Shown: in pieces, positions 1 to 64,000 of the stretch | Numbering within the stretch: the first letter of the stretch is position 1 | Layout: each line of letters opens with the position of its first letter | Assembly (NCBI RefSeq): GCF_022532105.1 | Contig: NZ_CP092832.1 | Span: forward strand, 682,001-746,000 | DNA from: Flavobacterium sp. HJ-32-4 | GTDB lineage: Bacteria > Bacteroidota > Bacteroidia > Flavobacteriales > Flavobacteriaceae | Length of the DNA: 64,000 nt | Reading direction: 5' to 3' | Notes under the pieces: model-generated | The model's database searches: none | What the model saw: the letters and a program-made list of their open reading frames with translations, nothing else | Told to the model about the DNA's origin: nothing | Made by a program: the position numbers and the translations under genes

Positions 1-350
1 CCAAAATCCATGAGATGGGACCAAAATATGTCGTCATCAAGAAAGGCGAACACGGCGCGTTGTTGTTCCACGGAAAAGACATCTTCTTCGCTCCGGCCCT
101 GCCGCTGGAAGACGTATTTGACCCAACCGGGGCCGGTGATACCTTCGCGGGTGGTTTTGCAGGCTACATCGCACAGAGTGAGAACGTCTCGTTTGACAAT
201 ATGAAAAATGCCATCATCTATGGCTCGAACCTTGCGTCGTTCTGTGTCGAGAAGTTCGGCACCGAGCGAATGGAAAAACTCGAAAAACAGGAGGTGAACG
301 ACCGGCTGCGACAGTTCAAAGCCCTCACCCAATTCGAGATTACGACCTAA
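1..350 (+). CDS. PfkB-family carbohydrate/nucleoside kinase, C-terminal part (partial)
   Basis: The open frame runs in from the left edge (first full codon at base 3) and stops at 348-350, so only the last ~116 residues are present. The motif DPTGAGDTFAGGF is PfkB signature 2, holding the anion hole and the catalytic Asp of ribokinase/adenosine kinase-type sugar kinases, which transfer the ATP gamma-phosphate to a sugar hydroxyl. The substrate cannot be read from this fragment. In this lineage a PfkB kinase next to the PurF-like gene is often called adenosine kinase; that is inference here. A terminator hairpin follows immediately. Confidence 0.85.
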   Translation, partial: KIHEMGPKYVVIKKGEHGALLFHGKDIFFAPALPLEDVFDPTGAGDTFAGGFAGYIAQSENVSFDNMKNAIIYGSNLASFCVEKFGTERMEKLEKQEVNDRLRQFKALTQFEITT

Positions 351-354
351 ATAC

Positions 355-375
355 GCCCCTTCATGGGGCTTTTTT
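355..375 (+). terminator. Intrinsic terminator after the PfkB kinase
   Basis: GCCCC / GGGGC stem with a 5-base loop followed by six T residues, starting 4 bases after the kinase stop codon. Confidence 0.8.
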
Positions 376-492
376 AATGCCGGTTGATACGGAACATGAA
401 GGGTAAAAACCTCATCGGATGTAGCAACCAAAAACGACAAACAACAACACAACTAAATGACGTAAGGAAAAGGCACATAACACGCAACGAAT

Positions 493-527
493 GTTCATCG
501 TTCATCGTTCATTGTTCATTGTTCCTT
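493..527 (+). repeat. Solo heptamer array (GTTCATY x5)
   Basis: Five 7-base units in tandem: GTTCATC twice, GTTCATT twice, then GTTCCTT. The array lies 18 bases upstream of the chosen PurF-like start. No reverse-complement partner arm is nearby. It has the same build as the arms of the hairpin elements in the suf/hem region, with a unit most like the array at 31484-31563. It is readable as coding if translation began at 491, but that would add 18 low-complexity residues before the conserved N-terminus. Confidence 0.7.
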
Positions 528-544
528 TCCTGCTCCCAACAAAA

Positions 545-2443
545 ATGAGTGACAGCATCAAACACGAATGTGGCATTGCCCTTCTCCGGCTGAAAAAGCC
601 CCTTTCCTTTTACCGCGAGAAATACGGCTCGGCTTTTTATGGCATCAACAAGATGTACCTGTTGATGGAGAAACAGCACAACCGCGGACAAGACGGTGCC
701 GGATTCGCCTCGATCAAGCTTGACGTCGCGCCCGGCCAACGCTATATCAGCCGTGTGCGCTCGAACGACTCGCAACCGATACGCGATATCTTCGACCAGA
801 TCAACGACCGTATCAACGAAGCCATGGCGGAACGTCCGGATTATCAGGAAGACATGGCAGCCCTCAAGGCCGGTGTGCCTTATATAGGGGAATTGTTCCT
901 GGGCCACGTGCGCTATGGTACGTTTGGCAAGAACAGCATCGAAAGCGTACACCCGTTCCTGCGGCAAAACAACTGGATGCACCGCAACCTTATCGTCGCC
1001 GGTAACTTCAACATGACCAATGTAACCGAGCTGTTCAACAGCCTGGTCGAATTGGGTATGCATCCTAAGGAAATGGCCGACACCGTAACGGTGATGGAGA
1101 AAATCGGGCACTTCCTTGACGACGCGGTCGCCGATCTGTACCAGGAATGTAAGAACAACGGTTTGTCGAAACGCGAGGCTTCGGAAGTCATCGCGCAAAA
1201 GCTCGACATCACCCGCATCCTGAAACGCGCCTCAAGAGGCTGGGACGGTGGTTATGCGATGGCCGGTCTTTTCGGTCACGGAGATGCCTTCGTTTTCCGG
1301 GATCCGGCGGGTATTCGTCCGGCCTACTATTACGAGGATGATGAAATTGTGGTGGTGGCCTCCGAACGTCCGGTCATCCAAACGGTCTTCAACGTGCCGT
1401 TTGAGGCGGTGAAGGAACTTGGCCCCGGGAATGCCGTCATCATCAAGAAAAACGGTACGGTATCTGAAGAGAATATCATCACCCCGACCATCAAAAAAGC
1501 CTGTTCGTTCGAACGGATTTACTTTTCAAGGGGAAGCGATGCCGAAATCTATGAAGAACGCAAGCAGCTCGGCCGCCTTGTTTTCCCGGCCGTGATGGAT
1601 GCGGTGGAACAAGACATCGCCAACACCGTTTTCTCGTATATCCCGAACACGGCGGAAACGTCCTTTTTCGGGATGACAGAAGCCGCGCAGGGCTTCCTTA
1701 ATAAAAAGAAAAACAAGCTCATCCTCGACCAGCACCGCACCCTGACGGAAGCCGGACTCATGGAGATCCTGGCCGAGAAAGTGCGTACGGAGAAGATTGC
1801 CATAAAAGATGCCAAGCTGCGCACCTTCATCACCGAAGACAGCAGCCGCGATGACCTTGTCGCGCACGTGTATGATGTGACGTATGGCGTTATCAAACCG
1901 ACCGATAATCTCGTGATCATCGACGACTCGATTGTGAGGGGCACAACCCTGAAAATGAGTATCATCAAAATGATGGACCGCCTGCGGCCGAAACGCATCG
2001 TCGTGGTGTCGTCGGCGCCCCAGATTCGCTATCCCGACTGCTATGGCATCGACATGGCGAAGCTCGAAGGACTCGTGGCCTTCCGGGCGGCATTGGCGTT
2101 GTTGAAAGAACGGAACCTGTATCACATCGTCGACGAAGTATACCATAAATGCAAGCAACAGGAAAACCTGGCGGATGCCGAAGTGACCAACCACGTCACC
2201 GCCATTTACGCGCCGTTCACAGATACTGAGATTTCCGATAAAATCGCGGAAATGCTCCGTCCGGATGACATCCAGGCAGACGTAAAGATTATCTTCCAGA
2301 CCGTGGAAGACCTACACCGCGCCTGTCCGAAAAACCTGGGCGATTGGTACTTCACCGGCGACTATCCGACGCCGGGCGGGAACCGGGTGGTCAACCGCGC
2401 GTTCATGAATTTCTACGAAGGAAAAGACGCCCGCGCCTATTGA
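545..2443 (+). CDS. Amidophosphoribosyltransferase-like protein (PurF family, long Bacteroidota form)
   Basis: 632 residues. Class II glutamine amidotransferase domain at the N-terminus with the nucleophile Cys9 in MSDSIKHECGIA, and a phosphoribosyltransferase domain with the PRPP-binding motif VIIDDSIVRGTT near residues 457-468. By family it transfers glutamine amide nitrogen to PRPP, giving phosphoribosylamine for purine synthesis. It is about 120-160 residues longer than classical PurF; the long form is typical of Flavobacteriia. The start at 545 was chosen because it places the nucleophile near the N-terminus; the in-frame ATG at 491 would translate a GTTCAT repeat array. Whether it is the main PurF or a paralogue cannot be decided here. 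Confidence 0.85.
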   Translation: MSDSIKHECGIALLRLKKPLSFYREKYGSAFYGINKMYLLMEKQHNRGQDGAGFASIKLDVAPGQRYISRVRSNDSQPIRDIFDQINDRINEAMAERPDYQEDMAALKAGVPYIGELFLGHVRYGTFGKNSIESVHPFLRQNNWMHRNLIVAGNFNMTNVTELFNSLVELGMHPKEMADTVTVMEKIGHFLDDAVADLYQECKNNGLSKREASEVIAQKLDITRILKRASRGWDGGYAMAGLFGHGDAFVFRDPAGIRPAYYYEDDEIVVVASERPVIQTVFNVPFEAVKELGPGNAVIIKKNGTVSEENIITPTIKKACSFERIYFSRGSDAEIYEERKQLGRLVFPAVMDAVEQDIANTVFSYIPNTAETSFFGMTEAAQGFLNKKKNKLILDQHRTLTEAGLMEILAEKVRTEKIAIKDAKLRTFITEDSSRDDLVAHVYDVTYGVIKPTDNLVIIDDSIVRGTTLKMSIIKMMDRLRPKRIVVVSSAPQIRYPDCYGIDMAKLEGLVAFRAALALLKERNLYHIVDEVYHKCKQQENLADAEVTNHVTAIYAPFTDTEISDKIAEMLRPDDIQADVKIIFQTVEDLHRACPKNLGDWYFTGDYPTPGGNRVVNRAFMNFYEGKDARAY

Positions 2444-2640
2444 TCGTCGCCGTTGCGAAAAAGGTGTTTCGCGCACCTCAAGATTGCTAAAAAGGTGAAA
2501 AACAGGGCAGAATACGCATGGATTTTGCAGTACATCGAATTTATAGGTCGTTCATCTAAAAGTTTTGACGGAAAAGTACTATCGCCATAGCTTTGGTTCA
2601 CCATGGAATTAGTAGGTTAAGTTTATGGTAGATTTGGGGC

Positions 2641-2672
2641 AAAAAGGGTGAAAGTAACATTTCACCTTTTTT
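2641..2672 (+). terminator. Intrinsic terminator, distal to the PurF-like gene
   Basis: A-rich GTGAAA / TTTCAC hairpin with flanking AAAAAGG / CTTTTTT, closing on a T tract. It lies about 200 bases after the stop codon, so the transcript would have a long 3' untranslated end. Confidence 0.6.
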
Positions 2673-2741
2673 ATTTTATATCGGTTCCGATTTTGGCGAC
2701 ATTACCCAGTAGCCATCGCCCCACCGCCCGAAAAAAGGCAT

Positions 2742-2768
2742 AAAAAAACGGCCAGGGGTTCCGGCCGT
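2742..2768 (-). terminator. Intrinsic terminator of the OmpA lipoprotein
   Basis: ACGGCC / GGCCGT stem. On the minus strand it is followed by a run of seven T residues (plus-strand A's 2742-2748). It sits 22 bases beyond the stop of the OmpA lipoprotein gene. Confidence 0.8.
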
Positions 2769-2790
2769 TCTTCTGAAGAAAAAACACAAT

Positions 2791-3753
2791 TTAAAATTCG
2801 TTCAGCATCTTTGAGATCTCGTCGAGTTTCGGCGTCAGGATGATTTCGATGCGGCGGTTCTTCGCCTTTCCTTCCGCTGTTTCATTTGAGGCAATTGGGG
2901 CATATTCACTACGCCCGGCCGCTGTAAGATTCGCTTTTACTACCCCTTTGTTTTCGGTAAGGATGTTGACCACCGCCGTCGCCCTCTTGGTCGACAAATC
3001 CCAGTTATTTTCAACCGACCCAACCGATCCGGCGAACTTCTGGTCGTCGGTATGGCCTTCGATCAAGACACCGATGTCGGGGTTCTGCGCCAATACTTTG
3101 GCAACTTCCACCACCGCTTTGCGTCCTTCAGGGTTCACCGTCCAGCTTCCGGTTTGGAATAACAGTTTGTTCTCCATCGACACATATACTTTGCCATTCT
3201 TTTGTTCGATGGTAAGTCCTTTGCCTTCAAAGGCGTTGAGTGCCTTCGACAACGTTTCCTTCAACTTCTTCATCGCCGCATCTTTCTGCGACATCATGCT
3301 CTCCAGTTCGGCGAGTCGTTGCGAACTGCTTTCGAGGTCGGCCTTGAGTTTGTTAAGGCGTTCCTGTTCGGCGGCAAGGGCCTTTTCTTTTGCCTCGAGT
3401 TGTGCCAACAGCGTGCGGTTTTTATCCATATTCGACTTGAGCGCGTCGTCGCTGTTCTTCTCAAGTGCCGCATACGACGACTGCAACGTCTTCAGGTTGC
3501 TGTTGGCCGCTGCGAGGTCGGCCTGCAATTTGTCACGTTCGGCCTTTAGCTTGTCGTGTTCTTTTTGCAGATTGGCATAGTTGAGGTCGAGTTGGTTTTT
3601 GGTTTGCGTCAGGTCTTCGAGGTCGTCAGAGAGTTTGCGGTTCTCTTTCTTCAACTCGGCAAACTTGTTTTCGAGATCGGTGTAGACCTTTTTCGAAACG
3701 CAGGAAGTCGTCAGTGCGGCGATCAGCAGCAGTGCGGAAACGTTCTTAATCAT
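2791..3753 (-). CDS. OmpA-family lipoprotein with long coiled coil
   Basis: 320 residues. The N-terminal lipoprotein signal MIKNVSALLLIAALTTSC puts a lipobox Cys at residue 18. A heptad-rich, Lys/Glu/Leu-rich coiled coil covers roughly residues 25-175. An OmpA/MotB peptidoglycan-binding domain covers about 200-310 (IEGHTDDQ, the NRRIEI end motif). It probably links the outer membrane to the cell wall through a periplasmic rod. The start at 3753 was chosen over the in-frame ATG at 3786 because it begins the signal peptide directly. It lies 29 bases downstream of the exonuclease III gene on the same strand and may be co-transcribed with it. Confidence 0.88.
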   Translation of the reverse strand: MIKNVSALLLIAALTTSCVSKKVYTDLENKFAELKKENRKLSDDLEDLTQTKNQLDLNYANLQKEHDKLKAERDKLQADLAAANSNLKTLQSSYAALEKNSDDALKSNMDKNRTLLAQLEAKEKALAAEQERLNKLKADLESSSQRLAELESMMSQKDAAMKKLKETLSKALNAFEGKGLTIEQKNGKVYVSMENKLLFQTGSWTVNPEGRKAVVEVAKVLAQNPDIGVLIEGHTDDQKFAGSVGSVENNWDLSTKRATAVVNILTENKGVVKANLTAAGRSEYAPIASNETAEGKAKNRRIEIILTPKLDEISKMLNEF

Positions 3754-3782
3754 AGGAGGGTTATATAAGTACTTTATATTTA

Positions 3783-4547
3783 TCATGCTTCTATTTCGGC
3801 CATCACCGGACAGTGGTCGGAGTGCCGTGCTTCCGGCAGGATGACAGCCCGGCGGAGGCGGTGTTCAAGTTCGCGGGCGACCAATATATAATCGATACGC
3901 CAGCCTTTGTTATTGTTGCGGGCATTCGCGCGGTAGCTCCACCACGAATAATGATGCGGGTCTTTGTTGAAATGTCGGAAACTGTCAACGAACCCACTAT
4001 TGATGAAGGCGTCAAGCCAGGCGCGCTCGGCCGGCAGGAAGCCCGAAACGTTGGCATTCCGGATCGGATCGTGTATGTCAATGGCCTGATGGCAGATGTT
4101 ATAGTCGCCGCAGATCACCAAATGCGGAATTTCGGCCCGCAATTGTGCCACATAAGCATGGAAATCGTCCATATACATAAACTTATGGTCGAGCCGGTCC
4201 ATGTTGGTGCCGGAAGGAAGATAGAGACTCATCACCGACACGTCGTCAAAATCAACACGGAGGTTCCGCCCTTCGAAATCCATGTGTTCGATACCGGTTC
4301 CAAAAACGACGCGTTGGGGCTTTATTTTGGACAGGATGGCGACGCCGCTGTAGCCTTTCTTCTGCGCCGGATACCAATAATGATACGGATAACCCGCCTT
4401 TTCAAATTCCGCCACCGGCACCTGGTCGGGCGTGGCTTTGATTTCCTGCAGACAGATGACATCGGGGTCGGCTGACACCAGCCAGTCGAGAAACCCCTTT
4501 GTGAGCGCGGCGCGGATGCCGTTTACATTGTAGGAAATGATCTTCAA
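3783..4547 (-). CDS. xth: Exodeoxyribonuclease III (AP endonuclease)
   Basis: 254 residues, the full length of the exonuclease III/AP endonuclease family. The N-terminus MKIISYNVNGIRAA, the metal-binding Glu in CLQEIKA, the catalytic Asp/Asn in GDYNICH, and the closing SDHCPV motif are all present. It cleaves DNA 5' to abasic sites and removes 3'-blocking groups in base excision repair. A TAnnTTTG box lies 28 bases upstream. Confidence 0.95.
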   Translation of the reverse strand: MKIISYNVNGIRAALTKGFLDWLVSADPDVICLQEIKATPDQVPVAEFEKAGYPYHYWYPAQKKGYSGVAILSKIKPQRVVFGTGIEHMDFEGRNLRVDFDDVSVMSLYLPSGTNMDRLDHKFMYMDDFHAYVAQLRAEIPHLVICGDYNICHQAIDIHDPIRNANVSGFLPAERAWLDAFINSGFVDSFRHFNKDPHHYSWWSYRANARNNNKGWRIDYILVARELEHRLRRAVILPEARHSDHCPVMAEIEA

Positions 4548-4574
4548 GGTCGCGTATTCGATTTAGGACGGTTT

Positions 4575-4582
4575 CAAATGTA
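4575..4582 (-). promoter_or_regulatory. Candidate -7 box TACATTTG for xth
   Basis: Minus-strand TACATTTG matches the Bacteroidota sigma -7 consensus TAnnTTTG, 28 bases before the xth start. I found no clear -33 element. Confidence 0.5.
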
Positions 4583-4685
4583 ACCGAAAAACCCGCGGTG
4601 ACGAAACGGCCCACCAAGCAGTTTTGAGCATAGTTTTAAACAACGTCAGGCACTCGGTCGACCGTACCGCGTAACAACATTTTGT

Positions 4686-4693
4686 TATCTTTG
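4686..4693 (+). promoter_or_regulatory. Candidate -7 box TATCTTTG for the acyltransferase fusion
   Basis: TATCTTTG matches TAnnTTTG, 25 bases before the ATG at 4719. The -33 region is not convincing. Confidence 0.5.
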
Positions 4694-4718
4694 CGACGGC
4701 CTCTTAAAACAAACGAAA

Positions 4719-6527
4719 ATGGGATTAGTGACCGCAAAGGAAGTCGCCAAAGCGATCAACGCCTCGAAGTATGGTGTCTTCGGGACCTTTTTAGGATGGG
4801 CGGTCATGAAAGCGTTGCAGATTTCGCGACTCAACAAAATCTACGACGACAACAAGCACCTGAAGGATGTCGAGTTCCTGAACGCCATCCTGGATCGTTT
4901 TGAGATCAAGTTCGAGGTGCCGGAAGAAGACCTGAAACGCCTTCCGAAAGAAGGCGCGTATATTACCATATCCAACCATCCGCTGGGCGGCATCGACGGC
5001 ATCCTATTGTTGAAACTGATGCTCGAACGCGAGCCGAATTTCAAGATTATCGCGAACTTCCTGCTCCACCGGATCGAACCGTTGAAGCCTTACATCATGC
5101 CCGTCAACCCTTTTGAGACGCACCGTGATGCGAAATCGAGTGTGGTGGGTATAAAGGAAACCCTGCGGCATCTGTCGGATGGCAAACCACTCGGCATGTT
5201 CCCGGCTGGCGAGGTGTCGACCTACAAAGACGGCAAATTGGTGGTTGATAAAGAATGGGAAGAAGGCGCGATCAAGGTCATCCGCAAGGCCCAGGTGCCG
5301 GTGGTGCCGATATACTTCCATGCCAAGAACAGCCGTTTCTTCTACTTCCTTTCGAAGTTGAGCGATACGTTGCGAACGGCGAAGTTACCGTCTGAGTTGT
5401 TTTCCCAGAAAGACCGCGTCATCCGCGTCCGGATTGGGAAGCCCATTTCGGTAGCCGAGCAGAATGAATACCAGTCATTGGACGATTATTCAGAGTTCCT
5501 GCGTCGGAAAACCTACATGCTGGCCAACCCGTACGAAAAAGACCAGAATTTCCTCGCGGCTGCCAGCAACAATCTGAAAATACCGAAAGTGCCGAAGCAG
5601 ATCGTGCTTCCGGCCAACCAAGACAAAATCATCGAGGAGGTGGCGGCGCTCCGGAAAGGTGATGCGCGTCTGCTGCAGAGTAAGAACTACGAAGTTTTCT
5701 TTACCAAAGCCGATACCATCCCGAATATCCTGCATGAAATCGGACGTCTTCGCGAGATTACGTTCCGTGAAGTCGGCGAAGGAACGAACGAAGCCATCGA
5801 CATCGATTCCTACGATTCGTACTACTACCATATGTTTCTGTGGGATGACGAGGCGAAGTTGATTGCCGGCGCGTATCGGATGGGCCTTGGTTCTGAAATT
5901 TATCCGTTGCGGGGTGTGAGTGGCTTTTACCTTCAGGAACTCTTCCGTTTTGAACCCGAGTTACACGACATGCTGAGTAAGTCTATTGAAATGGGACGTG
6001 CCTTCATCGTCAAGAGTTACCAGCAAAAGCCGATGCCGCTCTTTTTGCTGTGGAAAGGCATCATACACACAACGTTGCGCTATCCGGAACATGTATTCCT
6101 GATTGGCGGCGTCAGTATCAGCAACCAGTTCTCCGACTTCTCGAAATCGCTGATGATCGAGTTCATGAAATCAAACTATTATGACCCGTTCATTGCGCAG
6201 TATGTGCATGCCAAGAAGGAATACAAAGTCAAGTTGAAAGACGCCGACAAGGATTTCATTTTCGACGAGGCCGAATCGGACCTCAATAAATTCGACCGCA
6301 TCATCGATGAACTCGAACCAGGCAGTTTGCGATTGCCGGTGCTGATCAAGAAATATATCAAGCAGAATGCGAGGGTAGTGGCGTTTAATGTCGACCCGTT
6401 GTTCAATAATTCGGTTGACGGATTGATGTATATCCGGATCGCCGACATTCCGGAAAGCACCATGAAACCCGTTATGGAAGAATTCCAGGCCGAACTCGAA
6501 CGAAAACTGACGGAGCGGGGCGAATAG
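4719..6527 (+). CDS. Bifunctional lipid acyltransferase, PlsC-like + GNAT-like (OlsF-type)
   Basis: 602 residues in two parts. Residues ~1-280 are a lysophospholipid acyltransferase domain with NHPLGGIDG (His86, Asp92) and the FPAGEVS substrate motif. Residues ~300-590 resemble the GNAT-like N-acyltransferases that make N-acyl amino acids (E-x-x-R-F/Y-rich region, IGGVSISNQF). Fused proteins of this layout (OlsF) make ornithine-type aminolipids, the C-terminal part N-acylating the amino acid and the N-terminal part adding the second, ester-linked chain; in Bacteroidota related pairs make glycine lipids. The active-site spacing is H-x5-D rather than the usual H-x4-D of PlsC. The amino acid head group cannot be predicted. 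Confidence 0.78.
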   Translation: MGLVTAKEVAKAINASKYGVFGTFLGWAVMKALQISRLNKIYDDNKHLKDVEFLNAILDRFEIKFEVPEEDLKRLPKEGAYITISNHPLGGIDGILLLKLMLEREPNFKIIANFLLHRIEPLKPYIMPVNPFETHRDAKSSVVGIKETLRHLSDGKPLGMFPAGEVSTYKDGKLVVDKEWEEGAIKVIRKAQVPVVPIYFHAKNSRFFYFLSKLSDTLRTAKLPSELFSQKDRVIRVRIGKPISVAEQNEYQSLDDYSEFLRRKTYMLANPYEKDQNFLAAASNNLKIPKVPKQIVLPANQDKIIEEVAALRKGDARLLQSKNYEVFFTKADTIPNILHEIGRLREITFREVGEGTNEAIDIDSYDSYYYHMFLWDDEAKLIAGAYRMGLGSEIYPLRGVSGFYLQELFRFEPELHDMLSKSIEMGRAFIVKSYQQKPMPLFLLWKGIIHTTLRYPEHVFLIGGVSISNQFSDFSKSLMIEFMKSNYYDPFIAQYVHAKKEYKVKLKDADKDFIFDEAESDLNKFDRIIDELEPGSLRLPVLIKKYIKQNARVVAFNVDPLFNNSVDGLMYIRIADIPESTMKPVMEEFQAELERKLTERGE

Positions 6528-6781
6528 CCGCGATTTTGCTTTCCGTTAGCCCTCAACGAGTTGCATAATTTGGCTTTTTCGTTGCATTTTCACGATATTA
6601 CCTAAAAATTCCTAAAAAAATCGCGCCGTAGATAGGGTTTTTTTGTGGCGAAAACACTGCGAAAGGGGTAATAAATGTGAAAATAGTGTATTTTCTTTGG
6701 TCAATCGATGAAAAATACGCAAAAAACGAGGTTCACAGTCGGGCAGTTGTTACAAATAGTCGGGTCATGCCAAAATAATTC

Positions 6782-6789
6782 TATCTTTG
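6782..6789 (+). promoter_or_regulatory. Candidate -7 box TATCTTTG for the major OmpA gene
   Basis: TATCTTTG lies 25 bases before the ATG at 6815, in a 287-base AT-rich spacer (6528-6814) that holds no gene. Confidence 0.55.
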
Positions 6790-6814
6790 TGTTGAAGAAT
6801 TTAAAAACACAATT

Positions 6815-8098
6815 ATGAAAAAAGTATTACTAACGCTGGCGTTCGTGTCTTTCGCTGTAGCTAATACGTTTGGCCAGTCCGACTCGACGTATACTGGCAG
6901 CGACTACAACAAGTGGTCAATCGAGGTGGGAGCAGGTGTAAACAAACCGTTCAAAGCGTTCACTGAGCGTTATCGTTCTGGAGTAGAGCCTCTTACCGTG
7001 AATCTCGGAGCCCGTTACATGTTCAACACGAAATTCGGTTTGAAATTGACTGGAGAGTTGAGCAAGTTTAAAGATTTTGACTCAAGCTTGCCATTCGAAA
7101 GCCAATACATCACGGCGAATCTCCAGGGAGTATTCAACCTTGGCCGTATCATGAACTTTGAACAGTTCACAAAGAGCTTCAACCTTTTGGCGCACGCCGG
7201 TGCGGGTTGGTACCAACTGACTTTCGACGGAGATGGTGCCGCTGAAGGGCAGGATAATGGTATTAACTTCATGGGAGGTCTGACCGGACAAATCAAACTG
7301 TCGAAGCGTATCGTATTCAACCTCGACGCAACGCTGTACGCAAACTCATTGCAACAGAAGAACTTCGACGGTTACGGAACCATCGACGGCCAGGTATTTG
7401 ATGCGTGGATGCTGACCGCTACAGGTGGTTTCACGTTCTACCTCGGAAGCAAAGATGTTCATGCTGACTGGTATATCGAAAGCGATAAAACAAAAGAGCA
7501 ACTTGATGCGCTTGAAAAGCGTGTGGGTGACCTCGAAACCATGCTGAACGATACCGACAAAGACGGTGTGCCGGATTACCTTGATGCTGAGCCAAACACT
7601 ACTACAGGTGTAGCGGTGAATTCAAAAGGCCAGGCCATCGACAACAACGGAAATGGCGTTCCGGATGAGTTGGAGAGCTACATGACCAAAACATATGGCG
7701 ACCCAACAAAATCAGCTACGTCTTCAAGCACATACGTTTCAAACAACGAGTTGATCCGCAACCTTATCAATGAAGGATATGTTTGCTCCTACTTCAACTT
7801 CAACGAATCAAAACCAACAAACGTTTCAACAGAAGGCATCGATTTCATTCTTACCTACCTGAGAAACAACCCGAAAGCAAACGTAGAAATCATCGGACAT
7901 GCTGACGAAATCGGCCGTACGGCTTACAACGACCAACTGTCTGTGAAACGTGCTGAGGCTGTGAAAGCGATCCTCGTGAAAGCGAAAATCGATGCGTCAC
8001 GCCTGAAAGTAGTTCCTGCAGGTGAAGATCGTTCAGTCGACTCTTCTTCTGATGGTGCCCGTAAACTGGTACGTCGTGTAACGTTCCGTGTGAACTAA
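6815..8098 (+). CDS. Major outer-membrane OmpA-family porin-like protein
   Basis: 427 residues. Signal peptide MKKVLLTLAFVSFAVANTFGQ, an outer-membrane beta-barrel over about 22-215, a short coiled stretch (EQLDALEKRVGDLETML), Asp-rich calcium-binding type repeats at about 245-290 (DTDKDGVPDYLD, DNNGNGVPDELE) and a C-terminal OmpA peptidoglycan-binding domain at about 310-425. It anchors the outer membrane to the cell wall and is probably abundant: it has its own promoter, a strong terminator and codon use with fewer rare codons than its neighbours. Confidence 0.92.
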   Translation: MKKVLLTLAFVSFAVANTFGQSDSTYTGSDYNKWSIEVGAGVNKPFKAFTERYRSGVEPLTVNLGARYMFNTKFGLKLTGELSKFKDFDSSLPFESQYITANLQGVFNLGRIMNFEQFTKSFNLLAHAGAGWYQLTFDGDGAAEGQDNGINFMGGLTGQIKLSKRIVFNLDATLYANSLQQKNFDGYGTIDGQVFDAWMLTATGGFTFYLGSKDVHADWYIESDKTKEQLDALEKRVGDLETMLNDTDKDGVPDYLDAEPNTTTGVAVNSKGQAIDNNGNGVPDELESYMTKTYGDPTKSATSSSTYVSNNELIRNLINEGYVCSYFNFNESKPTNVSTEGIDFILTYLRNNPKANVEIIGHADEIGRTAYNDQLSVKRAEAVKAILVKAKIDASRLKVVPAGEDRSVDSSSDGARKLVRRVTFRVN

Positions 8099-8116
8099 TC
8101 ACCACACCAACCCATA

Positions 8117-8150
8117 AAAAACGCCCCGAGAATTCGGGGCGTTTTCTTTT
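8117..8150 (+). terminator. Strong intrinsic terminator of the OmpA gene
   Basis: Perfect 12-base stem AAAACGCCCCGA / TCGGGGCGTTTT with a 4-base loop, followed by a T-rich tract, 19 bases after the stop codon. Its A/T symmetry also lets it serve the converging menE gene. Confidence 0.88.
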
Positions 8151-8175
8151 TTATACTCCTTCTGCCTCCTTCTGA

Positions 8176-9240
8176 TCAGGATAGTTGGTCCAGCGAATCG
8201 CGGCGTATGATCTTCCCGTTTCCGGTTTCTTTAAAGCGCGGAATAAACACCACTTCTTTAGGGCGTTCGTACTTGTCGAGTTTGTCAAAAGCGTGTGGTG
8301 GCACCTCAACAGCAGCTCCTTCAAGGGCCAATACCAACTTCTCGCCTAATACCGCATCCGGGAGTGACCCCACAAAAAACCGTTGCTCGAAATGGGGCGC
8401 CAGCTTCGCTTCGATCTGCTCGGGGATGAGCTTGATACCACCACTGTTAATGACATTGTCAACGCGTCCTTTCCAGTCGAATTCGGTTTCAGAAAGGAGT
8501 TCTACCAAATCATTGGTCACGATCGGCTCGTCCGAAATCGCAGGGGCGTGGATCACCAGACACTGGCGGTCATCGGTTTCAAGCCGTACGTTGGGCAAAA
8601 CGTGAAAGTGTTTTTGTCCAACCCTCTTGGCGGCGATATGCGATACGGTTTCGGTCATGCCGTATGTTTCGTAAACGGCCGTAGGTAACTTCATCAATTG
8701 CTTTTCGAGGGGCGCTGCAATCTTAGCTCCACCCACGATGAGCTTTTTGATTTGCTTCAGGCGGGGCAACGCATTCTGTGCCTGCAAGGGGACCATAGCC
8801 GAAAAGTCATACAGATGGTCGTTGTTCTTCAGCGGATGTGACGTGGGCGCTACGAAATCCATATCAAGGCCCAAGACAAACCCACGGACGAACATCATCT
8901 TTCCTGCGACATACTTTGCCGGCAGACAATGCAACACCCGATTACCGGGCATAAGGTCGAAGAAATCGCCGGTCGCAATGGCCGAATTGACCATGGCCTG
9001 CTTCTTGACATACATGGTCTTTGGCAACCCCGTGCTTCCGGAGGTCTGCATTTCGATATAGTCGTTGCCGTCGAACCAATCCAGCAGGAACTCGCCTACC
9101 GGGCGCTCGAAGTCATCGCCTTCCTTAATAAAACTATACGCTACGCGACAGAGATCGTCGCGGTCAAGATGAAAGCCGTTGAGCCGGAATTGGCTGTGGA
9201 CTTCATAATAAGCCGGGGCTTCGGTGAGGGTTGTGTTCAT
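8176..9240 (-). CDS. menE: O-succinylbenzoate-CoA ligase-like AMP-dependent ligase (MenE)
   Basis: 354 residues, a short member of the adenylate-forming ligase family. P-loop TSGSTGLPK at residues 66-74, YETYGMTE near 190, the GRVDNVINSGG hinge and a C-terminal GNGKIIRRD with the catalytic Lys. The short length and motifs fit Bacteroidota MenE, which activates o-succinylbenzoate with CoA for menaquinone synthesis; no other men gene is adjacent. The start ATG overlaps the stop of the upstream CPBP protease gene (ATGA), so the two are probably translationally coupled. The in-frame start at 9279 lies inside that gene. Confidence 0.8.
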   Translation of the reverse strand: MNTTLTEAPAYYEVHSQFRLNGFHLDRDDLCRVAYSFIKEGDDFERPVGEFLLDWFDGNDYIEMQTSGSTGLPKTMYVKKQAMVNSAIATGDFFDLMPGNRVLHCLPAKYVAGKMMFVRGFVLGLDMDFVAPTSHPLKNNDHLYDFSAMVPLQAQNALPRLKQIKKLIVGGAKIAAPLEKQLMKLPTAVYETYGMTETVSHIAAKRVGQKHFHVLPNVRLETDDRQCLVIHAPAISDEPIVTNDLVELLSETEFDWKGRVDNVINSGGIKLIPEQIEAKLAPHFEQRFFVGSLPDAVLGEKLVLALEGAAVEVPPHAFDKLDKYERPKEVVFIPRFKETGNGKIIRRDSLDQLS

Positions 9241-10145
9241 GTTAGTTTTCCGGTCAGCTTTTCCTTCCAGTCTGACCATTTATAGAGTTTACTAAAGATA
9301 AGCAAAAGCAGGGGGAATAGGACTACCACCGGGAAAAATACTTCAAATGACAGCGAGGGCTCCGACACGTCTTTCCAGACGCTATTGGTTTGGAGAGCCG
9401 TCCAATCAGCCGTTACGAGCAACGCAGTTACAAGGTTATTGGCCGCATGAAAACCAAGTGCCAGCTCAGTGCCATCGTCCATAAGCGTCAATACGCCAAG
9501 GAAAAGTCCTGTTCCGACATAATAAATCAAAATTGCAGGGCCGAGCTTGGCCACTTCAGGATTGAATCCGTGCAACAACCCAAAAATCAAGGACGTTAGC
9601 GCCAACGGAAACCAGCGGTTTCGCGCCAACGCTGCAAATCCCTGCATAAGATATCCCCTGAAGATCAACTCCTCTACAGATGTCTGTATCGGCAACAAGG
9701 TGATCGAGATCAAAGCCATGATCGCAAATGGTACGGGACAGAAGTTCCAGGCGAAGTCCTCTGGAGTGACGAAATACGCCACTACGACGCATCCGCCAGA
9801 AATACAACCCCACAACGCGAACGCCAGAAAGATCCGCTTCCAATCTACAGCCGGACGGGCCGTTACCAGCTCCCGAAAGGGTTGGCCGTGAAAATACCTG
9901 GCCACCACCCAGATTCCGCCCAATGCGAATACGTAGGGAACGAGATTAAAGAACAGGGTCGCATTCGGCTCAAGATAAGACAACATATTCGTCTCGGTGA
10001 TGGCAACGCCGGTCTCGCGAAAGCGCATGGCAAGCGCCATTTCGAAGGGCAGTATGCCCACCAACGCCATGATAATGATGAAAGCAGAGCCCAATATATA
10101 GCGCCATATCTCGCTATTGGGGCCGAAGCCGTTTCGTAGGAACAT
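9237..10145 (-). CDS. CPBP-family intramembrane glutamic endopeptidase
   Basis: 302 residues from the ATG at 10145. Several hydrophobic membrane segments. The CPBP (Rce1/type II CAAX protease) motifs are in order: EELIFRG (Glu158-Glu159), FGLLHG (His192) and HAANN (His233), which form the intramembrane active site. Substrate unknown; bacterial members have been linked to processing of peptides and membrane proteins. A TTG codon at 10175 would add MTTFGRKIRL; ATG was preferred because MFLRNGF is a common beginning in this family. It is followed by menE with an ATGA overlap. Confidence 0.85.
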   Translation of the reverse strand: MFLRNGFGPNSEIWRYILGSAFIIIMALVGILPFEMALAMRFRETGVAITETNMLSYLEPNATLFFNLVPYVFALGGIWVVARYFHGQPFRELVTARPAVDWKRIFLAFALWGCISGGCVVVAYFVTPEDFAWNFCPVPFAIMALISITLLPIQTSVEELIFRGYLMQGFAALARNRWFPLALTSLIFGLLHGFNPEVAKLGPAILIYYVGTGLFLGVLTLMDDGTELALGFHAANNLVTALLVTADWTALQTNSVWKDVSEPSLSFEVFFPVVVLFPLLLLIFSKLYKWSDWKEKLTGKLT

Positions 10146-10164
10146 AAGCCGGATTTTACGCCCG

Positions 10165-10313
10165 AATGTAGTCAAAAAATTCGTGCATTTCGCGAAATTC
10201 CCTGTTGTTCAGCGCGATTGATTTAACAAACCTTTGTGAACTGACGGGTAAACCAACCGCTACTTTTGTGGTCCGACGCACCAAATTTTACCTTTTCTCA
10301 TTTTGACTACATT
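10165..10313. promoter_or_regulatory. Divergent control region with 13-base inverted repeat and palindrome
   Basis: The 13-mer TTTTGACTACATT occurs at 10301-10313 on the plus strand and at 10165-10177 on the minus strand, pointing outward from the divergent promoter region. Between them is a perfect 12-base palindrome ATTTCGCGAAAT at 10187-10198. The 13-mer includes the TTG start of the plus-strand receptor. These could be operators, or the match could be chance. Confidence 0.35.
10233..10268 (+). promoter_or_regulatory. Candidate promoter TTTG-N24-TACTTTTG for the TonB-type receptor
   Basis: TTTG at 10233-10236 and TACTTTTG at 10261-10268 match the Bacteroidota -33 and -7 elements with a slightly long spacer. 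The start codon (TTG) is 34 bases after the -7 box. Confidence 0.55.
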
Positions 10314-12792
10314 TTCCAAATCCGCATTTACCCTCCTTGTTTTCTTACTATCCCTTTCCGTTTCGGCCCAGGACCGGGGCGGTGCCCGTGTCAAGGTTTC
10401 GGGTAAAGTAGTAGAAGCAGGCAACAACCAACCCCTTGATTATACCACCGTTACACTTCTCAACCCCGAGCGCCCGAACGCGGTGAACGGCGGTATCACA
10501 GATGCCAATGGTGCCTTTAGCTTTGACGTGCCGCCGGGTACGTATACCATCCGGATCGAATTCATGTCGTTCAAACGGTTTGAAATTCCTAATAAAAAAA
10601 TCGATCGCGACACCAACCTGGGTGTCATCGCGCTTGAACCGGATATCGCGCAACTGCAGCAGGTCGAAATCCGTTCAGAGCGCACGACCGTCGAAATCAA
10701 ACTCGACAAAAAAGTGTATAATGTAGGCAACGACCTCATGGTAAAAGGCGGCACGGTAAGCGATGTGCTCGACAATGTCCCTTCCGTATCCGTAGACTCG
10801 GACGGCACCATCAGCCTGCGCGGGAATTCCAATGTCCGCATCCTTATCGACGGACGTCCTTCCAACGCGATCAACATCACGGAAGCGCTACGGCAAATCC
10901 CGGCCGATGCCATCGACAAAGTAGAAGTGGTAACGAACCCTTCCGCGCGTTATGATTCGGAAGGCGGTGGCGGACTCCTGAACATCATCCTCAAAAAAGG
11001 CAAAAACCTGGGTATCAATGGCACGCTCGTCGCATCGGGCGGCACTCCGGAAACCTATGGCATATCCGGCTCCGTGAATTTCAAGGCCAAAGAATTCAAT
11101 TTCTTCACCAATAGCGGCTTCTCGCACCGTACGAACCAGGGAAATGGGCTGACCGACACCCGCTACCTCAACGCCGACAATACCACCCGTAACTACGTGA
11201 ACGAGCGCCGCGACAACGAACAGGTGGGCGAAAACGCGAACGTCAATTTTGGTATGGATTGGCTTATCGACGATGCCACCACCTGGACCAACTCGGTAAA
11301 TTTCCGGACGAACCAGAGCGACAACCCCGAGCGTGTGACGTACTTCAACTACGACGCCAATTTCGACAACGAATTCCGGACGTTTCGGAACAACTTCCAG
11401 CAGAGCGATGACCGCGATATTGAATATACGACCAACTTCATCCACCGGTTCAAGAAAGACGGACACAAACTAAGCGTCGACGGCGCCTTTTCGACCAACA
11501 AAGACGACGACACTTCGATCATTGAAAACAACGGCGGCACGGTAACGCGCGAGGCAACCGACAGTAAAGCCCGCCAAAGCCGGAATACCATTCAGGCCGA
11601 TTATGTGTTGCCCATACGAAAAGACACCCAGTTCGAGGCCGGCTACAAAGGCGACTTCAACACGCTGGTGACCGATTATCAGGTGGGGGCGCTCCAGGCG
11701 GACGGCTCGCTTGAACTGTATCCGGAATTCTCGAATGTGCTGGAATACAAAGAGAAAATCAATGCGCTATACACCCAGTTCGGCACCAAGATCCAGAAGT
11801 TTTCGTTTTTAGTGGGGATGCGGTGGGAAGATTCGCGTATCGAGATCAACCAACGCACCACGCGCGACTACAACACCAAAGCCTACAACAACTTCTTTCC
11901 GAGTGCCTTCCTGACGTATTCGTTCGATGACGAAACGAACATTTCGCTCAGCTACAGCCGTCGGATTTCCCGTCCGCGCGGACGGCAGATCAACCCGTTT
12001 TCGAACTACTCGAGTAACATCAACATCTTCCGCGGAAATCCGGATCTCGACCCGGCGTTCACCGATGCGCTTGATCTGGGCTTCCTGAAGCGGTGGAAAA
12101 AACTGACGCTGTCGACCTCGGCTTACGTCAATAAAACGACCGACTCGTTCCAGTTCGTACGGCAAGAAAGCGGGGACTTCGTGCCTGTAGTCGTCAACGG
12201 GGTCGAATACCTTACACCGGTCATCCTGACAACGCCCATCAACCTTGCCACAGAATACCGCATGGGCTTTGAATTTACGTTGAACTACACGCCTTATAAG
12301 TGGTGGAAACTGAATTCAAACTTCAATTTCTTCCGCAATGAAACCGATGGCGATTATACCTACATCGACTTCCAGGGCAACCCTGTCACGCAGGATTTTG
12401 ACAACACGGCCTACTCCTGGTTCACCCGCCTGACATCAAAAATTACCCTTCCGGGGAAGGTAGACTGGCAAACGAACTTCAACTACAACGGTCCGCAAAC
12501 CAACGCGCAGGGTCGCCGTTTGGGTAACTTCTCTATGAACCTTGGCTTCAGCAAAGACGTATTGAAAGACAAAGCGACCATCGCCGTGAACGTGCAAGAC
12601 GTTTTCAACTCACGAAAGATGCTGGCTGAAACCTATATCCCCGGCACCCTTCGCTCGTATAGCGAAATGCAGTGGCGTGTGCGGTCGGTCAACCTTTCGT
12701 TCACTTATCGCTTCAACAAGCAGAAAAACGAACGTGACGACAAGCGTCCGCGCAGCGGAGGCGATGAAAACGGGGGCGACTTCCCGGGCTAA
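10303..12792 (+). CDS. Outer-membrane beta-barrel receptor, TonB-dependent type, with carboxypeptidase-like domain
   Basis: 829 residues starting at a TTG codon; no ATG lies before the signal peptide, which ends at SVSAQ (~residue 23). Residues ~31-115 are a carboxypeptidase-regulatory-like beta-sandwich, ~120-235 a plug domain (GGTVSDVLDNVPSVSVD, LRGNSNVRILIDGRP) and the rest a 22-strand-type barrel of the outer-membrane protein beta-barrel family ending in YRF. Such proteins import or bind ligands at the outer membrane. No substrate-binding SusD partner is adjacent, so this is not a polysaccharide locus. The tail after the barrel is short and highly charged, rich in Arg, Asp, Gly. Confidence 0.85.
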   Translation: MTTFSKSAFTLLVFLLSLSVSAQDRGGARVKVSGKVVEAGNNQPLDYTTVTLLNPERPNAVNGGITDANGAFSFDVPPGTYTIRIEFMSFKRFEIPNKKIDRDTNLGVIALEPDIAQLQQVEIRSERTTVEIKLDKKVYNVGNDLMVKGGTVSDVLDNVPSVSVDSDGTISLRGNSNVRILIDGRPSNAINITEALRQIPADAIDKVEVVTNPSARYDSEGGGGLLNIILKKGKNLGINGTLVASGGTPETYGISGSVNFKAKEFNFFTNSGFSHRTNQGNGLTDTRYLNADNTTRNYVNERRDNEQVGENANVNFGMDWLIDDATTWTNSVNFRTNQSDNPERVTYFNYDANFDNEFRTFRNNFQQSDDRDIEYTTNFIHRFKKDGHKLSVDGAFSTNKDDDTSIIENNGGTVTREATDSKARQSRNTIQADYVLPIRKDTQFEAGYKGDFNTLVTDYQVGALQADGSLELYPEFSNVLEYKEKINALYTQFGTKIQKFSFLVGMRWEDSRIEINQRTTRDYNTKAYNNFFPSAFLTYSFDDETNISLSYSRRISRPRGRQINPFSNYSSNINIFRGNPDLDPAFTDALDLGFLKRWKKLTLSTSAYVNKTTDSFQFVRQESGDFVPVVVNGVEYLTPVILTTPINLATEYRMGFEFTLNYTPYKWWKLNSNFNFFRNETDGDYTYIDFQGNPVTQDFDNTAYSWFTRLTSKITLPGKVDWQTNFNYNGPQTNAQGRRLGNFSMNLGFSKDVLKDKATIAVNVQDVFNSRKMLAETYIPGTLRSYSEMQWRVRSVNLSFTYRFNKQKNERDDKRPRSGGDENGGDFPG

Positions 12793-12800
12793 TAAAATCA

Positions 12801-12830
12801 GGGCTGTCTCAAACCGGGACAGCCCTTTCC
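12801..12830 (+). terminator. Terminator of the receptor gene, running into the next promoter
   Basis: GGGCTGTC / GACAGCCC perfect 8-base stem with a 9-base loop, then TTTCCTTTT. The T-rich tract passes directly into TACCTTTG, the -7 box of the next gene. Confidence 0.8.
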
Positions 12831-12833
12831 TTT

Positions 12834-12841
12834 TACCTTTG
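12834..12841 (+). promoter_or_regulatory. -7 box TACCTTTG for the CDF transporter, 4 bases from the ATG
   Basis: TACCTTTG ends 4 bases before the ATG at 12846. Transcription should begin at or next to the start codon, so the message is probably leaderless. The preceding -33 region lies inside the terminator stem. Confidence 0.55.
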
Positions 12842-12845
12842 CAGG

Positions 12846-13724
12846 ATGGAATCTAATCGACGTACTACGGCTGTAAATGCCGCGTGGACGAGTATTCTCG
12901 GAAATGCGGGCATGGCCGTCTTGAAAGGAGTTACCGGTATCTTCGGCCATTCCTATGCCCTTATTGCCGACGCCATCGAGTCAACGACTGATGTATTTGC
13001 GTCTGTGTTGGTGCTGTTGGGCATCCGATATGCCAGTAAGCCCGCTGACGACAACCACCCCTACGGGCACGGCCGGGCGGAAACCCTTGTCACCTTCATC
13101 GTCGTTGGGTTTTTGTTCGTATCCGCGACGATCATCGCCTACGAAAGCATCCAAAACATCCGTACGCCGCATGAAATGCCACGCGTATTTACTTTATATG
13201 TGCTGGGCGGCATCGTATTGGTAAAGGAACTATTCTATCAGATCATTGCGCGAAAAAGCGAAGAAACGAAGAGCTCCTCGCTCAAGGCAGATGCCTGGCA
13301 CCACCGAAGTGACGCCATTACCTCGGCATTGGCGTTTGTGGGGATCTTGATTGCCATCCTGATGGGGCCGGGCTACGAATCAGCTGACGACTGGGCGGCT
13401 TTGTGCTCGTCGGGCGTCATCGCCTACAACGCCTACCTCATCTTCCGGCCCGCCTTGGGTGAAATCCTCGACGAGCACTTATATGACGATATGGTAGCGG
13501 AAATCCGCCTCGTTTCCGAACGCGTGGAAGGCGTCATCGACACCGAGAAGTGCTTCGTGCGTAAAACCGGTATGAACTTCCTCGTCGACCTGCATCTTAC
13601 GGTAGACGGCGCGATTTCGGTCAGTCGCGGGCACGATATCGCCCATGCCGTGAAAGACGCCATCATGGATGCTTTACCGGAAGTGGCCGATGTGTTGATA
13701 CACGTCGAACCGTCCGGACTCTGA
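12846..13724 (+). CDS. Cation diffusion facilitator (CDF) metal efflux transporter
   Basis: 292 residues with about six membrane segments followed by a cytoplasmic domain. Transport-site Asp42 and Asp49 in ADAIESTTD, the family motif HPYGHGRAE at 71-79, and a second metal site in DAWHHRSDAITS. The C-terminal ~90 residues form the CDF dimerisation domain (DLHLTVDGAISVSRGHDIAH). It exports divalent cations such as Zn, Fe or Mn in exchange for protons; the metal cannot be assigned. It ends 2 bases from the stop of the converging M1 peptidase gene. Confidence 0.9.
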   Translation: MESNRRTTAVNAAWTSILGNAGMAVLKGVTGIFGHSYALIADAIESTTDVFASVLVLLGIRYASKPADDNHPYGHGRAETLVTFIVVGFLFVSATIIAYESIQNIRTPHEMPRVFTLYVLGGIVLVKELFYQIIARKSEETKSSSLKADAWHHRSDAITSALAFVGILIAILMGPGYESADDWAALCSSGVIAYNAYLIFRPALGEILDEHLYDDMVAEIRLVSERVEGVIDTEKCFVRKTGMNFLVDLHLTVDGAISVSRGHDIAHAVKDAIMDALPEVADVLIHVEPSGL

Positions 13725-13726
13725 CC

Positions 13727-15592
13727 TTACTCTACAACGTTGTTCTCCCTCTTGATATCCGCCATCAACCCGGCCGGGTCAATCGTGATTTTCCGGATGG
13801 CTGCCCGTTCTTTCGGGATGGAAAATGTATAGGTAGGATACGCCCACGCCCAGTCGGCCAGAACGGTGCGGTTCACCGCCGGATCGGGATTTTCCTTGAT
13901 GAAACTCATCATACGCAGCGGGATGTAAAAACTCTCCTTAGTACCATCGGTATATTCGACCAGCAGGTCAATCGGCATGGGCATGCGACCGATTCGTTGC
14001 AACGTCACGTCGGTAGAAGCGCCGTTGGGCTTTACCTCCGCAATTCCGTAGTCGATGGTGTTGGTCGTCTCGGTCCAGTCGGTCAGGTACCAGTCGAGGT
14101 TCGCGCCTGACACCCGTTCTGCCGTGCGTTTGATATCATTGGGTGTCGGGTGTGTGAACTTAAATTCGGAATAGTACCTCTTGAGGGTTTTGTCAAGGTT
14201 TTGCTGCCCGATCAGGTAGATAAGTTGCGCCAGAAAAACCTCGCCTTTGCTGTAGGAAGTAATGCTGTAGACCCGGTTTTCATCGAAACGGTCGGCATGG
14301 GTCGATTGCGGCTGTTCCTTTCCGGATGTGGCCATGCTAATGTAGCCCCGATAGGCCGCGGTATACGGATTGACGACCTTCTCCGTGGCGATGTGGTTGA
14401 TTCCGGTGTCTTCGAGAAACGACGTGAATCCTTCGTCCATCCAGCCGTGTTTGCTTTCGTTTGAAGCCAATATGTGCTGGAACCAGGAGTGCGCCATTTC
14501 GTGCGCCGTGACGCCCAATAAGCCGTCGAACTTGCCTTCGCCCCGGATCAGTGTACACATCGCGTATTCCATTCCGCCGTCGCCGCCCTGGATAACCGAG
14601 TATTGTTTGTAGGGATACGTACCGACATAGCTATTGTAAAACTGCATCAGTTCGACCGTCTTCGGTTGCAGTTGTTTCCAGTTTTCGATAATCGCGGGAT
14701 TGTTCTTATAGAGAAAGTGCAACATCGCCCCGCCCGGCACCTGCATCTTGTCGTGCAGGTAGTTCTTGTCGGCCGCCCAGGCAAAGTCGTGCACCATCGG
14801 CGCTTTGAAATGCCAGGTATTCGTGGCGCCTTCGTTCGGCTTTACTTTCTTGCCGGCATCCTCATAACCATAGCCGATTTCATTGCCGTTTTGGAGGTAG
14901 CCCGTACCGCCCAAAATGTATTTTTTGTCGATGGTGATCTTCACATCGTAATCGCCCCACACGCCGTGGAACTCGCGTGCGATATACGGGTCGGCGTGCC
15001 ATCCTTCCACATCAAACTCCGCGATCTTGGGGTACCACTGCGTCATCGACAGTTCCACTCCTTCTGCATTGTTTCGTCCCGACCGCCGGATCTGCACGGG
15101 CACCTGTCCTTCGAAGTCGAGCGTAAAACGGGTTTTCTTACCCGGAAGCAACGGCTTGGCAAGGGTTACTTCCAGCACTGTTCCGACCATTTTGGCGGTA
15201 GCCGCTTTGCCGTCCTGTTGGAAATTCGAAACGGTCAACAAGCCGATTTCATCCGGCTTTAGGTTCTTGATACGACTTTCCTTCCGCGTGGTCTCGCCTT
15301 CCTTGATGGTGTTCACCATACGCCCGTCCGGATCCGGAATGGCCTGTAAGCGTGCATCCATCTCACTTCCGGGTTGGAAGGCATTGGGATACAGGTGGTA
15401 AAACACCCGCCGTAACGTGTCGGGCGAATGGTTCGTATACGTCAATTGCTGGGTGCCGGTGTAACGATAGGTAGACACGTCCATTCGTACATCCATTCGA
15501 TAATCGGCGCGTTGCTGCCAGTAGCCCGGTCGTTTTTGGGCGGATACTGCCACCGGAAGGCCGCACAACAAAAGGAAAAGGTATTTTTTCAT
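13727..15592 (-). CDS. Secreted M1-family metallopeptidase
   Basis: 621 residues with signal peptide MKKYLFLLLCGLPVAVSAQ. Zinc site HEMAHSW (HExxH) near residue 360 with the third ligand Glu in MDEGFTSFLED 18-19 residues later. GDGGMEYAMC replaces the usual GxMEN exopeptidase motif, as is common in Bacteroidota M1 proteins. It is an aminopeptidase-like enzyme of the periplasm or cell surface. The start at 15592 begins the signal peptide; the ATG at 15628 would add 12 residues that read into the upstream terminator. Confidence 0.9.
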   Translation of the reverse strand: MKKYLFLLLCGLPVAVSAQKRPGYWQQRADYRMDVRMDVSTYRYTGTQQLTYTNHSPDTLRRVFYHLYPNAFQPGSEMDARLQAIPDPDGRMVNTIKEGETTRKESRIKNLKPDEIGLLTVSNFQQDGKAATAKMVGTVLEVTLAKPLLPGKKTRFTLDFEGQVPVQIRRSGRNNAEGVELSMTQWYPKIAEFDVEGWHADPYIAREFHGVWGDYDVKITIDKKYILGGTGYLQNGNEIGYGYEDAGKKVKPNEGATNTWHFKAPMVHDFAWAADKNYLHDKMQVPGGAMLHFLYKNNPAIIENWKQLQPKTVELMQFYNSYVGTYPYKQYSVIQGGDGGMEYAMCTLIRGEGKFDGLLGVTAHEMAHSWFQHILASNESKHGWMDEGFTSFLEDTGINHIATEKVVNPYTAAYRGYISMATSGKEQPQSTHADRFDENRVYSITSYSKGEVFLAQLIYLIGQQNLDKTLKRYYSEFKFTHPTPNDIKRTAERVSGANLDWYLTDWTETTNTIDYGIAEVKPNGASTDVTLQRIGRMPMPIDLLVEYTDGTKESFYIPLRMMSFIKENPDPAVNRTVLADWAWAYPTYTFSIPKERAAIRKITIDPAGLMADIKRENNVVE

Positions 15593-15607
15593 GTGTTTTA
15601 AAAAAGG

Positions 15608-15640
15608 AAACCTGCCGAAGTTACGCAATCCGGCAGGTTT
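15608..15640 (-). terminator. Terminator of the S8 peptidase gene
   Basis: AAACCTGCCG / CGGCAGGTTT perfect 10-base stem with a 13-base loop; the minus strand continues CCTTTTTT. It lies between the S8 gene and the M1 gene, separating two same-strand transcripts. Confidence 0.8.
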
Positions 15641-15665
15641 CGAAAATAGGATTGGGAAGTTTCTC

Positions 15666-17270
15666 TTATCCCTTGATGGTTTTTACTTTGCCTTTCGACA
15701 CTTTCTCAGCCAACACGAGGGCATTATAGGCATTGACGATACGGCCCGTGCGCGACAGATCCGACAGTTTCTTTTTCTTTTCCGGGTCGCCACCTACCGC
15801 TACATCAAATGTGATCTCCGTGCCGGACGCCATGATGATTTCTTTCACCTGCTTCGCGGTCAGTTTCGGGTAGTACTCGCGAATCAGCGCAGCTACACCC
15901 GCCACATTCGGCGACGCCATTGACGTTCCCTGGAGGTATTGATACGTATTGTTCGGCGTGGTCGCATAGATTTTCACACCCGGTGAGAAAATGTCGACGT
16001 TGTTCTTGCCGTAGTTCGAGAAGTCGGCCACCATCATCGTGCCATACTCGGGGTTAAGGGCCCCGATGGTCAGTACGTTACTGGCGAACTCGTTTACTTT
16101 ATCGTCCGAATCATTCGGGAAGTTGTCTTCCACATCGATGTCTTTTGCGTCGTTACCGGCTGCGTGTACGATCAGTACGTCTTTGCTTTCGGCGTATTTG
16201 ATGGCATCATAGACCCATTGTTTGTGTGGGGAAAACGACTTGCCGAAGCTGCCATTGATGACCTTGGCCCCGTTGTCGACCGCATAGCGGATGGCCAGCG
16301 CGATGTCTTTATCGTATTCGTCTCCGTCGGGAACGGCGCGGATCGTCATGATTTTTACGTTGTCAGCGATACCGTCGCCCCCGATATTGTTGCCGCGGGT
16401 TTGCGCGATGATACCGGCCACGTGGGTACCATGGAGGATTTCCTCTTTATCCGGACCCATTACGTTGCCATTACCGTAGTTTCGGGCGTTCAGGTTCTCG
16501 GGATCGTCGCCCAGTTTTTCGGCGCGGTAATCTTTGAACGCCGTTGGATCAGCCACCAGCGTGGCATTCTTCTCATATTCTTTCAGGATTTCCTTGCGAA
16601 GATCGTCCATTGACATACCGTAGTTGAACATCTGGAGCAGGAACGCCTTGCTGCGCTCGATTTCCGGATCGGTCGATTCGATGGCGGCTACTTCTTCCGC
16701 TGTATAATCCGTTTTACCTAATTTTTTGGCGATGATGTCCTGCGAACGGTCGAGTTGGTTGAGCATGCCCTCGTAGTGCTTTTTGGCAGGGGCAGCCTCT
16801 TTCACTTTCTTATCTTTCTGCTCTTTCGCTTTCGCGTATACCGCAGGCTCCGCGAGTGATGGATTGTGGGCGATGCGATCGAGTTCGTAGTTTTCTTTGG
16901 TAATATCACCCAGGAAGTTCCATCCGTTGACATCATCCACATAGCCATTCTTGTCGTCGTCGATGCCATTGCCGGCGATTTCGCGCGGGTTCGTCCATAC
17001 AACACTTTTCAGGTCTTCGTGCTCAATGTCGACACCCGAATCGATGACACCCACCACCACCGTGGTCGATTTCTTGCCTTTCAGGAGTTCGCGGTAGGCT
17101 TTGTCGACGCTCATGCCCGGCACTGTATCGGCTACCAGGTCAAGGTGGCTCCACCTTTTGAGTTGTGCTTCGTCGAGTTCGCCTTTTTTACCTGTGTTTT
17201 CGACCTGGGCCGAGGCGGAAAAGGCCAGCGCCAACAGGAACAACCACGACAGGAATTTTAGCTTCTTCAT
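15666..17270 (-). CDS. Secreted S8-family subtilisin-like serine peptidase
   Basis: 534 residues with signal peptide MKKLKFLSWLFLLALAFSASAQ. Catalytic Asp in VGVIDSGVDIEHEDL (about residue 75), His in GTHVAGI (about 282) and Ser in GTSMASPN (about 449). Roughly 200 residues separate Asp from His, much more than in subtilisin; the inserted part is charged and helical, as in other Bacteroidota S8 proteins. There is no type IX sorting domain, so it is probably periplasmic or lost to the medium by another route. A -7 box lies 31 bases upstream. Confidence 0.93.
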   Translation of the reverse strand: MKKLKFLSWLFLLALAFSASAQVENTGKKGELDEAQLKRWSHLDLVADTVPGMSVDKAYRELLKGKKSTTVVVGVIDSGVDIEHEDLKSVVWTNPREIAGNGIDDDKNGYVDDVNGWNFLGDITKENYELDRIAHNPSLAEPAVYAKAKEQKDKKVKEAAPAKKHYEGMLNQLDRSQDIIAKKLGKTDYTAEEVAAIESTDPEIERSKAFLLQMFNYGMSMDDLRKEILKEYEKNATLVADPTAFKDYRAEKLGDDPENLNARNYGNGNVMGPDKEEILHGTHVAGIIAQTRGNNIGGDGIADNVKIMTIRAVPDGDEYDKDIALAIRYAVDNGAKVINGSFGKSFSPHKQWVYDAIKYAESKDVLIVHAAGNDAKDIDVEDNFPNDSDDKVNEFASNVLTIGALNPEYGTMMVADFSNYGKNNVDIFSPGVKIYATTPNNTYQYLQGTSMASPNVAGVAALIREYYPKLTAKQVKEIIMASGTEITFDVAVGGDPEKKKKLSDLSRTGRIVNAYNALVLAEKVSKGKVKTIKG

Positions 17271-17301
17271 GATATTTAGGAATTTATAGGAAACGATTTG
17301 T

Positions 17302-17309
17302 CAAAAGTA
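17302..17309 (-). promoter_or_regulatory. Candidate -7 box TACTTTTG for the S8 peptidase
   Basis: Minus-strand TACTTTTG matches TAnnTTTG, 31 bases before the ATG. Confidence 0.5.
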
Positions 17310-17357
17310 GCGGTAGTTCGTTACACCGCCACCCGTTTAACGATTAATTTAGATTTT

Positions 17358-18215
17358 TCAGAAAATATCGGCCGCGCGGAAGACCTCCTTCAGGCGCACG
17401 CCTTTTTCGGTATGTTCTACCGCGATGATTTCGTTATGGGCATCGTGTTCGAGAAAAAGATAATACCCGTTATCGGCCGCTTCTGTCAGGAATTTGGCCT
17501 TCTCCGGTAGCGTCAAAAGCGGTCGCGTATCATAGCCCATCACATACGGAAGCGGCAGGTGGCCCACCGTCGGCAGCAGGTCGGCCATAAAGCAGATGGT
17601 TTTGTCGCCGTAGGTGATTTTGGGGATCATCATCTTATCGGTATGCCCATCGGCGAAGAAAATCCCGAATCCGAGTTCTGAAGTGGCCAGTGTATCGCCT
17701 TCACCCCGACGGATGAATTCCAATTGCCCGGCTTCCTGCATCGGCAGGATGTTTTCGGGAAGAAAGGACGCTTTTTCCCGGGCGTTCGGTTTCACGGCCC
17801 ATTCCCAGTGCTCGGCGTTTGTCCAGAAACGGGCGTTGGGAAAGGCGGGCTCGTATCCGGTGCGGTCGTGGTTCCAGCGCACGCTGCCGCCGCAATGGTC
17901 AAAATGCAGGTGTGTCATAAACACGTCGGTGATGTCGTTCCGGCTGAAGCCATGGGTTGCAAGGGAACGATCGAGAGAATGGTCGCCCCATAGCGAATAA
18001 TAGCCGAAGAATTTCTCTGATTGTTTATCGCCCATACCCGTATCAATCAGGATCAGGCGGTTGCCGTCTTCTATCAGCAGACAACGGGCCGCCAGGTCAA
18101 TGAGGTTGTGGGCGTCGGCCGGGTTGGTCTTGTTCCAGATGGTCTTGGGGACGACGCCGAACATAGCGCCGCCATCCAGTTTGAAGTTGCCGGCTTCGAT
18201 GGGATACAATTTCAT
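17358..18215 (-). CDS. Metallo-beta-lactamase-fold hydrolase, lactonase-like
   Basis: 285 residues. The zinc motif HxHxDH is seen as THLHFDHCGG (His102, His104, Asp106, His107), with further ligands in FADGHTDKM and LEHDAHNE. Overall layout (LIDTGMGD, RFWTNAEHWEWA) resembles the N-acyl-homoserine-lactonase-type branch of the fold, but substrate is unknown. It is divergent from the sufA-like gene, 172 bases away. Confidence 0.85.
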   Translation of the reverse strand: MKLYPIEAGNFKLDGGAMFGVVPKTIWNKTNPADAHNLIDLAARCLLIEDGNRLILIDTGMGDKQSEKFFGYYSLWGDHSLDRSLATHGFSRNDITDVFMTHLHFDHCGGSVRWNHDRTGYEPAFPNARFWTNAEHWEWAVKPNAREKASFLPENILPMQEAGQLEFIRRGEGDTLATSELGFGIFFADGHTDKMMIPKITYGDKTICFMADLLPTVGHLPLPYVMGYDTRPLLTLPEKAKFLTEAADNGYYLFLEHDAHNEIIAVEHTEKGVRLKEVFRAADIF

Positions 18216-18350
18216 ACACGAAACGTTTTTAGGGGAAAATGCGGCGGCAAGTTACGGAATCGGCAGCAGTCCGGCTTTTAGGATAAAGAATTTCTATTTT
18301 ACCATTCGTGACAAATATGCAAGGCGGTTCCTAAAGCGGGTGAATTGTAG

Positions 18351-18358
18351 TATCTTTG
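18351..18358 (+). promoter_or_regulatory. Candidate -7 box TATCTTTG for the suf operon
   Basis: TATCTTTG lies 29 bases before the ATG of the sufA-like gene and is the only good match upstream of the suf cluster. No obvious iron-responsive operator was recognised. Confidence 0.55.
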
Positions 18359-18387
18359 CGCATAATTTTGACTAAATAAGAATAAGG

Positions 18388-18717
18388 ATGATACGAGTAT
18401 CGGATGATGCCCGGCGGAAGCTGGTGCAACTGATGGGAGAAGAGGGGTACGACGCATCGAAGGATTACGTTCGGGTCGGCGTGAAAAGCGGCGGTTGTTC
18501 GGGTTTGGAATATGTCCTGAAATTCGACCGCGAACTCGGCGAAAGCGATAAAGTATTCGAAGACAATGACGTGCGCGTGGCCGTAGAGAAAAAGTCGTTT
18601 TTATACCTCGCCGGGACGGTTCTTGAATTCTCCGGTGGACTGAACGGCAAAGGCTTTGTCTTCAACAATCCAAACGCCTCACGGACGTGTGGGTGTGGGG
18701 AGAGTTTCTCGCTTTAG
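18388..18717 (+). CDS. sufA: Iron-sulfur cluster A-type carrier (HesB/IscA/SufA family)
   Basis: 109 residues. The three conserved cysteines of A-type carriers are Cys37 (SGGCSG) and Cys101/Cys103 in the C-terminal RTCGCGESF. It receives Fe-S clusters from the SufBCD scaffold and hands them to apoproteins. First gene of the suf cluster, separated from sufB by the repeat element at 18718-18939. Confidence 0.93.
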   Translation: MIRVSDDARRKLVQLMGEEGYDASKDYVRVGVKSGGCSGLEYVLKFDRELGESDKVFEDNDVRVAVEKKSFLYLAGTVLEFSGGLNGKGFVFNNPNASRTCGCGESFSL

Positions 18718-18939
18718 AATTGAAAGATTGAAGGATTAAAAGATTGAAAGATTTGCAACCACTTCTTTTGTGTCCTTTGATGTTACCAAAAGAAGCGGTG
18801 TTGATCCAAATGTCTTTTCGAAATTAACCGAAGAGTTTCTAATTCTATTACCTACTAAGCAGCACACAAAAGGAATGATTCCGGGTTTAAGGACCACCTG
18901 TCAAATCTTTAAATCATTGAATCTTTAATCCTTTAATTA
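18718..18939 (+). repeat. Hairpin element E1: octamer-repeat arms, no four-helix-bundle gene (sufA/sufB junction)
   Basis: Left arm 18718-18755 is built of ATTGAAAG-type 8-base units (ATTGAAAG, ATTGAAGG, ATTAAAAG, ATTGAAAG). Right arm 18902-18939 is largely their reverse complement and ends 2 bases before the sufB ATG. The ~145-base interior has no four-helix-bundle gene. It contains CTTCTTTTG (18762-18770), which can pair with CAAAAGAAG (18787-18795), while the overlapping CTTTTGTGT (18765-18773) can pair with ACACAAAAG (18864-18872): two mutually exclusive hairpins. Interpreted as a non-autonomous or decayed relative of E2-E4. Confidence 0.75.
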
Positions 18940-18941
18940 CG

Positions 18942-20390
18942 ATGAGCAAATATACCGAAGACGATCTCAAGGTCGAACTTGAGAACAAAGAATACGAGTA
19001 CGGCTTCTATACGGATATAGAATCCGATACGCTCCCTATAGGCCTGAATGAAGACATCGTGCGTGCGATCTCCCGAAAAAAGGAGGAGCCCGAATGGATG
19101 ACCGAATGGCGCTTGGAGGCGTTTCGGGCGTGGTCGGAAATGACCGAGCCGGAATGGGCCAACGTCCATTACGAAAAACCCGATTTCCAGGCTATATCCT
19201 ACTATTCGGCGCCGATGAAAAAGCCGAAATACGAAAGCCTTGACGAGGTCGATCCGGAATTGCTCGACACCTTCAAAAAGCTCGGCATCTCGATTGACGA
19301 ACAAAAGAAACTCGCAGGAGTGGCGGTAGATATCGTTATGGACTCCGTTTCTGTAGCAACAACCTTCAAGAAGACACTGGCGGAGAAAGGCATCATTTTC
19401 TGTTCCATTTCGGAAGCCATCAAAGAACATCCGGAACTCGTTCAGAAATATATCGGTTCAGTGGTGCCGCAGCGCGATAACTTCTACGCGGCGCTCAATT
19501 CAGCCGTCTTTTCCGACGGTTCGTTCTGCTACATCCCGAAAGGGGTTCGCTGCCCGATGGAACTGTCGACCTACTTCCGCATCAACCAGGCGGGCACTGG
19601 CCAATTTGAACGCACTTTGGTGATTGCCGACGAGGGGAGCTATGTCTCTTACCTCGAAGGCTGCACCGCCCCGAGCCGCGACGAGAACCAATTGCACGCT
19701 GCGGTGGTCGAACTCATCGCACTCGACAATGCCGAAATCAAGTATTCAACGGTGCAGAACTGGTATCCGGGGAACAAAGAAGGCAAAGGCGGTGTCTATA
19801 ACTTCGTCACCAAACGCGGCTTGTGCGAAACCAATGCCAAGATATCCTGGACACAGGTTGAAACGGGTTCTGCCGTTACCTGGAAATACCCTTCCTGTAT
19901 CCTGAAAGGCGATAACTCGGTCGGAGAATTCTATTCGATCGCCGTTACCAACAACCACCAACAGGCCGATACGGGCACCAAGATGGTACACCTGGGGCGT
20001 AATACCAAGTCGACCATCATCTCGAAAGGGATCTCGGCCGGCAAGTCCCAAAACAGCTATCGTGGACTCGTGCAGATTGGCCCGCGGGCGGAAAATGCCC
20101 GGAACTTCTCGCAGTGTGATTCCCTGTTGATGGGCAACAACTGTGGCGCGCATACCTTCCCTTACATTGAAAGCCGCAATACCACGGCGAAGATCGAACA
20201 CGAAGCGACCACCTCTAAAATCGGTGAAGACCAGATTTTCTATTGCAACCAACGCGGTATCGATACCGAGAAGGCCATCGCGCTCATCGTCAACGGCTTC
20301 AGCCGCGAGGTGTTGAACAAACTGCCAATGGAGTTCGCGGTGGAAGCGCAGAAGTTGTTGGAGATCTCGTTGGAGGGGTCGGTTGGGTAA
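18942..20390 (+). CDS. sufB: Fe-S cluster assembly protein SufB
   Basis: 482 residues, normal SufB length. Scaffold component of the SufBCD complex on which new Fe-S clusters are built in the cytoplasm. The conserved core is seen as [19 protein letters not shown] and [14 protein letters not shown], with a C-terminal Cys/Glu-rich region typical of SufB. The start codon lies 2 bases after the right arm of element E1, and the stop codon directly abuts the left arm of E2. Confidence 0.97.
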
Positions 20391-20822
20391 TTTGGAGATT
20401 TGAAGATTTGGAGATTTGAAAATGGAAAACCGCGAGAACATCATTGTCAAACTATCCTTCGAGTTCGCGCTCGAAATCATCCGCCATTGCGGTGTATTAC
20501 AGGATAGCCGGCATTTTGTGATTGCAAACCAGCTCCTAAAATCCGGCACGAGCATCGGCGCGAACATCCGCGAGGCACAAAACGCCGAAAGCAAAGCCGA
20601 CTTCATACACAAATTCAAGATTGCCGCCAAAGAAATTGAAGAGACATTCTACTGGCTGGAACTTTGCGCCCTGTCAGAAGGCTTTCCTCCTTCGGGCATC
20701 CTTTCCTCCAACCTGCAAACCATATCGCGAATCGTAAACAAAATCATCATATCATCGAAGGCAGGAGTTTGAAAACGGGAACCGCCATTTTCAAATTTCC
20801 AAATCTTCAAATTTTCAAATTG
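20391..20822 (+). mobile_element. Hairpin element E2 carrying a four-helix-bundle gene (sufB/sufC junction)
   Basis: Left arm 20391-20424 starts at the base after the sufB stop and is made of 8-base units ATTTGGAG, ATTTGAAG, ATTTGGAG, ATTTGAAA followed by ATGG. Right arm 20785-20822 carries CCATTTTC, then the reverse-complement octamers TTTCAAAT-like, ending 5 bases before the sufC ATG. The arms can form a stem of about 35 base pairs with the four-helix-bundle gene in the loop. No target duplication or transposase is visible; mobility is inferred from the repeated architecture. Confidence 0.7.
20422..20772 (+). CDS. Four-helix-bundle protein (23S rRNA intervening-sequence protein family)
   Basis: 116 residues. 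The motif [20 protein letters not shown] and the following [20 protein letters not shown] are typical of the four-helix-bundle family first seen inside 23S rRNA intervening sequences, which also shares its fold with the Avd accessory protein of diversity-generating retroelements. Molecular function is unknown; RNA binding is suspected. The ATG at 20422 is inside the left repeat arm. The TTG two codons earlier is less likely. It lies between sufB and sufC on the same strand and is clearly not a Suf component by family. Confidence 0.88.
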
Positions 20823-20827
20823 AACGA

Positions 20828-21574
20828 ATGCTTGAAATTAAGAACTTACACGCAAAAGTAGAAGATAAAGACATCCTCAAAGGCATCAACCTAACCGTGA
20901 AAGCCGGTGAGGTGCACGCCATCATGGGGCCGAACGGATCGGGTAAATCGACACTTTCCGCGGTGATTGCCGGGAATGAGAAATACGAAGTGACTGAAGG
21001 GGAAGTATTCCTCGACGGAGAAGACATCTCGGAAATGGCGCCGGAAGAACGCGCCCATAAAGGTGTTTTCCTTTCGTTCCAATATCCGGTAGAGATACCG
21101 GGCGTATCGGTTACAAACTTTATGAAAACGGCCATCAACGAAACCCGTAAAGCCAACGGGAAAGAAGAGATGCCCGCCAACGAAATGCTGAAGCTCATCC
21201 GCGAAAAATCGGAATTGCTTGAAATCGACCGGAAATTCCTGTCGCGCTCGCTCAACGAAGGGTTTTCCGGCGGTGAGAAAAAACGGAACGAAATCTTCCA
21301 GATGGCGATGCTGGAACCGAAGTTGGCGATCCTTGATGAAACCGATTCCGGACTCGACATCGACGCGCTGCGGATCGTGGCCAACGGCGTCAACAAACTG
21401 AAAAGCGACGACAACGCCATCGTGGTCATCACCCACTACCAGCGCCTACTCGACTATATCGTGCCCGATTTCGTGCACGTCCTTTACAACGGAAAAATCG
21501 TAAAGTCAGGCGGTAAGGAACTGGCGTATGAACTGGAAGAAAAAGGATACGATTGGATTAAGGCTGAGAATTGA
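20828..21574 (+). CDS. sufC: Fe-S cluster assembly ATPase SufC
   Basis: 248 residues, an ABC-type ATPase of the SufBCD scaffold. Walker [10 protein letters not shown] (about 34-42), the SufC-type signature [10 protein letters not shown], and Walker [16 protein letters not shown] hydrolysis drives the conformational change needed for cluster assembly. It is flanked on both sides by hairpin elements (E2 upstream, E3 one base after the stop). Confidence 0.97.
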
Positions 21575-21575
21575 T

Positions 21576-22100
21576 CAGTCGAAAGTCGAAAGTCAAAAGT
21601 TGAAAGTCGACTTTGCGTCCAAGGTCCTGTCGGAGACCGAAAACCCGACACCTTCTATACACGCCAAACAGACAATTTATGGGAACCATTCGATCATTCG
21701 AAGACATGCTCTCGTGGCAGAAAGCACGAGCGTTCAACAAGAAGATTTATGATGTCTCGTTATCCGAGAATTTTGGAAGAGACTTCGAGTTGGGAAGACA
21801 AATACGGAGAGCGTCGCTTTCAATAACGTCGAACATAGCGGAAGGCTTTGAACGACGAACTGATAACGAATTTTTGTTCTTCCTTAATGTTGCGAAAGGA
21901 TCGATCGGAGAAGTCAGGTCGCAATTGTACCTCGCTTCCGATCTCGGATACATAAACAAGACACAATGTGACAACCTATTGGCGGAAGCCACAGAGATAT
22001 CAAAAATGCTTGCAGGATTTATGAAATACCTTGAAACGAAGTCCGGAAAACGATAGTCTCTTTTGACTTTCGACTTTCGACTTTCGACTTTCGACTCAAC
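21576..22100 (+). mobile_element. Hairpin element E3 carrying a four-helix-bundle gene (sufC/sufD junction)
   Basis: Left arm 21576-21612 reads as heptamers AGTCGAA, AGTCGAA, AGTCAAA, AGTTGAA, AGTCGAC. Right arm 22060-22100 reads TTTGACT then four TTCGACT units, the exact reverse complement, and ends 1 base before the sufD ATG. The unit and its length (7 bases) differ from E2 (8 bases). The loop carries a four-helix-bundle gene unlike the one in E2. Confidence 0.72.
21679..22056 (+). CDS. Four-helix-bundle protein (23S rRNA intervening-sequence protein family), second type
   Basis: 125 residues from the ATG at 21679 (MGTIRSFEDMLSWQKARAF). The conserved stretch RRASLSITSNIAEGFERR and FLNVAKGSIGEVRSQLYLA place it in the four-helix-bundle family, but in a different branch from the E2 protein. 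The upstream in-frame start at 21613 would translate through the repeat arm and is rejected. Function unknown; see element E3. Confidence 0.88.
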   Translation: MGTIRSFEDMLSWQKARAFNKKIYDVSLSENFGRDFELGRQIRRASLSITSNIAEGFERRTDNEFLFFLNVAKGSIGEVRSQLYLASDLGYINKTQCDNLLAEATEISKMLAGFMKYLETKSGKR

Positions 22101-22101
22101 T

Positions 22102-23418
22102 ATGAACTTAAAAGAAAAACTCCTATCCTCTTTCATCGCATTCGAAGAACACGTCGATACCGACGCGTCTTTGCACGAAGTGCGCATGGCGGCACTGAAG
22201 AACTTCGAAGAAAAAGGATTTCCCTCCAAAAAAGAGGAAGCCTGGAAATATACGTCGCTCAACAGCGTCCTGAAGACCGATTATTCGATTTTCCCGAAGA
22301 ACGAAAATGCCGTTGAACTCAACGATGTACGGAAGTACTTCCTGCATGAGATCGACACCTACAAGGCCATCTTTGTAGACGGTGTTTTTGCGTCGTTCCT
22401 GTCGTCGACCACGCACGACGGACTCGATGTTTGCCTCATGTCATCCGCGCTGACGAAACCGAAATACAAGCTGGTCATCGACCATTATTTCAATAAAATC
22501 GCCAGCCAGGACGAGACCCTTACATCGCTCAATACCGCCTTTTCGATCGAGGGGGCTTACATCAATATTCCAAAGAACACCGTAGTTGAAAAGCCGATTG
22601 AAATCATCAATTTCTCGACCGGTAAAGAGCACGCGCTGTTGCTGCAGCCGCGCAACCTGGTGATTGTCGGTGAAAACGCCCAGGTGCAGATCATCGAGCG
22701 CCACCAGAGCCTCAACGGCCATCCGGTGCTCACGAACGCCGTGACCGAGATCTTTGCACACAAATACGCCAACGTCGATTACTATAAAATCCAGAACGAC
22801 CTGCTGAGCGCGAACCTCGTCGACAACACCTATATCTCTCAGCACGACCACAGTGTGGTATCGGTACATACGTTCTCGTTCGGGGGCAACCTCACCCGCA
22901 ACAACCTCAACTTCTATCATTTCGGCGAACGGATCGATAGCACGCTGAAGGGCATCACCATCATCGGCGAGAAACAACATGTCGACCATTACACCCTCGT
23001 GCACCATGGCGCGCCGAACTGCGAAAGCCACCAAAACTACAAGTGTATCGTGTCAGACAGCGCCACCGGTGTCTTCAATGGCAAGATATACGTCGAGAAA
23101 GAAGCGCAGAAAACCGACGCCTTCCAGCAGAACAACAACATCCTGCTGAGCGATAAAGCCACCATCAACGCCAAACCGCAGCTCGAAATCTTCGCCGACG
23201 ACGTCAAATGTTCGCACGGCTGCACCATCGGCCAACTCGACGAAAGCGCGATGTTCTATATGCGCCAGCGCGGTATTCCCGAAAAAGAAGCCAAAGCCTT
23301 GCTGTTGTTCGCGTTCTCAAACGAAGCCATCGAAAGCATCCGCATTCCGGCGCTCAAACAGCGTATCACGAAACTGATCGCTACGAAATTGGGGGTAAGT
23401 CTGGGATTCGACCTGTAA
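22102..23418 (+). CDS. sufD: Fe-S cluster assembly protein SufD
   Basis: 438 residues. Right-handed beta-helix SufB/SufD family protein and partner of SufB in the SufBC2D complex; the C-terminal KCSHGCTIGQLDE motif with the conserved His is present. The ATG at 22102 is 1 base after the right arm of E3; starting at 22063 would translate the heptamer array. No sufS or sufE follows: the next gene converges from the other strand. Confidence 0.94.
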   Translation: MNLKEKLLSSFIAFEEHVDTDASLHEVRMAALKNFEEKGFPSKKEEAWKYTSLNSVLKTDYSIFPKNENAVELNDVRKYFLHEIDTYKAIFVDGVFASFLSSTTHDGLDVCLMSSALTKPKYKLVIDHYFNKIASQDETLTSLNTAFSIEGAYINIPKNTVVEKPIEIINFSTGKEHALLLQPRNLVIVGENAQVQIIERHQSLNGHPVLTNAVTEIFAHKYANVDYYKIQNDLLSANLVDNTYISQHDHSVVSVHTFSFGGNLTRNNLNFYHFGERIDSTLKGITIIGEKQHVDHYTLVHHGAPNCESHQNYKCIVSDSATGVFNGKIYVEKEAQKTDAFQQNNNILLSDKATINAKPQLEIFADDVKCSHGCTIGQLDESAMFYMRQRGIPEKEAKALLLFAFSNEAIESIRIPALKQRITKLIATKLGVSLGFDL

Positions 23419-23438
23419 GGGTGTAGGGCAGCTAATCC

Positions 23439-23561
23439 GGCTGTCCGCTCTAGCTTTTTCGGTCCGTCCGCCTATTGCAACGGCGCCGTCGAGCTTCCTG
23501 CGGTCGCTGCCGTTGCCGGCAACAGCACGGTCGCCCCTTCAAAAGGCTGCCGCTTCCATCC
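23439..23561 (+). repeat. 3'-flank repeat element, copy A (downstream of sufD)
   Basis: Bounded by GGCTGTCCGCTCTAGCTTTT (from 23439) and AAAAGGCTGCCGCTTCCATC (from 23541). Both blocks recur in copy B (26299-26407), in the opposite strand orientation and with a different middle. The middle here contains the perfect palindrome GTTGCCGGCAAC. It starts 20 bases after sufD in sufD orientation. No open reading frame. The flanks 23419-23438 and 23562-23613 hold nothing recognised. Confidence 0.7.
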
Positions 23562-23613
23562 GGGCTGCGATCGTTTCTCGCTTGAAATGTAGGTGTAATT
23601 TACGTCCCGTCCA

Positions 23614-23991
23614 CTAGGGTTGGGCATAGGTAGAAACGTATGTTTCCAACGCCTCGCGCTCTTCGGCCGTCATCGCCTTCGTGATCGCGAAATTTGTCTT
23701 CATCACCGCGTATTTGTCCGGATCCACAATGGGGTCTGCCTCCTCGTTTAAAAACGCCGCCATAGCGCCTTTTTTGCCCTTATAGGCATTGGCAATGGCT
23801 ATAATCGAAGGGCCGACTGACGTCTTATCCGGCAAGTGGCAGGCGACACAGTTTCCTTTTCCTTCAAAAATCTCCTTGCCGAGGGCTTCCGGAGTGACTG
23901 CCTCGGCCTGAGCGTCACTGCTGCCGGACTTCGGTTCTTTTCCGCACGCGACCAGCGCCAGCGTCAATACGGTTAACAGACACTTTCTCAT
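23614..23991 (-). CDS. Cytochrome c-like lipoprotein
   Basis: 125 residues. Lipoprotein signal MRKCLLTVLTLALVAC with the lipid-modified Cys at residue 16, a short linker, then a class I cytochrome c domain with heme motif CVACH and a distal Met in KYAVMKTNF. A small membrane-tethered electron carrier of the periplasm. The start codon overlaps the hemB stop (ATGA), so it is translated with hemB; a product that needs heme is thus made with a heme-synthesis enzyme. Confidence 0.9.
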   Translation of the reverse strand: MRKCLLTVLTLALVACGKEPKSGSSDAQAEAVTPEALGKEIFEGKGNCVACHLPDKTSVGPSIIAIANAYKGKKGAMAAFLNEEADPIVDPDKYAVMKTNFAITKAMTAEEREALETYVSTYAQP

Positions 23992-24980
23992 CGGTTCAGC
24001 AATATAGCGGCCTCCTTGGCAAAATAGGTCGAAATCAGGTCGGCACCCGCGCGTTTGATACAATACAACTGCTCGATCATGATTTTGTCGTGGTCGAGCC
24101 AGCCCCGTTCGGCGGCGGCTTTGATCATGGCATATTCGCCCGACACATGAAAAACCGATACGGGCACGTTCACCGCGTTCTTCACTTCACGTACAATGTC
24201 GAGATAAGCGATTCCGGGCTTCACCATGACGATGTCGGCACCTTCTTCTACGTCCATCAGCGCTTCTTTGATGGCTTCAATGCGGTTGGCGTAATCCATC
24301 TGGTAGGTCTTCTTGTCTTTCGGAATGTCCTGTGAGTCGACCGGTGCCGAATCGAGTGCATCACGAAACGGACCGTAGAACGACGAGGCATACTTCGCGC
24401 TGTAGCTCATGATGCCCACGTTGTGGTAGCCATTCTCTTCAAGTGCCGTCCGTAGAGCCAACACACGTCCGTCCATCATATCGCTGGGCGCCACGAAATC
24501 GGCACCCGCTGCGGCGTGTGAGAGGGCCATGCGCACCAGGGCATCGTTGGTCGCATCATTGGCGATGTCACCGTTGGCGATAATGCCATCATGACCGTAG
24601 ATGGAATACGGATCGAGCGCCACATCAGGCATGACGATCATCCCCGGTACAGCGTCTTTGATGGCACGAATGGCGCGTTGCATGAGTCCGTCCGGGTTCC
24701 AGGCTTCCTTACCGGTGTTGTCTTTTAGGCTGTCGTCCACCTTAACGTAGATATTGACGGCCTTGATCCCAAGGTTCCAGAGTTCTTTGACCTCTTTTAC
24801 GGTGAGGTCAAGCGACCGCCGGTAAATACCCGGCATGGATGGTATCTCGGATTGGTACCCGTTCCCCTCTGCAATAAACATCGGGAACATAAAATCGTTC
24901 GGTGTCAGGTGGGTTTCCCTGACGATGGAACGGATGGCGTCGTTGGTGCGGAGGCGGCGGCCTCTTTGGAGAGGAAACAT
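23988..24980 (-). CDS. hemB: Delta-aminolevulinic acid dehydratase (porphobilinogen synthase)
   Basis: 330 residues. Joins two 5-aminolevulinate molecules to porphobilinogen. The two active-site lysines are in SYSAKYASSFYG and VMVKPGIAYLD. The metal-binding region between residues ~115-135 (DVALDPYSIYGHDG) lacks the Cys triad of zinc enzymes, so it is probably the Mg-type. Located after element E4 in the minus-strand heme cluster. Confidence 0.97.
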   Translation of the reverse strand: MFPLQRGRRLRTNDAIRSIVRETHLTPNDFMFPMFIAEGNGYQSEIPSMPGIYRRSLDLTVKEVKELWNLGIKAVNIYVKVDDSLKDNTGKEAWNPDGLMQRAIRAIKDAVPGMIVMPDVALDPYSIYGHDGIIANGDIANDATNDALVRMALSHAAAGADFVAPSDMMDGRVLALRTALEENGYHNVGIMSYSAKYASSFYGPFRDALDSAPVDSQDIPKDKKTYQMDYANRIEAIKEALMDVEEGADIVMVKPGIAYLDIVREVKNAVNVPVSVFHVSGEYAMIKAAAERGWLDHDKIMIEQLYCIKRAGADLISTYFAKEAAILLNR

Positions 24981-24989
24981 AGTGTTTTT

Positions 24990-25359
24990 AGTTTACGGTG
25001 GACAGTTTTCAGTTGACGGTTTTCAGTTGGCAGTTCAAGGTGCTGAAGTAGCTACTTCCTTTCGGTTTCATTAATTTTTCGGGTTAGTGCGGCTAGCATT
25101 TTCCTGACTTCCATGATGTCTTCCGAATATCCGAAGCCTTCCGCGATGTTGGCAGGTATTGAAACGTCGCACGATTAATTTGAGACGTTAAGTTAAACAT
25201 TTCAGACTTCGGGAAATTAGCGGTGAGCGCGTACGTTTTGAGTACAAACGCATGAGCTTTTTCCCAAACCTTATATTTCTTATAATCGATCATTACATTG
25301 CCATTCTACGTTCCGTATACAGTTAACTGTAAACCGTCAACTGTAAACTATCCACCCTC
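24990..25359 (-). mobile_element. Hairpin element E4 with a broken four-helix-bundle gene (hemF/hemB junction)
   Basis: Plus-strand left arm 24990-25040 is made of heptamers CAGTTTT, CAGTTGA, CGGTTTT, CAGTTGG, CAGTTCA. The right arm 25315-25359 is its reverse complement with scattered changes (CAACTGTAAACC units). The right arm overlaps the last codons and stop of hemF (25348-25350), and the left arm ends 9 bases from the hemB start. The loop holds a decayed four-helix-bundle gene. Same architecture as E2 and E3, third repeat unit. Confidence 0.7.
25052..25293 (-). pseudogene. Four-helix-bundle protein gene, frameshifted and internally deleted
   Basis: Starts at 25293 with MIDYKKYKVWEKAHAFVLKT and follows the family up to QINRAT. 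One T is then missing from a T run (about 25170): the reading frame slips and ends early. In the +1 frame the family motif SIPANIAEGFGYSED continues, followed directly by a C-terminal-like MEVRKMLAALTRKINE, so about 50-60 residues of the middle helices are also gone. Both lesions mean no functional protein. Confidence 0.82.
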
Positions 25360-26265
25360 AACTCCAAGCCAGTCCACCGGCCGCTGCAATACCGCAACTA
25401 ATCGGGCTTCTTCGGAGCCCGGCTGGGGCTGGTGGTCATACACCCACTGCACATGCGGCGGAAGGCTCATCAGGATACTCTCGATGCGCCCATTGGTACG
25501 CAAGCCGAAAAGCGTTCCCTTGTCGTGCACGAGGTTGAACTCGACATAGCGTCCCCGGCGGATTTCCTGCCAGGTGCGTTGCTCGCTTGTATACGGCATG
25601 TTTTTCCGCTTCTCTGCGATCGGACCATAGGCAGACAGGAAACTATTACCCACGTCGGTAACGAAGGCATACCAATCATCCATGGTGCGGTTTTGATCTG
25701 CCCGGCAATAGTCGAAAAACAGGCCCCCAACGCCGCGCGCTTCGTGTCGATGGGCGTTCCAGAAGTAGGTGTCACACTGTTTTTTGTATTTCGGATAGAA
25801 CGCCGCGTCATGGCGGTCACAGGCGTCTTTGCAAACGTGGTGAAAATGCGCGGCGTCTTCGTCGAAGAGGTAGTATGGGGTCAGATCCTGCCCGCCCCCA
25901 AACCAGCTGTCGACCACGTTTCCGGCTTCGTCATACATCTCAAAATAGCGCCAATTGGCATGCACGGTGGGCACCATCGGATTTTTGGGATGTAGCACGA
26001 GTGAGAGTCCACACGCGAAAAAATCAACATCCCCAACACCGAACATTTTCTGCATCGGCTCGGGTAGTTTGCCGTGTACACCGGAAATATTCACCCCGCC
26101 TTTCTCAAAGACAGCCCCGTTCTCGATGACACGGGTGCGGCCGCCACCGCCTTCCGGACGGTCCCAAAGGTCTTCGCGGAAACGGGCCTGGCCGTCAATG
26201 GCTTCGATGCCGTTGGTGATAGTATCCTGGAGCTGGTGGATATAATCGAAGAAACGTTCTTTCAT
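25348..26265 (-). CDS. hemF: Oxygen-dependent coproporphyrinogen III oxidase
   Basis: 305 residues, full length. Converts coproporphyrinogen III to protoporphyrinogen IX using O2. Family motifs GGGRTRVIENG, VPTVHANWRYFE, SWFGGGQDLTPYY and RRGRYVEFNLVHDKGT are all present. Its stop codon lies inside the right arm of element E4, so the last residues (VEGG) are partly encoded by repeat sequence. About 190 bases, containing repeat copy B, separate it from hemE. Confidence 0.97.
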   Translation of the reverse strand: MKERFFDYIHQLQDTITNGIEAIDGQARFREDLWDRPEGGGGRTRVIENGAVFEKGGVNISGVHGKLPEPMQKMFGVGDVDFFACGLSLVLHPKNPMVPTVHANWRYFEMYDEAGNVVDSWFGGGQDLTPYYLFDEDAAHFHHVCKDACDRHDAAFYPKYKKQCDTYFWNAHRHEARGVGGLFFDYCRADQNRTMDDWYAFVTDVGNSFLSAYGPIAEKRKNMPYTSEQRTWQEIRRGRYVEFNLVHDKGTLFGLRTNGRIESILMSLPPHVQWVYDHQPQPGSEEARLVAVLQRPVDWLGVEGG

Positions 26266-26298
26266 CTTTATCAGTTGTTAGAAGCGCTGCCGCGTGAG

Positions 26299-26407
26299 GG
26301 ATGGAAGCGGCAGCCTTTTTGCTTTCCAAGCCATTTTCGGGGAGCCTGCCACGGCCCGTAACCGGTAGGTTAGCGGTATGCCAGGCAAAAAGCTAGAGCG
26401 GACAGCC
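26299..26407 (-). repeat. 3'-flank repeat element, copy B (downstream of hemE)
   Basis: The same two boundary blocks as copy A: minus-strand GGCTGTCCGCTCTAGCTTTTT at 26387-26407 and AAAAGGCTGCCGCTTCCATCC at 26299-26319. It lies about 50 bases after hemE in hemE orientation. Just outside, GCTGCCGC pairs with GCGGCAGC (26285-26315), forming a strong hairpin. The 26408-26458 segment, GC-rich and starting GGATTTTGGGCGTGCC on the minus strand, may belong to the same element. Confidence 0.7.
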
Positions 26408-26458
26408 CGACCCCTTTGCTGGTGTAGGGAGGGCCGAGGGGGGCACGCCCAAAATCCT

Positions 26459-27481
26459 TTATTTGTATTCCTTTACCGCGTCCACAAAAGCCCTGGCATG
26501 GTCCACCGGAATATTCGGCAGGATACCATGCCCGAGGTTGACGATATAGTTGTCTTTGCCGAACTCGTCGATCATCTGGTGCACCATTTTCTTGATGGTG
26601 GGGATGGGCGAGAGCAGCCTTGACGGGTCGAAGTTGCCCTGGAGCGTGATGCGCCCTCCGGAAAGGTAGCGCGCGTTCCGCGGTGAGCACGTCCAGTCGA
26701 CGCCCAATGCCGATGCCTTTGATTTTCCCATCTCGCCCAGGGCGAACCAGCAGCCTTTTCCGAAGACGATGACCTTGGTTTCCGGGGCCAGTGCCTCGAC
26801 GATCTGGTTGATATACTGCCAAGAGAATTCCTGGTAATCGACCGGTGACAGCATTCCGCCCCACGAGTCAAACACCTGAACGGCATTCACCCCGGCTTTC
26901 ACCTTCTCTTTCAGGTACGCGATGGTGGTGTCGGTGATTTTCTGCAACAGCGTGTGTGCCGCCTCCGGATGGGTAAAGCAGAAGCCTTTGGCGGTATCGA
27001 AACTCTTCGAGCCACGGCCTTCCACGGCATAGCAGAAGATCGTCCAGGGCGAACCGGCAAAGCCGATCAGTGGCACTTCGTCGGCAAGCATTTCTTTGGT
27101 GAGCTTGATTGCGTCCATGACGTAGCCAAGCGTTTCATGGATGTCGGGTACGATCACGTTCTCTACGTCCTTCGCCGAGCGGATGGGGTTCGGCAGGAAG
27201 GGCCCCACGCTTTCTTTCATCTCGACCTCAATATTCATCGCCTGCGGCACCACGAGGATATCAGAGAACAGGATAGCGGCATCGGGTTGTATGATGCGGA
27301 TGGGCTGCACGGTGATTTCGGCAGCGAGCTCGGGTGTGCGGCAGCGCGTGAAAAAGTCGTATTTATCGCGAAGTGCGCGGAATTCAGGCAGGTAGCGACC
27401 CGCCTGGCGCATCATCCATACGGGTGGACGTTCGACAGTTTCGTTATTGAGGGCTTTGAGGAAGAGGTCGTTTTTTATCAT
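26459..27481 (-). CDS. hemE: Uroporphyrinogen decarboxylase
   Basis: 340 residues. Decarboxylates the four acetate side chains of uroporphyrinogen III to coproporphyrinogen III. N-terminal signature [16 protein letters not shown] and [16 protein letters not shown], with catalytic Asp in [11 protein letters not shown]. The start at 27481 gives the family N-terminus [11 protein letters not shown]; the longer frame to 27685 overlaps hemD and is rejected. Confidence 0.97.
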
Positions 27482-27526
27482 AGTGTTGGGCCGCGATGGC
27501 CTATTGTTTTTCGTTGAGAATGATAG

Positions 27527-27553
27527 GGACACTAAGGCGCTAAGACGCAAGGG
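27527..27553 (-). repeat. Solo octamer array (CTAAGRCG type) over the hemD stop
   Basis: Plus-strand ACTAAGGC, GCTAAGAC, GCAAGGGT: three degenerate 8-base units. The array spans the hemD stop codon (27540-27542) and encodes its last residues. It has no partner arm nearby. It is short and the weakest of the arrays. Confidence 0.45.
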
Positions 27554-28232
27554 TTTTGTAATAGTTGATACACTGCACAATCGTATTTTCGATTGTGGGT
27601 TTATGGGCGATGACGGTATTCGTCGGAATGACTGGATTCGAACCAGCAACATATTGGGCGACCGCCGAAGCCGTGGTCGCACCAATGCAGAAGCAGGTTT
27701 GCGTTGATAAGGTGTTGGCGCGCACGAAACTTGCTACGGCTGACGGGCTGAAAAACAGGATGCCATCAATGGGCACTTCGACTTTTACAGGCGTCAGGTC
27801 GGTTTCGTAAACCTCTATTTCATTGAATCGTACCCCGGCTGATGACAATTGCGTGGGCAGGGTGTCAAGACGCATCGCTCCGGAAAAAAAAGTGAAGGAC
27901 GCGTCGCGGTATCCGTCAATGATGTGATCCGATAAATGTGCGGCATCGTCTTCCGAGGCCAGTACCGTGAACCCCCTTTGATCGAGCAGGTCGGCCGTTT
28001 TGGCACCGACGCAGAAAACGGGCCGGCGGCGAACGTCCTGCACATCGGGATGCGCGTCAACCGCTTTTACCGCATTCGCACTGGTAAAAATCAGGTATTC
28101 TCCGACGTTCGAGAGCGTGAAGGAACGCGCTTTTACCGAAATGAAGTCGGCCTCTATCACCGAAAGTCCCGCGTTCAGGAGGAATTGCTTTTGGTTGGGT
28201 TGCAGTCTTTTGGTGGAAAGGATGCGCGTCAT
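27540..28232 (-). CDS. hemD: Uroporphyrinogen-III synthase
   Basis: 230 residues. Cyclises hydroxymethylbilane to uroporphyrinogen III. The family diverges strongly; recognised from the N-terminal [19 protein letters not shown], the [10 protein letters not shown] motif, [11 protein letters not shown], the [10 protein letters not shown] motif, and its position between hemC and hemE. Its ATG overlaps the hemC stop (ATGA). Confidence 0.9.
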
Positions 28233-29155
28233 GACTCCTTTTCTTTGAGTTCACGTCGTATTTGTTCCATCACCGCCTCGCCTCCATTGGCCAGGATAAA
28301 CTCGGCACATTCGGTTCCGAAGGCCGCGTAATGTGTCGTCGGGGCGGTTCGTTCGATCTCGACTTTCTGCGTGCCATCGAGGGAGAACAACGCCCCGCGA
28401 AACCGGATTTCGTTCCCTTCGATAGTGGCCAACGCCCCAATTGGAGCCGTACAGCCGCCTTCCAGTTTGCGAAGGAACTCGCGCTCTACCCGGGTGGCGA
28501 TCTCTGTGTCGAAATCGTTGAGTTTCCCCACGGCCTCGCGGCAAAAGAGGTCTTCCGCCATGGCAACGACGACCATCGCACCCTGTGCCGGAGCAGGCAG
28601 CATCCAGTCGAGCACGATATGTTTCGGTGGTGTTTTGTCAATACGTTCGAGTCCGGCCGCGGCGAAAATCGCCCCGTTCCAGTCGTTATCGGCCAGTTTG
28701 GCAAGGCGGGTATTGACGTTTCCCCTCAGGTCTTCCACGCCGTGATTCGGGTAGCGGTGTAACCATTGGGCCCGACGGCGCAGGCTTCCGGTTGCGATGG
28801 TTCCCTCTGAGCCAAGGAAATCGAGATTCGTTTTGTAAACCAGGATATCGGATACATCCGCCCGTTCCAGTACCGCCGCCTGCACGATACCGCGCGGAAG
28901 GGCTGTAGGTACGTCTTTCATCGAATGCACGGCAATATCGACCTGGCCGTTGATCATCGCTATGTCAAGGGTTTTGGTAAAGATGCCGGTGATACCGAGT
29001 TCGTAAAGGGGCTTATCGAGGATGAGATCGCCCGTTGACTTAACGGCGACGATTTCGGTTTCGTATCCGAGAGCGTTCAGGCGGGCTTCCACCGTATGGG
29101 CCTGCCACAACGCCAATTCACTGTCGCGCGTTCCGATGCGTATGCATTTGCTCAT
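28229..29155 (-). CDS. hemC: Hydroxymethylbilane synthase (porphobilinogen deaminase)
   Basis: 308 residues. Polymerises four porphobilinogens into hydroxymethylbilane. IRIGTRDSELALWQA at the N-terminus, HSMKDVPT with active-site residues, and EGGCTAPIGA holding the Cys that binds the dipyrromethane cofactor. The start at 29155 overlaps the hemA stop (ATGA). The in-frame start at 29194 lies within hemA. Confidence 0.97.
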   Translation of the reverse strand: MSKCIRIGTRDSELALWQAHTVEARLNALGYETEIVAVKSTGDLILDKPLYELGITGIFTKTLDIAMINGQVDIAVHSMKDVPTALPRGIVQAAVLERADVSDILVYKTNLDFLGSEGTIATGSLRRRAQWLHRYPNHGVEDLRGNVNTRLAKLADNDWNGAIFAAAGLERIDKTPPKHIVLDWMLPAPAQGAMVVVAMAEDLFCREAVGKLNDFDTEIATRVEREFLRKLEGGCTAPIGALATIEGNEIRFRGALFSLDGTQKVEIERTAPTTHYAAFGTECAEFILANGGEAVMEQIRRELKEKES

Positions 29156-30408
29156 GCGCGATGGGTTTCGATGCGGAAGACCTTCTCGATCCACTCGATG
29201 CTTTCGTCGACCATGGTCGCTTCGTCTTTGAGGTGGTTGGCGAAATGGGTCGTAATCTTATGGATGATGCGATCGCTGATGATCTTGGCCTGTTCTTCGT
29301 TGAAGTTCGAGATTTTTTTGCTTTGGAAGTCGAGCTCCGACTCTTTGATTGCGTTGAGTTTCTCTTTCAACGCATGGATGGTCGGTGCAAATTTCCGGGC
29401 CTTTGTCCATGCGATAAACTCACTTTTGATTTCCTCGATAATGGCCTCCGCCGCCGGAATGTGCTTCTTGCGGTTCTCAAGCGTCTCGTCGGTGATCTGG
29501 GAAAGGTGGTCAAGGTGTACGAGCGTCACGCCTTCGACCGACATCACGTTTTCGTGTACGTTCTTCGGAATCGACAGATCCAGGATCAGGAGTGGCTTCC
29601 GCAGGTTGAGGATGGCCTTATCGACCGTCGGATTGGTAGCACCGGTGGCGACGACCAAAACGTCTGCTTTCTGCAATTCGGTCTGTAACTCGGCATAGTC
29701 GCGCACCACGAGGTTGAGTTTACCGGCCAGTTTTTCCGCTTTGTCACGGGTGCGGTTGATCAGTGTGATATGCGAATTTTTGGTATGCTTGACAAGATTC
29801 TCACAGGTATTCCGCCCGATTTTTCCCGTCCCAAAAAGCAGGATATTCTTCCCTCCTACATCCTCTACGTTTTTCAGTATGTATTGAACGGAAGCGAACG
29901 ACACGGAGGTGGCGCCACTGCTGATCTGCGTTTCGTTTTTGATTCGTTTGCTGGCCTGTATGACCGACGTCAGCAAGCGGTCAAGAAACGTATTGACAAG
30001 TCCCATCGCCTTCGCCTCGTTGAAACCCGCCTTCAATTGGCTGATGATCTCGAAATCGCCCAGTATCTGGCTATCCAGTCCGGTGCCTACACGAAACATG
30101 TGGCCGATGGCTTCGTGGTTCTTGAATACGTATCCGACTTGCTGGAAGAGTTCGACCGTTCCGTTTGTGTTGCCGCACAACAGCCCAATCAACTGGAAGG
30201 GGTGTTCGGCAAAACCGTAGATTTCGGTGCGGTTGCAGGTAGAGGTCACCAGCAGTGCGCCAATACCCTGTTGCTGCGCCTGTTCGAGCACACGCTGTTT
30301 CCCGGCGGCGTCGAGACTAAAGAGACCACGCGTTTCGGCATCTGCTTTTTTAAAACTGAGGCCAACGGCGTAAAACGAAGTGGATTTTGTGGCGCTGAGA
30401 TGTTCCAT
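29152..30408 (-). CDS. hemA: Glutamyl-tRNA reductase
   Basis: 418 residues. First committed step of C5-pathway heme synthesis: reduces glutamyl-tRNA to glutamate-1-semialdehyde. Catalytic Cys58 in TSTCNRTEIY, NADPH domain from about residue 175 (LLFGTGKIGRN), and a helical dimerisation domain at the C-terminus. First gene of the minus-strand heme cluster, with a -7 box 13 bases upstream. hemL, the next enzyme of the pathway, is not in the window. Confidence 0.97.
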   Translation of the reverse strand: MEHLSATKSTSFYAVGLSFKKADAETRGLFSLDAAGKQRVLEQAQQQGIGALLVTSTCNRTEIYGFAEHPFQLIGLLCGNTNGTVELFQQVGYVFKNHEAIGHMFRVGTGLDSQILGDFEIISQLKAGFNEAKAMGLVNTFLDRLLTSVIQASKRIKNETQISSGATSVSFASVQYILKNVEDVGGKNILLFGTGKIGRNTCENLVKHTKNSHITLINRTRDKAEKLAGKLNLVVRDYAELQTELQKADVLVVATGATNPTVDKAILNLRKPLLILDLSIPKNVHENVMSVEGVTLVHLDHLSQITDETLENRKKHIPAAEAIIEEIKSEFIAWTKARKFAPTIHALKEKLNAIKESELDFQSKKISNFNEEQAKIISDRIIHKITTHFANHLKDEATMVDESIEWIEKVFRIETHRA

Positions 30409-30420
30409 ATTCGATCGGTA

Positions 30421-30428
30421 CAAATGTA
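30421..30428 (-). promoter_or_regulatory. Candidate -7 box TACATTTG for the hem cluster
   Basis: Minus-strand TACATTTG 12 bases before the hemA ATG, in the 182-base divergent region shared with the AraC-type regulator. Confidence 0.55.
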
Positions 30429-30522
30429 TAGGCGTCTATCAGATAAAAATAACGCTGTAGGTTCTATTAATATCGTTTCCGGACTTTTTGATTTGTTTAG
30501 CACCTAAAAGGCTAATTATTCG

Positions 30523-30530
30523 TAGTTTTG
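30523..30530 (+). promoter_or_regulatory. Candidate -7 box TAGTTTTG for the AraC regulator
   Basis: TAGTTTTG 60 bases before the ATG at 30591. A TTG lies 27 bases upstream of it, longer than the usual spacing. Confidence 0.45.
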
Positions 30531-30590
30531 CAGTAACGACGCGGCCTTTAGCCGATGTTATATAGAATAAATCTAAATAACATTTTCCTG

Positions 30591-31490
30591 ATGCTTGTCA
30601 ATACATACGATAAAAATGTCGCTATGGGTTCAGAAGAGACTATAAAAATTGAAAATGATTTTACGCTGTTCCGTTTCCAGAATGACGGAGCCCAGCCTTT
30701 TCGCGTCCTGAAGGAAATTGCTACCGGCCTCATACAGTTTCATTTTTGTCTGAAAGGAAAGGCGAAATTGGTGTTCAATGAAGGCTCGTACGCGTTAGAT
30801 TTACGCGAAGAGAAAGCCTTCCTTCTCTACAATCCGCAGAAAGAATTACCGATGAACCTCGAGTTGGCACCGAATTCATGGGTCATTTCCGTGGTGGTGT
30901 CGATCAAGAAATTCCACTCGCTTTTTTCGGCCGAAGCCGACGTGATTCCCTTCCTTTCCGCTGAAAACCGCGACCGGAAGTACTATGACGAAAGTGACAT
31001 CACCCCGTCGATGTCAATCGTATTGAGCCAGTTGTTCCATTACCATCTGCATCCGTCCATCAAAAACCTGTATTACAAAGGGAAGGGATACGAATTGCTG
31101 AGCCTCTATTTCAACCGCACCGAAGATCCGGATGCCGAACAGTGTCCGTTTCTTATCGACGAAGAGAACGTCCTGAAAATCCGAAAAGCCAAAGACATCG
31201 TAATTGCCCATATGGCAGAACCACCCGGATTGCAGGAACTCGCCGACCAGGTTGGCCTTACACTGAAAAAACTGAAAATGGGTTTTAAGCAGGTGTATGG
31301 CGACAGCGTCTACAGTTTTCTCTTTGATTACAAGATGGAATACGCCCGAAAATTACTCGAAGATGGCACCCATAACGTCAACGAAGCCGGCCTGCGCATC
31401 GGCTACAGCACCGCAAGCCACTTTATTTCGGCCTTCAAAAAGAAATTCGGCACAACGCCGAAGAAGTACTTGATGTCGGTGGGGAGTTGA
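30591..31490 (+). CDS. AraC-family transcriptional regulator
   Basis: 299 residues from 30591; alternatives are 30555 and 30624 (MGSEETIKIEN). Residues ~1-180 form a sensor domain with a beta-rich cupin-like start (FHFCLKGKAKLVFNEG). The C-terminal ~95 residues carry the double helix-turn-helix of AraC proteins (GLQELADQVGLTLKKLKMGFK and NEAGLRIGYSTASHFISAFK). It lies between and divergent from hemA and upstream of hemH, so control of heme genes is likely by position; the ligand is unknown. Confidence 0.88.
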   Translation: MLVNTYDKNVAMGSEETIKIENDFTLFRFQNDGAQPFRVLKEIATGLIQFHFCLKGKAKLVFNEGSYALDLREEKAFLLYNPQKELPMNLELAPNSWVISVVVSIKKFHSLFSAEADVIPFLSAENRDRKYYDESDITPSMSIVLSQLFHYHLHPSIKNLYYKGKGYELLSLYFNRTEDPDAEQCPFLIDEENVLKIRKAKDIVIAHMAEPPGLQELADQVGLTLKKLKMGFKQVYGDSVYSFLFDYKMEYARKLLEDGTHNVNEAGLRIGYSTASHFISAFKKKFGTTPKKYLMSVGS

Positions 31491-31563
31491 GGGTTGGGGG
31501 TTCATGGTTCTTGGTTCATAGTTCTTAGTTCTTAGTTCATGGTTGAGAGTTGAGGGGTGAGAG
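31484..31563 (+). repeat. Solo heptamer array (GGTTCAT/AGTTCTT type), 80 bases
   Basis: Starts in the stop codon of the AraC gene. Units in order include GGTTCAT, GGTTCTT, GGTTCAT, AGTTCTT, AGTTCTT, AGTTCAT, GGTTGAG, AGTTGAG. It is the longest array in the window but has no reverse-complement arm before hemH at 31653, and no four-helix-bundle gene. The unit resembles the solo array at 493-527. Confidence 0.72.
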
Positions 31564-31652
31564 TGAACTACATGAATCCGGCGGCGCTTATCCTAATCTC
31601 GTATCTAGTTTGATTTTTATACTGACCTCTAACCACCGAAAATAGCTCATTT

Positions 31653-32678
31653 ATGAAAGGCGTCTTACTCGTCAACCTCGGTTCTCCCGATTCCCCACAT
31701 CCGAAAGATGTCAAACCGTATCTCGATGAATTCCTGATGGATAAATACGTCATCGACGTGCCCTATCTGCTGCGCGCCTTCCTCGTCAGGGGCATCATCC
31801 TGCGCAAACGTCCGGAGAACTCGGCCGAGGCCTATGAGAAGATCTGGTGGGACGAAGGGTCGCCGCTAATCGTCCTTTCCAATCGCATGCACAAAAAGGT
31901 TGCAAAACAGGTATCAGTGCCGGTGGGACTTGCCATGCGCTACGGGAAGCCGTCGTTGTTGACGGGTCTGCAGCAACTGGCGGATCAGGGCGTTGACGAC
32001 GTGCTGCTGTTTCCGCTCTATCCGCAATATGCCATGGCTTCGACCAAAACGATCGAGGTATTGGCGTCGGAACTGCAACAGAAGCATTTCCCGAACATGA
32101 AAATCACCAACTTCCCAGCGTTCTTCAACCGTCCGGATTATATCCAGAACCTGGCCGACTCAATTGCGGAAGGACTTCAGGGCTTTGAACACGACCACTT
32201 ACTGTTTTCCTACCATGGCATCCCGGAACGCCACATCCGGAAAACCGATATCACCAAATCGCACTGCCGCATCGACGGGAAATGTTGCGTGACGCCTTCT
32301 CCGGCGCATCAATTCTGCTACCGCCACCAATGTTATGAAACGACACGTCTGGTAGCGGAGAAACTGGGCCTTCCGGAAGGATCCTACAGCCAGACCTTCC
32401 AATCCCGGTTGGCGGGCGATAAGTGGCTGGATCCTTATACCGATGTCGAAATCAACAAAATGCCCGCAAAAGGCATCCGCAAACTGGCGGTCGTAACACC
32501 GGCGTTTGTCTCCGACTGTCTGGAAACGCTCGAGGAAATCGCGATGCGCGCCAAAGAGGAATACGAAGAGAACGGCGGGTCGGAATTCAAGGCCATTCCG
32601 TGCCTGAACGACCGTGACGACTGGTGTGCGACCGTAGCGAAATGGTGTAACGACTGGGCGGCATCGGGCGTTGCCTGA
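31653..32678 (+). CDS. hemH: Ferrochelatase
   Basis: 341 residues. Inserts Fe(II) into the porphyrin macrocycle in the last step of heme synthesis. N-terminal GVLLVNLGSPDSP, the active-site His in FSYHGIPERH, and the Glu-rich motif VSDCLETLEEI. A Cys-rich insertion (CRIDGKCC ... CYRHQC) may bind a metal; several Cys residues of this sort are seen in bacterial ferrochelatases. Confidence 0.97.
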   Translation: MKGVLLVNLGSPDSPHPKDVKPYLDEFLMDKYVIDVPYLLRAFLVRGIILRKRPENSAEAYEKIWWDEGSPLIVLSNRMHKKVAKQVSVPVGLAMRYGKPSLLTGLQQLADQGVDDVLLFPLYPQYAMASTKTIEVLASELQQKHFPNMKITNFPAFFNRPDYIQNLADSIAEGLQGFEHDHLLFSYHGIPERHIRKTDITKSHCRIDGKCCVTPSPAHQFCYRHQCYETTRLVAEKLGLPEGSYSQTFQSRLAGDKWLDPYTDVEINKMPAKGIRKLAVVTPAFVSDCLETLEEIAMRAKEEYEENGGSEFKAIPCLNDRDDWCATVAKWCNDWAASGVA

Positions 32679-32703
32679 CGTAGCGGATTATTTGGTATTT
32701 TTG
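32671..32703 (+). promoter_or_regulatory. Candidate promoter TTG-N22-TATTTTTG for hemJ
   Basis: TTG at 32671-32673 and TATTTTTG at 32696-32703, 28 bases before the hemJ ATG. The -33 element overlaps the end of hemH. Confidence 0.5.
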
Positions 32704-32731
32704 AACATACGGCCCGGCGCCGCTTCCGATT

Positions 32732-33277
32732 ATGGACTATAATTACATCAAATCCCTCCACCTCATCTTTGTGATCACCTGGTTCGCCGGCCTGTTCTAT
32801 ATCGTGCGCCTTTTCGTCTATCAGGTGGAAGCGGCTGCGATGCCGGAGCCCGAGCGGGAAATCCTTCGGAAGCAATACAAAATCATGGCCTATCGGCTAT
32901 GGTATATCATCACCTGGCCGTCGGCGGTGCTGGCTACGATTTTTGCCGTGACGCTGCTCTTCATGATGCCGGCCTGGTTGCAACAGGGGTGGATGCACGT
33001 AAAACTGGGCTTCGTGCTCTTGCTGTTCCTCTACCATTTCCAATGCCACCGTATTTTCAAGCAATTGCAGCGCGATGACGTGCGGCATACCTCGAATTTT
33101 ATGAGGCTGTGGAATGAAGGCGCTACCATCATCCTGTTTGCCGTCGTCTTCCTGGCCGTGATGAAAAACGCCCTCGATTGGGTATTCGGCGTGGTCGGAA
33201 TCATCTTGTTCTCCGTACTCATCATGCTCGGATTCCGTTTTTACAAACGCATCCGCGAACGAAACGCCCGCCCATGA
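32732..33277 (+). CDS. hemJ: HemJ-type protoporphyrinogen IX oxidase (CopD-like membrane protein)
   Basis: 181 residues with four predicted membrane helices. The conserved His10 in YIKSLHLIFVITWFAGLFY and the Lys in HVKLGFVLLL match the HemJ (UPF0093) family, which oxidises protoporphyrinogen IX. No hemG or hemY is present nearby, and the position right after hemH supports the assignment. Its stop overlaps the start of the histidine kinase gene (ATGA). Confidence 0.87.
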   Translation: MDYNYIKSLHLIFVITWFAGLFYIVRLFVYQVEAAAMPEPEREILRKQYKIMAYRLWYIITWPSAVLATIFAVTLLFMMPAWLQQGWMHVKLGFVLLLFLYHFQCHRIFKQLQRDDVRHTSNFMRLWNEGATIILFAVVFLAVMKNALDWVFGVVGIILFSVLIMLGFRFYKRIRERNARP

Positions 33278-34752
33278 GGAAGGTGAGGATCAGGCGCGTC
33301 TCCCTTCGCATCCGGATCTTTCTTTCTATGATCCTGTTGACGCTATTGGCGTCGATCCTGATGGCGTCGATATCCATCATCCAATTCCGGAAAGAAGCCC
33401 GGGAATACCACCAGGAACGCCTTGAGCGGAAAGAAAACGCCATCAAGGCCCACATCAATTACATCCTTTCCACTACCACTTATCCGCTGACCGAGGCCAA
33501 CCTGTCGCTGATTTTCAAAGACCGGGTGCACGAACTGGCCGACATCCACAGCACCCAAATCCGGATTTACAGCCTGAAAGGACGATTGGTGAGCACCTCA
33601 AAAGGGTCGTTTTCGATCGACTCGATAGAACCGCCCATTTCCGAAGACGTGCTGCGCGCCATTTCAGCCTCTCCGGATAAACGCTACGCGGCGCCCGATG
33701 CCGTTTCGGCCGAAGGCAAAAAATACCGCTCGTCGTATAGCCAGATCAAAGACCTGAAGTTCAAGCCGCTGGGCATTCTCAACCTTCCGTATATCGAAGA
33801 CGATGGCTATTACGACCAGGAATTGAAAAACTTCTTGGTGACACTGGGCCAAGTGTATAGCGTGATGCTGGTCGTGGCGTTTATCCTCGCGTATATCCTG
33901 TCGAGTTTCATTACGAAATCCCTGAAGTCGATTTCGGCGAAAATCATGATCACCGGACTGAACCAGAAGAACGAAAAACTCGATGCCGGCGACAGCACTA
34001 GGGAAATCAGCCTGCTGGTGAATGCCTACAACGACATGGTCGACAAGCTAGAGGAAAGTGCGTCGAAACTGGCGCAGGGCGAACGCGAGCAGGCGTGGCG
34101 CGAAATGGCGCGACAGGTGGCGCATGAAATCAAGAATCCGTTGACACCGATGCGACTGACCGTGCAGAGTTTCCAGCGGAAATTCGACCCGAACGATCCA
34201 GACATCCGCCAGAAGCTCGACGATTATTCCCGAACGCTCATCAACCAGATCGATACGATGAGCGCCGTCGCTTCGGCCTTCTCAAATTTTGCGTCGATGC
34301 CGGCCCAACAGAACGAAACGCTGAATGTGGTCGAAAACGTCGACCTGGCGCTTGATATCTTCAACGAAGAATACGTGCATTTCCAGGCCGAAGAAGCCCG
34401 TATCATCATCCGGATGGACCGCACGCAACTCATACGCGTCATTACCAACCTGGTGAAAAACGCCATCCAGGCCATTCCGGATGAACAGGAACACAAGTCG
34501 GTCGTGGTGACGGTGAAACGCGACGGCGACTACGTCCTCATCTGCGTAGCCGACAACGGAAGAGGCATAGCCGAAGAACACCGCGAGCGCATCTTCGAAC
34601 CGAAATTTACGACCAAGAGCAGTGGCATGGGCCTCGGACTGGGCATCATCCACAACATCATCGAAAATTATAAAGGAACCATTACTTTTGACACCGAAGT
34701 GGGGAAAGGCACCGTTTTCACGGTCTCGCTCCCGCTTGCCAAAACCTTGTAA
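33274..34752 (+). CDS. Membrane sensor histidine kinase (NtrY-like)
   Basis: 492 residues. Membrane segment at about residues 11-31, an extracytoplasmic sensor of about 170 residues, a second membrane segment near 190-210, a HAMP-like linker, then the phosphoacceptor His in HEIKNPLTPMR and an ATPase domain with N box (NLVKNAIQAIP), DNGRGI and GMGLGLGI. Start chosen at 33274, overlapping hemJ. No response regulator gene follows, so the partner is elsewhere. Its link to heme synthesis is positional only. Confidence 0.9.
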   Translation: MRKVRIRRVSLRIRIFLSMILLTLLASILMASISIIQFRKEAREYHQERLERKENAIKAHINYILSTTTYPLTEANLSLIFKDRVHELADIHSTQIRIYSLKGRLVSTSKGSFSIDSIEPPISEDVLRAISASPDKRYAAPDAVSAEGKKYRSSYSQIKDLKFKPLGILNLPYIEDDGYYDQELKNFLVTLGQVYSVMLVVAFILAYILSSFITKSLKSISAKIMITGLNQKNEKLDAGDSTREISLLVNAYNDMVDKLEESASKLAQGEREQAWREMARQVAHEIKNPLTPMRLTVQSFQRKFDPNDPDIRQKLDDYSRTLINQIDTMSAVASAFSNFASMPAQQNETLNVVENVDLALDIFNEEYVHFQAEEARIIIRMDRTQLIRVITNLVKNAIQAIPDEQEHKSVVVTVKRDGDYVLICVADNGRGIAEEHRERIFEPKFTTKSSGMGLGLGIIHNIIENYKGTITFDTEVGKGTVFTVSLPLAKTL

Positions 34753-34753
34753 C

Positions 34754-35536
34754 ATGAGCTACCAAAACCTTCTCGTCGCATCCGCCGACGGCATTGCAAC
34801 CATTACCATCAACCGTCCGGAAAAACTCAACGCGCTGAACAAAGCGACGATTTCCGAACTCCATGACGCCCTCGAAGCGGCCTCAACCGACGCCTCCGTG
34901 AAGGTCATCATCCTTACGGGAAGCGGCGAAAAAGCCTTTGTAGCCGGCGCTGATATCTCGGAATTCGCCGATTTCTCCGTCTCACAAGGGGCTGAACTGG
35001 CGGCAAAAGGCCAGGAACAGCTGTTTGATTTTGTCGAAAATCTGTCGAAACCGGTCATCGCGGCGGTCAACGGATTTGCGTTAGGCGGTGGACTCGAACT
35101 GGCGATGGCCTGCCATTTCCGCGTCGCGTCTGACAATGCCCGCATGGGCCTTCCGGAAGTGTCGCTGGGTGTCATCCCGGGATATGGCGGCACGCAGCGT
35201 CTTCCGCAATTGGTCGGGAAAGGCCGTGCGATGGAACTGATTATGACCGCAGGCATGATACAAGCGGCCGAAGCAAAAGAATACGGACTCGTCAATCACG
35301 TGGTACCGCAAGCCGAATTGTTGTCGTTTACCGCCTCTATTGCGCAGAAAATACAGAAGAACTCGCCGACAGCCATTACGCAGGCCATACAAGCGGTAAA
35401 TGCCAATTTCAAAGACGGCGTCAATGGATTCCAAACCGAAATCGAACTGTTCGGAAAATGCTTCGGAACTGGGGATTTCAAGGAAGGTACCACGGCGTTT
35501 TTGGAAAAGAGAAAGCCGGAGTTTAAAGGAAACTAA
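34754..35536 (+). CDS. Enoyl-CoA hydratase/isomerase family protein
   Basis: 260 residues, crotonase fold. Oxyanion-hole residues in AGADISEF and the AVNGFALGGGLELAMAC block, with the two catalytic glutamates of true hydratases in GGGLELA and GLPEVSLG. It hydrates trans-2-enoyl-CoA in fatty-acid or amino-acid breakdown. Directly follows the histidine kinase gene (1 base gap). Confidence 0.93.
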   Translation: MSYQNLLVASADGIATITINRPEKLNALNKATISELHDALEAASTDASVKVIILTGSGEKAFVAGADISEFADFSVSQGAELAAKGQEQLFDFVENLSKPVIAAVNGFALGGGLELAMACHFRVASDNARMGLPEVSLGVIPGYGGTQRLPQLVGKGRAMELIMTAGMIQAAEAKEYGLVNHVVPQAELLSFTASIAQKIQKNSPTAITQAIQAVNANFKDGVNGFQTEIELFGKCFGTGDFKEGTTAFLEKRKPEFKGN

Positions 35537-35563
35537 GCCAACTCCAAGAAGGCCCGTGCACGT

Positions 35564-35597
35564 AAAAAAACCGGAACACAGGTCCCGGTTTTTTTTA
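35564..35597 (+). terminator. Bidirectional terminator between converging genes
   Basis: AAACCGG / CCGGTTT stem with a 10-base loop, A tract on the left and T tract on the right, serving the hydratase (plus) and the thioesterase (minus). The T tract overlaps the thioesterase stop codon. Confidence 0.8.
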
Positions 35598-36107
35598 TTC
35601 CATAAACAACGCCTTCAACTCCGTCGCATCCGACGCTTTCATTTTACCGGCCAGCACCAAACTAAGCTGCTTACGACGTAACGCGCCGTCAAAACGCTGT
35701 TTTTCGAGGTCGGTTTCCGGGATGATCGGCGGTACTTCAACCGGGCGACCCGTGTCATCGACGGCCACAAAAGTATAGATGGCTTCATTCGCCTTGGTGC
35801 GGCTGCCCGACTCGCGGTCTTCGATCCAGACATCGAGGTAGATTTCCATCGAACTGCTGAAACTGCGCGATACTTTCGCTTCAATCGTCACAACACTTCC
35901 CAGTGGAATGGTGCGGTTGAAAGCCACGTGGTTGACCGATGCCGTAACGGTAATGCGGCGGGAGTGACGGCGTGCGGCGATACTGGCGGCGCGGTCCATG
36001 CGCGACAGCAGTTCCCCGCCAAAAAGGTTGTTTAATGGATTCGTCTCACTCGGCAGCACCAGGTCAGTGATAACGGTAAGGGATTCAGAGGCGTACTTTG
36101 GGCTCAT
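35595..36107 (-). CDS. Acyl-CoA thioesterase, hotdog fold (YciA/BACH type)
   Basis: 170 residues. Hotdog-fold motif NPLNNLFGGELLSRMDRAAS with the catalytic Asp, followed by VTASVNHVAFNRTIPLG. It hydrolyses acyl-CoA thioesters. The start at 36107 matches the family; the longer frame to 36176 runs over the promoter and terminator region. Confidence 0.9.
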   Translation of the reverse strand: MSPKYASESLTVITDLVLPSETNPLNNLFGGELLSRMDRAASIAARRHSRRITVTASVNHVAFNRTIPLGSVVTIEAKVSRSFSSSMEIYLDVWIEDRESGSRTKANEAIYTFVAVDDTGRPVEVPPIIPETDLEKQRFDGALRRKQLSLVLAGKMKASDATELKALFME

Positions 36108-36146
36108 GGTATCTTTTTCATTTGGCCTTTCCGCAGAAAGACGCGG

Positions 36147-36154
36147 CAAAGATA
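36147..36154 (-). promoter_or_regulatory. Candidate -7 box TATCTTTG for the thioesterase
   Basis: Minus-strand TATCTTTG 39 bases before the ATG and directly after the upstream gene's terminator. Confidence 0.5.
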
Positions 36155-36159
36155 CGGCA

Positions 36160-36183
36160 TAAAAAAATCCCGTCAAGCGGGAT
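36160..36183 (-). terminator. Terminator of the SPOR-domain gene
   Basis: ATCCCG / CGGGAT stem with a 5-base loop, then seven T residues on the minus strand, starting 1 base after the stop codon. Confidence 0.82.
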
Positions 36184-36184
36184 G

Positions 36185-37123
36185 TCAGTGTCGTTTCGTG
36201 ACGAGCAGCCAGGCCTCGCCTCCGTGTTGTTTCCGGATGGTATCGAGTGCCGCCTGTGCTTCCGACAGGGTCGCATAACTGCCGTAACTCACCGGATACA
36301 AGCCTTTTCGCGTAGGCTCTAACCGTTCTGCGGCAAACCCCTGGGCTGTCAGTTTTTCGAATACCCGTTGGGCGTTGCCTTCTTCACGGAAAGCACCGGC
36401 CACGATGTGATACGGTTTCCATGTTTTTTCAACGGGCAGCACCACATTTTCAAGCGGCGCCTCCAGGAAAAAAGTAGCTTGTTGGATACGGTTGCCGACT
36501 TCCTTCTGGACTTCCGCCTGTACGATCTCCGTCTCCTCCGCAATACGTCCTTGGTAGTAGCGGTTCCCGAAGAATCCGGAGGTTCCGAGTCCGATGGCAA
36601 AAATAGCCGCGTACTTCAGCCATTGACGGCTTTCCGTGCGCTGTGGCACCAAAACGATTGGCGCTTCTTCCTCAGCATCCTCCCCTACGACCGCAAGAAC
36701 CTCGCGACGGATGGCAGGTGACACAAAAGAAGACAACCCGAAAGCACCCGTGAAATAATTTACCTGGCCGGCTTCCTCGAATACGAGATTCCCTTCCGCG
36801 TTTACAGAAAGTACACCGATATTGGCCAAGGTCAGCCGACGCTCTGCGATCAGGGCATCCCTCCAAACGGCCACATCCTGGGCGATACGATCAAGCGCAT
36901 CGTCATACGACAGTCGTTCGGCGCGCGCCAAATGACTCGCCAACAATCCATCGTTATTCTTCAATAACGGATTGAACGAGAGTACTTTCGCTGGCGGAAA
37001 AAACGTATGGGCCGCTTCATCCAGCCGGGCGGGCTTCGTCTCGGTCAGGAAAGCCCCGAAACCGGGTATTCCGACACATTGGTGACGGTAGAGCAACTGT
37101 TCGATGTGGCGTGCGGTATTCAT
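36185..37123 (-). CDS. HU/CCDC81-like and SPOR domain membrane protein
   Basis: 312 residues. Residues ~1-140 contain two HU-like (CCDC81 bacterial) domains, seen as HQCVGIPGFGAFLTE and FNPLLKNNDGLLASHLA. One membrane helix near residues 170-188, then a C-terminal SPOR domain (~235-310, YHIVAGAFREEGNAQRVFEKL) that binds denuded septal peptidoglycan. Such proteins are conserved in Bacteroidota and likely link cytoplasmic events to the division-site cell wall. Confidence 0.88.
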   Translation of the reverse strand: MNTARHIEQLLYRHQCVGIPGFGAFLTETKPARLDEAAHTFFPPAKVLSFNPLLKNNDGLLASHLARAERLSYDDALDRIAQDVAVWRDALIAERRLTLANIGVLSVNAEGNLVFEEAGQVNYFTGAFGLSSFVSPAIRREVLAVVGEDAEEEAPIVLVPQRTESRQWLKYAAIFAIGLGTSGFFGNRYYQGRIAEETEIVQAEVQKEVGNRIQQATFFLEAPLENVVLPVEKTWKPYHIVAGAFREEGNAQRVFEKLTAQGFAAERLEPTRKGLYPVSYGSYATLSEAQAALDTIRKQHGGEAWLLVTKRH

Positions 37124-37128
37124 GAAAA

Positions 37129-37136
37129 CAAAGGTA
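37129..37136 (-). promoter_or_regulatory. -7 box TACCTTTG for the SPOR gene, 5 bases from the ATG
   Basis: Minus-strand TACCTTTG ends 5 bases before the ATG at 37123; the transcript would be leaderless or nearly so. Confidence 0.5.
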
Positions 37137-37223
37137 AAGATTCACGCAGGCTATGGAAATTTTATCAACAGATTTTATCAACAACCGGCATTTTTCCCTA
37201 TTTTTCGACTTCTTAATTTCTAT

Positions 37224-38324
37224 ATGCGCCATTCAGAATTACTTGCCCTGCTCGCGTTGCAGAACGTGGAGGGCGTGGGCGATGTCATCGCCAAAAAGCT
37301 TATTTCGCATTGTGGAAGCGCCGAAGAGGTGTTCCGTGCCAAATCGTCCACTCTTTCCCGAATTGACGGCGTTGGGCCCTCCCTCGCCGCGAAAATCAGG
37401 GCTAAACCCCCACTCAACCAGGCGGAAAGAGAAGCGGCTTTTATCGAAAAAAATGCGATTTCCGTCCTTCCGTACTACTCCGAACGCTATCCCGACCGAT
37501 TGAAGCACTGTCTCGACGGGCCGCTCCTGCTTTTCGGGTCGGGCGTCACCACCCTTAGGAACCGCCACGTGATCAGTATCGTCGGCACCCGGCAAATTAC
37601 ACCCTATGGCATCGACTGCTGCAAGCGCCTCATTGCCGACCTGGCCCCGTTAGACCCCGTTATCGTGAGTGGTTTCGCGTATGGCGTCGACATAGTGGCC
37701 CACCAGGCGGCCCTTGAGCACGGGCTACAAACGATTGGGGTGTTGGCGCACGGCCTCGACCGCATCTATCCCGCCGCACACAGAAAGTACTGGGAGAAAA
37801 TGAAAGTGACCGGCGGCTTTCTTACCGAGTTCCGCAGCGGCAACGATCCCGAACGGGAGAACTTTGTCAAGCGCAATCGCATTGTAGCGGGTATTTCCGA
37901 AGCGACCATCGTCATTGAAAGCGCCGAAAAGGGAGGCTCGCTCATTACGGCCAATCTGGCCAACGATTACAACCGCGACGTATTCGCCGTTCCGGGGCGT
38001 ATTACCGACAAGTACAGCCAGGGGTGTAACCTCCTGATCAAAACCCAGCGGGCACATGCCCTGACCTCGGCCGCCGACCTCATCTATCTATTGGGATGGG
38101 ATGTTGCGGCATCCCCAAAACCCGTGCAGAAACAGCTTTTTGTGACGCTGGAAGGCGACGAAAAAACGGTCTATGACTTCCTGGCCGGCAATGGAAAGGA
38201 GTTGCTGGATATTATTGCGCTCGAATGCGGATTCCCCATCCACAAAACCTCCTCCCTTTTGTTGGGAATGGAATTGAAAGGCGTGGTGCGTCCGTTGCCT
38301 GGGAAGCTCTTCGAAGCGGTTTAG
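37224..38324 (+). CDS. dprA: DNA-processing protein DprA
   Basis: 366 residues. N-terminal helix-hairpin-helix-like region (NVEGVGDVIAKKLI, IDGVGPSLAAKI), then the Rossmann-like DprA core with ISIVGTRQITPYG, VSGFAYGVDIVAH and the G-S-L-I motif of GGSLITANLA, and a winged-helix C-terminal domain. It loads RecA on incoming single-stranded DNA during natural transformation. The ATG at 37224 is used; the frame to 37104 overlaps the divergent SPOR gene. Its stop overlaps the trpS stop by 3 bases. Confidence 0.95.
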   Translation: MRHSELLALLALQNVEGVGDVIAKKLISHCGSAEEVFRAKSSTLSRIDGVGPSLAAKIRAKPPLNQAEREAAFIEKNAISVLPYYSERYPDRLKHCLDGPLLLFGSGVTTLRNRHVISIVGTRQITPYGIDCCKRLIADLAPLDPVIVSGFAYGVDIVAHQAALEHGLQTIGVLAHGLDRIYPAAHRKYWEKMKVTGGFLTEFRSGNDPERENFVKRNRIVAGISEATIVIESAEKGGSLITANLANDYNRDVFAVPGRITDKYSQGCNLLIKTQRAHALTSAADLIYLLGWDVAASPKPVQKQLFVTLEGDEKTVYDFLAGNGKELLDIIALECGFPIHKTSSLLLGMELKGVVRPLPGKLFEAV

Positions 38325-39298
38325 AGGTAGCCTAGTTTATGACGTACGCGGGCCAAAACTCCGTCTGCAATAGCGCCCGCCTTTTGGGCGCCTGCAGCTA
38401 AAACGCGGTCGAGCTCGGAGAGATTGTCCATATAGTAACGATAGCGCTCCCGTTCGGCTGAAAACTTGGTCAGGATCAATTCGTATAAGGCCGTCTTCGC
38501 GTGTCCCCATCCGAAATCCTGGGTTTCGTTGGCATAGCGTATACGCATGGCAGCCACTTCCGCCTCAGAGGCGAGCAGTGAATAGATCGCAAATACCTTA
38601 CACGTATCCGGGTTTTTCGGCGCTTCCAGGGGCGTACTGTCGGTTACGATGCCCATTACCTGTTTTTTCAAGGCTTTGTCATCGAGGAAGATGTTGATGA
38701 TGTTGTTAGCGGACTTACTCATCTTTCCGCCGTCGGTGCCTGGCACATACTGTGTGGCTTCCCGAAGCGAAGGTTCCGGCAACACAAAGGTTTCCCCCAT
38801 CTGGTGGTTGAAACGCGACGCCACGTCACGGGTGATTTCGATGTGTTGCAACTGGTCTTTCCCTACGGGTACGTATTCGGCATCATACAAAAGGATATCC
38901 GCCGCCATAAGCATCGGGTAGGTGAAAAGTCCGGCGTTTACATCACTCAAACGATCCGCTTTGTCTTTGAAGGAATGCGCCAACGTGAGGCGTTGATACG
39001 GAAAGAAGCAGCTCAAATACCACGACAATTCTGCCGTCTGTGGCACATCCGACTGGCGGTAAAACGTGACCTTTTCGGGATCGAGTCCGCAGGCCAGCCA
39101 AACAGCCGCCGTACTATAGGTATTGGTACGGAGTGTTTCGGCGTCCTTGATCTGCGTCGCAGAGTGGAGGTCGGCGATAAACAGGAAGGATTCGTTCTCC
39201 GGATTTTTGGAAAGGTCGATAGCTGGCAGGATGGCGCCGAGCAGGTTGCCGAGATGCGGTGTTCCAGTACTTTGGATACCGGTCAGGATTTTAGACAT
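38321..39298 (-). CDS. trpS: Tryptophanyl-tRNA synthetase
   Basis: 325 residues, class I aminoacyl-tRNA synthetase. ATP-binding HIGH-like motif PHLGNLLGA, KMSKS in GGKMSKSANN, and DIAD-region ADLHSATQ. Charges tRNA-Trp. The start at 39298 (MSKILTGIQ) fits the family. Confidence 0.97.
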   Translation of the reverse strand: MSKILTGIQSTGTPHLGNLLGAILPAIDLSKNPENESFLFIADLHSATQIKDAETLRTNTYSTAAVWLACGLDPEKVTFYRQSDVPQTAELSWYLSCFFPYQRLTLAHSFKDKADRLSDVNAGLFTYPMLMAADILLYDAEYVPVGKDQLQHIEITRDVASRFNHQMGETFVLPEPSLREATQYVPGTDGGKMSKSANNIINIFLDDKALKKQVMGIVTDSTPLEAPKNPDTCKVFAIYSLLASEAEVAAMRIRYANETQDFGWGHAKTALYELILTKFSAERERYRYYMDNLSELDRVLAAGAQKAGAIADGVLARVRHKLGYL

Positions 39299-39345
39299 GG
39301 TATTATAATTTTCATCGTCCACACACACGTTTGCGCGGGAGATGC

Positions 39346-39353
39346 CAAAGTTA
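39346..39353 (-). promoter_or_regulatory. Candidate -7 box TAACTTTG for trpS
   Basis: Minus-strand TAACTTTG 47 bases before the trpS ATG. I see no leader peptide or T-box-like structure. Confidence 0.45.
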
Positions 39354-39384
39354 CCGCTTTCCCCAAACATTTGGAATGATTGCG

Positions 39385-39392
39385 TACTTTTG
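39385..39392 (+). promoter_or_regulatory. -7 box TACTTTTG, 5 bases from the acyltransferase ATG
   Basis: TACTTTTG ends 5 bases before the ATG at 39398, again pointing to a leaderless message. Confidence 0.5.
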
Positions 39393-39397
39393 GCGGT

Positions 39398-40138
39398 ATG
39401 CGTATAGTCAAGGTTATTTTCTGGGTGTTATGGCGCGTCTGGTTTTATATACTGGTATTGCTTCCCATAGTGGCCTTCCTTCCGTTTTTACTGATTTCGA
39501 TTTCCCGCGAGCGGTGGTATCCCTACTTTTTCGTCATGGCCCGCATCTGGGGGAACTTTATTTTATACGGCTGTGGGTTTTGGTACCGAACGGAGGTTGA
39601 ACAACCGCTCGTTGACGGCAAAAGCTATATGTTCGTAGCCAATCACACTTCGATGACCGATATTATGCTGATGCTGGCGATTATTCGGCATCCGTTTGTG
39701 TTTGTAGGGAAAAAGGAACTGGTGAAAATTCCGCTTTTTGGCTTCTTCTACAAACGCACCTGTATTATGGTCGACCGAAGCAGCACCAAAAGCCGGATGG
39801 AAGTATTTGAGCGGGCTCAGAAACGCCTCAGCCAGGGACTCAGTATCTGCATCTTCCCAGAGGGTGGCGTACCGCACGAATCGGTGTTACTTGACGATTT
39901 CAAAGACGGAGCCTTTCGCCTGGCCATTGACCATCAAATCCCGATTGTACCCATCGTGTTTCCTGACAACAAACGGCGGTTTCCTTTCTCGTTCTTTGCC
40001 GGAAGTCCGGGTGCGATGCGGGCGAAAGTACTCACGCCCATCGAGACGGCGGGGTACACACAGGATGATAAAAAGCCCCTGCGGGAAGCAACCCGCGAAC
40101 GCATCCTTTCTGAACTCGTACGAATGGGCGCGACCTAG
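39398..40138 (+). CDS. 1-acyl-sn-glycerol-3-phosphate acyltransferase (PlsC family)
   Basis: 246 residues. A membrane segment at residues ~5-35, the catalytic NHTSMTD (H-x4-D), KKELVKIPLFG, and the FPEGG motif of lysophosphatidate acyltransferases. It adds the second acyl chain in phospholipid synthesis. The start at 39398 is favoured by the -7 box; the ATG at 39380 lies upstream of that box. Confidence 0.9.
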   Translation: MRIVKVIFWVLWRVWFYILVLLPIVAFLPFLLISISRERWYPYFFVMARIWGNFILYGCGFWYRTEVEQPLVDGKSYMFVANHTSMTDIMLMLAIIRHPFVFVGKKELVKIPLFGFFYKRTCIMVDRSSTKSRMEVFERAQKRLSQGLSICIFPEGGVPHESVLLDDFKDGAFRLAIDHQIPIVPIVFPDNKRRFPFSFFAGSPGAMRAKVLTPIETAGYTQDDKKPLREATRERILSELVRMGAT

Positions 40139-40144
40139 ACCGTA

Positions 40145-42490
40145 TTAGCGTCGTATTACTTTTACAACCTTAGTGATTCCTTCTGCGTTCGTGACTTTCG
40201 CCACGTAACACCCTGACGGCCACTGTGAGCTATCGATCGTCAACCGTCCTGCCGAAGAGGCCTGCAAAAATTCCTTCCCCACCAGGTCAAATATCCGGAC
40301 GGATACGCTGGCTGATCCGGGCCAAGAAAACGTAATCTCGCCTGATGTTGGGTTCGGAAACACCTGCGCGGATTCCAAAATTGGGGTATCCGTTGAAAGC
40401 AGTTGATAGGATGCCGTAACGTCACAGCCGTTCTGGTCGGTGACCGTCACCGCGTAAGTACCTTCCTGGGTTGCGTCAATCGCAGGTCCGGACACATTCG
40501 GAACGGTTCCGCCATCAAACGTCCAAACATAGCTGGCGTAGCCTGGTGTTGCCTGTAATGTCCCATTGGCGTACTCAAATTCCACTACTGGCAGCGCATA
40601 AATCGTAATCCCGACCGCACTGCTGCTTACGGGAGCTTGTGTCGTAGAACAGGCGGCGTTGCTTGTCATCGAAACGCTTACCTGGTCTCCGTTGACAAGC
40701 GTATTGCTAATAAATACCGAAGAATTTGTGCCTGCTGGCTGACCATTTACGTACCATTGGTATGAGGGGCTTGAGCCGCCGAATTCGGGGTTTGCGGTAA
40801 AGGTGAAGGCCGCTCCCGGGCAACCCGAGGCGGTGTCCGACGTAATGGAAACCGAAGGGGTACAGGAATTCTGCACCGCGCCGTAGACGCAGATGGAAAA
40901 CGTGTCGGTGCTAAGGTTGGCCGCCGCATTGAATACACGTACAAAGTAGGTATTACCGACGATGAGATTGCTAACCTGCGAAAACTCCGTAACTCCACCG
41001 CCACTACCGTTAACGCACAGAAGTGAGGTTCCGCCACAGGCATCGAGCACCTGGAAAGCAACGTTCGAGTTGCCGGTCGGGTCCACCGAAATCGCATAGG
41101 TTCCAATCGTCGCCGTGAACGAGTACCAAACATCCTGTAAGCTGTTGCCGGTGCAGGTGGCGCCTGATTCCATTTCGGCACCTGCAAAGGTTCCTGTTAT
41201 ACCGTTGCAGGTCGTCCCTGGGTAAAGAGTCCGGGCATTGCTGCAAAAATCATTCGATGGCCTGGGATAGCTCTGTGCGCAAATGGTAAAAGTAGAGGTG
41301 GAAAGACCACTGCTGGCGTGAAAAACACGGACATAGTAGGTTTGCCCAACGGTAAAGGTGCTGTTGAGATAGCTCTCGCCAAAACCGCCTGAGTTAGTGT
41401 TGACGCACGCGAATGACGTGCCGTCGCAGGAGCCCTCGAATATTTCGAATCCGGGATTGAGTGCGTCGTTTGTTGACACCACAACAAGCATCGTCTCTTG
41501 TGGCGCCGTAAACGAAAACCAGGCATCCTGGATGCTGTTTCCGGAACAGGTTGTTGGGTTCTCCATTTCTGACCCACTCAATGTCCCTAATGTCGACGAG
41601 CACGTAACTCCCGTTTGTAGGGGCGTAGCATTGACGCAGAAGTCATTGGCGGGACGTGGATACTGTTGGATGCAGATGCTGAATGTTGACATGGAAATGC
41701 CTGCGGAAGCGTGGAATACCCGAACGTAATAGGTTTGCCCGATTGTAAAGTTTTGTGAGAAGAACACTTCGCCGAACCCGCCGGAGTTAGTGTTAACACA
41801 GGTCATCGGTGTCGCCGCGCAATCCCCCTCAAACACCTCCAGTCCGGGATTCAAGCTATCGTTGGTCGTTACCGTGACGCGCATGGTTTCCTCGGTAGCA
41901 ACGAACGAAAACCACACGTCCTGGAGGCTATTGCCCGTACAGGTATCGGCTGTTTCCATTTCAGATCCTGACAACGTGCCTATCGTAACGTTACAACTCG
42001 CCGCCGGCGTAAGTGCGGTGGCGTTCGCGCAAAAATCGTTGGCAGGTCGCGCGTATTCGCGGACGCAGATGGAAAAGGTCGACGACGACACATTATTGCC
42101 GGCGTTGAATACCCGAACGTAATAGGTTTGTCCGGCCGTAAAGTTTTGGGAAGTAATGACTTCTCCGAATCCGCCAGAGTTGGTGTTGACACAACCGAAC
42201 GAGGTGCCGGCGCAGGATCCTTCAAGGATTTCAATTCCGGGGTTCAGTCCGTCGTTTGTGGAAACGGCGACGCGCATAGTCTCTTGCGTAGCGGTAAAGT
42301 AGAACCAGACGTCCTGGCCACTGTTACCACTACACACAGACGCCGACTCAATTCCGGAACCGGAGAAAGTTCCGGTTGTTCCGACACACGACGGCCCGGG
42401 TGTAAGTAGCGTAGCGTTGGCGCATAGGTCGTTCTGGCCTGACGCTACAATCGAACAAAATAATGCGAATAACGGGTAAATTTTTTTCAC
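40145..42490 (-). CDS. Secreted repeat protein with type IX secretion sorting domain
   Basis: 781 residues with signal peptide MKKIYPLFALFCSIVASG. Four tandem ~128-residue domains cover about 19-530; each starts NDxCxNAxxLxPxxxC and contains QDVWFxFTA, TNDxLNPG, CVNTNSGGFGE and GQTYYVRVFxA. These look like pre-peptidase C-terminal (PPC)-type beta domains. Then come an Ig/PKD-like region (~535-700) and a C-terminal type A sorting domain (VFPNPTSGEITF ... ending KVIRR), which directs export and surface attachment by the type IX system. Function unknown, probably an adhesive or cell-surface protein. Confidence 0.88.
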   Translation of the reverse strand: MKKIYPLFALFCSIVASGQNDLCANATLLTPGPSCVGTTGTFSGSGIESASVCSGNSGQDVWFYFTATQETMRVAVSTNDGLNPGIEILEGSCAGTSFGCVNTNSGGFGEVITSQNFTAGQTYYVRVFNAGNNVSSSTFSICVREYARPANDFCANATALTPAASCNVTIGTLSGSEMETADTCTGNSLQDVWFSFVATEETMRVTVTTNDSLNPGLEVFEGDCAATPMTCVNTNSGGFGEVFFSQNFTIGQTYYVRVFHASAGISMSTFSICIQQYPRPANDFCVNATPLQTGVTCSSTLGTLSGSEMENPTTCSGNSIQDAWFSFTAPQETMLVVVSTNDALNPGFEIFEGSCDGTSFACVNTNSGGFGESYLNSTFTVGQTYYVRVFHASSGLSTSTFTICAQSYPRPSNDFCSNARTLYPGTTCNGITGTFAGAEMESGATCTGNSLQDVWYSFTATIGTYAISVDPTGNSNVAFQVLDACGGTSLLCVNGSGGGVTEFSQVSNLIVGNTYFVRVFNAAANLSTDTFSICVYGAVQNSCTPSVSITSDTASGCPGAAFTFTANPEFGGSSPSYQWYVNGQPAGTNSSVFISNTLVNGDQVSVSMTSNAACSTTQAPVSSSAVGITIYALPVVEFEYANGTLQATPGYASYVWTFDGGTVPNVSGPAIDATQEGTYAVTVTDQNGCDVTASYQLLSTDTPILESAQVFPNPTSGEITFSWPGSASVSVRIFDLVGKEFLQASSAGRLTIDSSQWPSGCYVAKVTNAEGITKVVKVIRR

Positions 42491-42549
42491 GTTAACAGGT
42501 TTGGTTGTGGTTGCAAATTTAAAAACAGAAACGCTTCTATATATAAGGA

Positions 42550-42574
42550 AAGCCCACCGAAGCGGGCTTTTTCT
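42550..42574. terminator. Terminator-like hairpin between two minus-strand genes
   Basis: AAGCCC / GGGCTT stem with an 8-base loop. The best T tract is on the plus strand, but the hairpin lies 50 bases beyond the stop of the minus-strand gene at 42622. Confidence 0.55.
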
Positions 42575-42621
42575 TCATTCATTACCCCGAAGTAACAAAC
42601 AAAAAACAACAATATTTAGAC

Positions 42622-44316
42622 TTAAAAACTGAAGCTCAGTCCAGAGTATACGCCGACTACATATGGTCGGAAGTTGCCGTCATTACCAGAAAACGTATTG
42701 ATCTGGTACTTGAGTGTCGGCTCACAATGCAACTCGAGTGATTTCAGGAAGCGGTAGCGGAGACCGATGCCAAAATTCGAACTATAGTGGACACTGTTCA
42801 GGTTGTTGGCCTCGCCAATGCGGGCGGAAAGTCCCGGAGACAATACGGAAAGACGGTTTTGGTCGAGGAACAGGGTGCTTACCCCACCGATGACAGAAAT
42901 GGAAAAGCGACGGTCGAGGAGTTTATACGACAACTCGAGTGGCACTTCATAATACCCCATCTCCTGTCTGAGCGTTCCCATGTTTTCGTCGCGGATGGAC
43001 AGTTCGAAATTTTCCATTCCAATGTGTGCTTCATCCGGATTCATCACCTGGATAAACGCCCCAACCGGATTCGGGTTGATGGCCGCAATCGCCGGCGGTG
43101 ATATCGCGGCGAAGAACATTACATCGTTGGTATTATAGGAAAGGTTCAGTTTGTTGAGCCCCGCGCGAACGGTAAGCCGTTTGTTCACGGCATAATTCAC
43201 GCCTACGCCATAACTGGTGCTGCTGTTGTAGCTCTTGCCGTTCGAAGCGAATTGCGGATCGATGGCCGAACCCGCCTTGGATGCCGATCCAAGGTAGACA
43301 GGCGCAACGTTGGTCGTTACCTGCCAGCGGTCTACCTTGGCTTCAGCAATCGCTTCTTCTTTTTCATTTTTCGGTTGCAGCAATTCTTCCAGCTTCTTAG
43401 TGTCTTCAGCAATCTTGGCTGAATCGGTCGGTACGGATGCGATCGCCGCATCTGTTTTAGGTGCTATTCTCTCGGTTGTGGTTCCGTCTTTTACGGTTGA
43501 ACCCACCGATGTGCGTGGTGTCTCCTTTGAGGCCGCGTTGGCAATCGCATCGGTGGCGTTTCCACCCTTGGTGCGGTCTGTGGTCGTCGCGATTCCTTCC
43601 TGCTTGTTCGCCCCGGATGCTCCTTGTTCGGAGGAAACGGTTTTTCCCACAGGCTTGTGCGCGCGGTCGTGTGCCGCTACAGTCTCGTTCCGCTTCTCCT
43701 GAAGCCGTTGGTTACGAGACGGAGCCGTGGCCACCGAAGAGCCATTATTCAATAGCGGGGAAGCCGATTTCCGGCCCCGTAGTTTCGGTGTCGTTTTTCC
43801 ATCTCCGGCTTGTGGTTTCTCTTCGGAAGAAGCTACTTCGGTCGTGTTGCTGTTTCGCCCACGGGACTTGGTGTTGGAACGCCCGTCTTTTGGCGCCGTT
43901 CCTTTTACCTCCGAAGGACGCGATCCGTCCTCCGACGCCGCCACCGCATCAGTTGCTGAAGACGATGCGCCAGTAGCCGTTTTTTCCTGATCGGATGGTG
44001 TGACTTCGGATGGCGACGCCGTTTGCGCACCTCCTTTGCCCTCGTTATCGGGGGTGTTGACGACGGCCGGACCGGTCGGCACAGGTGCCGAAGGTGGGTT
44101 CTGGATGCCAAAATCCGTGTAGCTGTTCCAGGCGAAAAGCCCGATCAGCAGTAATGCGGCGACCCCTGCCACCTGGTACCACCAGATCGGCACGACACGC
44201 CGCTTCTTCTTGTGCAGCGCGGCCTCTATGTTTTTCCAGACCTGTTCGTCGGGACTTACTTCGAAGTCCTTGAACTTTTCCTGGAAGAGGCGATCTAAAC
44301 TCTTTCTCTCCTTCAT
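42622..44316 (-). CDS. Membrane-anchored protein with disordered linker and outer-membrane-barrel-like C-terminus (probable anti-sigma partner)
   Basis: 564 residues in three parts. The N-terminal ~48 residues are cytoplasmic (RLFQEKFKDFEVSPDEQVWKNIE, as in other Bacteroidota proteins encoded next to ECF sigma factors), then one membrane helix (~50-66). Residues ~75-330 are a low-complexity stretch of Ser, Thr, Lys, Gly and Ala. The C-terminal ~235 residues have alternating beta-strand pattern and end in LSFSF, like small outer-membrane barrels. Its start overlaps the sigma factor stop (ATGA). It may span the periplasm and pass signals to the sigma factor; that is inference. Confidence 0.7.
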   Translation of the reverse strand: MKERKSLDRLFQEKFKDFEVSPDEQVWKNIEAALHKKKRRVVPIWWYQVAGVAALLLIGLFAWNSYTDFGIQNPPSAPVPTGPAVVNTPDNEGKGGAQTASPSEVTPSDQEKTATGASSSATDAVAASEDGSRPSEVKGTAPKDGRSNTKSRGRNSNTTEVASSEEKPQAGDGKTTPKLRGRKSASPLLNNGSSVATAPSRNQRLQEKRNETVAAHDRAHKPVGKTVSSEQGASGANKQEGIATTTDRTKGGNATDAIANAASKETPRTSVGSTVKDGTTTERIAPKTDAAIASVPTDSAKIAEDTKKLEELLQPKNEKEEAIAEAKVDRWQVTTNVAPVYLGSASKAGSAIDPQFASNGKSYNSSTSYGVGVNYAVNKRLTVRAGLNKLNLSYNTNDVMFFAAISPPAIAAINPNPVGAFIQVMNPDEAHIGMENFELSIRDENMGTLRQEMGYYEVPLELSYKLLDRRFSISVIGGVSTLFLDQNRLSVLSPGLSARIGEANNLNSVHYSSNFGIGLRYRFLKSLELHCEPTLKYQINTFSGNDGNFRPYVVGVYSGLSFSF

Positions 44317-44855
44317 TGTACAGATGTATGTTGCTTGCCGGAATGCCGGTCAATTTTGTCTTTCAGGATCATCCGGGCGCGGGCCAGGTTCGACTTGGTC
44401 GTGCCGGTGGTAATGTCGAGCATGTCGGCGATTTCCTTGTGGGAATAGCCGTCAAGCACATACAGGCTGAATACCAACCGGTAGCGTTCCGGCAGCTCCT
44501 GTATGATCGTGGTCAGGAAATCCATTGAGATGTTCTCGTCGTCGATCTCTACGGTTTCCTCTTCCGGGATGTTCTCGCTTACGATTTCAAGAAAACGCAT
44601 CCCTCGGTATTTCTGTAGGGCATTGTTGATCATGACCCGTTTCCCCCATCCTTCAAACGAACCTTTGAAGTTATATTGCCCTATTTTGTTGAAGATAATG
44701 AGGAAGCCGTCCTGGAGGTTATCTTGGGCTTCTTCATAACTTCCGGAATACTTCAGGCAGACACCAAAAAACTTCGCAGAAAACAGCCGATAAAGCTGTT
44801 CCTGGGCCTTGGGGTCGTTCTTCTGGCATCCGGCAATGAGTTCTTCTAACGTCAA
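44313..44855 (-). CDS. RNA polymerase ECF-type sigma-70 factor
   Basis: 180 residues. Region 2 (EEAQDNLQDGFLIIFNKIGQY, promoter melting) and region 4 (LPERYRLVFSLYVLDGYSHK, EIADMLDITTGTTKSNLARAR helix-turn-helix) are clear. Probably activates a small regulon when freed from a membrane partner; the overlapping downstream gene is the candidate partner. Confidence 0.93.
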   Translation of the reverse strand: MTLEELIAGCQKNDPKAQEQLYRLFSAKFFGVCLKYSGSYEEAQDNLQDGFLIIFNKIGQYNFKGSFEGWGKRVMINNALQKYRGMRFLEIVSENIPEEETVEIDDENISMDFLTTIIQELPERYRLVFSLYVLDGYSHKEIADMLDITTGTTKSNLARARMILKDKIDRHSGKQHTSVQ

Positions 44856-44869
44856 GGGCAGGCAGGCGG

Positions 44870-45277
44870 TTAATAGGTTACATGAACTTCCACGTCTTCG
44901 AATATAGGCGTCCCGTCTGGGTTATCGCCCTTATAGAAGCGGAAACGATAGGTGTCATTTACCGTGCAGGTAAAGTTAAAAGTCGCTTCGTATACCGTGT
45001 CATCGGCAGCACAATCGGCTCGATCGTCCTTTCGGGCCGTCACACCGACAATACGGTCATTTCCGTTTTTCTCATAGTAAAAGCCCTCGAATGCATAGCA
45101 GGCAGAAGGCTTCTTGTAGCGAATCGTCACGGGATAGGTATGGCCAAGTCCGAAACTCTCAGGAAGCACGTAGCTTTCTACTGGCAGGACTTCAAGCGTA
45201 TAGTTAGGACTGTCATCACCAAGCGAACAGGCGCTAATGGCGAACACGGCGATAAAGAGCAGGGCAATCTTTTTCAT
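44870..45277 (-). CDS. Hypothetical lipoprotein
   Basis: 135 residues. Lipoprotein signal MKKIALLFIAVFAISAC with Cys17. The mature part is beta-rich with four Cys (SACYAFEGFYYEKN, ADCAADD, NFTCTV) that could form disulfides. I recognise no family. It is 14 bases upstream of the sigma factor gene and probably shares its operon. Confidence 0.8.
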   Translation of the reverse strand: MKKIALLFIAVFAISACSLGDDSPNYTLEVLPVESYVLPESFGLGHTYPVTIRYKKPSACYAFEGFYYEKNGNDRIVGVTARKDDRADCAADDTVYEATFNFTCTVNDTYRFRFYKGDNPDGTPIFEDVEVHVTY

Positions 45278-45354
45278 CGTTAGGGTATTATAAAATCTGC
45301 ATCATTTGCGATTACAGATGGATTTTCATTGCATGGGTTGCGTATACACGCAAA

Positions 45355-45377
45355 AAAACCCGAAAAAATCGGGTTTT
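45355..45377 (-). terminator. Terminator of recA
   Basis: ACCCGA / TCGGGT with A/T extension, 5-base loop; the minus strand continues in a run of T. It begins 4 bases from the recA stop. Confidence 0.82.
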
Positions 45378-45381
45378 CTAT

Positions 45382-46383
45382 TTAATTCTGCGATTTGATG
45401 AGGTCTTTGATCTTTTCCTCAAGCTCGTCGGCTAATTCCGGATTGTCTTTGATGAGTGCTTTCACTGCATCCCGCCCTTGTCCGAGGCGGGTTTCGCCAT
45501 ACGCGAACCACGACCCCGATTTCTTGACGATTTCAAACTCAGTAGCCAGGTCGAGTATCTCACCCGCTTTCGAAACGCCTTCACCATACATGATGTCGAA
45601 TTCAGCGGTACGGAACGGAGGTGCCACTTTATTTTTTACCACTTTCACTTTGGTGCGGTTCCCGATGACATTCTCTCCGTCTTTGATCTGCGACGAACGA
45701 CGGATGTCAAGACGCACCGACGCGTAGAACTTCAACGCGTTACCACCCGTTGTCGTCTCCGGGTTTCCAAACATAACGCCTATCTTCTCGCGCAACTGGT
45801 TGATGAAAAACACCGTGCAGTTGGTTTTACTGATAGTGGCGGTGAGTTTCCGCAGTGCCTGTGACATCAAACGGGCATGCAGACCTACTTTAGAATCGCC
45901 CATTTCGCCTTCGATCTCGCTTTTCGGTGTCAAGGCCGCAACCGAGTCGATTACGACGATGTCGATAGCGCCGGAACGAATCAGGTTCTCGGCAATTTCG
46001 AGCGCCTGTTCGCCGTTATCGGGCTGCGATATGATAAGATTCTCGATGTCTACATTGAGTTTCTGGGCATAATTACGGTCAAAGGCATGTTCTGCATCGA
46101 TGAAGGCAGCGATGCCCCCGGCTTTTTGGGCCTCGGCAATAGCATGCAGGGTCAGCGTCGTCTTACCCGAAGATTCAGGGCCGAAGATTTCGATGACACG
46201 ACCTTTAGGGTATCCATTAACGCCCAAAGCCAGGTCGAGGCCGAGCGATCCGGACGATATGGTTTCGACTTCCTCTACGGCCTGGTCGCCCATCTTCATG
46301 ACGGTGCCTTTTCCGTAGGTCTTATCGAGTTTGTCAAGCGTTAACTGTAAGGCTTTTAGTTTGGCTTCTCTCTCTGAACTCAT
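45382..46383 (-). CDS. recA: Recombinase RecA
   Basis: 333 residues. Walker [10 protein letters not shown], the RecA signature [14 protein letters not shown], and loop-2 region [20 protein letters not shown]. Catalyses strand exchange in homologous recombination and triggers SOS cleavage. The start at 46383 gives the usual N-terminus [12 protein letters not shown]. No LexA-type operator was recognised upstream. Confidence 0.98.
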
Positions 46384-46523
46384 TGTTTCTTTCCTGATTA
46401 ATTTTTCGTAAAAGTACGGCATTTTCTCCTGCGTGGATTACGGTTTTTCCGCAGAAATATGAACAATTTCGAATTACGGAAGTTCCCGCCAAAATGCGTA
46501 TTTTCGCCGCGAAGAATCGTCAC

Positions 46524-47261
46524 ATGGAAAGAATCCTATCGTATCCGTTGTCTGCACTTTTCTACCTGTGGTTTGGATTGGTGCTGGTGGTTTTCCATCC
46601 CATCCAATGGGTGGCACACAATGTTTTCGGTTACAAGGCACACAAACTCTCGGTCGACGTGCTGAATTTCCTGTCGGAAGCCGGACTGTTGCTGCTGACC
46701 GGTAACCGCATGGTGTTTTCGGGCGTTTCAAATATCCCGTCCGACACGCCGCTGATTGTCGTCACCAACCACCAAAGTATGTGGGAAATCATCGCGCTGA
46801 TTGTCCACCTACGGAAATTCCACCCGAAATTTGTAGCCAAGGTCGAACTCGGAAAAGGCATCCCGAGCGTATCCTACAACCTCCGAGTTGGCGGGTCGGT
46901 GCTGATCGACCGCAAGGATCCAAAACAAGCCCTGCCGGAAATCAAAAAGATGGCCGAATACATTGAGAAAAACAACCGTTCGGCGGTCATCTTCCCCGAA
47001 GGCACCCGAAGCAAGACCGGACAACCGAAGCCTTTTTCGCAAAACGGGATCAAGATACTATGCAAGTTTGCCCCCTCGGCGGTCATCGTCCCGATTAGCA
47101 TCAATAACTCCTTTAAATTAGTTAAATACGGCTTTTTTCCGCTTGGTCTGGGAAATCGCGTTACCTTTACAGTTCATAACCCACTGTCCGTCAAGGACTA
47201 TCCGTTCGACGAGCTTTTTACTTTAACCGAAAAAACGGTTGTCGACGGAATAAAATACTGA
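46524..47261 (+). CDS. Lysophospholipid acyltransferase (PlsC family, H-x4-E variant)
   Basis: 245 residues. The motif I reads TNHQSMWEI, so Glu stands where most PlsC enzymes have Asp, as in a known sub-branch. Later motifs GSVLIDRKDPKQAL, FPEGTRSKTG and VPISIN are normal. It is followed 5 bases later by the acyl-ACP desaturase and probably shares its transcript, joining acyl-chain desaturation with transfer. Confidence 0.88.
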   Translation: MERILSYPLSALFYLWFGLVLVVFHPIQWVAHNVFGYKAHKLSVDVLNFLSEAGLLLLTGNRMVFSGVSNIPSDTPLIVVTNHQSMWEIIALIVHLRKFHPKFVAKVELGKGIPSVSYNLRVGGSVLIDRKDPKQALPEIKKMAEYIEKNNRSAVIFPEGTRSKTGQPKPFSQNGIKILCKFAPSAVIVPISINNSFKLVKYGFFPLGLGNRVTFTVHNPLSVKDYPFDELFTLTEKTVVDGIKY

Positions 47262-47266
47262 ATTAC

Positions 47267-48262
47267 ATGTCATTACACAACATGCGACTTGAAGTCATGC
47301 GCTTTCTTGAAAACAAAGTCGACGGCTTCGTGAACGAATACCTTATCCCTGTTGAAACGCTTTGGCAGCCGTCTGATTTCCTGCCTGACACGAGTAGCGA
47401 GCACTTTTTCGACGAAGTCACCGAACTGCGCGAGATCGCGAAAGACCTTCCCTATGATTTCTGGATCGTTTTGATCGGGGATACCGTTACGGAAGAAGCC
47501 CTGCCGACCTATGAGTCGTGGCTGATGGACGTGGAAGGCGTTGACAACGTCGAGCGCAACGGTTGGTCAAAGTGGGTGCGCCACTGGACCGGCGAGGAGA
47601 ACCGCCACGGCGACCTTCTCAATAAGTACCTGTACCTTTCAGGACGGGTCAACATGAAAGAGGTTGAAATCACCACTCATCACCTTATCAACGACGGTTT
47701 TGACATCGGAACTGATCGGGATCCTTACAAAAACTTCGTCTACACCAGCTTCCAGGAGTTGGCTACGTATGTATCCCACAACCGTGTTGCCAAGTTGGCC
47801 AAGACCTACGGAGACAAGAAATTGTCGCGTATGTGCAACATGATTGCCGGCGACGAAATGCGCCACCACAATGCCTACAGCGAGTTCGTCAAGCAGATTT
47901 TTACCGTTGATCCCAACGGGATGATGCTGGCATTCCAGGAGATGATGAAGAAAAAAATCGTTATGCCGGCTGGATTCCTTCGTGAGTCTGGGCAGAAAAT
48001 CAGCGAGGCATTCGAACATTTTTCAGATTCCGCGCAGCGCATCGGCGTTTACACCGCGAACGACTACGTTGACATCATGCGGAAACTGATCGAGCGCTGG
48101 GAAATCGGCAACATGCTGAACCTGTCGGAAGAGGCTGAAAAAGCCCGTGATTTCCTGATGAAACTCCCCGATCGTATGGCCCGCGTATCCGAACGACTGG
48201 TCATCCCGGCCGAATCGCACGTATTCAAATGGGTAGAACCGGCACTGGTTCGCACACGATAA
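47267..48262 (+). CDS. Acyl-ACP desaturase (soluble di-iron fatty acid desaturase)
   Basis: 331 residues of the plant-type stearoyl-ACP desaturase family. The two di-iron half-sites are EENRHG (Glu110/111, His114) and GDEMRHH (Glu197, His200). It introduces a cis double bond into acyl-ACP with O2 and ferredoxin. Sits directly after an acyltransferase gene. Confidence 0.93.
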   Translation: MSLHNMRLEVMRFLENKVDGFVNEYLIPVETLWQPSDFLPDTSSEHFFDEVTELREIAKDLPYDFWIVLIGDTVTEEALPTYESWLMDVEGVDNVERNGWSKWVRHWTGEENRHGDLLNKYLYLSGRVNMKEVEITTHHLINDGFDIGTDRDPYKNFVYTSFQELATYVSHNRVAKLAKTYGDKKLSRMCNMIAGDEMRHHNAYSEFVKQIFTVDPNGMMLAFQEMMKKKIVMPAGFLRESGQKISEAFEHFSDSAQRIGVYTANDYVDIMRKLIERWEIGNMLNLSEEAEKARDFLMKLPDRMARVSERLVIPAESHVFKWVEPALVRTR

Positions 48263-48278
48263 ACAAAAACAACATCAG

Positions 48279-48338
48279 GTGGGGGAAAAGAGGAGAGACG
48301 GTCCAACCGCATCGCTCACTTCTTTTCCCTCACTTTCT
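48279..48338 (+). terminator. Long terminator-like hairpin after the desaturase
   Basis: GTGGGGGAAAAGA at 48279-48291 pairs with TCTTTTCCCTCAC at 48321-48333 (one mismatch), followed by TTTCTT. The 29-base loop is unusually large for an intrinsic terminator. Confidence 0.55.
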
Positions 48339-48349
48339 TATGTAGACCT

Positions 48350-49003
48350 ATGACGGATAGAAGTATTGAAAAGACGGTGGCGTTTGTTCAAAAGGAACTT
48401 CAGGGCGCAGAAGGCGGCCACGACTGGTTCCATATCGAACGGGTATGGAAAAACGCCCGTCACATTGCCGAAAAAGAAGGAGGAGACCTTTTGGTGGTCG
48501 AATTGGCCGCGTTGCTGCACGATATCGCCGACAGCAAGTTCCATGGCGGAGATGAAACGGTAGGGCCTGCGAAGGCGCATGCGTGGATGCAATCGCTTTC
48601 CCTTCCGGACGCAACCATTGCGCATGTGGTTTCGATCATCGAGAACATATCGTTTAAAGGCGGCACCACCGCCCGCACCTTCCACTCAAAAGAGCTGGAC
48701 ATCGTGCAGGACGCCGACCGGCTCGACGCATTGGGTGCCATCGGCATCGCCCGTACCTTCAATTATGGCGGGTTCAAAAATCGCTCTTTGTATGACCCAT
48801 CCGTTCCTCCAAAATTGGGTATGTCGAAAGAGGAATATAAAAACAGCGCGGCACCGACGCTGAATCATTTCTACGAGAAACTTTTCCTGCTAAAGGGCCT
48901 CATGAATACAGAAACGGGAAAGGCGTTGGCTGAGGAACGCCACCAGTATATGGAAGCATTCGTTGCGCGGTTTCTTGCGGAGTGGAACGGAAAGTTCTCC
49001 TAA
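48350..49003 (+). CDS. HD-domain phosphohydrolase
   Basis: 217 residues of the YedJ/YpgQ-like HD family. Metal ligands H...HD...D are seen as HDWFHIERVW, LLHDIADSKFHGG, and DADRLDALGAIG. Probably cleaves nucleotides or another phosphate ester; the substrate is unknown. Confidence 0.9.
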   Translation: MTDRSIEKTVAFVQKELQGAEGGHDWFHIERVWKNARHIAEKEGGDLLVVELAALLHDIADSKFHGGDETVGPAKAHAWMQSLSLPDATIAHVVSIIENISFKGGTTARTFHSKELDIVQDADRLDALGAIGIARTFNYGGFKNRSLYDPSVPPKLGMSKEEYKNSAAPTLNHFYEKLFLLKGLMNTETGKALAEERHQYMEAFVARFLAEWNGKFS

Positions 49004-49018
49004 CCTCATCCCTCTCCA

Positions 49019-49318
49019 CTACCTTCCCAACCGGTGGAACACTGGCATCACGAGAAGCCCGGACAAGGGAATAAGGACAATCACGACTTTCATAGCCGTC
49101 TTCAGCCGTCGGTTTATCGCGCCGCGGCGGTAGGCGTTATCCAACACGATTATCGCGCAGAATAGCACCGTCACAATAACGAACGGAGCCAGCAGCCACA
49201 TCACGTCGGTGCTGTCGAGCAGGTCGATCTGTGTTGTAATGTACGCATCGGTGCCTGATATAATCAAGAAAAACTTACCTAAGATAAGTACCGCGAGGAA
49301 TACCCGAAGTAGTTTCAT
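49019..49318 (-). CDS. Small membrane protein of unknown function
   Basis: 99 residues with three hydrophobic segments (LLRVFLAVLILGKFFLIISG; WLLAPFVIVTVLFCAIIVL; VVIVLIPLSGLLVMPVF) and a basic loop RRGAINRRLK. No family recognised. A TAGTTTTG box lies upstream at 49400, which favours the start at 49318 over 49402. Confidence 0.72.
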   Translation of the reverse strand: MKLLRVFLAVLILGKFFLIISGTDAYITTQIDLLDSTDVMWLLAPFVIVTVLFCAIIVLDNAYRRGAINRRLKTAMKVVIVLIPLSGLLVMPVFHRLGR

Positions 49319-49399
49319 GTGTTTTGTAGGACGTTTAACAGACGAATACGCCCCGTAGAAAAAGGCGTTCGCCTGGCGGATTTCCGCTGTTTTCGTGGG

Positions 49400-49407
49400 C
49401 AAAACTA
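49400..49407 (-). promoter_or_regulatory. Candidate -7 box TAGTTTTG for the small membrane protein
   Basis: Minus-strand TAGTTTTG, 81 bases before the ATG at 49318. Confidence 0.4.
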
Positions 49408-49522
49408 TACAAAACAGCTCCCTTGAACGATGCGTTCTGCTACTATGTCCTTATTTGGTAGGAAATGGGGTCCAACTGGTCGTTTATGTGGTATTTTCGG
49501 TAAGTCCGAACCTTGATAAAAA

Positions 49523-49552
49523 CAGCAAAAGCGGACCGTTTGGATCCGCTTT
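49523..49552 (-). terminator. Terminator of pyk
   Basis: AAAGCGGA / TCCGCTTT perfect 8-base stem, 9-base loop; the minus strand continues TGCTGTTTTTATC. About 43 bases after the pyk stop. Confidence 0.72.
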
Positions 49553-49595
49553 ATGCTATATTGGAAGCCTCAGGCTTGCCTGTTGCCCTTGTTGG

Positions 49596-51026
49596 CTATT
49601 CAATCTCCGACACCCGCAGGGTATTTACCATTCCCTTATCGGTGACCGGCATAGCCGCCAGGTTGATAAGGAAGTCGCCTTTATCGACGAATCCGCGTTC
49701 ACGGGCCATATGGTTGATATCGGTAACCGTATCGTCTGTGCTGACGAACTTGTCGTAATAAAAGGATTTCACACCCCAAAGCAGGCTCATCTGTGTCATG
49801 ATGATTCTATTGGACGTGAACACCAGGATGTGGGCCGAAGGGCGCCAGGCCGAAATCTGGAAGGCCGTGTAGCCGCTGTTGGTGAGCGTGCAGATCGCCT
49901 TTGCCTTGATTACATTCGCCATCGTGGCGGCATGGTGGCAAATCGACTTCGTGATGAAGCGCTTCGTACGCACCTGTGGCGTATTCTGTGGTACCTGGAT
50001 AAGCGGTGAATCTTCCACTGCTTCAATGATCTGGGTCATCTTCTCAATAACCTGCACCGGATAGTTTCCAACGGAGGTTTCGCCGGAAAGCATCACGGCA
50101 TCGGCACCGTCCATGATCGAGTTGGCCACGTCGTTTACCTCGGCACGGGTCGGTGTCAGCGAGGTAATCATCGTTTCCATCATCTGTGTTGCCACAATCA
50201 CCGGAATACGGGCCGTTTTGGCGCGGTTGATGAGTTTTTTCTGGATGAGCGGCACTTCATGGGCCGGCATTTCCACACCCAAATCGCCGCGGGCCACCAT
50301 AAGGCCGTCGCAATAGGCTACGATCTTGTCGATATTTTCAACCGCTTCCGGTTTCTCGATCTTGGCGACAATGGGAATTTTATGCTCCGAGTTCTCTTTG
50401 ATCAGTTCCTGCAGTTCCTGCAAATCTTTCGGCGTACGGACGAACGAGAGCGCGATCCAATCCACCTTTTCACTGATGGCGAACAACGCGTCACGGATGT
50501 CTTTCTTGGTCAGCGCCGGAAGCGATACCTTGGTATTTGGCAGGTTTACACCTTTCTTCGATTTCAGGGGTCCACCCTGTACGACTTTGGCGACTACCTC
50601 AGTGGTGCCGTTGGTGGAAACCGCTTCAAAAATCAGTTTGCCGTCGTCAAGGAGGATGCGTTCACCGGGGTTTACGTCCCGCGGGAACTCTTTGTAGTTC
50701 ATATAGACCTTTTCAGCCGTACCAGGAATGTCCTCGGCGGTCGTGAAAGTAATGTGGTCGCCTGCTTTTACCACTACGTCTTCCTGCATCACGCCGACAC
50801 GTAGTTTGGGTCCTTGCAAATCGGCGAGGATACCGGTGTGGTAGCCGAACTCCTCGTTAAGGCCACGGATGAGGTCGATCTTCTGTTTTACATCATCATA
50901 ATCGGCATGCGAAAAGTTGATCCGGAAGACGTTTACGCCTGCATCGATCATGTCTTTGAGCACTTCACGGGTGCTACAGGCAGGTCCGAGCGTAGCGACG
51001 ATCTTCGACTTTTTGTTCGTTGGCAT
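49596..51026 (-). CDS. pyk: Pyruvate kinase
   Basis: 476 residues. Converts phosphoenolpyruvate and ADP to pyruvate and ATP. SKIVATLGPACST at the N-terminus, the signature IPIVAKIEKPEAVENID with the catalytic Lys, and MVARGDLGVEMP, GETSVGNYP. Follows the IPExxxVDY gene by 6 bases. Confidence 0.98.
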   Translation of the reverse strand: MPTNKKSKIVATLGPACSTREVLKDMIDAGVNVFRINFSHADYDDVKQKIDLIRGLNEEFGYHTGILADLQGPKLRVGVMQEDVVVKAGDHITFTTAEDIPGTAEKVYMNYKEFPRDVNPGERILLDDGKLIFEAVSTNGTTEVVAKVVQGGPLKSKKGVNLPNTKVSLPALTKKDIRDALFAISEKVDWIALSFVRTPKDLQELQELIKENSEHKIPIVAKIEKPEAVENIDKIVAYCDGLMVARGDLGVEMPAHEVPLIQKKLINRAKTARIPVIVATQMMETMITSLTPTRAEVNDVANSIMDGADAVMLSGETSVGNYPVQVIEKMTQIIEAVEDSPLIQVPQNTPQVRTKRFITKSICHHAATMANVIKAKAICTLTNSGYTAFQISAWRPSAHILVFTSNRIIMTQMSLLWGVKSFYYDKFVSTDDTVTDINHMARERGFVDKGDFLINLAAMPVTDKGMVNTLRVSEIE

Positions 51027-51032
51027 TTTGTA

Positions 51033-51512
51033 TCAGAAAATTAGATTGTGCTTTGATTTTACGGTGGCGGCGTCTACACTGTAAACGGCCGAGATACGGT
51101 CGATGGCATGAATCCGTGCCGCCACCTCTGGAATTGGCATCGGGCCATTTTCGATTTTCAGGAAATAATCGACTTTACGGAACTCCGGCAACAGCCATAC
51201 TTTCGATGCGACGGGCGCTACCGATCCGAACAAGCCGTCTTGCGGGGCGGCCGAATCGGGAATGACTTCATTTTTGTTGCTCACCAGGTTCCAACTGGTT
51301 TCGGCTTCGGCTTCTTCATAGGTAAACCGCGAGAACCACGAATGTCCTTCTTTCGAAGAGATGGTGATTTCGTCTTTGTTCTTGCGGAAAAGTACCGGAA
51401 GGTGCTGGTTCAGGAAATACGCCAGACGGTAGTCTTCAAGTGCGGTATGGATAGCGATGAGGTCGTAGTCAACCTCCTCGAAATCGTCAAAATGCAGTTT
51501 ATGGACGGCCAT
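51033..51512 (-). CDS. IPExxxVDY family protein
   Basis: 159 residues. A Bacteroidota-specific family named for its motif, here LPEFRKVDYFLKI near residues 109-121 (Leu in place of Ile). Function unknown. It is regularly found between rnc/fabF and pyk in Flavobacteriia, and is so here. The gap 51513-51627 holds nothing recognised. Confidence 0.9.
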   Translation of the reverse strand: MAVHKLHFDDFEEVDYDLIAIHTALEDYRLAYFLNQHLPVLFRKNKDEITISSKEGHSWFSRFTYEEAEAETSWNLVSNKNEVIPDSAAPQDGLFGSVAPVASKVWLLPEFRKVDYFLKIENGPMPIPEVAARIHAIDRISAVYSVDAATVKSKHNLIF

Positions 51513-51627
51513 TCAGTTAGTTCCGGATAAGGCGTAAAGATACTATTTCTAAACGAGAAAAGACAGCCGTTCGCGTTACGAGGTGGTTAATAATCAACGA
51601 AATCGATGTAGTTTTGGCGATTCCGTG

Positions 51628-52368
51628 TTATTTTAAGTTAATTTTATTCTGTAAGGCAAAATAGCCCCGTTGGGAGGCTTTTTCCTCCGCTTTCTTCTTC
51701 GAAACGGCCCTCGCTTTGGCCACCACTTTTCCGTCAATCGACAGTTTCACGCCAAAAAGACGCTCACCCGTGCTATTGTTGTCTTCGAAGACATCATAAT
51801 AGAACGTCTTCTTCTCTTTCTGGCACCACTCGATCAACAGGCTTTTATAGCTGATCACTTTTCCTTCCAGCCGCGCGATGTCGACATACGGGATGATCAC
51901 CCGTTGGTGGATGAAGGATTCGCAATGGGCATAGTCATGGTCGAGATAAATGGCGCCAATAAGGGCTTCGAACAGGTTGCCATGGATGTTATCGCCGAAA
52001 TGTTGGGGTGACACCTTGCTTTCCACAAACTGGATGAGGCCCAGGTCGCGCCCCAATTCGTTGAGGTGCTCGCGACTCACGATCTTTGACCGCATTTTCG
52101 TCAGGTAGCCTTCATCTCCGGCGGGTACTTCCCGATACAGGTGGGCGGCAATCACCGAGCCGAGCATGGCATCCCCTAAAAATTCCAGCCGTTCATAGCT
52201 GATTGCATTCCCCTTGTCGTCGGTCTTATTGGCCGAGCGATGGGTAAATGCCGTGCGATAGTGGTCGAGGTTTTGGGGTGGGAAGCCGAGAATCTCCCGG
52301 ATTTGGTCAAAAAAAATCCCGCCTTCCTTAGGACGGGATTTGGTTATTATTTTCCTCAGAAAGCGCAT
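51628..52368 (-). CDS. rnc: Ribonuclease III
   Basis: 246 residues. Double-strand RNA endonuclease: the signature ERLEFLGDAMLGSVI with the catalytic Glu/Asp residues, a second acidic site (GNLFEALIGAIYLD) and a C-terminal dsRNA-binding domain from about 170. It processes rRNA and, in organisms with rRNA intervening sequences, removes them; that is relevant to the hairpin elements E1-E4. Lies 5 bases after fabF. Confidence 0.97.
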   Translation of the reverse strand: MRFLRKIITKSRPKEGGIFFDQIREILGFPPQNLDHYRTAFTHRSANKTDDKGNAISYERLEFLGDAMLGSVIAAHLYREVPAGDEGYLTKMRSKIVSREHLNELGRDLGLIQFVESKVSPQHFGDNIHGNLFEALIGAIYLDHDYAHCESFIHQRVIIPYVDIARLEGKVISYKSLLIEWCQKEKKTFYYDVFEDNNSTGERLFGVKLSIDGKVVAKARAVSKKKAEEKASQRGYFALQNKINLK

Positions 52369-52373
52369 GTTTC

Positions 52374-53627
52374 TCAGTCTTCCAGCTTCTTAAAGAGGAC
52401 GCAGGCGTTGTGTCCGCCAAAACCGAAGGTGTTGCTCATCGCTACCCGGATGTCGCGTTTCTGCGCTTTATTAAGCGTCAGGTTGAGCGATGGGTCGATG
52501 TTTTCATCCACGACTTCATGGTTAATGGTCGGCGGAATGATGCCGTGTTGCAGTGCAAGGATCGACGCGATCGCTTCGATGGCACCGGCCGCACCCAAGA
52601 GGTGTCCGGTCATCGATTTGGTCGAGTTGATGTTGATGTTCTTCGCGTGTTCACCGAAAATGGCACTGATCGCCTTTAATTCGGCCACATCGCCCAGTGG
52701 TGTCGAAGTACCGTGTGTGTTGATATGGTCTACGTCTTCCGGCTTCATGTGTGCGTCTCGCAGGCAGTTCGTCATAACGGCCATAACCCCGATACCGTCC
52801 GGATGCGGAGCAGTAAGGTGGTAGGCGTCCGACGACATCCCTCCGCCACCTACCTCACAGTAGATCTTGGCGCCACGTGCCTTCGCGTGCTCGTATTCTT
52901 CCAAAACCAACGCGCCGGCGCCTTCGCCCAGCACGAATCCGTCGCGCGTCGCGTCAAACGGACGCGAAGCGGTTTCCGGACTGTCGTTGCGGGTAGAAAG
53001 TGCGTGCATCGAGTTGAAGCCGCCCATACCGGCGATGGTGACAGCCGCTTCGGAGCCTCCTGAAACGATGACGTCACAGATGCCGAGGCGGATGTAGTTG
53101 AAAGCGTCGATCAGCGCATTGGCCGACGACGCGCAGGCCGAAACCGTGGTATAGTTGGGGCCCATATAACCGTTCCGCATCGAAATGTGGGCGGGTGCAA
53201 TATCCGCGATCATTTTCGGGATAAAGAACGGGTTGAATTTCGGCGTTCCGTCGCCTTTGGCGTAATAGATGACTTCTTCCTGGAAGGTCTCGAGTCCACC
53301 GATGCCCGCGCCCCAGATGACGCCGATGCGGTATTTGTCTGAATTCTCAAGTGTGATGCCGGCGTCTTTTATCGCTTCATCACTGGCGGCAATGGCGTAT
53401 TGTGCAAATTTGTCGAGGCGACGCGCCTCTTTGCGGTCCATATACTGGCCTATATCGAACCCTTTCACCTCACAGGCGAACTTGGTTTTGTGCTTCTCTG
53501 TGTCGTAATAGGTGATTGGCGCGGCACCGCTTCTGCCGTTCACCAGCCCGTCCCAATATTCCTCGATAGAGTTTCCTATCGGGGTAAGGGCACCAAGGCC
53601 CGTGACGACTACCCTTCGTAATGACAT
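52374..53627 (-). CDS. fabF: Beta-ketoacyl-ACP synthase II
   Basis: 417 residues. Condenses acyl-ACP with malonyl-ACP in fatty-acid elongation. Catalytic Cys in VSACASSANAL, His in NTHGTSTPLGD and KSMTGHLLGAAG. Follows acpP in the usual acpP-fabF-rnc order. Confidence 0.98.
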   Translation of the reverse strand: MSLRRVVVTGLGALTPIGNSIEEYWDGLVNGRSGAAPITYYDTEKHKTKFACEVKGFDIGQYMDRKEARRLDKFAQYAIAASDEAIKDAGITLENSDKYRIGVIWGAGIGGLETFQEEVIYYAKGDGTPKFNPFFIPKMIADIAPAHISMRNGYMGPNYTTVSACASSANALIDAFNYIRLGICDVIVSGGSEAAVTIAGMGGFNSMHALSTRNDSPETASRPFDATRDGFVLGEGAGALVLEEYEHAKARGAKIYCEVGGGGMSSDAYHLTAPHPDGIGVMAVMTNCLRDAHMKPEDVDHINTHGTSTPLGDVAELKAISAIFGEHAKNININSTKSMTGHLLGAAGAIEAIASILALQHGIIPPTINHEVVDENIDPSLNLTLNKAQKRDIRVAMSNTFGFGGHNACVLFKKLED

Positions 53628-53655
53628 ACGTCCGTGTTTTTGTTTAGAAAAGAAT

Positions 53656-53700
53656 AATACCTACTGACTTCCATGTAAACATAAAAAAACGGTAGGTATT
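53656..53700 (-). promoter_or_regulatory. Perfect 9-base inverted repeat in the fabF leader
   Basis: AATACCTAC at 53656-53664 and GTAGGTATT at 53692-53700 with a 27-base loop, lying between the acpP terminator and the fabF ATG at 53627. It could be a transcript hairpin or operator; no known fatty-acid regulator site was recognised. Confidence 0.4.
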
Positions 53701-53734
53701 ACGTATAAGGATGATTGAGGATCAATCGGTATGT

Positions 53735-53774
53735 ACAAAAAGTAAGCACCCGTCACGCGGGGTAACGGGTGCTT
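53735..53774 (-). terminator. Terminator after acpP
   Basis: AAGCACCCGT / ACGGGTGCTT 10-base stem at 53744-53753 and 53765-53774, with TTACTTTTT following on the minus strand. It would reduce but perhaps not abolish read-through into fabF, giving more acyl carrier protein than synthase. Confidence 0.78.
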
Positions 53775-53779
53775 TGGTA

Positions 53780-54016
53780 TTATTTCTTCGCCTCTTCGAT
53801 GTAAGAGATTGCCTGTCCTACAGTAGCGATGTTTTCGGCTTGATCGTCAGGGATCTGGATGTCGAATTCTTTTTCGAACTCCATGATAAGCTCTACGGTA
53901 TCCAGTGAATCAGCCCCCAGATCGTTGGTGAAGCTAGCCTCGTTAACAACTTCGTTTTCGTCAACGCCCAATTTGTCCACGATGATCGCTTTAACTCTTG
54001 ATGCAATGTCTGACAT
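53780..54016 (-). CDS. acpP: Acyl carrier protein
   Basis: 78 residues. Ser37 in [10 protein letters not shown] takes the 4'-phosphopantetheine arm that carries growing fatty acids. Acidic, helical, full length. Confidence 0.98.
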
Positions 54017-54047
54017 AATCTTAGTTTTTAAATTTAAATTTGTTGGG

Positions 54048-54055
54048 CAAAAATA
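54048..54055 (-). promoter_or_regulatory. Candidate -7 box TATTTTTG for acpP
   Basis: Minus-strand TATTTTTG 31 bases before the acpP ATG, in an A/T-rich leader. Confidence 0.55.
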
Positions 54056-54181
54056 GGAAACTTTCCCTAATTGCCGATTTTTAGTTCCGAAATGTGGATA
54101 CTAAGGTAGAAAATTAATTTTAGAATAACTTTCGATAAACCCGCGAAAATCAGTTTTTTTGCAGCGTTTTCGCCCCTTCCG

Positions 54182-54742
54182 ATGAAGCATATTGTTCTCT
54201 TTGCGTCGGGTTCCGGCTCGAATGCCGCCAACCTCATCCAGCACTTCCACGGCACCAAACTGGCCCGAGTCGCAGCGGTGTTTTGCAACAATCCTGCTGC
54301 GGGCGTCATCGCACGTGCCGAGGCGTTGGGTGTTCCGGTGGTACTTTTTACGCGAGAAGAACTGGCGGGTGAGTCGGTTTTGTTGAAATTGCAGGCCTTC
54401 CGGCCCGACCTCATCGTGTTAGCGGGCTTCCTGCTGAAGTTTCCCGACCCGCTTATCGAAGCCTTTCCGCGAAGGGTGGTCAACATCCACCCCGCGCTAT
54501 TACCAAAATACGGCGGTAAGGGGATGTATGGGATGCACGTGCACCGGGCCGTACTCGAAAACAACGAAACCGAAACCGGGATCACCGTCCATTATGTCGA
54601 CGGGCACTATGACAACGGAGACGTCATCGCGCAACACCGCGTCCGTATAGCCGATTGTGCTTCCGCGGAAGCGATCGCCGAAAAGGTGCAGGCCCTTGAA
54701 CAGGCGCATTTCCCAGTCATCGTCGAACGACTTTTATCCTGA
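54182..54742 (+). CDS. purN: Phosphoribosylglycinamide formyltransferase
   Basis: 186 residues. Transfers formyl from 10-formyltetrahydrofolate to GAR in purine synthesis. FASGSGSNAANLIQ, the catalytic NIHPALLPKYGGKGMYG block and HYVDGHYDNGDVIAQ with the essential Asp. Divergent from acpP. Confidence 0.96.
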   Translation: MKHIVLFASGSGSNAANLIQHFHGTKLARVAAVFCNNPAAGVIARAEALGVPVVLFTREELAGESVLLKLQAFRPDLIVLAGFLLKFPDPLIEAFPRRVVNIHPALLPKYGGKGMYGMHVHRAVLENNETETGITVHYVDGHYDNGDVIAQHRVRIADCASAEAIAEKVQALEQAHFPVIVERLLS

Positions 54743-54770
54743 TTCGTTCCATCCAATACCCTTCCCTTCC

Positions 54771-55253
54771 ATGCATACCGTACATCTTTATACCGACGGC
54801 GCCGCCAAAGGCAACCCCGGACCCGGAGGCTACGGCGTGGTACTGGAACAGGTAGGTACCGGCTACCGAAAGGAATTCTACGAGGGCTTCCGGCTGACGA
54901 CCAACAACCGTATGGAGTTGCTGGCGGTGATTGTCGGGCTGGAAAAACTCAAAAATCCGGGGACAGCCGTGCTGGTCGTATCTGACTCGAAATATGTGGT
55001 CGATGCCGTCGAAAAGAGGTGGGTGATGGGTTGGGAAAAGAAAGGATTCGCCGGCAAGAAAAACCCTGACCTCTGGCGTCGTTTCCTGAAAGTCTACCGC
55101 CAACACAAGGTCGATTTCAAATGGATCAAAGGCCATAACAACCACCCGCAAAACGAGCGCTGCGACCAATTGGCGGTCATGGCGTCGCAGTTGCCGCAGT
55201 TGTCGGTTGATTTTTTCTATGAACAGGAGACTGGAGGCGGTTTACTTCCATAA
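54771..55253 (+). CDS. rnhA: Ribonuclease HI
   Basis: 160 residues. Cuts the RNA strand of RNA-DNA hybrids. Acidic active site in YTDGAAKGNPGPGG, NNRMELLAV, VSDSKYVVD and NERCDQLA. Start at 54771 (MHTVHLYTDG); longer frames overlap purN. The gap after purN is 28 bases. Confidence 0.96.
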   Translation: MHTVHLYTDGAAKGNPGPGGYGVVLEQVGTGYRKEFYEGFRLTTNNRMELLAVIVGLEKLKNPGTAVLVVSDSKYVVDAVEKRWVMGWEKKGFAGKKNPDLWRRFLKVYRQHKVDFKWIKGHNNHPQNERCDQLAVMASQLPQLSVDFFYEQETGGGLLP

Positions 55254-55255
55254 AA

Positions 55256-55280
55256 AAAGCCGCGTTTCAAACACGGCTTT
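55256..55280. terminator. Bidirectional terminator of rnhA and the bacilliredoxin gene
   Basis: Near-perfect 25-base palindrome AAAGCCG...CGGCTTT with inner GTTT/AAAC pairing, flanked by an A run on the left (T run for the minus strand) and CTTTC on the right. Confidence 0.78.
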
Positions 55281-55299
55281 CTTTCACATAATCGGTTTC

Positions 55300-55710
55300 T
55301 TAGCAAAACTCGTCGAACGCTTCTTTCAGGTTCTCCGCAATCATCTCGGCGGGGCGGCCTTCGATGTGGTGACGCTCGAGCATGTGCACAAGTTCACCGT
55401 CTTTGAACAGCGCCATACTGGGCGACGACGGCGGGAACGGGAACATGTGTTGGCGTGCCGCATCAACGGCTTCACGATCGACACCGGCGAAAACCGTCAG
55501 CAGGTGATCGGGCTTCTTGCCGTGGTCAAGACTCATACGGGCGCCCGGACGGGCATTGCGGGCCGCGCATCCGCAAACCGAATTTACGACCACCAACGTG
55601 GTGCCCGGCTGCGACAGGGCCGCTTCAACGGCGTCGGCGGAATATGCTTCCTGGAAACCCACTGCCACTAACTCGTCGCGCATGGGTTTTACCATTTCTT
55701 CTGGGTACAT
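55300..55710 (-). CDS. BrxA/BrxB-family bacilliredoxin (YphP/YqiW)
   Basis: 136 residues. The CxC redox motif SVCGCA (Cys46, Cys48) in a thioredoxin-like fold identifies the bacilliredoxin family, which in Bacillus removes bacillithiol from proteins. Bacteroidota members may act with bacillithiol or another thiol. Start at 55710 fits family length; the frame to 55797 crosses the promoter. Confidence 0.92.
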   Translation of the reverse strand: MYPEEMVKPMRDELVAVGFQEAYSADAVEAALSQPGTTLVVVNSVCGCAARNARPGARMSLDHGKKPDHLLTVFAGVDREAVDAARQHMFPFPPSSPSMALFKDGELVHMLERHHIEGRPAEMIAENLKEAFDEFC

Positions 55711-55738
55711 ACGATATATATTTAAAGATAAATCACCG

Positions 55739-55772
55739 CAAAGATACGCATCAAATGGCAAATGCGGTGCAA
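55739..55772 (-). promoter_or_regulatory. Candidate promoter TTG-N23-TATCTTTG for the bacilliredoxin gene
   Basis: On the minus strand, TTG (55770-55772) and TATCTTTG (55739-55746) are 23 bases apart; the -7 box is 28 bases before the ATG. Confidence 0.55.
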
Positions 55773-55800
55773 GTGTGACCGTCGCGTATAGATACAAAAA

Positions 55801-55826
55801 CCCTCCCGCTTACTTTGTCGGGAGGG
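55801..55826 (-). terminator. Terminator after the small minus-strand ORF
   Basis: CCCTCCCG / CGGGAGGG stem with a 10-base loop; the minus strand continues TTTTTG. No other minus-strand gene ends here, so it supports a short transcript from 55941. Confidence 0.75.
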
Positions 55827-55845
55827 TGTAGGGCTTGCGCCTGTT

Positions 55846-55941
55846 TTATTGGGAAAGTTGTCCGCACCAAGCAGTTGTTTCTTCAACCTGCGGACTAGCT
55901 GCGAAGGTTGCTTTGGTAAAGGTAGAACACGCGAAAGGCAT
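55846..55941 (-). CDS. Possible 31-residue peptide
   Basis: ATG at 55939-55941 to TAA at 55846-55848, product starting MPFACSTFTKATFAASP and ending with EETTAWCGQLSQ: two Cys and many Ser/Thr. It ends 20 bases from a strong minus-strand terminator and nothing else explains that terminator. I found no good -7 box upstream and no recognised family. It could be a small peptide, the end of a decayed gene, or chance. The rest of the 55711-56034 gap holds two promoters and that terminator. Confidence 0.35.
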   Translation of the reverse strand: MPFACSTFTKATFAASPQVEETTAWCGQLSQ

Positions 55942-56011
55942 CGCCCTTATATCTAATAACGAGTAATTTACATGATTTTATCGCCGCCTTCAACGCCTCC
56001 ACCGGAATTTG

Positions 56012-56019
56012 TACCTTTG
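56012..56019 (+). promoter_or_regulatory. Candidate -7 box TACCTTTG
   Basis: TACCTTTG 15 bases before the ATG at 56035, supporting that start over 55972. Confidence 0.55.
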
Positions 56020-56034
56020 GCGCAAATCCCGTTT

Positions 56035-56439
56035 ATGAACTCGTTTCGCTTTTTTTCGCTCTTCCTATTCGTACTAACGTCCGTGTCGGGCCATGCACAG
56101 GTATACCGTTTCAAGGCCAGCAGCTACAGTGTGATCGAGATGCAGCCCAACGGAAAATGGGGCAAATGGTCAGAGGCCGTGCAATCGAATGTTGTGATTA
56201 CCCTCGACGGCAAAAAAGACCGTATCACCATCGATTCAAACGAAATGCAGCTCTTCCGGATTGAAGCGTATCTTGAAAAGATCTCAAACGAAACAGACGA
56301 TATCGTGTCATTTGACTGCCGCGACAACGAAGGGTCCCTCTGTACCATCCAGATCGTGACGCGCAAAAACCAAAACAACCGCCGGCAGGTCTACGTCAAC
56401 TACCACGACGTGAAATTCGTTTACAATATCTACGACTAA
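56035..56439 (+). CDS. Hypothetical exported protein
   Basis: 134 residues with signal peptide ending at SVSGHAQ (residue 22). The mature part is beta-rich with repeated hydrophobic-polar alternation (NVVITLDGKKDRITIDS, FRIEAYLEKIS). Similar small exported proteins occur in Flavobacteriia but I cannot name a family. Its stop overlaps the stop of the converging PagL-like gene by 4 bases. Confidence 0.8.
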   Translation: MNSFRFFSLFLFVLTSVSGHAQVYRFKASSYSVIEMQPNGKWGKWSEAVQSNVVITLDGKKDRITIDSNEMQLFRIEAYLEKISNETDDIVSFDCRDNEGSLCTIQIVTRKNQNNRRQVYVNYHDVKFVYNIYD

Positions 56440-57047
56440 AGCGGCACCGTAACGCCGAACGCGATGTTGTAGGTGTTGAACCCGGCGTTCGAACTCTGCA
56501 GTCCGGCATTGGAGGTATGGCGGTAATTTGGCCGAAGATCCAATGTAACATCGCCGATCTTATAGGCCACACCCAACGCAAACACATCGCAGAAGGCAAA
56601 TCCTTTCGACAACCGCTCGGTTTCCGTATCGGTAATCATCGGGCCGACATTCGCCATGAAATAGACGTTGAGTCGCTTTGAAAAGTGCCGCCTGACGAAA
56701 AACGAACAGTTCAGGATATACTCGTTGATGTCTTTCAGTTTTGTGTATTCCGCCCGCTTCTCTTCATAATTCGGCTCATCGGGCGTCACGAAGTACATAT
56801 TGAGCAACTGATGCGTAGCCCGGTTATACTCCGGCTGAAGCGCCACCTGGTATTCCCATCGCGCGCCGGGGTTGAAGCTATAATACACCTGCGCCTGGAA
56901 GTAGCGGTTGGTATAACTATAGTCTTTCTGCGGGAACTCATTCCCCACGCCGTAGAGGAGTCCGCCTGACCACCGCCGAACGGGTGCATCCTGCGACCAG
57001 GCAGCAAGAGAAAAGGCCAGTAAAAGAAGGAAAAAACGCTGTTTCAT
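56436..57047 (-). CDS. PagL-like lipid A 3-O-deacylase (acyloxyacyl hydrolase family)
   Basis: 203 residues: signal peptide MKQRFFLLLLAFSLAAWSQ and an eight-strand outer-membrane barrel pattern. Near the C-terminus RHTSNAGL reproduces the PagL catalytic His-x-Ser-Asn motif, followed by NTYNIAFG. PagL removes the 3-O-linked acyl chain of lipid A. The in-frame extension to 57494 runs antisense to rnpA and is rejected. Confidence 0.75.
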   Translation of the reverse strand: MKQRFFLLLLAFSLAAWSQDAPVRRWSGGLLYGVGNEFPQKDYSYTNRYFQAQVYYSFNPGARWEYQVALQPEYNRATHQLLNMYFVTPDEPNYEEKRAEYTKLKDINEYILNCSFFVRRHFSKRLNVYFMANVGPMITDTETERLSKGFAFCDVFALGVAYKIGDVTLDLRPNYRHTSNAGLQSSNAGFNTYNIAFGVTVPL

Positions 57048-57076
57048 GGGTGGGATTATCGGGCTAAAGATACGGG

Positions 57077-57105
57077 TTTGCGCTGAAATCAAATCGTTAC
57101 CTTTG
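57077..57105 (+). promoter_or_regulatory. Promoter TTTG-N17-TACCTTTG for rnpA
   Basis: The best promoter in the window: TTTG at 57077-57080, 17-base spacer, TACCTTTG at 57098-57105. The ATG begins 6 bases later, so the message would be leaderless or have a very short leader. Confidence 0.65.
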
Positions 57106-57110
57106 CCCCG

Positions 57111-57497
57111 ATGGACGCCCGCTACCCAAAAGAAGCCAAACTCAAAAGCCACGACGCGATCGGCCGCCTGTTTACAGAAGGCAAATCCGTGGCGAAGTAC
57201 CCGCTGCGCCTCGTGTATGTCCCGCTCAATGGCGCGGACGGACATCAGGTGGGCGTATCGGTTTCGAAAAAGTACTTCCGGAAAGCCGTCGACCGGAACT
57301 ATTACAAACGAATCCTTCGCGAAACCTACCGCACCCGAAAAGGATTGTTGGCGCCGTTGCACACCTCCTACGCCGTGATGCTGTTTTACCAAACCGCCGA
57401 TCGTCTTCCGTTTGCGCAGGTCGAGGTGCTTATGGAGGCGCTGCTGCACAAGTTTGTGGCGGCGGCATCCCGTGAAAACCCCGACAGCACACACTAA
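57111..57497 (+). CDS. rnpA: Ribonuclease P protein component
   Basis: 128 residues. Basic protein that helps RNase P RNA mature tRNA 5' ends. The RNR motif region is VSKKYFRKAVDRNYYKRIL with the following RETYR. It is not beside rpmH here, as is normal for Flavobacteriia. Confidence 0.93.
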   Translation: MDARYPKEAKLKSHDAIGRLFTEGKSVAKYPLRLVYVPLNGADGHQVGVSVSKKYFRKAVDRNYYKRILRETYRTRKGLLAPLHTSYAVMLFYQTADRLPFAQVEVLMEALLHKFVAAASRENPDSTH

Positions 57498-57590
57498 AAA
57501 TCCGGAAGGTTCGTTATCTTTTAGCCAACTTTCACCTACTTTTTGGTGGTATTGCGTACATTAGTGCGCTTTGTTTTTTTCCACAACGAA

Positions 57591-59240
57591 ATGACTATGA
57601 CGCGTTCCCGTTTTTTCAGGCGAAGATATATCCTCCCGTTAGCCGCTGCCGGCATTTTTGTGGTGGGGAGTTCTTTCAAGGATGACTTTTTCGAAATTGC
57701 CAAACAGCTTGAGATTTTTACGGAAGTCTATAAAGCCGTCAACATGAATTATGTAGACGAGACCAATCCGGGCGAACTGATGGACAAGGCGGCGAAAAGC
57801 ATGCTTGAGGACCTGGATCCGTATACGAATTACTACAACGAGCAGGATGTCCTGAAGTATAAAATCAACAATACCGGGGAATATACCGGCATCGGGGCGC
57901 TTATGACCCGGAAAGACGGCCACCTCATCGTGCGGGAACCGTATAAAGGAAACGCCGCCGATAAAGCCGGGCTTAAAGCGGGTGATGAGATCGTAAAGGT
58001 GAACGACATTGACGTGGTCGATTTCAAAGACGACGGCGCGCAGTTGTTCCGGGGCGGCAAGAACACCAAATTCAACATTACCTATATCCGCCAGGGCAAA
58101 ACCGCCACGACGCAGTTGGTGTTGGGGGAAGAAAGCACAAAGGCCGTTCCGTATTTCGCCAAAATCGATGACAAAACGGGTTATATCGCGTTATCACAGT
58201 TCACCCGCACGGCGTCATCGGAAGTACGGGAAGCCCTCGAAAGCCTCAAAAGCCAGGGAGCCGAACGCATCGTACTCGACCTGCGGGGCAATCCCGGAGG
58301 CTTGTTGCAGGAAGCGGTGGCCATCTGCGGCTTGTTCGTCCCGAAAAACGAGGTGATCGTGACCACCAAATCGAAGGTGGAAAAACACAATAATACCTAC
58401 CGCACCACCAAAGAGCCCATCGATACGGAAATTCCGCTGGCCGTGTTGGTCGACGGAAAAAGCGCCTCGGCTTCTGAAATCGTATCAGGAGCTTTACAAG
58501 ACCTTGACCGCGCCGTCATCATCGGAACGCGAAGCTTCGGAAAAGGACTCGTGCAACGCCCAATGGACCTGGTGTATGGCGCACAGGTAAAAGTGACGAT
58601 CTCGCGCTATTACACGCCTTCCGGACGCTGCATCCAGGCGTTGGATTACCGCCACCGCGACGCCGATGGGAAAGCCGTTCGTACGGATGCGACCAAATAC
58701 AATGCCTTTAAAACACGCAAAGGACGCACGGTCTACGACGGCGGAGGTATCCAGCCGGATGTTGAAGTGGCAAACGGCCAACAAAGCGCTGTTGTGGAAG
58801 CCCTCCAGAAAAACGACGGCATCTTTGATTACGCCACAAAATACTACTACGCCAAACCGAACCCGGGAGAAGCGATTCCGGTTTTGTCGGATGCCGATTA
58901 TGCCGATTTCCGCCAGTTCGTAAAAGCGAAGAAACTGCAATACCAAACGCAGACGGAAGTGCAGTTGCGCCAGGCCCTGGAAACGGCTAAGAAAGAAAAA
59001 CTCGACGATGCCATTTCGGCTTCCTACAACCAACTGATTGCGGCGCTTGAAAAAGGGCAGGACGACCAGTTGAGCAAGTTCCAGAAGGAAATCCGCGGCC
59101 TGATCCTCGACGAGTTGATCAAACGCTACCAATACAAGGAAGGGTTGTATAAGTACTACACAACCGCCAATCCGGAAATCAAAAAGGCTACGGAATTGCT
59201 TGCCAATTCGGCCGAGTACAACAAAATCCTGAAAAACTAA
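57591..59240 (+). CDS. S41-family C-terminal processing peptidase
   Basis: 549 residues. Membrane anchor or signal at about 13-25, a PDZ domain (~85-165, GIGALMTRKDGHLIV, AGLKAGDEIVKVN), then the S41 core with catalytic Ser in GKSASASEIVSGAL and Lys in GTRSFGKGLVQ. A periplasmic protease with tail-specific cleavage. A TAATG overlap joins it to the next gene. Confidence 0.95.
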   Translation: MTMTRSRFFRRRYILPLAAAGIFVVGSSFKDDFFEIAKQLEIFTEVYKAVNMNYVDETNPGELMDKAAKSMLEDLDPYTNYYNEQDVLKYKINNTGEYTGIGALMTRKDGHLIVREPYKGNAADKAGLKAGDEIVKVNDIDVVDFKDDGAQLFRGGKNTKFNITYIRQGKTATTQLVLGEESTKAVPYFAKIDDKTGYIALSQFTRTASSEVREALESLKSQGAERIVLDLRGNPGGLLQEAVAICGLFVPKNEVIVTTKSKVEKHNNTYRTTKEPIDTEIPLAVLVDGKSASASEIVSGALQDLDRAVIIGTRSFGKGLVQRPMDLVYGAQVKVTISRYYTPSGRCIQALDYRHRDADGKAVRTDATKYNAFKTRKGRTVYDGGGIQPDVEVANGQQSAVVEALQKNDGIFDYATKYYYAKPNPGEAIPVLSDADYADFRQFVKAKKLQYQTQTEVQLRQALETAKKEKLDDAISASYNQLIAALEKGQDDQLSKFQKEIRGLILDELIKRYQYKEGLYKYYTTANPEIKKATELLANSAEYNKILKN

Positions 59241-60052
59241 TGCGTCTATTCACCTGGTTGGCCTTGCTCACCGCCGGATTTCTTCACGCACAGGAAGAGA
59301 TCGTCCATTCTGTTTATTTCGAAACCAACAAATATGCCCTTCGGGAGGAGCAGGCGAAGCAGGTGGTGGCGTTTATCGCGCAAACCGACAGCACGCGCAT
59401 CGAATCCATCCAGATTTTTGGGTATACCGATGATGTTGGGAAAGACGACTATAACAAGAAGCTCTCCAATAACCGCGCGAACGCCATCCGTGACAAACTC
59501 ATCGAAAGCGGCGTCAAAAACAAGATCATCGTAACGATTGAAGGTAAAGGAAAGGTACTCATCGACGACGATATCGTGGACAACCTGCCGGAAGTCCGCT
59601 CCAAAAACCGCCGGGTTGACGTGGTGCTCAACATGAAACCGCTGCCGCCCATCGAATTGCCGGGCTTCTACACCGAGTTACAGAAAAAACACATTGTCGG
59701 CGACCATATTTACCTCGAGAACCTGTTGTTTGAGCGCGGCAGCAGTAAACTTACCGCGAAGTCAAAGGCGGCGCTTGACAAAATCGCCTTGTTCCTGCAT
59801 CGGCATAAGAATATCGAATTCGAGATACAGGGCCACGTGTGTTGTGTTCCTCCCTACCAACGGGAAGCGATTGATCGCGACACCAAGAAGCGACAGCTTT
59901 CCAATAACCGCGCGCAAAGCGTCTACAAATACCTGATTTTCCGTAAAATCGACAAAAAACGGATGACCTTTAAGGGGTACGGCAACACCGTCCCTTTGGG
60001 CAAAGGACAGGAGTATGACCGACGCGTCGAATTTGTCATCACCAAAGCCTAA
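59240..60052 (+). CDS. Double OmpA-domain exported protein
   Basis: 270 residues, signal peptide ending near HAQ (residue 18). Two OmpA-like domains in tandem: ~25-130 (GYTDDVGKDDYNKKLSNNRA) and ~155-270 (GHVCCVPPYQREAI, KKRQLSNNRAQSVY, YDRRVEFVI). The second has a Cys pair where the usual TD(xxGS) loop stands, and both lack a membrane barrel. Translationally coupled to the S41 peptidase (TAATG). Its stop overlaps the converging GNAT gene by 4 bases. Confidence 0.88.
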   Translation: MRLFTWLALLTAGFLHAQEEIVHSVYFETNKYALREEQAKQVVAFIAQTDSTRIESIQIFGYTDDVGKDDYNKKLSNNRANAIRDKLIESGVKNKIIVTIEGKGKVLIDDDIVDNLPEVRSKNRRVDVVLNMKPLPPIELPGFYTELQKKHIVGDHIYLENLLFERGSSKLTAKSKAALDKIALFLHRHKNIEFEIQGHVCCVPPYQREAIDRDTKKRQLSNNRAQSVYKYLIFRKIDKKRMTFKGYGNTVPLGKGQEYDRRVEFVITKA

Positions 60053-60489
60053 CGCCGCACCATCCGGATGTGGGGGATGTCATCTTCCGGATACACCTCA
60101 CCTACAGCCGTAAAGCCGGTATTTTCATAGAACCGCTTGAGATACAATTGGGCAGAAATTGTGACATGCGTCTCTCCAAACCGATCTGCTATCGCCTGCA
60201 ACGACGCTTCCATCAACGGATAGCCCCATTTCCGGCTGCGAAACCTGGGGTCGATGACCACCCGTCCGATTGATGCCTCGTCGAAGTAATCACCAGGGCG
60301 GAAAAGTCGTGTATACGCTACGATTTCGCCTTCATATTCTCCCAAGACATGCAGCGCCTTCGGGTCTTTCCCGTCGATATCCTGGTAGGCGCAGGTCTGT
60401 TCAACGACGAACACTTCCGAGCGTAATTGCAGCACCCGGTACAATTCCAAAAGCCCTAATTCCTCAAAGGTGGAAACCCGTATTGTCAT
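60049..60489 (-). CDS. GNAT-family N-acetyltransferase (ElaA-like)
   Basis: 146 residues. The VFVVEQTCAYQDIDGKD start and IGRVVIDPRFRSRKWGYPLM acetyl-CoA binding region are of the ElaA type. Substrate unknown. Starts at 60489 overlapping the DUF4837 stop (ATGA); the longer frame to 60906 lies antisense-free but inside the DUF4837 gene and is rejected. Confidence 0.9.
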   Translation of the reverse strand: MTIRVSTFEELGLLELYRVLQLRSEVFVVEQTCAYQDIDGKDPKALHVLGEYEGEIVAYTRLFRPGDYFDEASIGRVVIDPRFRSRKWGYPLMEASLQAIADRFGETHVTISAQLYLKRFYENTGFTAVGEVYPEDDIPHIRMVRR

Positions 60490-61475
60490 TCTTTTTCGAT
60501 GATGCGAAGCGACCGTATGCTCGCTTCCAGTTCGTGAACCATATCGCGTTTTTGGGCCGAGGGCGCATAGCAGAAGCCTTCTACTATAAGGCAACGGCGG
60601 CGCTTGCGATCGATAATCGCGTAGTTGATGAAAGGCCCGTTCATGAAGTCGTTCCGCAGCTCCCATGTGCCTTTTGTTTCGTAAGCGCGACGGCCGCAAA
60701 GGGTGGTCGAAAGGAAATACGGTGCATACGATTCTTCGGTGATCATACGCGAATGGCGGGCCCGACCGTGTATGTACAAACGACCCACCGAGTCGCGGGC
60801 GCGGATGATGTTGCGGGCAATATCCGATCCTTTCTGGATGCTGCGTAGCGGCACTTTGTAGATGAGTAAACTCGAACTGCCGCTCATCACATCGCGTTTC
60901 AGCCACACGAAATTGCGCCGTTTCATGGCATATTTATAGTCGCCCGGAACAGCCAGGGTCACCCCGAATTTCTTCCGGATATGGGTGTCATCGAGCCGAT
61001 GGGGCTCCATGTTGCGGATACTGGCGTTGATCTCGCCCGCTTTGAACACACGGATGATGCTGTCGGCATTCAGTTCCAGCGTGCCGATGATGTCTTCCGG
61101 CGTACCCGAAAGATGTACGGTGATCTGGGGCGAGGCATACTCGTCGTGTTCGATCCGGAAATCGGCTTCTTTCTGTTCTTTTACGATGACCAGGTTGCGG
61201 GGCGCGTTCCGGAAATCATCCAGGAAACGGGGGGCGTATTGGTTGATATTGAAAAGCGGTTCTTCCTGGGGCAGTCCGTCAACCGGCGCCGCCAGCTTCT
61301 TTCGCAGGCTGTCGCCTACTTCGCCATTCCAGAGCGGATCGCTCATGACGACAACGAGTGAATTGATATTCCCGGAGGTGTGTCCGTCGTCCTGCGTCTC
61401 TTTCGTGCTACAGGCCGTCAAAAAAGCCGCCAGAAGCGCGAATAGGAACCAGAAAGGGTGTTGGCGTGTATCCAT
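60486..61475 (-). CDS. DUF4837 family lipoprotein
   Basis: 329 residues, lipoprotein signal with Cys22 (FLTACSTKE). Matches the Bacteroidota DUF4837 family (DPLWNGEVGDSLRKKLAAPV near the start, IRARDSVGRLYIHG, GTWELRNDFMNGPF later). Function unknown. A terminator hairpin ends exactly at its start codon. Confidence 0.88.
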   Translation of the reverse strand: MDTRQHPFWFLFALLAAFLTACSTKETQDDGHTSGNINSLVVVMSDPLWNGEVGDSLRKKLAAPVDGLPQEEPLFNINQYAPRFLDDFRNAPRNLVIVKEQKEADFRIEHDEYASPQITVHLSGTPEDIIGTLELNADSIIRVFKAGEINASIRNMEPHRLDDTHIRKKFGVTLAVPGDYKYAMKRRNFVWLKRDVMSGSSSLLIYKVPLRSIQKGSDIARNIIRARDSVGRLYIHGRARHSRMITEESYAPYFLSTTLCGRRAYETKGTWELRNDFMNGPFINYAIIDRKRRRCLIVEGFCYAPSAQKRDMVHELEASIRSLRIIEKE

Positions 61476-61498
61476 AAAAAAAGCGGTTGTTAACCGCT
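61475..61498 (-). terminator. Terminator hairpin overlapping the transglycosylase stop and touching the DUF4837 ATG
   Basis: AGCGGTT / AACCGCT stem, 3-base loop, then seven T residues on the minus strand ending 1 base before the DUF4837 ATG. The stem contains the upstream stop codon. Confidence 0.75.
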
Positions 61499-63463
61499 GA
61501 TTTTAAGTTTCATTCCGGGTTGAAGTTCGTCGCCCTTGATGCCGTTCCAGCGTTTGATATCCGATACCGTCACGCCCGACTTTTTGGCGATGGTGAAAAG
61601 CGAGTCGCCTTTCTTCACCAGGTAATGTTTCTGACGTGCCGCATCCTTCTGTGCAGCGGCCACATCGTGTTTCGGGTTTTCCTTCAGGATGAGCAATTTC
61701 GATCCGACGGTGATGCTGTTACCTTCAATCGCATTCCATTCCTGGATCTCAGCAACCGTTACCCCATACTTACGGGCAATTAGGCTCAGGTTATCGCCTT
61801 TTTGCACGATGTAGGAAGTCGACGGGACCGCAGGCTCTTGCTTGGTGTTATCGGCCACAATGGCCTCGCCTTTCACTTTCAGGCGGGCATCGAGCATCAC
61901 GTTGTTATCTTCGATGTTGTTCCACGCTTTCAGTTCGGCGACGGTAATGCCGAACTTACGCGCAATCGAAGAGAGATTGTCACCTTTCTGCACGACATAC
62001 ACATCTGGTTTGGTTGTGTCTGTCGTTTTAGGTTCGGATGTGGCAACTGTTTTATCGGTTTTCTCCGGTTGTGGCGTCGTCGTCGCTACCGCCGTGTTAT
62101 CCTCTTTCGCCTCGGTATAAATCCGGAGTGTCCGGCCCAGTGGCGCTGAGTTGCTTCGCAGGCGATTCCATTTTTTCAGTTGGGCAATCGACACACCATA
62201 GCGCTGTGATATCTTGCCGAGCGTTTCGCCGCGCCGCACCTTATGGTACTGCAGATCGGCTACTTCCGTCTTCACAGAGGCGGTGTCGCGGGACGCCAGA
62301 CGGGCGCTGTCACGCTGTTGTGTGTATTGGTAGAAAGGTCGCTCCCGACGCGCTGCTTCGTGCTCTACGTAAGCATAAATCTTGTCTTCGTTGGAGGTGA
62401 AGACGCCGATTTTGTCGACCGGCAAACGCAGGTAGTGCATTTGGTCGGTATACGCCGGAATGGTGTTGAGTTTGTAAGACGGGTTCAGCAACTGCAACTG
62501 CGAAACGGGCACATCGAGCAAATCCGACAACTGCTTGAAGGTAATCTGGCGGCGTACCGCGACCGTATCGGTTGCAAAGTGCTTGATGATCGCGCGGTTC
62601 GGCACGATCCCATGTTCTTTGTGGTAGGTGTAGATATACATCGTCGCCAGGAATGCCGGAACATACCCCTGTGTCTCCTTCGGAAGGTTGCGACGGATAT
62701 TCCAGAAATTCTCCTGGCCACCGGAGCGACGGATGGCCTTGGCCACATTCCCCGGACCTGAATTATACGAGGCCAATACGAGATCCCAATCGCCGAAGAT
62801 TTTATACATATTGCTCATGTAGCGGGCGGCGGCATCACTGGCTTTCAGCGGGTCACTGCGCTCGTCTACATAACTGTCGATATCGAGGTTGTATTCTTTG
62901 CCGGTCTGGTACATGAACTGCCAGAGTCCGGTGGCACCCACGCGCGACACGGCCTTCGGGTTGAGGGCCGACTCGACGATCGCGAGGTATTTGATTTCGA
63001 GCGGCACGTTGTATTTCGCAAGCGATTCCTCAAACACCGGGAAATAGTACTCCGACAGCGCCATCAGGCGTTCGTAGGCTTTTTTGCGGTTTTTCAGGAA
63101 GGATTTGATCAGGTTTTCGAGCGCCGGGTTGTATTCGATGTTGAAAGGCGACTTCGCGTCCATTTCCTTCAGGCGCTTCTTCAGCAATTCGGTCGAGAGT
63201 TCGTAATCGACTTTCTCGTCGAGGTTGATGTTGCGGATATCGTTTGACAGCTCGGTATAAAGATCACTGTTCGCCAACTCGTTCATCCAGAGGCTGTCGA
63301 CACAGGTAGCAATCTTATGCTCGACAAAGGTGGCTTTAATCGAATCGAGATAGGAAATCTTAGGCTGTTGGGGTTGTACTTCAGGGGTTGACTCGCCTCC
63401 CTGGGCAAAGGCCCCGAGGGAAAGGGAGAACAGCGCTAAGAAAGAACTTTTTATTCTACTCAT
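61490..63463 (-). CDS. Lytic transglycosylase with four LysM domains (MltD-like)
   Basis: 657 residues. Signal peptide, then a lysozyme-like transglycosylase domain with the catalytic Glu in VESALNPKAVSRVGATGLWQ, GSGP-type NSGPGNVAKA, and a C-terminal half with four LysM repeats (HKVRRGETLGKIS, YVVQKGDNLSSIA, YIVQKGDNLSLIA, YLVKKGDSLFTIA) that bind peptidoglycan. It cleaves cell-wall glycan strands. Confidence 0.95.
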   Translation of the reverse strand: MSRIKSSFLALFSLSLGAFAQGGESTPEVQPQQPKISYLDSIKATFVEHKIATCVDSLWMNELANSDLYTELSNDIRNINLDEKVDYELSTELLKKRLKEMDAKSPFNIEYNPALENLIKSFLKNRKKAYERLMALSEYYFPVFEESLAKYNVPLEIKYLAIVESALNPKAVSRVGATGLWQFMYQTGKEYNLDIDSYVDERSDPLKASDAAARYMSNMYKIFGDWDLVLASYNSGPGNVAKAIRRSGGQENFWNIRRNLPKETQGYVPAFLATMYIYTYHKEHGIVPNRAIIKHFATDTVAVRRQITFKQLSDLLDVPVSQLQLLNPSYKLNTIPAYTDQMHYLRLPVDKIGVFTSNEDKIYAYVEHEAARRERPFYQYTQQRDSARLASRDTASVKTEVADLQYHKVRRGETLGKISQRYGVSIAQLKKWNRLRSNSAPLGRTLRIYTEAKEDNTAVATTTPQPEKTDKTVATSEPKTTDTTKPDVYVVQKGDNLSSIARKFGITVAELKAWNNIEDNNVMLDARLKVKGEAIVADNTKQEPAVPSTSYIVQKGDNLSLIARKYGVTVAEIQEWNAIEGNSITVGSKLLILKENPKHDVAAAQKDAARQKHYLVKKGDSLFTIAKKSGVTVSDIKRWNGIKGDELQPGMKLKISG

Positions 63464-63509
63464 AACTAAATGTTACATGTTATTGTGAAGCAAAGAGTTA
63501 CGTCTTTTG

Positions 63510-63517
63510 CAAACATA
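63510..63517 (-). promoter_or_regulatory. Candidate -7 box TATGTTTG for the transglycosylase
   Basis: Minus-strand TATGTTTG 46 bases before the ATG at 63463. Confidence 0.45.
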
Positions 63518-63565
63518 ACAGTAAATAACTGCAAAACCTGACGTTTATTGTTAAATATGCAATCT

Positions 63566-64000
63566 TTACTCCTGGATGGCCGCGATTCCCGGAAGGGTTC
63601 TTCCTTCCAGCATCTCCAACATCGCACCGCCTCCGGTAGAGACATAGCTCATTTTGGGCTCGAGTCCGAACTGCTTCACCGCCGAAACCGAGTCGCCTCC
63701 TCCTACCAGGGAGAAAGCACCGGAACGGGTTGCTTCGGCAATATCATTCCCTAGCGAAATGGTGCCATGTGAGAAGTTTTCCATTTCGAAAACCCCCAAC
63801 GGGCCGTTCCATAGAATGGTTTTCGAGGCAAGAATTACCTCGCGGAAACGCTTCAGTGATTCCGGACCTGCGTCGAGCCCCTGCCAACCGTCTGGAATGG
63901 CATTTACAGCTACGACCTGCGTTTGGGCGTTGTTGTCGAAGGCATCTGCCGCCACGACATCGACCGGCAAGTGCACCTGCACCCCGCGTTCCTTCGCTTT
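63566..64000 (-). CDS. pgk: Phosphoglycerate kinase, C-terminal part (partial)
   Basis: The frame runs off the right edge; the last ~144 residues are present. Nucleotide-binding motifs [18 protein letters not shown] and the end [19 protein letters not shown] are those of PGK, the ATP-yielding enzyme of glycolysis. Confidence 0.96.

Follow-up and report, generated by a model that had tools for sequence, protein, structure and literature searches.

The window analysed, a 64,000-nt stretch of the Flavobacterium sp. HJ-32-4 genome (contig NZ_CP092832.1, positions 682,001 to 746,000), contains four cassettes, all in junctions of the suf and hem operons. Direct reading of the four junctions confirmed the architecture claimed in the original prediction, namely paired arms of short tandem units that are inverted with respect to each other and that, in three cases, enclose an intact or broken four-helix-bundle gene. 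The features, in window coordinates, are as follows.

18718..18755, + strand: 5′ arm at sufA/sufB, 8-nt units of the type ATTGAAAG
18756..18901, + strand: interior of the gene-less sufA/sufB cassette, between the two arms
18902..18937, + strand: 3′ arm at sufA/sufB, ending 4 nt upstream of the sufB ATG (18942)
20389..20425, + strand: 5′ arm at sufB/sufC, 8-nt units of the type ATTTGGAG/ATTTGAAG
20422..20772, + strand: four-helix-bundle gene at sufB/sufC, 116 aa, matching PF05635 and TIGR02436
20785..20821, + strand: 3′ arm at sufB/sufC, predicted to form an RNA stem with the 5′ arm
21577..21610, + strand: 5′ arm at sufC/sufD, 7-nt units AGTCGAA
21679..22056, + strand: four-helix-bundle gene at sufC/sufD, 125 aa, matching PF05635 and TIGR02436
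22060..22096, + strand: 3′ arm at sufC/sufD, 7-nt units CTTTCGA, predicted RNA stem
25325..25363, − strand: 5′ arm (hem operon sense) at hemF/hemB, overlapping the hemF 3′ end
about 25057..25297 (outer limits approximate), − strand: broken four-helix-bundle gene at hemF/hemB, co-oriented with hemF and hemB
24990..25035 (24990–25028 when the junction was read directly), − strand: 3′ arm (hem operon sense) at hemF/hemB, 9 nt before the hemB start codon, predicted stem

The two open genes scored 72 and 120 bits against PF05635 (cut-off 33.8) and also matched TIGR02436; at sufB/sufC the PF05635 match covers only model positions 2–83 of 106. Cassettes with an intact gene are roughly 430–530 nt long, and in these two PF05635 was the sole Pfam match and no transposase gene was found. 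At sufB/sufC the arms are 37 nt long and 92% complementary, and the 5′ arm touches both the sufB stop codon and the start of the cassette gene. The hem remnant matched PF05635 model positions 1–38 at 25168–25281, and its segment 25134–25164 is an inverted match to the sufC/sufD gene. No four-helix-bundle match was left in the sufA/sufB cassette when the 224-nt gap was searched.

Inverted-arm scores were 54, 59, and 53 at the junctions where a gene or its remnant is present, far above 1000 random placements in the remaining window (99th percentile 24, maximum 28), and 38 at sufA/sufB, where the maximum among 100 shuffles was 22. Upon RNA folding, the four junctions gave z values of −5.2, −5.7, −3.2, and −5.3, and no shuffle folded as well (100, 100, 200, and 100 shuffles, respectively). 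Two single 7-nt arrays, at 493–524 and 31480–31564, have no inverted partner within 900 nt and correct the distribution of arrays originally described.

The arms proved to be general. The original prediction would have been refuted by a lack of reverse-complementary arms at other four-helix-bundle loci, and it survived this test: inverted tandem arms were present at 12 of 12 PF05635 matches in the same genome (one of them the remnant), at 125 of 151 Bacteroidota copies (p ≤ 0.05; 109 beat all 100 shuffles) and, in a set of 80 named loci spread over many phyla, at 69. In a matched control with shifted positions, arms were found in 18/294 cases, compared with 124/149 at the genes. Counting one locus per site, 53 of 65 site clusters had arms; in a phylum sample with the best copy per genome, only 19/30 reached p ≤ 0.05. 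The PF05635 family itself was present in 232 of the 296 Bacteroidota genomes sampled. Carriage by phages was rejected since a phage collection gave no match at E 0.001.

Among 119 periodic arms the unit length was 7 in 89 and 8 in 26, and the heptamer units share an AG[T/G] core above column-permuted nulls. The median number of units per arm was 4.6–4.7, and about 40 of 250 arms (40 or 41 depending on binning) had at least seven. In arms read inward, G exceeded C in 111/125 cases, as it also did in the outer upstream flank (4280 vs 3228). A selected RNA stem would presumably favor G·U mismatches. G·U-type and A·C-type mismatches numbered 168 and 176 in a first count, 119 and 143 in a second, and 90 and 75 when each site was represented by a single locus. 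Selection for an RNA stem as the main force is thus unsupported by the strand asymmetry of the mismatches, and because G·U is not preferred, the arms look more like recognition arrays than like a selected stem. The emphasis originally put on the hairpin is not borne out by the mismatch pattern, even though the arms fold as RNA.

Other expectations about the arms weakened on closer comparison. A first permutation test appeared to show strong exact-register pairing but was biased by trimmed arms; in the corrected, much weaker result, exact-register agreement is slightly above the shared-unit prediction (Fisher 3e-6; 24/184 reach p ≤ 0.05). This slight agreement is more than a pure binding-site model would call for. 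Arm type did not appear to be set by protein subtype: in non-orthologous pairs arm and protein similarity were weakly related (rho 0.12), with arm similarity rising only above 60% protein identity (50 pairs, median 0.35 vs 0.18–0.22), and the relation was clear in one case only (L053/L104, below). The pairs L153/L157 and L060/L063 hinted that arms are more constrained than their surroundings. This was gone over 13 of 17 orthologous pairs, in which identity was 0.81 for arms, 0.80 for spacers, and 0.86 for outer sequence; this total leaves out four pairs whose first member lacks significant arms, as well as L053/L104, whose cassettes differ. In three of those four pairs the arms were as alike as the spacers or more so, and summed over all 17 pairs the values were 0.82 for arms and 0.81 for spacers.

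Cassettes are placed in the sense of transcription. Both neighbors were co-oriented with the gene in 151/165 Bacteroidota copies (52/63 clusters), and the 5′ arm started between −10 and +15 nt from the upstream stop codon in 88/113. Antisense orientation to both neighbors was seen in 5/165 Bacteroidota copies, in 8/72 copies over many phyla, and in two annotated copies on cyanobacterial plasmids. The hosts at six loci examined in the same genome include methionine synthase and MTHFR, urocanase, homogentisate dioxygenase, and Obg neighborhoods.

We then compared the suf junctions of related species, where the presence of cassettes varied. At each of two junctions, 13/30 species had a bare junction with no cassette. 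Gaps without a gene occurred in 13/30 and 6/30, and arms exceeded shuffles in 4 and 2 of these. A half-split test on gaps that hold a gene placed the arms above shuffles in 1/4 at sufA/sufB and 5/5 at sufB/sufC. Two closely related species have one site in common (L053/L104) at which the flanks are 0.98 and 0.95 identical, while the gene is 0.74 and the arms are 0.66 identical; the whole arm–gene–arm unit differs, gene and arms together, between matching flanks. The four-helix-bundle protein is under purifying selection, with dN/dS of 0.03–0.28 in 18 pairs at shared sites. Among the loci compared, identity between cassettes at non-homologous sites does not exceed about 81%, and thus no recent transposition was observed. 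A target duplication could not be delimited, as the suf junctions without a cassette are short and have diverged, and L053/L104 offers no empty site.

The original prediction had stressed the concentration in suf and hem. Four cassettes are indeed found there, and we rejected local duplication as their source since the sufB/sufC and sufC/sufD proteins are only distantly alike and have their nearest relatives in other species; for the sufB/sufC protein this relative (82%) occupies the same junction. Judging from these comparisons, the suf part of the concentration is partly shared ancestry and partly the re-use of junctions by several element lineages.

We also asked how the cassettes relate to known systems. 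A PF05635 gene with 7-nt arms lies inside the 23S rRNA of Azospirillum lipoferum, on the rRNA strand. PMC4990558 describes the 23S intervening sequence (IVS) of Coxiella burnetii as having tandem heptamers (GACAGAT) in its 5′ region, a 28-bp terminal stem with inverted repeats, and a PF05635-type gene in the loop, and reports its excision by RNase III. The cassette plan is thus present in one rRNA IVS found here and is reported in print for another, which directly supports the kinship first suspected. The window elements share with IVSs a PF05635/TIGR02436 gene, terminal inverted repeats capable of forming a stem, and 7- or 8-nt units. They lie in suf and hem junctions rather than in 23S rRNA, and we therefore call them the same kind of element, not rRNA IVSs. 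The Coxiella IVS sits in rRNA helix 45 and its gene is reported to be decaying, whereas the cassettes here separate protein-coding genes, and purifying selection acts on intact copies where sites are shared. Because the Azospirillum copy has such arms and the Coxiella IVS has its heptamers and 28-bp stem, the cassettes in operons and the IVSs of rRNA appear to be elements of a single kind.

Short heptamer arrays of cyanobacteria, named STRR, and TAACTGA arrays resemble the arms in being tandem 7-nt intergenic units, and the reverse complement of TAACTGA is an AGT-type unit. Cassettes contain such intergenic 7-nt units, some arrays having 8-nt units instead. TAACTGA arrays are mostly intergenic and occur in Beggiatoaceae, Cyanobacteria, and Bacteroidetes (MacGregor 2015, PMC4679880). 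They are described as direct, a single inverted set being noted in the principal genome of that study, whereas cassette arms are inverted; the main text of that paper does not contain the terms "four helix", "S23", or "23S rRNA". Genes named 23S_rRNA_IVP, of the same protein family and likewise located between cas genes, are presented in PMC3936711 as having a CRISPR-Cas-associated function. All three cas operons with a cassette gene that we analyzed matched PF05635; at two of them the arms exceeded shuffles, and at the third they fell narrowly short (29 vs 30 in shuffles). Arms at two of the three copies make cassette insertion a better fit than a CRISPR-Cas function. MITEs and IS elements are likewise small, have inverted ends, and are movable in principle, but the cassette has no transposase gene, its ends are tandem arrays, and no target duplication could be delimited for it. 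A Y1 transposase (PF01797) as a necessary partner was rejected, as no match was present in genomes G004 (8 copies) or G025 (5 copies).

The reading we favor, with a probability of roughly 0.55, is that all of these elements derive from a single type of compact mobile cassette, a four-helix-bundle gene closed by inverted arrays of about five units, putatively bound by a pentamer and mobilized in trans. It builds on the architecture, generality, sense placement, whole-unit difference at one site, junction re-use, and purifying selection demonstrated above. Relatives of the protein with solved structures are pentamers: 2gsc and 2rld contain five chains each, and Xcc0516 is described in PMC4990558 as a homopentamer. 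Expression of the cassette would depend on read-through of host-operon transcription, and a pentamer would bind the arrays at the DNA ends with one subunit per unit, so that about five units might be read in each arm, a purely numerical match of units to subunits. Bound ends could be brought together, and an enzyme presumably supplied in trans could then occasionally excise the cassette and insert it into junctions that separate a stop codon from a start codon. Binding of the pentamer at the DNA ends would account for the inverted arrangement of the arms, for the inward-pointing AG core, and for the lack of a G·U bias. Arms in the transcript may also pair and be cut by RNase III, by analogy with the Coxiella IVS.

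The cassette might instead act at the RNA level, its arms pairing in mRNA or rRNA for excision by RNase III, and spread or be tolerated since the flanking RNA works in pieces. This would agree with the sense placement in operons (151/165), the stable stems predicted in the window, the copy within 23S on the rRNA strand, and the RNase III excision of the Coxiella IVS reported in PMC4990558. The near-equal mismatch counts in all three comparisons and the copies antisense to both neighbors make it unlikely. Slightly less probable again is a local regulator, a protein that binds the arms in operon mRNA, such as the 3′ arm beside the downstream start codon, and thereby governs expression of the following gene; the cassette would be kept for this benefit. 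Purifying selection at fixed sites, the 5′ arm abutting the stop codon, and a 3′ arm no more than about 10 nt away from the following start codon at 4/4 window junctions would suit such a role, but the host genes are varied (suf, hem, cas, and those listed above), related species often have bare junctions, and gene-less gaps are common and seldom have arms above shuffles.

We consider improbable a retroelement aided by a reverse transcriptase in trans, as Avd serves diversity-generating retroelements. The family is related to Avd, also a four-helix bundle (NF033474 hit 7.6e-4; sub-threshold bAvd-like hits in 4/7 copies; relation noted in PMC10053308), and insertions follow transcripts in Bacteroidota. 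Diversity-generating retroelements have a reverse transcriptase, however, whereas in this genome, with its 12 PF05635 matches, RVT_1 gave none, and the protein falls below Avd cut-offs (19.8 vs 80 bits for the sufC/sufD protein; bAvd-like maximum 34.1 vs 40). RVT_1 matches were also absent from 13/32 genomes with a PF05635 match, several of them drafts, and we rejected reverse transcriptase as a partner needed for keeping cassettes. That the arrays are neutral simple-sequence repeats beside these genes by chance is very improbable: two window arrays lack a partner or gene and arms without a gene occur, but the control positions, inverted layout, common core, and polarity all disfavor it.

The mobile-cassette reading could be widened to a distinct class across bacterial phyla and perhaps an archaeon, with ends of about five heptamers, a five-membered ring as reader, and no transposase of its own. 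Rather tentatively, and at less than even odds, rRNA IVSs, many of the heptamer arrays in Cyanobacteria and Bacteroidota, and "CRISPR-associated" IVP genes would then be its copies or debris. The cassettes point to a type of mobile element that is widespread and has hardly been described to date. If this is correct, rRNA IVSs, heptamer arrays, and IVP genes in cas operons would merge into one puzzle, caution would be due when function is inferred from the neighbors of PF05635 genes, and a ring-and-repeat recognition code would be open to a cheap test. The PF05635 family, named only for its rRNA home, would gain a genomic identity.

Between positions 18718 and 25363 of the window, four gene junctions (sufA/B, sufB/C, sufC/D and hemF/hemB) each carry two inverted arms of tandem 7- or 8-nt units. 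The arms enclose an open PF05635/TIGR02436 four-helix-bundle gene at two of the four junctions and a broken copy at one; at sufA/B the arms are present and the gene is no longer there. All three genes or remnants point in the same direction as their operon. The source genome, a single contig of 3.53 Mb in which the window spans 682001-746000, has 12 PF05635 matches, and at all 12 the inverted arms scored above the maximum of 200 shuffles, the weakest (locus L001) with an arm score of 28 against a shuffle maximum of 24. The family is reported to be related to Avd of diversity-generating retroelements (PMC10053308), and no match to the reverse transcriptase family RVT_1 was found in this genome.

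Separately, the window holds two 7-nt tandem arrays at 493-524 and 31480-31564 (GTTCATC; GGTTCAT and relatives). No inverted partner was found within 900 nt of either, the left side of the first ending at the window edge, and they are perhaps single-arm remnants. At locus L005 (2409-3072), long AACTGAG-type arrays of ~31, 11 and 9 copies adjoin an intact cassette, the array of 9 being inverted relative to that of ~31; no four-helix-bundle match was found between them. TAACTGA arrays have been described (PMC4679880).

PF05635 was present in 31 of 40 relatives' genomes and, at E 0.001, in 232 of 296 drawn Bacteroidota genomes (220 above the cut-off). We scored arms at 151 Bacteroidota copies: the 12 own copies, 29 returned relatives' loci, 80 of 98 further relatives' places (taken in list order, the weakest 18 omitted) and the best 30 loci of a phylum search. 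Inverted arms reached p ≤ 0.05 at 125 of these copies (own 12/12, returned relatives 21/29, listed relatives 73/80, phylum search 19/30), and 109 of the 151 scored above all 100 dinucleotide shuffles. Many copies are orthologous; when they were merged on any flank homology, a loose rule, 65 clusters resulted (largest 24), and in 53 of these p ≤ 0.05 was reached by half or more of the members. In a matched control with 200-nt flanks, arms were found at 124 of 149 genes versus 18 of 294 positions shifted by 1000 nt.

The same architecture was recovered outside this phylum. Among the best 80 of 584 loci on named genome contigs, which include Cyanobacteria, Acidobacteria, Proteobacteria, Planctomycetes, Chloroflexi, Clostridia, Gemmatimonadetes, Fibrobacteres, Bacteroidetes and others, arms reached p ≤ 0.05 in 69 and exceeded all 100 shuffles in 60; the period in the 69 was 7 in 56 and 8 in 9. 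Heptamer arrays of Cyanobacteria go by the name STRR. One of the 80, L236, lies in an archaeal metagenome bin (PF05635 at 139 bits) that may be mis-binned. Of 27 plasmid records with a match, 12 copies were examined, and arms exceeded the maximum of 200 shuffles in 11, the remaining locus (L208) falling just short with 29 against 30.

The arms have a common anatomy. In Bacteroidota the tandem repeat was significant in 119 of 125 arm pairs (89 with period 7, 26 with period 8); the median was 4.6-4.7 units per arm, 149 of 250 arms having 4 to 6 units, with a tail above 15. Read inward, G exceeds C in the arms of 111/125, and the outer upstream flank is likewise G-rich (G 4280, C 3228). A phase-free model showed that heptamers share an AG[T/G] core, with 3.01 bits versus at most 2.06 in the null for many phyla (47 arrays) and 2.52 versus at most 1.84 for Bacteroidota (65 arrays), the nulls being limited to 10 column permutations, fitted with fewer restarts than the actual data. 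Octamer models were also above their nulls, but the arrays are few (18 and 7). The 5′ arm starts between -10 and +15 nt from the upstream stop codon in 88/113.

Gene and both flanking reading frames, called on length alone, were co-oriented in 151 of 165 testable Bacteroidota copies, a count in which some genes appear twice via overlapping loci and to which 11 further copies at contig edges do not contribute. The corresponding values were 8/11 in the own genome, 52/63 for clusters and 48/72 for many phyla (best 80 of 584), where 8/72 were antisense to both neighbours. At six own loci, 9 of 10 examined neighbours had Pfam matches: B12-dependent methionine synthase, MTHFR, urocanase, pyridine nucleotide oxidoreductase, CNNM/CorC, Obg, a mevalonate decarboxylase-like protein, homogentisate dioxygenase and a glyoxalase-fold protein. 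In F. columnare, a four-helix-bundle gene adjoining guanylate kinase has been reported (PMC5524665). Two cassettes on annotated cyanobacterial plasmids (L203, L205) are antisense to both neighbours, one flanked by ribonucleotide reductase genes and the other by secretion ABC-transporter-type genes. Among L204, L207 and L208, the gene has cas6 and cas4 as neighbours in two cyanobacterial loci, and cas10 and a cmr3-family gene in the third; these placements suit an inserted cassette better than a function in CRISPR. Eighteen such genes in cas loci have been reported (PMC3936711).

We surveyed the suf junctions in 30 genomes, the own one among them, that gave the best SufB matches. With gaps below 60 nt counted as bare, sufA/B was bare in 13, held the gene in 4 and had a gene-less gap of 78-224 nt in 13; arms exceeded 100 shuffles in 1/4 and 4/13 of the latter two classes. 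At sufB/C, 13 were bare, 5 held the gene (arms above shuffles in 5/5), 6 had gene-less gaps of 76-158 nt (2/6) and 6 had gaps of 502-904 nt. In these last six (L073, L074, L083, L092, L100 and L101) no four-helix-bundle match was found, and the gaps hold some other insertion. Near sufB there were 16 gene copies in 13/30 genomes, not counting weaker fragments, for instance the truncated one in L101. They form 6 groups at 60% identity. The own sufC/D copy is truncated at the end of its locus in this grouping; at full length it is 67% identical to L097, and placing it accordingly leaves 5 groups. Two groups are at A/B and three at B/C. The L080 genome has three such genes around sufB, one at A/B, one at B/C and one lying further downstream; the A/B copy and the downstream copy are 67% identical. 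The 24 same-genus relatives have 108 genes, of which 7, spread over 6 genomes, lay within 4 kb of sufB against ~0.3 expected, an excess inflated by shared ancestry. In a plasmid record from Riemerella, an arm-flanked copy likewise separates sufB from an Fe-S assembly accessory gene.

Non-homologous sites do share homologous cassettes, with similarity stopping near the outer arm edges (e.g. L028/L030, L145/L148) and identity of at most ~81% in the loci compared. The clearest case bearing on mobility is L104/L053, where different cassettes occupy one site. Flank identity is 97-100% on the upstream side and mostly 91-99% on the downstream side, with 80% in one 100-nt stretch, whereas between stop codon and next start identity is 0.74 in the gene and 0.66 in the arms. 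L104 is nearer to L022 in gene (0.89) and arms (0.81), although the L022 flanks are more distant. In situ replacement and recombinational import would fit equally. At shared sites, dN/dS was 0.03-0.28 in 18 pairs hand-picked from the similarity list, some with common members and one copy with a stop codon; it is unreliable in the 7 pairs with dS >1.

The arms could act as a selected RNA stem or as DNA ends. Those of the window do fold as RNA, and exact arm register matters slightly (p ≤ 0.05 in 24/184, Fisher 3e-6). Mismatches of the sense-RNA G.U type and of the mirror type were about equal: 168 vs 176 in Bacteroidota (p 0.71), 119 vs 143 in many phyla (best 80 of 584; p 0.16) and 90 vs 75 when each cluster is represented by a single locus (p 0.28). 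In orthologous pairs, arm conservation above that of spacers was not found. The near-equal mismatch types and the polarity of the AG core make recognition of units in the DNA ends likelier than selection for an RNA stem. Solved relatives (2gsc, 2rld) have five chains each, and we propose that in such a five-membered ring each subunit would read one of the ~five units of an arm.

The original prediction also linked these elements to the intervening sequence (IVS) of 23S rRNA. Among the matches listed in an open-access collection with few subscription papers and no preprints, neither titles nor abstracts mention inverted heptamer arms flanking such genes within operons, a weak argument for novelty. 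Coxiella IVS is reported to contain GACAGAT heptamers, their number differing among strains, with a 28-bp terminal stem, and to be excised by RNase III (PMC4990558). We scanned 20 loci against Rfam (19 of the 80 multi-phylum loci and one plasmid locus). In one, on Azospirillum lipoferum plasmid 2, the gene (2501-2830, PF05635 112.5 bits) lies inside a bacterial LSU rRNA match (1292-4490) on the same strand, and its arms are GACGGAT/GACAGAG-type heptamers with a score of 47 (shuffle maximum 24). On the basis of this copy and the published one, the operon cassette and the rRNA IVS therefore look like one kind of element.
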